From a virus, in the IMG/VR virus record IMGVR_UViG_3300020456_000143, positions 1 to 29,345 of that record: a stretch of 29,345 nt of DNA, one strand, 5' to 3'. Positions 1 to 29,345 of this stretch are shown in pieces (position 1 is the first letter of the stretch; every line of letters begins with the position of its first letter). The notes beneath the pieces were generated by a model. It made no database searches, had not been told where the DNA came from, and saw nothing but the letters and a program-made list of their open reading frames with translations. The translations under genes and the position numbers were made by a program.

Positions 1-16
1 CTAAGAAAGGTAAGTA

Positions 17-259
17 ATGTCCAGCAATGTTAGTCTCAAGATCGGCAAGCACAAGTCCCGAACTGGAGGCTTGACAAAAGCTGGTCGTGAAAAGTACAAT
101 CGAGAAACGGGGTCCAACCTCAAGGCGCCTCAGCCTGAAGGCGGTCCCCGTAAGCGGTCCTTCTGTGCCCGTATGAAAGGTAACAAAGGACCGATGAAAG
201 ATGAAAAGGGTAGACCTACACGGAAAGCCCTCGCCCTTCGCAAATGGAAATGTGGCTAA
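17..259 (+). CDS. Small basic cyanophage protein, DUF6321-like
   Basis: An 80-residue, very basic protein. Its C-terminal half has the run SFCARMKGNKGPMKDEKGRPTR, split here as SFCARMKGNKGPM and KDEKGRPTRKALALRKW, which I recognise from the DUF6321 family found in marine phages and a few bacteria; the N-terminal part contains the matching GGLTKAGREKYNRETGSNLK segment. The function of the family is unknown. The ATG has an AAGG six bases upstream, a plausible ribosome site. The stop codon overlaps the GTG start of the next gene by eight bases, so the two are probably translationally coupled. The high Lys/Arg content suggests nucleic-acid contact, but that is inference. Confidence 0.8.
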   Translation: MSSNVSLKIGKHKSRTGGLTKAGREKYNRETGSNLKAPQPEGGPRKRSFCARMKGNKGPMKDEKGRPTRKALALRKWKCG

Positions 260-416
260 ACCTGGTCTCTATGCAAACATCCACGCCAAGCGAGAACGTA
301 TCGCAAAAGGCAGTGGTGAAAAAATGAGAAAGCCTGGGTCTAAAGGAGCACCCACGGCTGCTAACTTCAAACGCTCCGCTAAAACTGCTAAACGCAACCT
401 GAAAATCAACTCTTAA
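252..416 (+). CDS. Small basic cyanophage protein (AKPGLYANIHAKRERIAKG family), GTG start
   Basis: A 54-residue, Lys/Arg-rich protein reading (M)AKPGLYANIHAKRERIAKG, then SGEKMRKPGSKGAPTAANF and KRSAKTAKRN. Close relatives recur in marine myo- and podoviruses and begin with MAK(P/K)GLYANI, so I take GTG at 252 as the start rather than the in-frame ATG at 201, which would add 17 residues lying inside the upstream gene. The GTG overlaps the upstream stop codon (GTGGCTAA). Function unknown; the composition suits a nucleic-acid-binding or DNA-packaged protein, which is inference only. Confidence 0.8.
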   Translation: MAKPGLYANIHAKRERIAKGSGEKMRKPGSKGAPTAANFKRSAKTAKRNLKINS

Positions 417-421
417 CTTTA

Positions 422-772
422 ATGAAATTTCTCGCTATCCTCCCCGCAACCCTCCTCGCCGCTGCTCCCGCACTGGCAGGTCCGTATGTGAACGTCGAAA
501 ACAACTCTGGTTTTAACGGTTCCAACTATCAGGGCATGGCTACTGATTTCCATCTCGGCTACGAAGATGGTAACGATGTCACCTCTTGGGGTGTCCAAGC
601 TGGTCCTACTGTCTTCTCTCCTGATGACGGTGAAGCTGAAACTAAACTCACTGGTAAAGTGTTTGGTGCAGTTGCTGCATCTAAGCGCCTCGATGTCTAT
701 GGTGAGATCTCTTTCGTTGCCGACGATACCAACTCATATGGTACCAAGCTCGGTCTGAAGTACAAGCTCTGA
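422..772 (+). CDS. Secreted small beta-rich (porin-like) protein
   Basis: 116 residues with a clear signal peptide: MKFLAILPATLLAAAPALA followed by GPYVNVE, with AxA cleavage after about residue 19. The mature part alternates polar and hydrophobic residues and ends with an aromatic/hydrophobic C-terminus (GTKLGLKYKL), as in outer-membrane beta barrels; GPYVNVE and SYGTKLG are typical of a small secreted protein family seen in many cyanophages. About 97 mature residues are enough for at most a minimal barrel, so it may be an envelope-associated rather than a true porin. It starts five bases after the previous stop and is followed by a terminator-like hairpin, suggesting the end of a transcription unit before psbA. 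Confidence 0.75.
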   Translation: MKFLAILPATLLAAAPALAGPYVNVENNSGFNGSNYQGMATDFHLGYEDGNDVTSWGVQAGPTVFSPDDGEAETKLTGKVFGAVAASKRLDVYGEISFVADDTNSYGTKLGLKYKL

Positions 773-781
773 TGATAACAA

Positions 782-820
782 AAGCCCTCCACTGGATGTG
801 AGCCTTGGGAGGGCTTCATT
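782..820 (+). terminator. Terminator-like hairpin between the secreted-protein gene and psbA
   Basis: A perfect 9-pair stem, AAGCCCTCC (782-790) with GGAGGGCTT (808-816), and a 17-base loop, followed by only a short T-poor tail (CATTAAA). The stem is strong but the missing T tract makes full Rho-independent termination uncertain; it could also stabilise the upstream mRNA 3' end. Confidence 0.6.
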
Positions 821-865
821 AAAGTGCTCAAATACATACCCTGTAAAAACAACCATGCACTCTTA

Positions 866-1942
866 ATGACCGCTGTTATCGCACAACAACGGACGTCTGC
901 CTGGGATCAATTCTGTTCTTGGGTAACGTCTACTAACAATCGACTCTACGTGGGTTGGTTTGGGGTCCTGATGATCCCCTGCCTTCTCGCCGCTACAACC
1001 TGTTTTATCATCGCCTTTGTTGGCGCCCCTCCTGTTGACATCGATGGAATCAGAGAACCAGTTGCAGGCTCCCTCCTCTACGGAAACAACATCATATCGG
1101 GAGCCGTCGTTCCGAGCAGCAATGCCATCGGACTTCACTTCTACCCAATTTGGGAAGCTAATACACTTGATGAATGGCTCTATAACGGAGGACCGTTCCA
1201 GCTCGTCGTGTTTCACTTCCTCATTGGCATCTATGCTTACATGGGACGAGAGTGGGAACTTAGCTATCGACTAGGGATGCGTCCCTGGATCTTTGTAGCT
1301 TACTCTGCTCCTGTCGCCGCTGCTTCTGCAGTCTTCCTTGTCTATCCTTTCGGTCAGGGTTCCTTCTCTGACGCTATGCCTCTTGGAATTAGTGGAACAT
1401 TTAATTACATGTTCGTCTTCCAAGCGGAGCACAATATCCTTATGCACCCTTTCCATATGCTTGGCGTTGCTGGGGTATTTGGTGGCAGTCTTTTTAGTGC
1501 TATGCACGGAAGCCTCGTCACCTCCTCGCTTGTTCGGGAGACTACCGAAACGGAATCTCAGAATTATGGCTACAAGTTCGGGCAAGAGGAAGAGACATAC
1601 AACATTGTTGCCGCTCACGGTTACTTCGGACGTTTGATCTTCCAATATGCAAGTTTCAATAATTCACGTAGCCTTCATTTCTTCCTTGCTGCTTGGCCTG
1701 TTGTTGGTATTTGGTTCACTGCTCTGGGCGTTTCGACCATGGCTTTTAATCTTAATGGCTTCAACTTTAACCAAAGCATCATCACACCTCAAGGCCAGGT
1801 AATCAATACCTGGGCTGACATCCTGAACCGTGCTGGTTTGGGTATGGAAGTAATGCATGAGCGTAATGCTCATAACTTCCCTCTTGATCTGGCTGCAGCT
1901 GAGTCTACTCCTGTAGCCCTTACCGCACCTTCTATCGGTTAA
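866..1942 (+). CDS. psbA: Photosystem II reaction-centre protein D1
   Basis: A 358-residue D1 protein, which binds the reaction-centre chlorophyll, pheophytin, QB and the Mn cluster in the host thylakoid; phage copies replace photodamaged host D1 during infection. Start chosen at ATG 866 ([19 protein letters not shown]), since the longer frame from 824 adds residues absent from D1. Numbering runs one behind the host protein. Visible ligands: Y160 (YZ, Tyr161), D169 (Asp170), E188/H189, H197, H214, H271, S263 (QB pocket), and the C-terminal H331-E332, H336, D341. The mature end is NFPLDLA at A343, followed by a 15-residue extension for CtpA cleavage. Residue 129 (host 130) is Glu, in [12 protein letters not shown], the high-light D1 form rather than Gln. 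The gene is full length with no broken motif. It lies between a terminator-like hairpin and late structural genes, so late expression with capsid genes is likely. Confidence 0.98.
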
Positions 1943-1947
1943 CTATT

Positions 1948-2100
1948 ATGCCTATGCCCAGCCACGTTGGCCTTGCACAAAAGCTTCGTCTTACTCGCGC
2001 CATCCAGGCTGCGGCTATTAAAGGCGACTATAAAAAAGAACAGGAGCTGCGTAAGCAACTCTCTGACTTGAAGGCGAAAACTTCAAGTAAGAAAAAGTAA
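1948..2100 (+). CDS. Small hypothetical basic protein
   Basis: A 50-residue frame starting five bases after psbA: MPMPSHVGLAQKLRLTRAIQ, then AAAIKGDYKKEQELRKQLSD and a Lys-rich tail KAKTSSKKK. It looks like a single amphipathic helix with a basic end. I do not recognise a family. Support comes from its tight placement between psbA and the next gene, an intact frame in a gap otherwise without coding, and phage-like composition. No obvious Shine-Dalgarno is present; coupling to psbA termination is possible. Confidence 0.6.
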   Translation: MPMPSHVGLAQKLRLTRAIQAAAIKGDYKKEQELRKQLSDLKAKTSSKKK

Positions 2101-2119
2101 GTAACGTACGTTCATCCTC

Positions 2120-2302
2120 ATGGAAGATAACATCTACGAATTACAATTTACAACCACCTCTCTACGTATGCTGCACAAGGCAGTGAACTTCGCGCTTGAC
2201 CAATGGCCAGGCGGAGATCCTGTAGAGCAGCAGTACTACACGTACTTGAGAGATAGTTTGCAACGTGTTCTTCTAGAAGAAACTTTTATGTTGGACGCAT
2301 GA
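2120..2302 (+). CDS. Small hypothetical cyanophage protein
   Basis: 60 residues, MEDNIYELQFTTTSLRMLHK..., acidic and predicted mostly helical (LHKAVNFALDQWP, YLRDSLQRVLLEE). I recognise no domain. It sits in the string of tiny genes between psbA and the capsid gene. Its stop is followed at once by a 7-pair hairpin (2305-2328), a layout also seen between the genes at the right end of the window. Function unknown. Confidence 0.65.
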   Translation: MEDNIYELQFTTTSLRMLHKAVNFALDQWPGGDPVEQQYYTYLRDSLQRVLLEETFMLDA

Positions 2303-2304
2303 CG

Positions 2305-2328
2305 CCTAACCATGGAACGGGGGTTAGG
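2305..2328 (+). other. Intergenic hairpin
   Basis: CCTAACC (2305-2311) pairs perfectly with GGTTAGG (2322-2328) around a 10-base loop. There is no T tract, so it is probably not a simple terminator. It is followed by GATTCACC directly before the ATG at 2346, resembling the hairpin plus CAC-rich leader arrangement at 27.3-28.8 kb. An mRNA stability or processing role is inference. Confidence 0.55.
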
Positions 2329-2345
2329 TACTTCGGAGATTCACC

Positions 2346-2450
2346 ATGCCTAGCGTTGAACTAATGGCTCGCGTTAATGAGCAGAAAGCTGCACAAAAAG
2401 TAGCTAAGCTGAAGTATCGCGGCGTTGCTTATCTAAAAACTGGCAAGTAG
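2346..2450 (+). CDS. Tiny protein with DUF4278-like LKYRGVAY core
   Basis: A 34-residue frame: MPSVELMARVNEQKAAQKVA followed by KLKYRGVAYLKTGK. The LKYRGVAY segment matches the core of the small cyanobacterial and cyanophage DUF4278 domain (consensus around L-x-YRGVxY); function unknown. The start lies 17 bases after the upstream hairpin. The stop codon TAG (2448-2450) lies inside the connector of the tRNA-like minihelix at 2442-2481, so the coding end and the RNA element overlap. Short length keeps confidence moderate. Confidence 0.55.
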   Translation: MPSVELMARVNEQKAAQKVAKLKYRGVAYLKTGK

Positions 2451-2481
2451 ACTTTTGGGGAGGTGCAATTCCTCCCCTGCC
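2442..2481 (+). ncRNA. tRNA-like minihelix (T-arm mimic) before the capsid gene
   Basis: GGCA (2442-2445) pairs with TGCC (2478-2481), and GGGGAGG (2457-2463) with CCTCCCC (2471-2477). The two stems share one uninterrupted 3' strand and so can stack as 11 pairs. The loop TGCAATT (2464-2470) has seven bases with C, R, A at the tRNA 56-57-58 positions and a closing G-C pair like 53-61. The connector is 11 bases and holds the stop codon of the small gene before it. Topology matches three elements at 27.3-28.8 kb. Seen by eye; no tRNA body and no encoded CCA. Confidence 0.5.
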
Positions 2482-2604
2482 TATTGGCGTTGGCCGGTAC
2501 GTCCGATACCCTTCGCCGTCTAGACGGTGGGATAGACCACACAAAAACTGAAAAAAATTTTCTCAAACGTTTGGGAGTAACGCTAACATTCCTTACTCCA
2601 TACA
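2482..2604 (+). promoter_or_regulatory. Structured leader of the capsid gene
   Basis: Non-coding leader with several inverted repeats: GGCG/CGCC (2486-2489 with 2514-2517) enclosing GGTA/TACC (2496-2499 with 2507-2510), then GTCTA/TAGAC (2518-2522 with 2533-2537). An A-rich stretch follows (2541-2560). Closest to the gene, GGAGTAA (2574-2580) pairs with TTACTCC (2593-2599). That places the only Shine-Dalgarno-like GGGAG about 27 bases from the ATG and inside a stem. No convincing promoter is recognised. Confidence 0.5.
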
Positions 2605-3750
2605 ATGGCACAACAATCTTCTGCCAACCCTACTTCTCTTACGAATCTAGGCGCGGCTAACTTTGGCACGGACAACCGTGCTTTGTATCTCGACCTGTTT
2701 AGTGGCGAGATGATCAAAGGTTTCGAGTACAATGCAATTGCTCGTGACCTCGTTATGAAGCGCACCCTGAAGAACGGCAAATCTCTGCAGTTCATCTACA
2801 CGGGTCGCATGAACGCTGAGTATCATACTCGCGGCAACAGCATCCTCGGTAACTCCGAAGGTGCACCCCCGGTGAACGAGAAGACCATCACCGTTGACGA
2901 CCTGCTGATCTCCAGCGCTTTCGTCTACGAGCTCGATGAGACTCTTGCTCACTACGACCTGCGTAGCGAGATCTCCAAGAAGATCGGCTATGCTCTGGCT
3001 CAGAAGTATGACCGTCTGATCTTCCGCGCTCTGACTCGCGGTGCACGTCAGGCTTCTCCTGTCCAGGGTTCTACTGCTAACAGCATGGAAGAGCCCGGCG
3101 GTACTCAGATCCGCGTTGGTGCAACCGCCAATGCCTCTGATGCTTATGACGCTGGTAACCTGGTCAACGCCTTCTACGATGCAGCTGCTGCACTCGACGA
3201 GAAGGGTGTCTCTAGCGATGGCCGTGTTGCCGTCCTGAACCCCCGTCAGTACTATGCACTGATCCAAGACGTTGGTTCCAACGGTCTGGTGAACCGTGAT
3301 GTCCAAGGCTCTGCTCTGCAGTCCGGCCAAGGCATCATCGAGATCGCCGGTATCAAGATCTTCAAGTCCATGAACATTCCGTTCTTCAGCCAGTATGGCA
3401 CGAAGTACGGTACTGGTTCTGCCACTAACCCTGGCAAGACCGATCCTGGCAACACCGGTGATTTCGTGTCTGAAGGTGTTGAGGACGCTCGCAACAGCGT
3501 GACCGGTATTCACAACGAGTACGGTCAAGCCTCTAACTTCGCCAACAGCTGCGGCCTGATCTTCCAGAAGGAAGGCGCTGCTTGTGTCGAAGCCATTGGT
3601 CCTCAAGTCCAAGTCACTTCCGGTGACGTGTCTGTGGTGTACCAGGGCGACGTGATCCTTGGCCGTCTGGCCATGGGTGCTGACTACCTGAACCCCGCAG
3701 CTTGCGTGGAACTGTTTGCTGGTACCGCTACCAAGCCTGCCGCATTCTGA
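2605..3750 (+). CDS. Major capsid protein (T7 gp10-like)
   Basis: 381 residues, somewhat longer than T7 gp10A (345). The N-terminal portion GTDNRALYLDLFSGEMIKGF, KNGKSLQFIYTGRMNAEYHT and ARDLVMKRTLKNGK is typical of T7-like cyanophage capsid proteins with the HK97 fold; it assembles the icosahedral head. A Gly/Asn/Asp-rich insertion around residues 262-295 (YGTKYGTGSATNPGKTDP...) is likely a surface loop. Codon use is strongly biased to C-ending codons, more than in neighbouring genes, as expected for the most highly expressed late gene. It is bracketed by a structured leader and the strongest terminator in the window, so its mRNA level is probably controlled separately from the tail genes. 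Confidence 0.95.
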   Translation: MAQQSSANPTSLTNLGAANFGTDNRALYLDLFSGEMIKGFEYNAIARDLVMKRTLKNGKSLQFIYTGRMNAEYHTRGNSILGNSEGAPPVNEKTITVDDLLISSAFVYELDETLAHYDLRSEISKKIGYALAQKYDRLIFRALTRGARQASPVQGSTANSMEEPGGTQIRVGATANASDAYDAGNLVNAFYDAAAALDEKGVSSDGRVAVLNPRQYYALIQDVGSNGLVNRDVQGSALQSGQGIIEIAGIKIFKSMNIPFFSQYGTKYGTGSATNPGKTDPGNTGDFVSEGVEDARNSVTGIHNEYGQASNFANSCGLIFQKEGAACVEAIGPQVQVTSGDVSVVYQGDVILGRLAMGADYLNPAACVELFAGTATKPAAF

Positions 3751-3763
3751 TTCATCTATTCAC

Positions 3764-3790
3764 GGGGGAGCTTCGGCTCCCCTTTTTTTT
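3764..3790 (+). terminator. Rho-independent terminator after the capsid gene
   Basis: GGGGAGC (3765-3771), a TTCG loop and GCTCCCC (3776-3782), followed by eight T residues. A textbook terminator. Its position directly after the capsid gene parallels the T-phi terminator behind gene 10 in T7. Confidence 0.92.
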
Positions 3791-3799
3791 ATCTAAACT

Positions 3800-4414
3800 A
3801 TGTCTGCACCATTTGCTGCGTCCACCGAACTGGATGCTGTTAACCAAATACTAAGCTCAGTGGGACAGGCACCTGTTACCACTCTAGACCAGAAAAACCC
3901 TGAAGTCGCTATTGCTTTGCAAACTGTACGTGAAGTTAATAAGCAAGTGCAAAGCGAAGGATGGGCTTTCAACACTGAGTACCATTACGAATTTACACCC
4001 AACTCCGCTAACAAGCAAATCACTTATCCAAGTAACGTGCTTCAGCTTGACACGAACCGTTACCATCATGTAGATGATTTCAATGCGGTTCGACGTGAAG
4101 GTAAATTTTACGATAAGTACGAACACTCCTATGAGTGGGACAACCCAATCTATGCAGACGTGCTATGGTTGTTTGACTTTGAAGACGTTCCTCCTCCGAT
4201 TCAATACTACATTACTGCTCGTGCCGCTAAGCTGGCTGCAGTAAAGATGTTAGGTGACGGCACCGCTGTCGATCTGCTTAGCGAGCAGGAGCAGCAAACC
4301 CGTGCTGCCGCTGTTGAATACGACTGTAACCAATCTGATACCAGCTTCTTCGGCTGGCGAGATACTGAGAATACATACACCCCATACCAACCTTTCCATG
4401 CGTTGATCCGATGA
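3800..4414 (+). CDS. Tail tube protein A (T7 gp11-like, adaptor/gatekeeper)
   Basis: 204 residues, close to T7 gp11 (196). It has the conserved opening TELDAVNQILSSVGQAPVTT, the segment QTVREVNKQVQSEGWAFNTE and the late FEDVPPPIQYYITARAAKLA, all hallmarks of the gp11 family, which forms a ring between portal and nozzle. It starts just after the capsid terminator. Its stop overlaps the gp12 start (ATGA at 4411), as expected for coupled synthesis of the tail tube partners. Confidence 0.93.
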   Translation: MSAPFAASTELDAVNQILSSVGQAPVTTLDQKNPEVAIALQTVREVNKQVQSEGWAFNTEYHYEFTPNSANKQITYPSNVLQLDTNRYHHVDDFNAVRREGKFYDKYEHSYEWDNPIYADVLWLFDFEDVPPPIQYYITARAAKLAAVKMLGDGTAVDLLSEQEQQTRAAAVEYDCNQSDTSFFGWRDTENTYTPYQPFHALIR

Positions 4415-7400
4415 GTTCTATTTCCCAAAGAATACCTACTTTTCTGGGTGGGATTTCACAACAGGCTGATATTCTTAAGAGGCCTGGTCAAGTAGTTGAT
4501 GCAACAAACATCCTGCCAGACTATGCTTTGGGAACACTCAAGCGGCCTGGTGGTAAGTTTGAAGCAGAGCTACTAGATGCCTCCACAAGCGGTAGGTGGT
4601 TCTCCATTCTACGTGACCAGAACGAAAAGTATGTGGCACAGTATGATGATAGTGCTGGTCAAAACAGGTTTAAAATCTGGAGCCTGTTAGATGGTGGCAG
4701 GCCTATGCCTGTGGACATGGGTCCTAACCATAACGTACCTGCAGCATGTAATATCACTACACTTAAGACAGCTCTCGACGCAATGAAAGTTGCAGATCGA
4801 GATGTACAGACTAAAAAAGCTGATGTCCTGGCAAAGGAGGCTTTATATGCGGAAGCCTATGCAGGACAGAGCATTACGAAAACTACTAGACTCGAAGTAC
4901 GTAACGACTATAAGAACGGTTATTACGTACCCGTTGTGGATACTGGCATTGTCGAAGACACTAATACAGGTATTACCCTCATTATGGAGGATACTGTTAT
5001 TATTGCAAGCATCACCACCGGTCTTGCGTATCCTGCTAACTATCTCAAGGGTACTGATCGTACCGTTGACTATCCATTACTTCGACGTGATGGTAAGCTC
5101 ATTTATGAGTTACAGAAAAGTATAGCAGCTACCCATACGTTGACGCAGTTACAGACTGCAGAGGCTAACCTCAACACAGCTACAACTGCGTATAACACCG
5201 CTGTAACCGCCTACAACACGGCTAAAACTACGTATGATACACAGTTCGCCAACTGCGCTGTACCGAGCCTTAACGGCGACGAGCTGACCGTTACAAACGG
5301 TGGTAGTGGTTTTGTCGATGGTACATATACAGGTGTGTCACAAGCTGCGCCATCTACCAGCGGTGTGTCTGGAGCAACATTTGACATTACCGTATCCGGT
5401 GGTGCTATTACTGCTGCTACGTTAAACACTGATCCTGGTACATTTAAAGGTAATGACCAGATTACATTGACTGGTTATGCCGGTGCCACGCTGACTTACA
5501 AACGTGGTGCATATTTAGAGGGTGCTAGCGCTAATGACATTGAACTACTGACACTGAATGACTACACTTTTGTACTGAATAAAAAGCAGAAAACTTCGAT
5601 GCTGGCTGACCGAAGCCCGGCAAACGCAAACGAAGGTTTTGTTGTTATCGGTATCGTTGCATTTAGCGCTACATATAATGTCACAGTTAACGGATCTACA
5701 GCTTCCTTTACAACTTCTGCTGCTACATCCAGCGCAGCAGTTGATACTGGAGTCATTGTTAACGGCTTAATATCTTCTATCAATGGTCTAGGTGTTGGTG
5801 TCACAGCCACTGCTGTTGGACCTGGTATACATATCAGTCATCCTACCAACCTTACACTATCTACTTCAGGTTCTGGATCTGAAGAAGGTTTGTATTCATT
5901 CCAAAACCAAATCTCTGCCGCTACTAAACTACCTGGTCAGTGCAAAAACGGTTTTATTGTTAAAGTTGTCAACAACTCAAGCATTACGATCGACGATCAG
6001 TATGTAAAGTTTGAGACAGAAAATGGTACTGGTTACGGCCAGGGTGTCTGGACTGAGACCACAGGACCTGAATTAGAATTTAAGTTAGATCCTTATACCA
6101 TGCCACAGCAGCTGGTCCGTCAGGCTAACGGTGTATTCCGTATGGATCCTGTTGACTGGACTGATCGATTGGTTGGTGACGATGAGACTAACCCTGTACC
6201 TAGTTTTATCGGATTCCCCATCAGTAATATCTTCTTCCACCGTAACAGGTTTGGATGTGTTTCTAGGGATACGGTATTCTTAGGACGTGCGGGTGACTTC
6301 TTTAACTTCTTTGCAACTAGCGGTGCACAGGTTGTTAACGACGATCCTATTGACTTGAATGCTATTACTCAGCAACCTGTCAACTTGCATCACGTGCAAG
6401 AAACCAGTATTGGTCTGGTGCTGTTTGCAGAAAATGAACAGTTCCTACTAACTACCGCTGCCGACTTGCTCAGCCCTACAGCAGTCAAACTGAACACCTT
6501 ATCTAAGTACGAATGTGATCCAGGCCTGGCGCCAGTTAACATGGGTCCAACTCTGGCTTTTGTATCTAAAACTCCTTTGTGGACTAGGTTGTTTGAGATT
6601 ACTGATATTCGCGATGACATGCCACCTAAGTTTTTTGAAACGTCTAGTTATGTTTCGGAACTGGTGCCGTCAGACGTCGATTCCTTGATTGCTTCACCTG
6701 CCTTGTCGCTGGTGTCCTTTGGTTGTGTCGGTAAAAATACCCTGTATCAATACCGATTCTACCAGACAAACCAAGAGCGTCTCAGCTCCTGGTATAAGTG
6801 GACGCTGAGTGGTAATCTGCTGCATCAATTCTTTGACGTCAGCAACATGTTCTTAATTACAAGTACTGACGCTAACACGGTTCACGTTGAGTCAATTGAC
6901 TTGACACAGGAACGTGAAGAAGGTTTCCTGACTCTACGGTCTGGTGAAAAGACTGACACTTGCTTAGACTTGTTTTCAGTCAACCCACGGCGTGAGTATG
7001 ATGCTCTGAACAATAAAACTAAAATTTACCTGCCTTACCATCACAACCCTACTAATGGGTTCAGGATGGCACTTGTAAACATCGGTACTTACATCGGATC
7101 TGCAGTCACTGCAGCATCAGCTCAGACTGTTGGATCAGTTGAATACCCGACCGTAAATACAACTGGCGCAGACCACTTTATTGAAACTAGAGGTGACCAG
7201 CGTGGGCGTAACTTGATTGTAGGTTACGTTTATGATATGGAAATCACTATGCCTAAATTCTTTGTAGGACAAACAGACGGCAGTACGTACCGTACAGATA
7301 CTACAGCTGAACTGATCCTTCACAGATTTAAGGTCGATGTCACCCTCAGTGGTCCTGTCACTTACAGTGTTGCGATTGCAGGCCGTGATACTTATCGAGA

Positions 7401-7602
7401 AGAAGTTAACGTAACGCTCCCGGCTCAGTACCTGCTTAACAGCGTTAACATGACTTCTGCTGCTACCCATGAGATCCCAGTCTATCAACGTAACAAAAAC
7501 GTAACCTTTAAAATCATTGGAGACACACCTTTCCCTGTATCCCTGCTGGGTATGTCTTGGGAAGGTAAGTATGTCCAACGTAACTACCAGCGTATGAACT
7601 AA
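4411..7602 (+). CDS. Tail tube protein B (T7 gp12-like nozzle), enlarged
   Basis: 1063 residues versus 794 for T7 gp12. The opening ISQRIPTFLGGISQQADILKRPGQV is the family signature (GGISQQ...R.P.Q), and the middle/C-terminal IGFPISNIFFHRNRFGCVSR and VFLGRAGDFFNFF regions are typical nozzle sequence. It forms the hexameric tail tip through which DNA leaves. The extra length lies mostly in residues about 110-540: two Ala/Thr-rich predicted coiled segments (about 127-150 and 243-285), a Gly/Thr-rich beta segment (about 290-370) and a further beta-rich insert (about 408-500). Such inserts could be surface or glycan-binding domains; that is inference. Stop and next start overlap as TAATG. Confidence 0.93.
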   Translation: MSSISQRIPTFLGGISQQADILKRPGQVVDATNILPDYALGTLKRPGGKFEAELLDASTSGRWFSILRDQNEKYVAQYDDSAGQNRFKIWSLLDGGRPMPVDMGPNHNVPAACNITTLKTALDAMKVADRDVQTKKADVLAKEALYAEAYAGQSITKTTRLEVRNDYKNGYYVPVVDTGIVEDTNTGITLIMEDTVIIASITTGLAYPANYLKGTDRTVDYPLLRRDGKLIYELQKSIAATHTLTQLQTAEANLNTATTAYNTAVTAYNTAKTTYDTQFANCAVPSLNGDELTVTNGGSGFVDGTYTGVSQAAPSTSGVSGATFDITVSGGAITAATLNTDPGTFKGNDQITLTGYAGATLTYKRGAYLEGASANDIELLTLNDYTFVLNKKQKTSMLADRSPANANEGFVVIGIVAFSATYNVTVNGSTASFTTSAATSSAAVDTGVIVNGLISSINGLGVGVTATAVGPGIHISHPTNLTLSTSGSGSEEGLYSFQNQISAATKLPGQCKNGFIVKVVNNSSITIDDQYVKFETENGTGYGQGVWTETTGPELEFKLDPYTMPQQLVRQANGVFRMDPVDWTDRLVGDDETNPVPSFIGFPISNIFFHRNRFGCVSRDTVFLGRAGDFFNFFATSGAQVVNDDPIDLNAITQQPVNLHHVQETSIGLVLFAENEQFLLTTAADLLSPTAVKLNTLSKYECDPGLAPVNMGPTLAFVSKTPLWTRLFEITDIRDDMPPKFFETSSYVSELVPSDVDSLIASPALSLVSFGCVGKNTLYQYRFYQTNQERLSSWYKWTLSGNLLHQFFDVSNMFLITSTDANTVHVESIDLTQEREEGFLTLRSGEKTDTCLDLFSVNPRREYDALNNKTKIYLPYHHNPTNGFRMALVNIGTYIGSAVTAASAQTVGSVEYPTVNTTGADHFIETRGDQRGRNLIVGYVYDMEITMPKFFVGQTDGSTYRTDTTAELILHRFKVDVTLSGPVTYSVAIAGRDTYREEVNVTLPAQYLLNSVNMTSAATHEIPVYQRNKNVTFKIIGDTPFPVSLLGMSWEGKYVQRNYQRMN

Positions 7603-8057
7603 TGCCTGATTCCACCCCTTCGATGTCAGACCGTCCTGCGACTCTTGCCGATCTACCAGAGGTTGTAGCTAACATGCTGCCCTCTGGTCTGGAAGAGTAC
7701 CGCCGCAAGAACCGGCATCCGTTGCTCAGTATTGCCGCAGATGTGCTGTCTAGTGACTGTCATGTTTGTTTAAACCAAGACAACAAAATTGTTGCTCTGA
7801 TTGGTTTTATGGAGTTTTTCGGCTCCCACCATTTTTGGATGCACATGACTACTGAGATTGAAAACAATCCAATTCAATTTCTTAAATATGCTAGACGTTG
7901 GTTTAAGGCTAACGCTACACAACCTGTGCTGCTTTGCACTTTCGATGCCCGTAATAAAGGTCTTCTAAAGATGTGTAAGTCATTTGGATTTAAGGTACTT
8001 AATACCCGTTTTGGGAACAACACACTTTTACTAGAAACTGTTAGACTATGCCAGTAG
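7602..8057 (+). CDS. T7 gp13-like protein with GNAT-like fold
   Basis: 151 residues, located exactly where T7 has gene 13 (138 residues), between gp12 and gp14. The sequence has the layout of an N-acetyltransferase fold: SIAADVLSSDCHVCLNQDNK (strands with a turn), KIVALIGFMEFF, and the C-terminal KGLLKMCKSFGFKVLNTRFG, similar to GNAT C-termini (...L.k.lGFk...). No clear acetyl-CoA pyrophosphate loop (Q/R-x-x-G-x-G/A) is visible, so enzymatic activity is doubtful, as for T7 gp13. A virion-assembly role follows from synteny. It overlaps both neighbours. Confidence 0.75.
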   Translation: MPDSTPSMSDRPATLADLPEVVANMLPSGLEEYRRKNRHPLLSIAADVLSSDCHVCLNQDNKIVALIGFMEFFGSHHFWMHMTTEIENNPIQFLKYARRWFKANATQPVLLCTFDARNKGLLKMCKSFGFKVLNTRFGNNTLLLETVRLCQ

Positions 8058-8752
8058 GATTACTATTAGGGGCAGCGCAGGGGTTTATGGGCTTCATGGG
8101 CGCGAAGTCCCAGCACGCTGAACGGGCTGCTCAAACAGCTTACTCCAATACAATAAATAAGGAGCGGGCAAAGCTTAGCCTAAAGCTCCAGAAAGAATCT
8201 TGGGAGCGCCGTGCTACTCAAGTCAAAGAGCAGTACACAGAAAACGCTAACGAGGCGTCCCGAGCTTACGCTGAAAGTCAAGCTCAGTTTAATGAGCAAA
8301 TGACTCAGTTCGCTTATCAAAGCCAGGGTATGATCAACCAGCTCGCCCAGGTCGAAGGTAACATGCGTGCCCGTGGTACCGCAGCACAAGGGCAAAGCTC
8401 TCGACGTGCTGCACAGATCATGTCTGTAGGTGAATATGGACGTCAGTCTACTAAGCTGGTTCAGAACATTCAGAGTGCTGACCGTCAACTGGAACGCAAC
8501 CTGAAAGGCATACAACAGCAATGGCAGAAAGCTGACCAAGCTGCATACAGCACACTGCTTAGCGGTATGCCTATGCCTCAGTTTGTGCCTCAAGCACCTA
8601 TACCTAAATTTAACACTGGTCTACAGATTGGCAATGCTATTCTGTCCGGTGCTTCGACAGCTAATAGCATGATGTCGAATGGATTGTTCAGCAAGGAATC
8701 TTATCGTGGAGGCATGATTGGTGATTTCCTTGGATATAAGAGGACACCGTAA
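8048..8752 (+). CDS. Internal virion protein (T7 gp14-like)
   Basis: 234 residues, near T7 gp14 (196). It opens with a hydrophobic Gly-rich stretch (LLLGAAQGFMGFMGAKSQ), then a long Gln/Ala-rich helical region (about 40-180, for instance NEASRAYAESQAQFNEQMTQ) and a second hydrophobic stretch near the C-terminus. Position and architecture match gp14, ejected into the host outer membrane to start the DNA-entry channel. The start at 8048 overlaps the upstream stop by ten bases; the opening MPVGLLLGAAQG fits the family. Confidence 0.85.
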   Translation: MPVGLLLGAAQGFMGFMGAKSQHAERAAQTAYSNTINKERAKLSLKLQKESWERRATQVKEQYTENANEASRAYAESQAQFNEQMTQFAYQSQGMINQLAQVEGNMRARGTAAQGQSSRRAAQIMSVGEYGRQSTKLVQNIQSADRQLERNLKGIQQQWQKADQAAYSTLLSGMPMPQFVPQAPIPKFNTGLQIGNAILSGASTANSMMSNGLFSKESYRGGMIGDFLGYKRTP

Positions 8753-8754
8753 TT

Positions 8755-11379
8755 ATGGCAGAACCTAAAATTAGTCAAGTACAGTATCAGGGTTCTGCTC
8801 AAGTTCGACAGATGAACCCCATCCAAGTACCGCTTGGAGACCCTGATTTACAAAGACGTCTTGCCGCAGCTGATCAAGCTTTCGATGCTTTTGAAACGCA
8901 AGGTAAGGCATTCTATGAACAGAACCAAGAGCAGCTAGCAGAGCTGACTCAATTCTCTGAATCGTTACTTAACTTTGCCATTGAACGGCAAGGTGAGGAA
9001 AACGAAAAAGCCTTGAACCGTGGTCTACTTAAATTCTCTAGGGATAAAGCAGCACGGGAAGCAGCAGTACTTCAGTACGATCAGCAAGATGCTGAGCTTA
9101 CCGCACGTGCTGGTGCTACACAAAAGGCTGCTATAGAGGCTCAGCGCAACGGAGCTCCTTATGAAGTTGTCGAAGGTCTGAGCAACCTGTCTGGATGGGA
9201 GCGTAAAGGTTACGCTATCGGTATGGCTAAGAGTGCTGGTCAAAGCTGGACCTCTTATGCTATGCGCCACATGCGGGAAAGTGATGAAGAGATTCAACTT
9301 CCTGACGGCACTTCAGTTAAGGTAAATGCTCCTGACAAAAACCCTGCACAGCTTGCTGCTGTCCTGGGACACCTAAAGGAGCAGTGGTTTAGCGTCTCTG
9401 GCATGAATGGTCTGAGTGACCAAATGCTGGCTAAGCACGCCTTGGAAGGTATCGACAAAGCTGATGCCTCACTGCTTAGTGCCGGTCGCCGTCAGTATGC
9501 AGTCAATCAAACCTTTGAAGCTGATCAAAAGGCTATGAATGCCTTTGATGAAAATGATGAAGGTTCTTTCCATAACCTCTTGCATACCTTTGCTCGTGGT
9601 GTAGACATCAACGGTCAACCTCGTGGTTTTGCTGGTGCTTGGAAACAAATGCGGAGTTTCTTACTTGACCGAGAAGCTGCTGGGCATGAAATCGACCTTG
9701 AAGAAATCAAGCAGATGCAAGTGCCTGGTGAAAAAGAAGGTGTTACGTATGGCAGTAAATTCAGTGCTAAGTTCGATAATCTAGAGCGAGAGATGCGCGT
9801 TGAGCGTATCCGTAGATCTCAGTTTGACGATAACGAGGCAGCTCTGCACGATAAGAACCTAGAGCAAGAGATTCTGCAAGGGCTGGATGAAAACAGCACT
9901 GAAGAAGATTTTGTCCTTGCACAACGTTACTATTTGCAGAACTCTAGAAGCCGTAATCGTCAGCCTTCTGCAGCCATCGAACAGTTCTACAAGTACAACA
10001 CTATCGAAGGTAAGGAGCTGCAAGCTAAGCTTGACCGCTATGCCTCGTTGGAAGATCAAGGATTGTTGGATCCTGAAATGCTGATTAACGAGCCCGCTGC
10101 GGTTCAGAATCAGTATATGGAGAAAGCTAAGAAGCAGAAAGAATTGCGAGAAGCAAGCAGTAACTTTAAGGCTATCGACAAAGAAGTCGAAGGTATGGTT
10201 AAGGCTAAGGCTAAGGACTTGTCACTTCCTGGCGAGCACTATGGCACTGGCACCCATCTAGTTATTGGTGAACTCAAGCAACGTATCCGTAAAGAAGCTC
10301 TCCGCCTTATGGCTGGTGATCCTAACATGACAGCTGCTGAAGCTGCTATGACTGCTAGCTCACGGATTATGGATGAGTTCAAAGCAGCTCAAGATGTTGA
10401 CGGGCACCGGTACCAGCTTGGTATCGATGGCTTTGACAACTTCTTTAGCCAGAGTGTCGATAAAGACAAGGCTGTTGCTGCAGCTCAGAAGACTAAGAAG
10501 ATGCTGGAGCAGGTTAAAGCTGATAACAACATCATTGATCAAGAAGGATTCTTGGGTGACAAAGCGTTCTTTGAACAGCTTGAAAAGGATATGAAAACCC
10601 CTGGTCATACCATTCCTTCTCATTTGACTTACCTGTCACAGCAGACCGGTATCAACGTCCTTGAGCTTATCGATCGCGGTCGCCGTGCTAACGGTTTACC
10701 GTCATTGCCTGGTTACAACGAGGCTATTGATGTGATCAAGAATGCTGATCCTGAGTTCCAGACCTTCCTTAATAATCTGACTGCTAAGCGTGAAACTCGT
10801 AACAGATCGCAACGTTATTTAAAATTAAGTAATTCTCCTTACCCTGTAAGGTCTTCTATGCAATACGCTGTTCCCCCTCAGCCCAATGTTGTTCAGGTAT
10901 CTCAGATCCCTGGTGACAAAGGCAAAGCACTTAACCTACTTGCTAAGTTTGAATCCTCTGGTGCTGGCGGCTATGACGCTGTAAACCAGTATGGAGAGAA
11001 AGGCGGCACAAGTACAGGCGCGGATAAAGGGTTCTACTCAGGACCGTTTAGCCAGATGAAACAGCACGGTGGCCGCAAGCTTACTGACCTGTTCCTGTAC
11101 GAGGTTACTGACTTGCAATACGATGATAAGTCTATGAGCAACGACCAGTGGCGTGAAGCAGGTAAACTGCACGCTGTTGGGCGCTATCAGTTCGTTGGCA
11201 ACACTTTGCCCGGACTTATCCAACGTGCGGGTCTCGACCCACGTACGACTAAATTTACTCCTGAGGTCCAAGATAGATTAGCTTTGCAACTCCTCTCAGA
11301 ACGCGGTTGGCGTCCTTGGGTTGGTGCAAACAAACTGTCTGCTCAGGAAAAACTGTTCCTTGAATCCTTTATGAGGTAA
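8755..11379 (+). CDS. Internal virion protein (T7 gp15-like) with C-terminal lysozyme-like domain
   Basis: 874 residues, longer than T7 gp15 (747). Residues about 1-690 are highly helical, polar and repeat-poor, like the ejected periplasmic-tunnel protein gp15. Residues about 720-874 look like a peptidoglycan-cleaving domain: LLAKFESSGAGGYDAVNQYG with a likely catalytic Glu at 733, then LHAVGRYQFVGNTLPGLIQRA and FTPEVQDRLALQLLSERG, the pattern of lysozyme/transglycosylase folds that act on cell wall during entry. In T7 the transglycosylase is the N-terminus of gp16, so the domain seems to have moved to gp15 here. It sits two bases after gp14 and four before gp16. Confidence 0.88.
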   Translation: MAEPKISQVQYQGSAQVRQMNPIQVPLGDPDLQRRLAAADQAFDAFETQGKAFYEQNQEQLAELTQFSESLLNFAIERQGEENEKALNRGLLKFSRDKAAREAAVLQYDQQDAELTARAGATQKAAIEAQRNGAPYEVVEGLSNLSGWERKGYAIGMAKSAGQSWTSYAMRHMRESDEEIQLPDGTSVKVNAPDKNPAQLAAVLGHLKEQWFSVSGMNGLSDQMLAKHALEGIDKADASLLSAGRRQYAVNQTFEADQKAMNAFDENDEGSFHNLLHTFARGVDINGQPRGFAGAWKQMRSFLLDREAAGHEIDLEEIKQMQVPGEKEGVTYGSKFSAKFDNLEREMRVERIRRSQFDDNEAALHDKNLEQEILQGLDENSTEEDFVLAQRYYLQNSRSRNRQPSAAIEQFYKYNTIEGKELQAKLDRYASLEDQGLLDPEMLINEPAAVQNQYMEKAKKQKELREASSNFKAIDKEVEGMVKAKAKDLSLPGEHYGTGTHLVIGELKQRIRKEALRLMAGDPNMTAAEAAMTASSRIMDEFKAAQDVDGHRYQLGIDGFDNFFSQSVDKDKAVAAAQKTKKMLEQVKADNNIIDQEGFLGDKAFFEQLEKDMKTPGHTIPSHLTYLSQQTGINVLELIDRGRRANGLPSLPGYNEAIDVIKNADPEFQTFLNNLTAKRETRNRSQRYLKLSNSPYPVRSSMQYAVPPQPNVVQVSQIPGDKGKALNLLAKFESSGAGGYDAVNQYGEKGGTSTGADKGFYSGPFSQMKQHGGRKLTDLFLYEVTDLQYDDKSMSNDQWREAGKLHAVGRYQFVGNTLPGLIQRAGLDPRTTKFTPEVQDRLALQLLSERGWRPWVGANKLSAQEKLFLESFMR

Positions 11380-11383
11380 TTAA

Positions 11384-14300
11384 ATGGATGATCCGATTCA
11401 GGAACTAGGTAATGTTGTAACTGAACTTGACGATGAAGCTAAAGCACGCCTTGATGCTGAGATAAGTTCGTTAGAAGTTTCTAGTGATTACTACGGAGAC
11501 ACTGGCTCCGAAGAACCTGAAAGTCCGGCGTCTGGTGAGGTAAGTCCTCAGCAACCCGAACAAACCCAACAACCTCAAGCTGAACAACCCGCGGAAACCG
11601 CTCAACCGGAAGAACCGAAAGAGCAGCAATGGATGTGGGATAAAGGATATGATATGGGTGATTCTCTCCGACAAGTCGGGGAGTCCGCCCTTTTCATTCC
11701 TACTGGTGCGCTTGACTTTGCTACAGATCTAGTTAACCTAGTTCCAGGGGTAGGCATCCCTAAACTGCCTAAATTTAAAACTGACGCTCTGCAAGCTGCA
11801 CGAGAACTGTCTTCATTTATTGTACCTAACGTTGTTGGTATCGGTGTTGCCGGTAACGCAGCGAGGGGTTTGGCCGCGGCCTCTAAGTGGAAAGCTGCTA
11901 GTTCAGCTACTGTTAAGTTCTTTGGTAACACCGGTCTAGCCGCTGGTGTTGGTGCGTTTGTAGACTCGACTAACAAACTAAATGAAAAGGATGACAACCT
12001 TCAGGGTTCTCTGAAGAAGATGTTTCCTGCTACGTTCCAATGGATCAGTGATGATTGGGCTACATTGGACAGTGACACTCCTGATGTCAAACGTCTTAAG
12101 AACGTTTACGAGGGTATCGGTCTTGGTATCTTTACTGACTTGCTGCTAGGCGGCGCTAAACTGCTTAACGCTGCTAGAGGAGCAAGACGGCTTACTCGTG
12201 TGATCCCAGAAGGTGAATCCGCAAAAGCATACTTCGCTAGAATTAAAGACGTTGATCCTGCTGATGCAGAGGACGCTTATGTTTTGTCCGCAGCGTCACG
12301 TGAAGAAGCTTTGGACAACCTTGGTGAGTACAACCTTGCTAATGCTAACGGTAACCTAGATCAACCTTTAAAAGGTGTTCATGATGTTTTCGATTACGAT
12401 GAGATCGGTACTCGGTCTCAAGATCCTCTTGGCGTTCATGGTGCTGCAATCGATGCTGCCAGGATTCAAGGAAACAATGCTACTACTTATGGCCGCCTTG
12501 GTAGTGTCATGACAGAAGCTGCTTTGAAAAATGGCGTCAAAGCAGAGAATCTGACAAAACGGATGATTGTGAAACAAATCGCCAATGAGATTAAACAAGG
12601 TGGTAAATACTCTGTTGACTTGGCCCAGGGAGGTAAACTCTCGTGGGATGAGATTGATAAAGCTGGTACAAATCTGGCTGCCTATATCAGCGATCCTAGT
12701 ATGGATCCTAGTATGGTACGTGGCATCCTGGATGAGTTCAAAAACAGCTATAAGGATCTCGAAGTTAAAGCCCTTGGCAACGTAGGCTATAACGCTGCAA
12801 TGAAGTCTATTCGTACTTACCTTGACGAATACTTTAACCTCGACACCATCAAAGCACAGGCTTATGTAACTACCTCTTTGGGTGGTCAGATCAGCGACCT
12901 GGCAGAAGGTGCTCGTATTGCTGATGGTACTAATGCTGTGGCTGCTGCCCAGGAAATGATCCGTGATAGGATTAAGTACCTGATGGTTGAAAAGGGTCTG
13001 GCTTCTTACCAGCTTGCTGCAGGCACTGCTCTGCTGCGTGTTTGGAAGGAACAACCCACTAGCAAGGCTTTAAAGGCTGCTGCTAAAAATGCTAAGGAAG
13101 GTACTGATGCTCAAATCAAAGAGATTGCATCACGTGCTGAGAACCTAGATCGTACTCTGAAGATTCTGGCTGAAGAAAAGCCAGAGTTTAGAAACGCCTT
13201 CATTATGGCGTATGAGTATTCTGATGGTAACGTTGATACAATTACTAAATTGAATCGTTACTTTGAAGAAAGCCTGCCTAACTACGTTTCTAAAGCAATC
13301 TACGATCAAAACCCAGACATCCCGAACCAACTGGTGCAGGGTGCCTGGTCAAACATCTACAACTCTGTCCTTACTTCTATCTCGACTCCGCTGAAAGCTG
13401 GTTTTGGTAACACTGCTTTGATGCTGGCTAAGCCGATGACTGTCATTGGTGGCGCTATGCTCAGTGGTGATATGAAAGCAGTTAAGCGCGGTTGGTATCA
13501 GTATAGCGCCTTTATGGACACCTTCAAGCGTGGCATGTCTCACATGAGCATGGTTTACCGTAAGGCTGCCCAGGATCCTACTTCTGTTGGTTACATTGTC
13601 CGTGATGACATTGCAGTCAAGAATGAAAGGACAATGGAGGTGCTGCATGAGTTTGCTAAAGCTTCTGAAGCTGCTGGCGAATCTGGACCTATGGTTCTGT
13701 ACAACCAGGCTGAAGCTCTGCACGATATGAGCAACCATCCTTGGATGCGGTTTGGTGCTAATGCTATGACAGCGTTTGACGGTTTTACCCGTGCTGTACT
13801 GGCTGCTGCTGAAACCCGTGGACAAGTGTGGGATAAGTTTGTTGACGGTGGCCGTACTCTCGACGCTAAGGCACTGAAAGATGCTGAGCAAGAGATCTAC
13901 GAAAAGATGTTTGATAAGTCTGGCATGATCACTGATTCTGCCGTTGACCACGCTAGCCGTGAAATCGCTCTTAACCTTGACAACCCTGCTGTTAAGAACA
14001 TCAGTGCCTTTGTGGACCGTAACAAGTTCATGAAGCCTTTCTTGATGTTCCCACGTACATCTGCCAACATGATTGGCATGATGAACAAATTCAGCCCTGT
14101 GTCTCTCTTTATGAAAGACTACAACCGGCTGGCACTGCCTGGTGTTGATTTTACTGGCGAAGAGATTGTCGAGATTCTTCAATCTAAAGGTATTAAAGTT
14201 ACTGGAAACCTGGAAGTTGACGGTCAAGCGTTCCAACGTTTGCGTCATGAGATCCGTGGACGCAAGGCTATTGGTACCATCACTGTGATGGGTGCTGCTG

Positions 14301-15304
14301 GTTTGTTCATGAATGACAGCATCCATGGTAACGGTCACTTTGACAAAGAACGTCAAAAGGTTCGGCGTGAGCTGAACTGGAAACCTAAGTCTTACAAAGG
14401 CTGGGATGGTAAGTGGTATAGCTATGAATGGCTTGGTCCTCTCGGGGACTGGCTGGCTCTTACTGCTGACGTGATGGACAACTTCGACTCTGTAACTGAA
14501 GCTGACCTTGCTACCAACCTTAACAAGATGGGTTTCATCCTTGCGGCTAACTTGACTGACAAGTCAATGCTGGCTGGCTTGGAGCCTATGAACGACGTGT
14601 TGCGCGGTAACCCTGCTGCAATGAGTCGTTGGGCGGCATCGTTTGCTAGTTCCTTGGCACCGTTCTCTGGTGCACGTAACGAGCTTGGCAGATTGATGTC
14701 ACCTGAATTACGTGAAGTTGATATGGAGTTCTTGCAGCTCCTGCGCAACCGTAACAAGTATCTAGACCTGGTTGAACCTCAAGGCGCATTGCCTAAGAAG
14801 TACGATTGGATTGATGGTACAGAAGTTGGATTTACTGAAAACTTCTTTGTACGCGGTTGGAACGCTTTCATGCCTATGAAGATTGGGGATGAGATTTCTG
14901 CTGAGCGTCAGTTCCTGATGGACATTGAATACGACTCTCGCCCGCTGTTTAACAGCAATGGTAAAGGTGTTAAATACACCCCAGCCGAGCGTTCTGAGTT
15001 GTACAGCCTAATGGGCAAACAAGGTCGGTTCAAAAAAGAGCTGGCTAAAATTATGAAGAGTACTGAAGCAAAACAGTGGCGTGCTGCTATTAAGCAGATG
15101 CAACGGGATGGACGTCAAGTTGATCCTAAACTGTGGGATGCTTTGTACCTTAAGATTGATCGCATTCTTCTGCGTGCTAAGCGTGCAGCTGAACTTGAAC
15201 TTTCTAACCGTGACGAAATTAGAGTTCGTCAATACGAATCACAAGTAGATAAGTATGATCAACAACGAGGAAGAGCCCCTAGGTTCCCCCTCACAAATAA
15301 ATGA
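11384..15304 (+). CDS. Internal virion protein (T7 gp16-like)
   Basis: 1306 residues, almost the length of T7 gp16 (1318), and in the gene 16 position. The N-terminus is acidic and Pro/Gln/Glu-rich (about residues 30-85, PEQTQQPQAEQPAETAQPEE), followed by a hydrophobic Gly/Ala segment (about 95-200, GALDFATDLVNLVPGVGIP). I see no transglycosylase motif at the N-terminus, consistent with that activity lying in the preceding protein. The long helical remainder contains the PFLMFPRTSANMIGMMNKFS segment (about residue 888) typical of cyanophage gp16 relatives. In T7 this protein spans the cell envelope and ratchets the first DNA into the cell. Confidence 0.9.
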   Translation: MDDPIQELGNVVTELDDEAKARLDAEISSLEVSSDYYGDTGSEEPESPASGEVSPQQPEQTQQPQAEQPAETAQPEEPKEQQWMWDKGYDMGDSLRQVGESALFIPTGALDFATDLVNLVPGVGIPKLPKFKTDALQAARELSSFIVPNVVGIGVAGNAARGLAAASKWKAASSATVKFFGNTGLAAGVGAFVDSTNKLNEKDDNLQGSLKKMFPATFQWISDDWATLDSDTPDVKRLKNVYEGIGLGIFTDLLLGGAKLLNAARGARRLTRVIPEGESAKAYFARIKDVDPADAEDAYVLSAASREEALDNLGEYNLANANGNLDQPLKGVHDVFDYDEIGTRSQDPLGVHGAAIDAARIQGNNATTYGRLGSVMTEAALKNGVKAENLTKRMIVKQIANEIKQGGKYSVDLAQGGKLSWDEIDKAGTNLAAYISDPSMDPSMVRGILDEFKNSYKDLEVKALGNVGYNAAMKSIRTYLDEYFNLDTIKAQAYVTTSLGGQISDLAEGARIADGTNAVAAAQEMIRDRIKYLMVEKGLASYQLAAGTALLRVWKEQPTSKALKAAAKNAKEGTDAQIKEIASRAENLDRTLKILAEEKPEFRNAFIMAYEYSDGNVDTITKLNRYFEESLPNYVSKAIYDQNPDIPNQLVQGAWSNIYNSVLTSISTPLKAGFGNTALMLAKPMTVIGGAMLSGDMKAVKRGWYQYSAFMDTFKRGMSHMSMVYRKAAQDPTSVGYIVRDDIAVKNERTMEVLHEFAKASEAAGESGPMVLYNQAEALHDMSNHPWMRFGANAMTAFDGFTRAVLAAAETRGQVWDKFVDGGRTLDAKALKDAEQEIYEKMFDKSGMITDSAVDHASREIALNLDNPAVKNISAFVDRNKFMKPFLMFPRTSANMIGMMNKFSPVSLFMKDYNRLALPGVDFTGEEIVEILQSKGIKVTGNLEVDGQAFQRLRHEIRGRKAIGTITVMGAAGLFMNDSIHGNGHFDKERQKVRRELNWKPKSYKGWDGKWYSYEWLGPLGDWLALTADVMDNFDSVTEADLATNLNKMGFILAANLTDKSMLAGLEPMNDVLRGNPAAMSRWAASFASSLAPFSGARNELGRLMSPELREVDMEFLQLLRNRNKYLDLVEPQGALPKKYDWIDGTEVGFTENFFVRGWNAFMPMKIGDEISAERQFLMDIEYDSRPLFNSNGKGVKYTPAERSELYSLMGKQGRFKKELAKIMKSTEAKQWRAAIKQMQRDGRQVDPKLWDALYLKIDRILLRAKRAAELELSNRDEIRVRQYESQVDKYDQQRGRAPRFPLTNK

Positions 15305-15330
15305 TCCACCAGCACTCTATTTGAGGTGTA

Positions 15331-16275
15331 ATGGCCTACACAACTGAAAACGTCTACAGTACTTTGAATGGTAATCCGCCAACGGCGGGCCAATCATTGT
15401 TTCAATTTACATTCCCATATATTAAACGAGCGGATGTTTTCGTCTCTTTGGACGGAACAACGATCGCAAAAACTGCATACTCTTTTGCCAACGACACCAC
15501 ACTTCAACTAGACGCTACTACTGCAGCCACTATCACCACCTCTACGGTGGTGCGGCTGTTCCGTACAACCAGTCTAGAAGAGCTGAATGCTGAGTTTTTC
15601 TCGGGATCAGCCATTCGAGCAACCGACCTGAACGATAACTTCAACCAGGCATTGTTCGTTACTCAAGAAGTTAGTGACCGATTTGTCGATGTTAACAGCG
15701 CTAGCTTTGCTAACAATGTTAGCTTCAACGGCAACAGAATTATTGATCTAGGTGACGGTGTAGATCCTACTGATGCTGTTACTAAGCAGCAGTTGGATGC
15801 TACTGAAAACTACAACGACTCGCAGCTTGCTGCTCAAGTTTCTGCAGCTGCTGGTCATGCCAATACTGCACAAGCTGGAGCTAGCGCTGCAGGTAACGCA
15901 GCGGCAAGTGCTAGCGGGCACCGCTCTGCTGCGCAAACAAGCGCAAACAGCGCAGCGACTTCTGCTATTGCATCAAACAACTCAGCTCTTGCAGCTCAGG
16001 CTTCTGCTGCTGCCGCTGCAAACTTTGCGTCAGAATCTACATTCTATGGCGCCAAGCGGGCTACCACAACCGGTAATCGAGTTGTGTTGCGTGTAGATTA
16101 CACTGAAGCTAGTAACACTACTAATGTTTACGATCCACTAGATTACAACTACAAGGGTACAAACACTGCTATCCTTACTACTAACGGCCTGCTCCATAAG
16201 AGTGGCGCTAATGTTGGCGAGCCTAAGTTTGCCTTCCAATCCTCCGGTCACGTTTACATTCAACTTCACGACTAA
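15331..16275 (+). CDS. T7-type tail fibre, N-terminal attachment protein
   Basis: 314 residues. The first about 120 residues (YTTENVYSTLNGNPPTAGQS, RADVFVSLDGTTI, EFFSGSAIRATDLNDNFNQ) match the N-terminal tail-attachment domain of T7 gp17. Then comes an Ala/Ser-rich region (about 165-235, AAQVSAAAGHANTAQAGASA) expected to form a trimeric coiled shaft, and a short beta-rich end. It lacks a receptor-binding head; the next gene, starting on its stop codon (16275), probably supplies it. An AGG-containing ribosome site lies eight bases before the ATG. Confidence 0.92.
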   Translation: MAYTTENVYSTLNGNPPTAGQSLFQFTFPYIKRADVFVSLDGTTIAKTAYSFANDTTLQLDATTAATITTSTVVRLFRTTSLEELNAEFFSGSAIRATDLNDNFNQALFVTQEVSDRFVDVNSASFANNVSFNGNRIIDLGDGVDPTDAVTKQQLDATENYNDSQLAAQVSAAAGHANTAQAGASAAGNAAASASGHRSAAQTSANSAATSAIASNNSALAAQASAAAAANFASESTFYGAKRATTTGNRVVLRVDYTEASNTTNVYDPLDYNYKGTNTAILTTNGLLHKSGANVGEPKFAFQSSGHVYIQLHD

Positions 16276-19200
16276 TGGCATTTATTGATCTCGGAAAACT
16301 AAAATTTAATTGGCAGGGCACCTGGAACGCAGGTACTGCCTATGAAACTGATGATGTTGTATTCCACAACAACCAAACTTATGTAGCTGTCGCTGACATT
16401 GCAACTGGCCAAAGTGAGCCACAAGCAAATGCTAGCTGGGAATTGATGAACGGTGGTCTGAACTTCCGTGGCGTCTATTCCAGTGCTACTACGTACTATC
16501 TCCATGACATGGTTACGTACGGCAGTGCTTTGTATCTGCTTAGCACTGACAACCAAACTAACGTTGATCCTGGTTCTAATCCTGGCTCCGACAACTGGGA
16601 CATCCTGACTCCTGCACCTGATGCTAACGTGCTGCATGCTGTTGGTGACATGGTGTACCGTAACAAAGCTAACGGTACTGCACGCCTGGTCGTTGTTCCT
16701 GAAGAAGGTAAAGGCCTTACTACTGTTGAAGCTCCCCTAGAAACTTACGAGGCACGTGCATTTACGTACGAAGAAGTTTCTGGCTATGGTAACACCTTTA
16801 CTACTGCTGGAAGCATTCCTGCTGTTAGCTATACCATTACAACTGCCGTTCAGCGTGGTGCAACTACGCATGAAAACTGGATTGTAACCGGTGAAGACCG
16901 TAACGGTGCATTCACTGATATCCAAGACGGTGACATTTATGTCAACATTGGTGATACCATTGTTTTCGATAACAGCGGTGTTACTGGTCACCCCATGCAG
17001 ATTGTCGTCTCTGATGGCGGCGCTGCTGTAAGCACTGGTACTTATACCGGTGGTGGTACTGCAACTGTCACATGGGTTACTACTGGAGTTGCAGCTGGTA
17101 CTTACTACTATCAGTGTCAAACCGCTGGTCACCAAGGTATGATTGGACAAATTATTGTTCAAGACACTACCAACCGTCAAGGCAGTAATACTGGTCACGG
17201 TTCTATCGATGTATGCCGCGGTAAGGAATACACAATTACTATCGATAACGTAACTAACACTGGTGTTGCTTACGACCTGTTTGTTGATACCGGTACTGCT
17301 GGTACTTCTAAGCAGCTGACTTCTGCAGAAGGTTCTTCTGGTCAAGTTACTTACAACGGTTCGGCTGTTACCCTTACGTTCACTCCTACCGCAACAACCC
17401 CTAACACTGTTTACATCCGTAACAGCTCCGGTACTGCTGTTAACCCAGCGTACGTTGAGATTACTGTAAACGACCTTAAGTATGTTCCTTCTTGGGGTAA
17501 AGCAACTGCAAGACGTAAAACTGCCGCTGCTGGTGCAAGCTCCGGCTTCGTTTCTGGTGTGCGTGGTTTTGGTACACCTAACCTGAACGTCCATGCTAAC
17601 AACCCAGTGTCTGATTACAGAACTGAGTATGGTCATGGTTTTACTGCTTGCAACTCTAAAGGCGGATACTACGAATTTGAGTACGTTGGTGCTCAAGGTA
17701 ACGTCATGTTGGGTGGCGGAAATGTCTCGGGGATCCACTCTTACTACAAGCACGGTCTTGGTTATCATACTAACGTTGACACCGACTTTCTTTCGACACC
17801 ACATTTAGAAATTCCTCAAGTTGTTCTTGCAGCAACTCGGGGTGATACTAATTATTCTAAATGGCTGACTGATGTTCACACCGGAGATGATTTAGGCTAT
17901 CCTATTACCGAAAGTGATTCGGACTGGGATGGCGAGGTGTTTACCCAAATGAATGCTAAGTACGTAGAAGTCTACCAAGCCATGCTCATGCACATTCTGA
18001 CCGAAAACGGCATGCTTTATGGAACTGGTTATGACGGTTATGGAGCATCTCACGGCAACGGTGCGCCTGGTAACTATCCCAACAAGCCGGTTCCTATTCG
18101 TTTCTTGGATACTGGTGGTACCGATAAAGTCGATACTAACTATCCCAAGATCAAGATGATGGCTTGTTCTGCTGCTGGTGATAATACCTATAGTGCTACC
18201 ACGACACAGCACGCAGCTCTTGACGTTGATGGAAACGTGTATATGGGCGGTTATGGTAACTATGGTTCTCCTTGGGGTACTGGTAATGACTACTACTACC
18301 GTCAGTATGCTCAAAGTCAGTTTGGCAACTATCCGGTAGAATACATTAGCATGTGTTGTGATTCTTACAACCGTGGTTATGCTATCAACAACCAAGGTGC
18401 TTTGTATGCTTGGGGTTATAATGGTTACGGCCAAATAGGTAACGGCTCCGCAACCAACGTAAACGCACCTGCTAGTTCAATGACTGGTTCATTGACTGGC
18501 AAGCGTGTCATTCACGTAAATGGTACTGGTGGTAATTCTAGCCTTGGACAAAGCATGGCGCTTTGTGATGACGGTACTGTTCACTTTGTCGGTTATGATA
18601 CTTATGGTTTGATCGGTACTAGCGCTGGTAGCTATACAACAACTTGGAACGAAAAGTCTAACGCTTCAACTACGATTAACTCTGGTAGCCGCAAAGTAGA
18701 GGCTATCTATCCAGTGATGCAAGATTCCTGCATGGCTATCTGCAATGACGGTACTCTTTGGGCTACTGGTTATAACGGTTATGGTCAACTTGGTGATGCT
18801 TCGGGCGGAACTAACCAATCTGGCTGGGTTGAAGTAAAAGTCAAACTAAAGACTAATCACGACGTTACTGCTAGCAGCCTGCATAGCGCTGTTAGCAGCT
18901 ATGAAGGTGGATTCGGTGATACCGCCTACTGGTCAGGTAAGCACCGTGTTGGCCGTGCTAAGGCTGTGTTCTCTCACTTTATCAACTCCTCGACTTCCAG
19001 CCGCATCGTTATTATTGATGAATATGGCACACTGTTTGCTTGCGGACACTGGAGCGGTCAATGGAACATATCTGCTACCAATAATAGCAGCACTAACATC
19101 CTTTACAGTGCTGAACCGTACCGCGGACAACCTGAGCCTATGGTTTGGTGGAACTTCACTAACGACGATGCTTCTGAAGGCACGATTGCTGCTTTCTGTG

Positions 19201-19304
19201 TCGGTGAATCTGGCTTGGTGTATACCTACAGCACCTCTGGTGCATATAACAACTCCCTTGGTTCCAACGACTACACCGCAGTCTTCGCTCCTCTCAACGC
19301 TTAA
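16275..19304 (+). CDS. Distal tail fibre/adhesin with cupredoxin domain and RCC1-like propeller
   Basis: 1009 residues. Residues about 11-60 and 63-112 are two related modules (WQGTWNAGTAYETDDVVFHN; FRGVYSSATTYYLHDMVTYG) like small carbohydrate/chitin-binding domains (CBM5/12 type). Residues about 215-296 form a cupredoxin-like domain: GDTIVFDNSGVTGHPMQIVV, then GTYYYQCQTAGHQGMIGQII. H239, C281, H286 and M289 give a full type-1 copper ligand set. A further beta domain spans about 305-400. From about 576 there are six or seven RCC1-like blades (LYGTGYDGYG, VYMGGYGNYG, LYAWGYNGYGQIG, VHFVGYDTYGLIG, LWATGYNGYGQLG, LFACGHWSG), suggesting a beta propeller as receptor-binding head. Adjacent to the fibre base gene with a one-base overlap, so it is likely a partner fibre. 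Whether copper is bound is unknown. Confidence 0.85.
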   Translation: MAFIDLGKLKFNWQGTWNAGTAYETDDVVFHNNQTYVAVADIATGQSEPQANASWELMNGGLNFRGVYSSATTYYLHDMVTYGSALYLLSTDNQTNVDPGSNPGSDNWDILTPAPDANVLHAVGDMVYRNKANGTARLVVVPEEGKGLTTVEAPLETYEARAFTYEEVSGYGNTFTTAGSIPAVSYTITTAVQRGATTHENWIVTGEDRNGAFTDIQDGDIYVNIGDTIVFDNSGVTGHPMQIVVSDGGAAVSTGTYTGGGTATVTWVTTGVAAGTYYYQCQTAGHQGMIGQIIVQDTTNRQGSNTGHGSIDVCRGKEYTITIDNVTNTGVAYDLFVDTGTAGTSKQLTSAEGSSGQVTYNGSAVTLTFTPTATTPNTVYIRNSSGTAVNPAYVEITVNDLKYVPSWGKATARRKTAAAGASSGFVSGVRGFGTPNLNVHANNPVSDYRTEYGHGFTACNSKGGYYEFEYVGAQGNVMLGGGNVSGIHSYYKHGLGYHTNVDTDFLSTPHLEIPQVVLAATRGDTNYSKWLTDVHTGDDLGYPITESDSDWDGEVFTQMNAKYVEVYQAMLMHILTENGMLYGTGYDGYGASHGNGAPGNYPNKPVPIRFLDTGGTDKVDTNYPKIKMMACSAAGDNTYSATTTQHAALDVDGNVYMGGYGNYGSPWGTGNDYYYRQYAQSQFGNYPVEYISMCCDSYNRGYAINNQGALYAWGYNGYGQIGNGSATNVNAPASSMTGSLTGKRVIHVNGTGGNSSLGQSMALCDDGTVHFVGYDTYGLIGTSAGSYTTTWNEKSNASTTINSGSRKVEAIYPVMQDSCMAICNDGTLWATGYNGYGQLGDASGGTNQSGWVEVKVKLKTNHDVTASSLHSAVSSYEGGFGDTAYWSGKHRVGRAKAVFSHFINSSTSSRIVIIDEYGTLFACGHWSGQWNISATNNSSTNILYSAEPYRGQPEPMVWWNFTNDDASEGTIAAFCVGESGLVYTYSTSGAYNNSLGSNDYTAVFAPLNA

Positions 19305-19306
19305 TC

Positions 19307-19588
19307 ATGACATTTCCCTTATATCGCGCAACTTACGCTTTTGAGGCGGAAGGCGCAGAACTAGATAACACACGAAATTACTACCCAGATCCAGCTAAAA
19401 CGATGGCAGTTGCACCTGCGGTGTACTGCCTGAGAGCTGGTGTAGAGCTTGCTGATGTGCAACGTAACGATGATTTTACGTTCACCGAACTTACTGCTGA
19501 GCAGCGTACTGCTGCTTTGGCAGCAGAGGGTTTGCCTGCTGATTGGCCTCAACCCCCTGTTGTAAACACTAATCCCGCCGGAGTCTAA
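19307..19588 (+). CDS. Hypothetical protein downstream of the adhesin
   Basis: 93 residues, acidic, starting two bases after the adhesin gene. Sequence opens MTFPLYRATYAFEAEGAELD and contains DPAKTMAVAPAVYCLRAGVE with a Pro-rich tail. I do not recognise a family. Its position just after the receptor-binding protein would fit a fibre-assembly chaperone or small virion protein, but nothing in the sequence proves this. The next ATG follows its stop codon directly. Confidence 0.7.
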   Translation: MTFPLYRATYAFEAEGAELDNTRNYYPDPAKTMAVAPAVYCLRAGVELADVQRNDDFTFTELTAEQRTAALAAEGLPADWPQPPVVNTNPAGV

Positions 19589-19753
19589 ATGATCGCCCTT
19601 ATCCGTCCAATCCTGTTCAGCTTTCTGAACTCTGACAAAGTTAAACTTCTTATCGTTGATCTTCTCACCAAACTGGCTGAGCAGACCGACAATGAGGTTG
19701 ATGACAAAGCCGTTGAGTTTATTCGCAACGGTCTTTTCCCTAACAAAGGCTGA
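19589..19753 (+). CDS. Small amphipathic hypothetical protein
   Basis: 54 residues: MIALIRPILFSFLNSDKVKL, then LIVDLLTKLAEQTDNEVDDK and AVEFIRNGLFPNKG. The first half is strongly hydrophobic/amphipathic helix, the second acidic. It fills the gap between two genes exactly: ATG directly after the upstream TAA, stop sharing one base with the next ATG (TGATG). That spacing is good evidence it is real. Function unknown; a membrane-associated role is possible. Confidence 0.72.
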   Translation: MIALIRPILFSFLNSDKVKLLIVDLLTKLAEQTDNEVDDKAVEFIRNGLFPNKG

Positions 19754-20184
19754 TGGACTTGGGAGCACCACCGGTGTTCCCTTCTATCGACCTCCCAGCG
19801 GCGCCTATATTGCCGCGTGCGGTGCTTGAGGTACCACGAGGTGAGCTTCCATCTTACAAGCCCCTTGTGGTTCCTCCTAGCGACCTTAGACCGCCACCTG
19901 GAATCAAGGGAACTACCCCTTCTGAGCAACCTCAGGAGCCTAAACCACAATCTATACCACCAGCTCCACCTGCACCTTCACAGATACGTTATGTTGATGT
20001 TCCCGGTACAGACTACGAGGTTCCATTACCTAGTAATGAAATCCTTGTAACAGCTGGTACGACTGCTACTGTTTCAGTTGCAGCCACCCTTACAGCTACT
20101 GCAATCTTTAAACGGACAGTAAACGTCTTGAAACCAATTATCAAGAAACTACTAACCCGCAAAAAGAAAAAAGATGAAGGATAA
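19753..20184 (+). CDS. Proline-rich protein with one C-terminal membrane segment
   Basis: 143 residues. Residues 1-75 are Pro-rich and probably extended (GAPPVFPSIDLPAAPILPRA; SIPPAPPAPSQ). Residues about 97-117 (ILVTAGTTATVSVAATLTAT) could cross the membrane once, followed by a strongly basic tail ending KKLLTRKKKKDEG. The tail predicts the C-terminus on the cytoplasmic side. Proteins of this layout are common near lysis or tail genes in cyanophages; the role is not established. The stop overlaps the next start by 11 bases. Confidence 0.72.
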   Translation: MDLGAPPVFPSIDLPAAPILPRAVLEVPRGELPSYKPLVVPPSDLRPPPGIKGTTPSEQPQEPKPQSIPPAPPAPSQIRYVDVPGTDYEVPLPSNEILVTAGTTATVSVAATLTATAIFKRTVNVLKPIIKKLLTRKKKKDEG

Positions 20185-20386
20185 CCAAAACTTTTTTTCT
20201 GGATTCTTCAGTGAGATTGTAAAAGCACTGGTACTCGTTTGGAGTGCTGGTGTTCTTACCGCATCCTATATGGGTATGCTGCAAAAAATGGATCCTACGT
20301 TCGTCGCTTCTTTGCTAAGTGGCACTTTAGCATCCTACGGTATTTCTCGCATCGATAAGGACACAAAAAAAGAACCCCCTAAATGA
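20174..20386 (+). CDS. Small membrane protein, holin candidate
   Basis: 70 residues with a hydrophobic segment at about 14-34 (IVKALVLVWSAGVLTASYMG) and a weaker second one at about 42-57 (FVASLLSGTLASYGIS), ending in a charged tail (RIDKDTKKEPPK). Size, topology and position between tail fibre and small terminase resemble T7 gene 17.5 (holin). No holin family can be assigned from sequence alone. The stop overlaps the next ATG (ATGA). Confidence 0.6.
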   Translation: MKDNQNFFSGFFSEIVKALVLVWSAGVLTASYMGMLQKMDPTFVASLLSGTLASYGISRIDKDTKKEPPK

Positions 20387-20739
20387 AAAAACTTCTTCTA
20401 CTGGTTCTTCTGTTATCCCCCGCAGCAGCAACCGCACAGACTGTGACACCTAAATTTACTCAAGGTAGTATGCAGTCCACAACCACCACCACCGTTGACA
20501 TCACTCGTACCATTGAAACCGAAGTGATGGGCGGTGCTTATTCGTCATGGTCCGGAACAAACGTAACCCCCAGTGGGGATATTACAAATTCTTCGACAAC
20601 TTGGTCAGTAACTACCGCAGGAGATGCGTTTCAATTAGAAACGGTCACCAGATCGGCAGGTGTAGTCGAGACAATCGACATCGAAGAAACCATCGAGCAA
20701 ACGTCTACTACTACATCCTTGTCTATCTTCTCGCAGTAA
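20383..20739 (+). CDS. Secreted Thr/Ser-rich cyanophage protein
   Basis: 118 residues with a classic signal peptide, MKKLLLLVLLLSPAAATA, then QTVTPKFTQGSMQ. The mature part is beta-like and rich in Thr and Ser (STTTTTVDITRTIETEV; ETIDIEETIEQTSTTTSLSI). I recall relatives at the same place in other cyanophages, but no function. There is no lipobox Cys. The last about 30 codons are also read in the next frame as the signal-peptide region of the following protein, so about 140 bases may be double coding. Confidence 0.78.
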   Translation: MKKLLLLVLLLSPAAATAQTVTPKFTQGSMQSTTTTTVDITRTIETEVMGGAYSSWSGTNVTPSGDITNSSTTWSVTTAGDAFQLETVTRSAGVVETIDIEETIEQTSTTTSLSIFSQ

Positions 20740-21191
20740 CACCTGCATATGCAGAAGATGAACCAAGAGTACAGAACACATCATCGCCTGTGGCCGCGGC
20801 TACAGGTAATGTGACCAATCAAGCTGTACAATTTCAAAACAATGGTGCTCCTAGCCGTCAACAGTTTACCGGAGGCAACTCATGCAACGGTACTACTATG
20901 ACAGTTTCACCTTTTTACATGGGTAATGATACCGTTCCAATGGATTCCAGTGGATATGTGCGTAGCAACAACTTTGGTATGCAACTGAACTTTAGTGTTC
21001 CATTGGATGGCGGTATGATAGAACAATGTAAAGCAATCGCTAAACGTCATGAAGAAAAAATGCGTTTAGATTATGAAATGATACGTGCACTTAAATGCAC
21101 AGAGATTATGAAGAACGGTTTTACTTTCCGTCCAGGAAGTAGAGTTGAAGTTCTTTGTCACGACATTGTACCCATAGTTTCAATCAAATGA
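20601..21191 (+). CDS. Secreted Cys-containing cyanophage protein, start uncertain
   Basis: The frame ends at 21191 and encodes a hydrophobic signal-like run VYYYILVYLLAVTPAYA (20703-20753), then EDEPRVQNTSSPVAAATGNV, FQNNGAPSRQQFTGG and a helical C-terminal part with CKAIAKRHEEKMRLDYEM. I recognise it as a cyanophage family with Cys residues and unknown role. No ATG, GTG or TTG lies just before the signal run: the nearest in-frame candidates are TTG 20601 (used here provisionally) and ATG 20547, both deep inside the preceding gene. An ATC/ATT start near 20634-20715 or a -1 frameshift from the upstream gene are alternatives. Two secreted products in overlapping frames next to a holin candidate recall spanin gene layout, without a lipobox to support it. 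Confidence 0.7.
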   Translation: MVSNYRRRCVSIRNGHQIGRCSRDNRHRRNHRANVYYYILVYLLAVTPAYAEDEPRVQNTSSPVAAATGNVTNQAVQFQNNGAPSRQQFTGGNSCNGTTMTVSPFYMGNDTVPMDSSGYVRSNNFGMQLNFSVPLDGGMIEQCKAIAKRHEEKMRLDYEMIRALKCTEIMKNGFTFRPGSRVEVLCHDIVPIVSIK

Positions 21192-21442
21192 TGGAAGCAT
21201 TAGTTACTGTTAGCATAGCTGTCGCCGGTGCAGGCGTTGCGGCTGTCAACAGACTACACAACCGAATAGGAAGTATACACGAACGTATCAACCACTTAGA
21301 TCGGCGCCTCGATGCTTTTGAGCTGACAGTTGCTACAGACTATGTTTCCAAAGCTGATTTAGCAGGGCTTCTTAAGCGCATGGAAGATCACATGGTACGT
21401 ATCGAAAATAAATTAGATCAAATCGTGCTAAGAAATGGCTAA
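21188..21442 (+). CDS. Membrane-anchored coiled-coil protein
   Basis: 84 residues from ATG 21188 (a second ATG follows at 21191). An N-terminal hydrophobic helix (EALVTVSIAVAGAGVAAVN) leads into a heptad-like region (HNRIGSIHERINHLDRRLDA; LLKRMEDHMVRIENKLDQIV). This single-anchor plus coiled-coil layout is frequent in cyanophages and resembles inner-membrane spanins in general form; function not established. The start overlaps the preceding stop (ATGA) and the stop overlaps the small terminase start by eight bases. Confidence 0.75.
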   Translation: MMEALVTVSIAVAGAGVAAVNRLHNRIGSIHERINHLDRRLDAFELTVATDYVSKADLAGLLKRMEDHMVRIENKLDQIVLRNG

Positions 21443-21677
21443 AAAAGCTACCGAAGAGCAGTTCAATGAACTACACAACCTCGTCACAACCGAATTTCTG
21501 GCTCGCATTAAGTCTGGCGAAGCTACTACTCAAGATTTGAAAGCAGCTTGCGACTGGCTTAAAACCAACGACATTAGCGGAGTAGCTTACGACGGCAACC
21601 CGCTGTCTAAACTGGCCTCTATTATGCCAGAAGTCGATCCTGAATTAGTACAAAGCAGGCTCTATGGCAAACGGTAA
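21435..21677 (+). CDS. Terminase small subunit (T7 gp18-like)
   Basis: 80 residues, close to T7 gp18 (89). MAKKATEEQFNELHNLVTTE, FLARIKSGEATTQDLKAACDWLKTNDI is the helix-turn-helix-rich pattern of T7-like small terminases, which bind DNA and load the packaging motor. It lies upstream of the large subunit, as in T7, but here four genes separate them. Overlaps the previous gene by eight bases and the next by fourteen. Confidence 0.75.
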   Translation: MAKKATEEQFNELHNLVTTEFLARIKSGEATTQDLKAACDWLKTNDISGVAYDGNPLSKLASIMPEVDPELVQSRLYGKR

Positions 21678-21921
21678 CACTTCAGATTACTACAAACAAA
21701 ACGACGGTGCTCGACGCAAGCGTAACGCTCAGCAAGCCCGTTACAATAAAACCAAAAAAGGCAAAGATCTACGGATCAATGCTAACGCACTTAATCGTCA
21801 GTTAGGCACCTACGGCAATGGTGACAATATGGATGCTTCTCATACAGGCCCTCGTAAAGGCCGAAAAGAAGATCCATCAACCAACCGCCGCAGACCCCGA
21901 CTAAAGATTAAGTACGCATGA
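21664..21921 (+). CDS. Basic hypothetical protein, possible nucleic-acid binder
   Basis: 85 residues, very basic. N-terminal ARRKRNAQQARYNKTKKGKD suggests a nucleic-acid contact helix; the C-terminal part GNGDNMDASHTGPRKGRKED then STNRRRPRLKIK is reminiscent of small phage HNH-like proteins (GDxMDxxH...NxxNRR) but lacks a complete HNH motif. It overlaps the small terminase and the HNH nuclease gene (ATGA at 21918), so it belongs to the packaging cluster. Function not assigned. Confidence 0.68.
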   Translation: MANGNTSDYYKQNDGARRKRNAQQARYNKTKKGKDLRINANALNRQLGTYGNGDNMDASHTGPRKGRKEDPSTNRRRPRLKIKYA

Positions 21922-22247
21922 CCCCTCTCCTTCCTCACCCTGACGACTACCTCTACAACCTAATCACTATGACGTCTCCCGAAGCTAAGCGCCTCTGGAG
22001 GCGTGCTATCAAAGAACACTTCGGTTGTACTTGTGTCTATTGTGGACAAACCTATGATTTACATGAACTCACTATTGATCACGTGCATCCTCGCTGCCTT
22101 GGTGGCGAAGACATGTCCTATAACGTTGTTCCGGCTTGTTCCTGTTGTAATCAGGCAAAAGGAAGTTTAAACTGGCTCTCTTGGATGAGAGATACATTCG
22201 GTGTAAACCGTCTTAGAGAAAAACTAATTCTTTCCCATATTAAATAA
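21918..22247 (+). CDS. HNH endonuclease
   Basis: 109 residues. CVYCG (C39, C42) and CSCCN (C74, C77) form a zinc ribbon around the HNH core: ELTIDHVHPRCLGGEDMSYN with D54-H55, then N69 and N78. All key residues are present. HNH enzymes beside terminase genes assist cleavage during packaging in several phages, though free-standing homing nucleases look similar. Tight overlaps on both sides (ATGA; TAATGG) argue for an integrated packaging role. Confidence 0.9.
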   Translation: MTPLLPHPDDYLYNLITMTSPEAKRLWRRAIKEHFGCTCVYCGQTYDLHELTIDHVHPRCLGGEDMSYNVVPACSCCNQAKGSLNWLSWMRDTFGVNRLREKLILSHIK

Positions 22248-22825
22248 TGGCATATCCCGCAAGGAATTTTGAAAAAGACCCGTCCAAACGGGTAAAAGGT
22301 TGGTACATGGTACCTGGCAAAGGCCGTCGCTACTGGGACGGTAAAGCGTTTAAGTACAGCTCTCCTGACGGTACTACAAACGTGAAGGATATGGTCGGAG
22401 ACCGCATTCGTGGTTTGGTAGGCCGTATTCCTAGGGGATCGCAGTCTGGCACGGTTAATCGCCGCGGCCGAGCCGTTTCTCCTAATAAAGGAAAATCTAA
22501 TCCTGTAGAATCTGGAAGCCCACAGCAGGCTCCTAATGCGTCTACCGGCGGTGGTAATAATCCTGGCACTAGCCGTACTGAAAAGAAAGATCCCCCGAAA
22601 CCCGTATCTTCTGCACCCAAGACAGCACCCAAAAGTAAGCAGACTGGTGATAAGGGTAAGGACATGGGTTCTTGGGCACGTGCTAACCAGAAGCTGGCAC
22701 AGCGGATGGTTGATAGGTACAAAGACAAGGACCGTAAGCCTTCTGGCTACGCCTCTGTTGTCAAAGCTCTGAAAGAAATCAAAGCTAAAAACGTCAAACC
22801 TAAGTCAAACACTAAAGTAGCGTAA
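22247..22825 (+). CDS. Basic, largely disordered protein with DUF2510-like N-terminus
   Basis: 192 residues. Residues about 18-37 (KGWYMVPGKGRRYWDGKAFK) resemble the short DUF2510 motif (GWYxDP...RYWDG). The middle (about 65-130) is rich in Gly, Ser, Pro, Lys and probably disordered; the end (about 138-192) is Lys-rich with a helical MGSWARANQKLAQRMVDRYK. Function unknown. It overlaps the HNH gene and the following gene by one base each, so all three are likely co-translated. Confidence 0.72.
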   Translation: MAYPARNFEKDPSKRVKGWYMVPGKGRRYWDGKAFKYSSPDGTTNVKDMVGDRIRGLVGRIPRGSQSGTVNRRGRAVSPNKGKSNPVESGSPQQAPNASTGGGNNPGTSRTEKKDPPKPVSSAPKTAPKSKQTGDKGKDMGSWARANQKLAQRMVDRYKDKDRKPSGYASVVKALKEIKAKNVKPKSNTKVA

Positions 22826-23913
22826 TGGCACAAAAAATCCCTGGTCGTGAATACCCGCCTAAAGAGTTGGCAGATAAAATGTGGGCTAAATACCAGCAAA
22901 TTAAAAAGCTGTATCCCACTAAACTTCCCCAGGGAGCGGCTCAATTTACTTATAAAGGTAATGTTTTTAGTGTAAAATCTAAACCGTCTAACCCTAATGG
23001 CTATCAAGTTAAAAGTGCTGATGTAGATAGGCTTGCTGAAAATACTCGCGGTGGTCAACGTCTTACTTTATTGGATTACGTTAACCACCCGCGTTATAAA
23101 GATGACGCAAGTTTAGCTCAGGCTATGTTTGAGTATGATCAAAAAATGCTCAAACGTCAAGGTAGATTTGCTAGCCGCGCAAACCAGCTTGATCATATTG
23201 ATCCTAAAAAAGGAGCTAAAAGAGCTGGTGTAGAGCACTGGCGGAATAAAATGCTAGCTGGTGCTGCCGATAACATCAGTAAATCAAACAAACAGCCATC
23301 TGACGAAGCTTTAGAGTTTTTAGGTATTGGCCGTACTCCCGAAGAAATGGTTGACCGAGCGGCTTCAAGCCCTTGGCCTCGACAAACTCCTAGAGACAAA
23401 CGTACTTTGCTTCAAGGGGATCTTGGTATAGAATATACTAAAGGTATGGGGTTAAGTGCCAGTCGTGGCGGTCTTAAATTTGCTAGCAACCTAGGCAGAG
23501 CTGATCAAGCTGCTCAAATCGGTGTTAACCTTGCTACTGGTAATGTTGCCGGTGCTGCGGTTGGCGGCGGTATAATGGCAGCTACAGAAGCAGCTAAAAG
23601 TAAGATAGGACAAAAAGCTATTGCTGAAATACTAGCTAAACGTGCTGGTAAGTCAGCTGCTAAGTTTGTTCCTGGCGTAGATGTCGCTATTTCTGCTGCA
23701 GAGGTGGCAGATTATACAAGTAAAGGACGTTTTGATCAGGCTGGTATCGCAGCTTTGAGCGGTTTAGTCGGTTGGGTCCCAGGTATTGGCGACGCTGCGG
23801 CTGCCGGTTTAGATGCAGTCAATACTGGCTTAGACATTGCTAGATTAGACACACCTGGTAAGCCTGACGTTGAAGCACAACGCGGCGGACTACGCTATAA
23901 ACCGCGCCTGTAA
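22825..23913 (+). CDS. Large unknown with HNH-like segment and glycine-rich hydrophobic C-terminus
   Basis: 362 residues. The N-terminal third is basic; residues about 122-155 (NQLDHIDPKKGAKRAGVEHW, then RNKMLAGAADNISKSNKQ) look like an HNH-type motif (DHI.P....N...N..K) without zinc Cys pairs. Residues about 226-255 and 275-345 are Gly/Ala-rich and hydrophobic (GVNLATGNVAGAAVGGGIMA; FVPGVDVAISAAEVADY; GIAALSGLVGWVPGIGDAAA), a hairpin-like membrane pattern seen in ejected or toxin-like phage proteins. I cannot name the family. It sits directly before terL, where T7 has only small lysis genes; a packaged and injected protein is possible but unproven. Confidence 0.78.
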   Translation: MAQKIPGREYPPKELADKMWAKYQQIKKLYPTKLPQGAAQFTYKGNVFSVKSKPSNPNGYQVKSADVDRLAENTRGGQRLTLLDYVNHPRYKDDASLAQAMFEYDQKMLKRQGRFASRANQLDHIDPKKGAKRAGVEHWRNKMLAGAADNISKSNKQPSDEALEFLGIGRTPEEMVDRAASSPWPRQTPRDKRTLLQGDLGIEYTKGMGLSASRGGLKFASNLGRADQAAQIGVNLATGNVAGAAVGGGIMAATEAAKSKIGQKAIAEILAKRAGKSAAKFVPGVDVAISAAEVADYTSKGRFDQAGIAALSGLVGWVPGIGDAAAAGLDAVNTGLDIARLDTPGKPDVEAQRGGLRYKPRL

Positions 23914-23945
23914 GCCCTTTCATCCACCTTTAGACCCAATACCCT

Positions 23946-25673
23946 ATGACCGACGTTTTAACCGCCTTACAGGGCGATTTCAAGCTGTTTCTGCAGGCTC
24001 TGTGGAACCAGCTAGACCTACCAGAACCTACCAGAGCACAATATGCAATCGCTAATTATCTACAACATGGTCCTAAGCGTCTTCAAATCCAGGCCTTTCG
24101 TGGCGTCGGTAAGTCTTGGATCACTGGTGCTTTTGTTCTCTGGACTTTATTTAATGAACCTGAAAAGAAAATCATGATTATCTCCGCTTCTAAAGAGCGG
24201 GCAGATAACATGAGTATATTCCTACAGAAACTTATCATTGAAACACCATGGCTTTCTCATTTACAGCCCAAGTCAGACGATGCAAGGTGGTCGCGAATAA
24301 GCTTCGATGTGAACTGCTCCCCGAGCCAGGCGCCGAGCGTAAAGTCGGTGGGCATCACTGGACAGCTCACCGGAAGCCGCGCCGATTTAATGATTCTAGA
24401 CGACGTTGAAGTTCCTGGTAACTCAATGACAGAAATGATGCGGGAAAAATTGCTACAGTTATGTACTGAAGCGGAGTCAATCTTGACACCTAAAGACGAT
24501 TCCCGTATTATGTATCTTGGCACACCTCAGACAACGTTTACGATCTACCGCAAGCTAGCGGAACGTAACTACAGACCATTTGTTTGGCCTGCTCGGGTGC
24601 CTAGAAAGCTTGCTAACTACGAAGGCCTCCTCGCTCCACAACTGCAAGAGGACATTGAAAAAGGGGCGACGGCCTGGGATGTAACAGACCCTGACCGATT
24701 TAGCCATGAAGATCTTATCGAACGTGAAGCGTCCATGGGACGGTCAAACTTTATGCTACAGTTCATGCTCGATACGAGCCTGTCTGACGCAGAAAAGTTT
24801 CCGCTTAAAATGGCCGATCTTGTCATCACTAGCATTAACCCTGACACTGCTCCTGATTCCGTCATCTGGTGCTCAGACCCGAAAAACTGTCTCAAGGAAC
24901 TCCCAACTGTCGGTTTACCTGGAGATTATTTCTACAGTCCAATGCAGCTCCAAGGAGAATGGGAGCCTTACACCGAAAGAATCTGCTCGGTTGATCCATC
25001 GGGTAGAGGATCGGATGAGACGGCAGCAGCTTATATCTCCCAACGAAATGGTTTTCTGTACTTGCACGAAATGCGAGCTTACAAGGATGGATACTCAGAC
25101 AACACGTTACTGGACATTCTAAGAGGTTGCCGTAAGTACGGTGTAACGAAACTTGTTGTGGAGACAAACTTTGGCGATGGTATCGTCGGAGAGTTGTTCA
25201 AAAAACACTTACAACAGACTAAACAAGGCATTGATGTAGAGGAGGTACGTGCAAATGTACGGAAAGAGGATCGTATTATTGATACCCTTGAGCCTGTCCT
25301 TAATCAACATCGCCTTGTGGTTGATCGTTCTGTGGTCGAGTGGGACTACAAATCAAATAAAGACGAAGCTCCTGAGAAACGACTCCTATACATGCTGTTC
25401 TACCAAATGAGCAGGATGTGTCGGGAGAAAGGTGCGGTCCGGCATGATGACAGATTGGACTGCCTTGCCCAGGGCGTGAAGTACTTTACAGATGCGTTTG
25501 CTATTAGCGCTCAGCAACAGATCAACCTCCGTAAAATGGAGGATTGGAATGATATGTTAGAAGCGTTTGTAGAAGACCCACAATCCATGACAAACCACCT
25601 TGTCTTAGGTATGACTACCCAACAAAGACAAAAAGCAAGGGGTGGCAAAAACAGCTTACCTACTTGGATTTAG
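23946..25673 (+). CDS. terL: Terminase large subunit (T7 gp19-like)
   Basis: 575 residues (T7 gp19: 586). ATPase: Walker A FRGVGKSW (K56), Walker B LMILDDVE (D152), coupling motif YLGTPQT (about 190-196). Nuclease: CSVDPSGRGSDETAA with D350, ETNFGDG around 406-412 and the late HDDRLDCLAQ. It drives DNA into the head and cuts concatemers, which in T7-like phages generates genome ends with direct terminal repeats. Start at ATG 23946, 32 bases after the preceding gene; no strong Shine-Dalgarno. Followed by paired hairpins and a terminator, marking the end of the late unit. Confidence 0.97.
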   Translation: MTDVLTALQGDFKLFLQALWNQLDLPEPTRAQYAIANYLQHGPKRLQIQAFRGVGKSWITGAFVLWTLFNEPEKKIMIISASKERADNMSIFLQKLIIETPWLSHLQPKSDDARWSRISFDVNCSPSQAPSVKSVGITGQLTGSRADLMILDDVEVPGNSMTEMMREKLLQLCTEAESILTPKDDSRIMYLGTPQTTFTIYRKLAERNYRPFVWPARVPRKLANYEGLLAPQLQEDIEKGATAWDVTDPDRFSHEDLIEREASMGRSNFMLQFMLDTSLSDAEKFPLKMADLVITSINPDTAPDSVIWCSDPKNCLKELPTVGLPGDYFYSPMQLQGEWEPYTERICSVDPSGRGSDETAAAYISQRNGFLYLHEMRAYKDGYSDNTLLDILRGCRKYGVTKLVVETNFGDGIVGELFKKHLQQTKQGIDVEEVRANVRKEDRIIDTLEPVLNQHRLVVDRSVVEWDYKSNKDEAPEKRLLYMLFYQMSRMCREKGAVRHDDRLDCLAQGVKYFTDAFAISAQQQINLRKMEDWNDMLEAFVEDPQSMTNHLVLGMTTQQRQKARGGKNSLPTWI

Positions 25674-25680
25674 TTAATGA

Positions 25681-25714
25681 CACCCTTATACAGGAAGAAG
25701 GGTGGACTTCCTGT
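25681..25714 (+). promoter_or_regulatory. Interlocking hairpins (possible pseudoknot or switch) after terL
   Basis: CACCCTT (25681-25687) pairs with AAGGGTG (25698-25704), and ACAGGAAG (25690-25697) pairs with CTTCCTGT (25707-25714). The arms interleave, so both stems form only as a pseudoknot with very short loops (2 bases each), or they exclude each other. Five bases later comes a strong terminator. Confidence 0.6.
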
Positions 25715-25718
25715 GACT

Positions 25719-25740
25719 GGGGGACTTCGGTCCCCCTTTC
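25719..25740 (+). terminator. Rho-independent terminator after terL
   Basis: GGGGGAC (25719-25725), TTCG, GTCCCCC (25730-25736), followed by TTTC. Same design (G-rich stem, TTCG loop) as the terminator after the capsid gene, with a shorter T run. Confidence 0.85.
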
Positions 25741-25767
25741 CTACTGAAACTAGACGACATCATTACT

Positions 25768-25786
25768 TATCATTCTTCACATGATA
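25768..25786 (+). promoter_or_regulatory. Inverted repeat upstream of thyX
   Basis: TATCAT (25768-25773) and ATGATA (25781-25786) flank seven bases, in the 74-base gap between the terminator and thyX. It could be an operator or a weak hairpin. I find no convincing -35/-10 pair here. Confidence 0.3.
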
Positions 25787-25814
25787 CCGATGTCAATGAC
25801 TCTTTTACTACTGT

Positions 25815-26450
25815 ATGCATTCCGTTAAGTTAATTCACTCAACTCCAGATGGTGATAACCTTGTAGCTTACATGGCACGGGTTTCTAATCCAGACAATCA
25901 GAACAACACTGAGACCAGTGCTAGGTTAATTAAGTATCTGATCAAGCATAAACATTGGTCACCGTTTGAAATGGTGAACATGTGCGTTGAGATCAAGACT
26001 ACCCGCAGTATTGCTGCACAGATTCTGCGTCACCGCAGCTTTAGCTTCCAAGAGTTTAGTCAACGGTACGCAACAGTAACGGAACGACCAGCTATTCCAC
26101 GGTTAAGGCGGCAAGACACCAAAAATCGCCAGAATAGCATTGATAACTTGAACGATTATACAGTTCAAGAGCTTCAAATTAAGATAGCACAGTTGAACGA
26201 CATGTCACTGCTGCTTTATAACGAAATGCTGGCCGCTGGTGTGGCTAAAGAGTGTGCTAGAGAGGTGTTGCCGCTTTCTAGCCCTACAACACTGTATATG
26301 AACGGCACATTGCGCTCTTGGATCCATTATACCGACCTAAGATGCGCTAACGGGACACAATATGAGCATCGTGTAATCGCAAACCAGTGTAGAGAACTTA
26401 TTCAAACTACATTTCCTCAAGTCTATGACGCCCTTGACGATTTCCCTTGA
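25815..26450 (+). CDS. thyX: Flavin-dependent thymidylate synthase ThyX
   Basis: 211 residues, the usual ThyX length. It makes dTMP from dUMP using FAD, NADPH and methylene-tetrahydrofolate. The family signature RHRx7S is intact: R72-H73-R74 SFSFQEF S82, within RHRSFSFQEFSQRYA. The dUMP/FAD segments ECAREVLPLSSPTTLYMNGT and RSWIHYTDLRCANGTQYEHR are also typical. ThyX is a common cyanophage auxiliary enzyme that feeds phage DNA synthesis. It follows a terminator, so it probably has its own promoter or is read by run-through. Its end overlaps the next small gene. Confidence 0.97.
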   Translation: MHSVKLIHSTPDGDNLVAYMARVSNPDNQNNTETSARLIKYLIKHKHWSPFEMVNMCVEIKTTRSIAAQILRHRSFSFQEFSQRYATVTERPAIPRLRRQDTKNRQNSIDNLNDYTVQELQIKIAQLNDMSLLLYNEMLAAGVAKECAREVLPLSSPTTLYMNGTLRSWIHYTDLRCANGTQYEHRVIANQCRELIQTTFPQVYDALDDFP

Positions 26451-26580
26451 TCCCATTAAAATACTTAAGTGTAAAGAATGTGGAGTAGAGGTCCCGGTTA
26501 ACGCTAACTATCCAATCAATGAGGTCGAATGCCGGCCCTACTACTGCCCAAAGGAGAATAAAGATGTGCGAACTACTTAG
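26425..26580 (+). CDS. Tiny zinc-ribbon-like protein overlapping thyX
   Basis: 51 residues in another frame, starting 26 bases before the thyX stop: MTPLTISLDPIKILKCKECG, then VEVPVNANYPINEVECRPYY, CPKENKDVRTT. CxxC (C16, C19) and CxxxxC (C36, C41) with 16 residues between suggest a small zinc ribbon. Its last part contains AAGGAG, the ribosome site of the next gene. Function unknown; short length limits confidence. Confidence 0.6.
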   Translation: MTPLTISLDPIKILKCKECGVEVPVNANYPINEVECRPYYCPKENKDVRTT

Positions 26581-26713
26581 CATGTTAGTTGTCGGGTTTA
26601 TGCAGACTGGGCCTGGTGTTTACCAGCTTCAGCTGCTTAGCCCAGAAGGTGAAATACTGGAATATGTGCTGTTAAAAAATGACAAAAATTTGCTTTCCCT
26701 ATCACCGGTATAG
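26564..26713 (+). CDS. Small hypothetical protein
   Basis: 49 residues from ATG 26564, preceded by AAGGAG with seven bases of spacing, the clearest Shine-Dalgarno in this region; this decides against the longer frame from 26519. MCELLSMLVVGFMQTGPGVY, QLQLLSPEGEILEYVLLKND reads like a small beta-rich protein after a hydrophobic start. No family recognised. It is the last gene before the 678-base gene-free stretch. Confidence 0.6.
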   Translation: MCELLSMLVVGFMQTGPGVYQLQLLSPEGEILEYVLLKNDKNLLSLSPV

Positions 26714-26833
26714 CCGGGCCGCAACACCCCCATAGGGGGTCCGCTCTAGGACGGTGGGGGCGGTACTCCCCGGCCCTCGTCAGCATTTGCTGACGGTTGC
26801 CGCGGCCAACCGGTGCCTCGCGTGTTCTAACTA

Positions 26834-26859
26834 CCGCGCCCGACCGCGCTACGCCGCGC
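26834..26859. repeat. Three CCGCGC copies at exact 10-base spacing
   Basis: CCGCGC starts at 26834, 26844 and 26854, with related CCGAAC at 26864 and CCCGCG at 26874. One helical turn of spacing puts all copies on the same DNA face, as in protein-binding arrays. Function unknown. Confidence 0.5.
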
Positions 26860-27035
26860 TAAACCGAACCACGCCCGCGTCAATTGCTCGCGATCTGTCG
26901 GCCGTCGGTTACCTTCGGTAATGAGTCGGATCAACACCGATAAGAACCGCTGATGTCGGTTGGTATGACTGGGATCTGGTGGGGTAATGTGACACTTTGT
27001 TCGACTGTCCACCGTGATTGGGGCCAATGAGGGGC

Positions 27036-27041
27036 TATAGT
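27036..27041 (+). promoter_or_regulatory. -10-like box TATAGT ahead of the structured leader
   Basis: TATAGT lies six bases before the first arm of the long hairpin at 27047, so a transcript started from it would begin with that hairpin. No good -35 is present (GTGATT at 27014 with 16-base spacing is poor). The position, ahead of early-type genes, is where host RNA polymerase should start in a T7-like phage. Confidence 0.35.
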
Positions 27042-27046
27042 CAAAT

Positions 27047-27130
27047 GGAGATCTGATTTGATAGTTGAGTATCTCGAACTCTCCCTGAAAGGGTGAGGAG
27101 AGTTCTCAATCTCTCAACCATCAGATCTCT
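27047..27130 (+). ncRNA. Long interrupted hairpin at the start of the early leader
   Basis: Three nested stems in register: 27047-27057 with 27120-27130 (11 pairs, one G-T), GTTGAG (27064-27069) with CTCAAC (27113-27118, 6 pairs), and GAACTCTCC (27076-27084) with GGAGAGTTC (27097-27105, 9 pairs); the small apical region could close further through CCC/GGG. About 26 pairs in 84 bases is far beyond chance. It may be a 5' stabilising structure, a processing site or part of a longer RNA. Confidence 0.7.
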
Positions 27131-27157
27131 CCTCCCGAACCTCGACAACTTGAGAAC

Positions 27158-27233
27158 ACCATGCTGCGGCGACCGTGCCCGGCGATTGGGCTTCACACCT
27201 TCGGTGTGTTGGAGACATGCTCTGCAGCATGGT
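27158..27233 (+). ncRNA. Second leader hairpin domain with alternative pairing
   Basis: ACCATGCTGC (27158-27167) pairs perfectly with GCAGCATGGT (27224-27233), enclosing CACACC-TTC-GGTGTG (27194-27208). A competing local hairpin, CATGCT (27216-27221) with AGCATG (27226-27231), would use the same 3' arm. A further hairpin, GCGCCG (27260-27265) with CGGCGC (27272-27277), follows. Confidence 0.6.
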
Positions 27234-27298
27234 GGGCAAATGTAACGATGTGTGACAATGCGCCGAGCCTCCGGCGCCTCACAAGTATGATCAAGGCA

Positions 27299-27347
27299 TG
27301 CATCACGGTGCACCGGCGCCCCGCCCGTTCGAGTCGGGCTGATTGCA
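27299..27347 (+). ncRNA. tRNA-like minihelix before the KTSC-like gene
   Basis: TGCATCA (27299-27305) pairs with TGATTGCA (27340-27347) with one bulged T (27344), stacked on a perfect T-arm: GCCCG (27323-27327), TTCGAGT loop, CGGGC (27335-27339). The loop fits the tRNA T-loop consensus TTCRANY. The 17-base connector can form only a 3-pair hairpin (CGG-TGCA-CCG). No D or anticodon arm is possible in that space. Confidence 0.5.
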
Positions 27348-27350
27348 ATT

Positions 27351-27391
27351 GGGATCACAAGGTCCCACTCATTCACATCACTTAACATCAC
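27351..27391 (+). promoter_or_regulatory. Hairpin plus CATCAC leader of the KTSC-like gene
   Basis: GGGATC and its flanking T (27350-27356) pair with GGTCCCA (27361-27367) around ACAA, one pair being T-G. Then TTCACATCACTTAACATCAC (27372-27391) leads directly to the ATG at 27392. The same leader, with one mismatch and one gap, precedes the gene at 27708. There is no Shine-Dalgarno site. Confidence 0.6.
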
Positions 27392-27625
27392 ATGTTCAAA
27401 TCCACCTACACTGCACGCCGCAGCAGCTCCGCTGTTGACTTCCTGCACGTTGACTTGCTCAAGGGCAAGGCCTATGTGGACTTCGGCAAGCATGCCTACG
27501 TGTTCAGCAACGTCAGCCGCCGCGCCATTGCGGCTCTGATGATGGACGCTAACAAGTCCCTCGGGTTCTGGGTTAACGCCAATTGCACACAGGCCGAGCG
27601 CACTAACTGTCTCCGCCTCGTCTGA
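27392..27625 (+). CDS. KTSC-like small protein
   Basis: 77 residues. SSAVDFLHVDLLKGKAYVDF, KHAYVFSNVSRRAIAALMMD and NKSLGFWVNANC follow the KTSC domain pattern (S-x-[IV]..., L-x-V-x-F-x-x-G..Y.Y.xV, A.S.G.Y.N..I), although the eponymous KTSC residues are changed here. KTSC domains occur in small phage and bacterial proteins, some fused to RNA/DNA enzymes; function unknown. Synonymous choice is G+C-rich like the leader. It starts what looks like the early gene set; its stop codon lies within the first stem of a tRNA-like minihelix. Confidence 0.75.
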   Translation: MFKSTYTARRSSSAVDFLHVDLLKGKAYVDFGKHAYVFSNVSRRAIAALMMDANKSLGFWVNANCTQAERTNCLRLV

Positions 27626-27665
27626 GCTCACGCTAGATGCGGGGGATCGAATCCCCTGCTCAGAC
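27620..27665 (+). ncRNA. tRNA-like minihelix overlapping the KTSC-like stop codon
   Basis: The cleanest of the four. GTCTGAGC (27620-27627) pairs perfectly with GCTCAGAC (27658-27665), 8 pairs, adjoining a T-arm of GGGGG (27641-27645), loop ATCGAAT and CCCCT (27653-27657, last pair G-T). The 13-base connector (27628-27640) replaces D and anticodon arms. The TGA stop (27623-27625) is inside the acceptor-like 5' strand. No CCA is encoded (CTTGG follows). Confidence 0.6.
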
Positions 27666-27667
27666 CT

Positions 27668-27707
27668 TGGCACCTTGCGTGCCATATGTTCACATCACGT
27701 AACACAC
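27668..27707 (+). promoter_or_regulatory. Hairpin plus CATCAC leader of the DUF7222-like gene
   Basis: TGGCAC (27668-27673), loop CTTGC, GTGCCA (27679-27684), then TTCACATCACGTAACACAC (27689-27707) directly before the ATG at 27708. The leader repeats that at 27372, and this fixes the start choice at 27708. No Shine-Dalgarno. Confidence 0.6.
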
Positions 27708-28043
27708 ATGACCGTCGCAACCATGCCCAAGGTATATACTATCCTGGGCGAGGAGTTCGAGCTCGATGAGCTCAAGGACGTGGCCAACCATGGCGCCAAC
27801 ACTGGTGTGTCTGGTTTCACTTATTCTTCAGACTTGTACGACAAGTTCGAGAAGTATGAGCACGAGATCATGGACGCACTAGGTGAATGGTGCGATGATA
27901 ACTTTAGCCAGGGCGCAGAAAGTTACATTGCAGAACAATTGTCCTTTGATGATAAGTTCTGGACCATGCAACAGTTCAAAGAACTGGCCTGCTGGATGTA
28001 TCTAGAAATGCGTGCCTGGTTTATCGTAGGCGAAGACTCTTGA
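27708..28043 (+). CDS. DUF7222-like phage protein
   Basis: 111 residues: MTVATMPKVYTILGEEFELD, ELKDVANHGANTGVSGFTYS, then an acidic helical end. KVYxxxGxEFELDELKDVANHGxxxGVSGF is the typical opening of a small protein common in cyanophages and other phages (DUF7222 as I recall), function unknown. Start at 27708 is supported by the repeated leader; a second ATG at 27723 (MPKVYTI) or the longer frame from 27675 are alternatives. Strongly acidic, like many early phage inhibitors of host proteins, but that is only suggestive. Confidence 0.8.
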   Translation: MTVATMPKVYTILGEEFELDELKDVANHGANTGVSGFTYSSDLYDKFEKYEHEIMDALGEWCDDNFSQGAESYIAEQLSFDDKFWTMQQFKELACWMYLEMRAWFIVGEDS

Positions 28044-28047
28044 TCAC

Positions 28048-28069
28048 GGACCCAGCTTCGGCTGGGTTC
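28048..28069 (+). other. Intergenic UUCG hairpin
   Basis: GGACCCAGC (28048-28056), TTCG, GCTGGGTTC (28061-28069): nine pairs including one G-T, five bases after the DUF7222-like stop. A C(TTCG)G loop is very stable, but only CATCACACTC follows, without a T run, so mRNA processing or protection is as likely as termination. The following ATCAC echoes the leaders of the neighbouring genes. Confidence 0.65.
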
Positions 28070-28100
28070 CATCACACTCATCATTTTGCTGGCCTCACCT

Positions 28101-28763
28101 ATGTTCGTGCACATCACTGCCAAGTCTTCCAACAAAAAGACTGGTCCCATACCTGTCACCACAAGCGAGCAATCGTCTTGTGCACCATCGTGCCCGTTCA
28201 TTGGCAAGGGCTGTTACGCTAAGTCAGGGCCTCTCGCCCTACACTGGCGCAAGGTCTCAGCTGGTGAGCGTGGCACAGACTGGCAAGGTCTATGTGATTT
28301 CGTTCAACAACTCCCCGAAAAACAGCTTTGGCGTCATAACCAGGCTGGGGATCTTCCCCATATTTTCGGTGAGATAAACCCTGCGATGATGGCACACTTA
28401 GTTGTTGCCAATACAGGTCGTAGAGGTTACACTTACACACACCACACATTGAATGACTGGAATGTACAAATCCTTCAACGATCTAATCGCCAAGGATTCA
28501 CAGTTAATGCAAGCGTTGAGTCGTTATCTGCCGCAGATGATGCAATGGATAAGGGCTTGCCTGCATGTGTTGTTGTCCCTAATGATCGACCTGTGGCAAG
28601 CACTAGCCCCAGTGGTCGAAAAGTGGTTGTATGTCCTGCTCAAGAACGTGCAATCTCCTGTGCAGAATGCAAGCTTTGTGCCAACGCCAAGCGAACCTGC
28701 ATCGTAGCCTTTAAGGCTCACGGGACGGCAGCAAAAACCGTCAATCAATTGGTAGCTCAGTAA
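28101..28763 (+). CDS. Gp88/DUF7227-like phage protein with two Cys clusters
   Basis: 220 residues from ATG 28101 (TTG 28086 is an alternative). First cluster: C27, C31, C38 in SSCAPSCPFIGKGCYAKSGP. Second: C187, C190, C193, C200 in ISCAECKLCANAKRTCIVAF, ending FKAHGTAAK. This is the pattern of the phage Gp88/DUF7227 family. Function unknown; the Cys spacing suggests an iron-sulfur or zinc site, by inference. The last codons (QLVAQ stop) lie in the 5' part of a tRNA-like minihelix. Confidence 0.8.
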   Translation: MFVHITAKSSNKKTGPIPVTTSEQSSCAPSCPFIGKGCYAKSGPLALHWRKVSAGERGTDWQGLCDFVQQLPEKQLWRHNQAGDLPHIFGEINPAMMAHLVVANTGRRGYTYTHHTLNDWNVQILQRSNRQGFTVNASVESLSAADDAMDKGLPACVVVPNDRPVASTSPSGRKVVVCPAQERAISCAECKLCANAKRTCIVAFKAHGTAAKTVNQLVAQ

Positions 28764-28796
28764 TAGCTGGCAGCCAGGTGCAATGCCTGGCCTACC
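28751..28796 (+). ncRNA. tRNA-like minihelix overlapping the Gp88-like stop codon
   Basis: GGTAG (28751-28755) pairs with CTACC (28792-28796), stacked on GCCAGG (28773-28778), loop TGCAATG and CCTGGC (28786-28791): 11 pairs with an unbroken 3' strand. The loop is T-loop-like (C, A, A at positions 56-58; G55 instead of T). The 5' side reads TAGCTCAGT, identical to the start of many tRNA D-arms. The TAA stop (28761-28763) lies in the 17-base connector. Confidence 0.5.
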
Positions 28797-28800
28797 TATT

Positions 28801-28830
28801 GCCGCTCACTGAGAGCGGCTTACATCACCC
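28801..28830 (+). promoter_or_regulatory. Hairpin plus CATCAC leader of the coiled-coil gene
   Basis: GCCGCTC (28801-28807), loop ACTGA, GAGCGGC (28813-28819), then TTACATCACCC directly before the ATG at 28831. Third instance of minihelix, hairpin, CATCAC leader, gene. Confidence 0.6.
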
Positions 28831-29256
28831 ATGGACTACATGACTGCCTACGCACTCAAGAATGCAGATCCAAAGTACAAGGACTTTGATGAAAAGATCT
28901 CATTCACTCACAAAGAACGACGTAACATTAACATCAAACAGTGTCAAACACTGCGACGCATCAACAACATGATGCACGCTTTGGATGTTGTACGTGAGAA
29001 GTCTTACGACTTTGAAGAGTCTTCATCTAAGCTGGATAAAACGCTCAAGGATGCAACAACATCCGACGGCGAAGGTTGGTTCTGGACCTACCACAATGCC
29101 GGCGAAGAGATGGAGAAATGCATGATCGCACAATGTATCAAGGTCGCCAATCTGGCTGCTGATTATGATGCACTAGGATTGCGTCTCCAAGACCTGCGAC
29201 AACAGCAGGACAAACTCGGTGATCAAATTGTAAAAAAAGCTGAGGCTAACGCATGA
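28831..29256 (+). CDS. Hypothetical coiled-coil protein
   Basis: 141 residues, highly charged and helical. KSYDFEESSSKLDKTLKDAT and LAADYDALGLRLQDLRQQQD have heptad-like spacing; a Trp/Phe patch GEGWFWTYHNAGEEMEKCM lies between. No family recognised. Start follows the third CATCAC leader. The stop overlaps the next ATG (ATGA at 29253). Confidence 0.75.
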   Translation: MDYMTAYALKNADPKYKDFDEKISFTHKERRNINIKQCQTLRRINNMMHALDVVREKSYDFEESSSKLDKTLKDATTSDGEGWFWTYHNAGEEMEKCMIAQCIKVANLAADYDALGLRLQDLRQQQDKLGDQIVKKAEANA

Positions 29257-29345
29257 GAATTGCACTCTTGATGGTAGTGGTAGCAGTTGGCCTAGGAATA
29301 GGCCTCTCTGCCATGGATGCTGTAGAAAGGATGCAGCAAGAACGC
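29253..29345 (+). CDS. Small membrane protein, cut by the window end
   Basis: 31 codons visible: MRIALLMVVVAVGLGIGLSA, then MDAVERMQQER. A hydrophobic N-terminal helix, either a membrane anchor or a signal peptide (GLSA could precede cleavage), leads into a charged helix. The start overlaps the previous stop. Function cannot be judged from this fragment. Confidence 0.65.
   Translation, partial: MRIALLMVVVAVGLGIGLSAMDAVERMQQER

Follow-up and report, generated by a model that had tools for sequence, protein, structure and literature searches.

How a long cyanophage transcript becomes a set of separately usable messages is the question raised by a 29.3-kb stretch of viral DNA from IMG/VR (hereafter the window). 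It carries psbA, the genes for the major capsid protein (MCP), tail and terminase large subunit, thyX and then the early genes, and by this gene order it is a marine Synechococcus T7-like podovirus. Over the DNA around the early end, its nearest named relatives are S-RIP2, KBS-P-1A, S-CBP3 and S-TIP37. Abundant in the ocean, T7-like cyanophages include Syn5, for which just two phage promoters have been reported. A sequence-only reading of the window had described three tRNA-like minihelices in the spacers of the early genes (27299-27347, 27620-27665 and 28751-28796) and had proposed that host RNase P cuts the early mRNA there. All three are present, and a fourth lies about 120 nt upstream of the capsid gene, where our scanner placed it at 2442-2481. 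The elements and the features around them, all on the plus strand, are as follows.

2441..2482, + strand: capsid-leader element, class I, absent from the sequence-only reading (scan and covariance model, seed member); acceptor GGCA/TGCC; T-arm GGGGAGG TGCAATT CCTCCCC; discriminator A2483, then TTGG; predicted RNase Z cut between 2483 and 2484
2484..2604, + strand: conserved MCP leader starting with TTGGC; hairpins G..CCGGTACGTCCG..C, CCGTCTAGACGG and GTGGGATAGACCAC
27299..27347, + strand: element 1, class I (fold, covariance model, orthologues); acceptor TGCATCA/TGATTGCA, bulged; 5-bp D-like hairpin GGTGC ACCG GCGCC; T-arm GCCCG TTCGAGT CGGGC; discriminator A27348, then TTGG; predicted cut between 27348 and 27349
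27350..27367, + strand: second hairpin after element 1, TGGGATC ACAA GGTCCCA; ATG at 27392
27392..27625, + strand: small early ORF, phrog_7365; TGA stop at 27623-27625 within the acceptor strand of element 2
27620..27665, + strand: element 2, class II (fold z −3.4, scan, class II comparison); acceptor GTCTGAGC/GCTCAGAC; D-like hairpin CGC TAGAT GCG; T-arm with an A-T closing pair and loop TCGAA; C27666 at the discriminator position, then TTGG
27669..27683, + strand: second hairpin after element 2, GGCAC..GTGCC; ATG at 27708
28086..28763, + strand: early ORF, Pfam DUF7227; TAA stop at 28761-28763 within element 3
28750..28797, + strand: element 3, class I (fold, covariance model, seed member); acceptor GGTAG/CTACC; D-like hairpin CAG TAATAG CTG; T-arm GCCAGG TGCAATG CCTGGC; discriminator A28798, then TTGC; predicted cut between 28798 and 28799
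28801..28819, + strand: second hairpin after element 3, GCCGCTC ACTGA GAGCGGC; ATG at 28831

Element 1 has no clear upstream gene, and the protein of the ORF at 27392-27625 gave two weak matches only when used as a query. Other structured RNA is found nearby. Downstream of a Glutamine-II riboswitch (RF01704) at 2263-2329 comes a short ORF, with its ATG near 2346, that terminates inside the capsid tRNA-like element; in several relatives this riboswitch likewise lies near the capsid gene. The sole early gap without a tRNA-like element, 28044-28085, holds a 9-bp hairpin with a UUCG loop (z −5.7). The gene-poor region 27040-27250 before the first early gene contains two long hairpins (27047-27130, z −3.9, and about 27154-27240) that are possibly linked to genome ends or packaging.

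The elements are not canonical tRNAs: they have no anticodon arm, and only 7-20 nt separate acceptor and T-arm in the copies scored. ARAGORN found no tRNA in the window, and the Rfam tRNA model gave no match in 27150-28900 even at E 5. Across Rfam, at gathering and permissive thresholds alike, no family matches the elements; the only hits are Glutamine-II and, in locus L094, a complete tRNA. Taken alone, 27620-27665 folds better than nearly all of its shuffles, and the whole cassette 28745-28828 folds better than 200 of 200 (z −3.1). Folded alone, the remaining two are unremarkable as minimal elements (z −1.1 and −1.5), so that proof has to come from relatives.

A scanner requiring a T-arm of the form G-[NKYRANN]-C, an acceptor stem and NTTG 10-13 nt after the T-loop gave 39 forward-strand matches in 123 viral loci; the reverse strand gave 4, and shuffled sequences 0-2. 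We built a covariance model from relatives together with two window copies, those at 28750 and 2441. It recovers both seeds (28750-28802, 46.6 bits; 2441-2487, 39.2 bits) and also matches 27299-27352 (21.8 bits, E 0.0019), a copy that is not itself a seed but has an orthologue among the seeds. This class I model has no match at the 27620 element, which belongs to a sister group, class II, whose 17 examples have the loop TCRAA and covariation between the paired positions 54 and 60.

In a gap-free alignment of the 17 seed copies, obtained by filling up the inter-stem stretch with N, 92.6% of the cells are paired versus 59.8% in shuffles, and 11 of the 12 pairs have changed on both sides. The covariation score is 0.839, compared with 0.195 (sd 0.033) for shuffled alignments and at most 0.211 for slid versions. 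Because the seeds had partly been found via their pairing, IMG/VR was also scanned with a motif blind to the acceptor stem, AGGTGCAANNCCT-N9-ATTGSC. Nevertheless, 64 of the 79 distinct sites show an acceptor stem of 4 bp or more; of the 15 that do not, three are truncated or complex and the others resemble coding sequence. In orthologues of element 1 the stems differ in sequence and still pair, and the fold is again a three-way junction. Copies in relatives thus keep pairing through compensatory changes, in agreement with the selection on RNA structure that the sequence-only reading had deduced from the window. Its picture of a bare minihelix needs amending: acceptor and T-arm stand, and within the connector most copies have a D-arm-like hairpin (3 bp or longer in 71%, versus 31% when shuffled), which makes the element a three-way junction.

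In total, 154 distinct copies were collected from cyanopodoviruses, including P-SSP7, Syn5, S-SBP1 and S-TIP37, and from an unclassified lineage of 45-85 kb. Searched with the covariance model at E <= 1, 15 of the 23 cyanopodovirus records that are named or serve as references yield 32 copies between them. Early intergenic copies start at 602, 997 and 2562 in P-SSP7, at 587, 933 and 1325 in S-SBP1 and at 2699 in Syn5, with further ones in S-TIP37, NATL2A-133, S-RIP2 and others; the remaining cyanopodovirus sites are MCP leaders and, once, the vicinity of psbA. Contigs of the 45-85 kb lineage carry runs of up to four copies, spaced by ~250-350 nt, before small genes. Six of these contigs (L197, L205, L216, L217, L218 and L260) measure 52-84 kb, and the proteins of the lineage that were tried gave no match to cultured phages. 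No copies are found at E <= 0.01 in T7, roseophage CRP-114, cyanomyovirus S-TIM5 or the Synechococcus RCC307 genome.

The strand from T-loop to discriminator measures 12 nt in 132 of 154 copies and 13 nt in 20, whatever the split between T-stem and acceptor, and the acceptor/T-arm stack totals about 12 bp. N73 is an A in 128 of 154. The T-loop has A58 in 154, C56 in 149 and T54 in 134 of the 154 copies, with G or T at 55; the set was preselected for TTG, an NKYRANN loop and a G-C closing pair, so that part of the signal at U74, U75 and loop positions 55-58 comes from the selection itself. With the TTG filter removed, U74 is seen in 21 of 21 and U75 in 17 of 21 printed copies from named phages. 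The class I loop resembles a canonical TTCRANN T-loop closed by G-C. In class II, to which the 27620 element belongs, 54 and 60 are paired and the canonical T54-A58 arrangement is missing.

Host tRNAs from RCC307 and WH 5701 offer a direct comparison. They have the same 12-nt strand from T-loop to N73, and in the 26 examined there is no encoded CCA, T74 occurs in 23 and U at 74 or 75 in 25. G1-C72 is present in 18 of the 26 host tRNAs scored and in only 22 of the 154 elements. RNase Z clamps the tRNA elbow and measures distance, with CCA acting as an antideterminant (PMC4919913), and the Bacillus subtilis enzyme is stimulated ~200-fold when a uracil stands no more than 2 nt from the discriminator (PMC10100781). 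The elements fit such a CCA-less substrate, with a 12-nt strand from T-loop to discriminator, no CCA after N73 and U within 2 nt, and RNase Z is encoded in both genomes (TIGR02651, 346 and 354 bits). They equally present the acceptor/T stack of an RNase P substrate, and mostly lack the G1-C72 pair and the harmlessly removable leader that would go with it.

What lies on either side of the element is also regular. A second hairpin begins 1-2 nt past N73 in 103 of 122 non-capsid copies, with a mean stability of −9.3 kcal/mol versus −5.3 kcal/mol in shuffles, so that the hairpin noted after each window element is real and general. In early cassettes it often reads GC-stem-A(C/A)TGA-stem; for the hairpin after element 3, relatives keep the A(C/A)TGA loop and vary the stem. 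The CATCAC leader described alongside it is present in the window and is not conserved in relatives (3 of 99 leaders). What is conserved up to the ATG is G-poverty (9% G), and Shine-Dalgarno sequences are rare.

On the upstream side, a clear open frame precedes 132 copies, and in 117 of these its stop codon falls in the element's own 5' half, most commonly at +1 to +3 of the acceptor strand. In the window this applies to the ORFs starting at 27392 and 28086; an annotated example is S-SBP1 gp02, whose CDS ends at 1330 while the element starts from 1325. RNase P cuts 5' of the acceptor, and most such cuts would therefore leave upstream messages without a stop.

Among 104 MCP leaders, 102 of them long enough for classification, one and the same TTGG.. 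leader follows any of three modules. The tRNA-like element accounts for 33 leaders by strict scan and a further six variants by eye. An unrelated hairpin of the form stem-CACCTCAGAGTCGGA-stem occurs in 60 of the 104, and a complete tRNA-Gly(UCC) in two, namely Cyanophage NATL1A-7 (L137, 319-389, annotated) and L094 (371-443, 66 bits). Both tRNA-Gly genes have TTGGC directly after N73; in NATL1A-7 a gap of about 30 nt separates the end of the preceding CDS from the tRNA. A real tRNA thus fills the slot of the element, in agreement with tRNA mimicry. The unrelated hairpin has 13 or 14 nt from its apical loop to the base before TTG, near the strand length of the element. It has no Rfam match and is perhaps another nuclease site or a ribozyme; examples are L044 20912-20926 (S-RIP2), L131, L133, L136, L138 and L139. 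Of the long capsid leaders examined, only L103 is without a module: its upstream frame runs directly into the conserved leader, perhaps at a recombination or assembly joint.

Four features together point to the tRNA-processing machinery: a true tRNA can take the element's place in register, the strand measures 12 nt, the loop is like that of a T-arm and a U follows N73. The embedded stops and the scarcity of G1-C72 weigh against giving the main cut to RNase P, as the sequence-only reading did. Our proposal is accordingly that RNase Z cuts once, just behind N73, and that this one event would make both message ends; we consider it probable, if not strongly so. The elements would act as anticodon-arm-less tRNA mimics that punctuate polycistronic phage transcripts. 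With the acceptor stem stacked on the T-arm next to the small D-arm-like hairpin, host RNase Z would grip the elbow and cut the CCA-less precursor between N73 and U74. The upstream message would receive a folded tRNA-like 3' end and retain its own stop codon. The downstream message would start with 1-2 unpaired bases before its hairpin, and such a capped 5' end should resist 5'-end-dependent decay. We count the role in dividing phage mRNA as supported; cutting as such, RNase Z as its agent and stabilization by the new ends we infer from sequence features. Counting against this reading are the loops of class II without the T54-A58 arrangement, the unrelated hairpin in more than half of the capsid leaders, and the stop codon in the acceptor strand, where terminating ribosomes would disturb the fold. 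In B. subtilis, moreover, precursors that carry a long 5' extension are poor substrates for RNase Z, and a prior cut by RNase P might therefore be needed.

Were RNase P to act alone, cutting 5' of the acceptor stem so that the tRNA-like fold caps the downstream message, the stack length would suit it, since the enzyme gauges the length of the acceptor/T stack and also takes RNAs other than tRNA as substrates if they offer one (PMC4919913), and at 27299, with no clear upstream gene, the cut would be harmless. The loss of upstream stops and the rarity of G1-C72 make this very unlikely, and the U after N73 and the hairpin 1-2 nt beyond it would be left unexplained. Joint action of RNase P and RNase Z, releasing a ~45-nt tRNA-like RNA, is possible though on the unlikely side. 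The complete tRNA-Gly in the capsid slot would be expected to need both enzymes, and mitochondrial tRNA punctuation and mascRNA, in which both cut, offer an analogy. Upstream messages would then lose their stop after first use, or RNase P would act only once translation had ceased. The stops within the element speak against this route, and so does NATL1A-7, which carries the real tRNA and whose upstream CDS stops ahead of it.

The stop overlap also fits a scheme with no cutting. The elements would then be folds that block 3'-5' exonucleases, or would regulate translation through the ribosomes that terminate in the acceptor strand. An mRNA can be stabilized by folds at its 3' and 5' ends, and in the capsid slot a hairpin unlike a tRNA can substitute for the element. 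We regard this as unlikely: the tRNA-like T-loop, the 12-nt strand, the U after N73 and the exchange for a tRNA would all be unnecessary. Decayed tRNA genes or integration remnants without present function would account for the likeness to tRNA, and several T7-like cyanophages do carry an integrase. The strong covariation rules them out for practical purposes, and copy numbers that reach four or more in one genome, orthologous copies with different yet paired stems and regular placement before start codons all point the same way.

The RNase Z reading leads to a wider proposal that we hold tentatively: that many cyanobacterial viruses may use the host tRNA 3'-end nuclease as a maker of mRNA ends, by means of stop-carrying mimics at which one cut makes both ends, possibly gated by translation termination, with a full tRNA-Gly or an unrelated hairpin of nearly equal strand length as alternatives in the capsid slot. 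The elements are an RNA family absent from Rfam, and we found no earlier description of them in cyanophages in the literature searched, which included few subscription journals. They offer a base-resolved answer to the question posed at the outset, testable in such model pairs as P-SSP7 with MED4 and Syn5 with WH8109, and they are natural, short and composable RNA-processing parts. If the proposal is true, tRNA punctuation, known from mitochondria, would extend to bacterial viruses.

In mitochondrial transcripts, tRNAs and t-elements between genes mark the sites at which polycistronic RNA is cut. The phage elements are likewise tRNA-like folds between genes, here as predicted cut sites, and differ in belonging to a bacterial DNA phage, in having no anticodon arm, in containing the upstream stop and in the hairpin after the predicted cut. 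MALAT1 mascRNA and MEN-beta menRNA are tRNA-like folds on long RNAs, processed by RNase P and RNase Z. The proposed making of ends by tRNA enzymes is shared with them, but those are single copies on eukaryotic lncRNAs served by two enzymes, whereas the phage elements are short intergenic copies in mRNA. The early mRNA of T7 is cut by host RNase III at long irregular hairpins; the division of polycistronic messages of a T7-like phage by a host endonuclease would be common to both, with a different enzyme and a different RNA, and the model of the phage elements finds nothing in T7. Plant RNA virus tRNA-like structures of the TYMV type also mimic acceptor and T-arm, but are 3' terminal, pseudoknotted and aminoacylated, while the phage elements sit inside the transcript, can do without a pseudoknot and have no encoded CCA. 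With the CCA-less tRNA precursors of marine Synechococcus itself the elements share the 12-nt strand to N73, U74 and the absence of CCA; they are set apart from them by the missing anticodon arm and variable loop, the rare G1-C72 and the stop codon inside.
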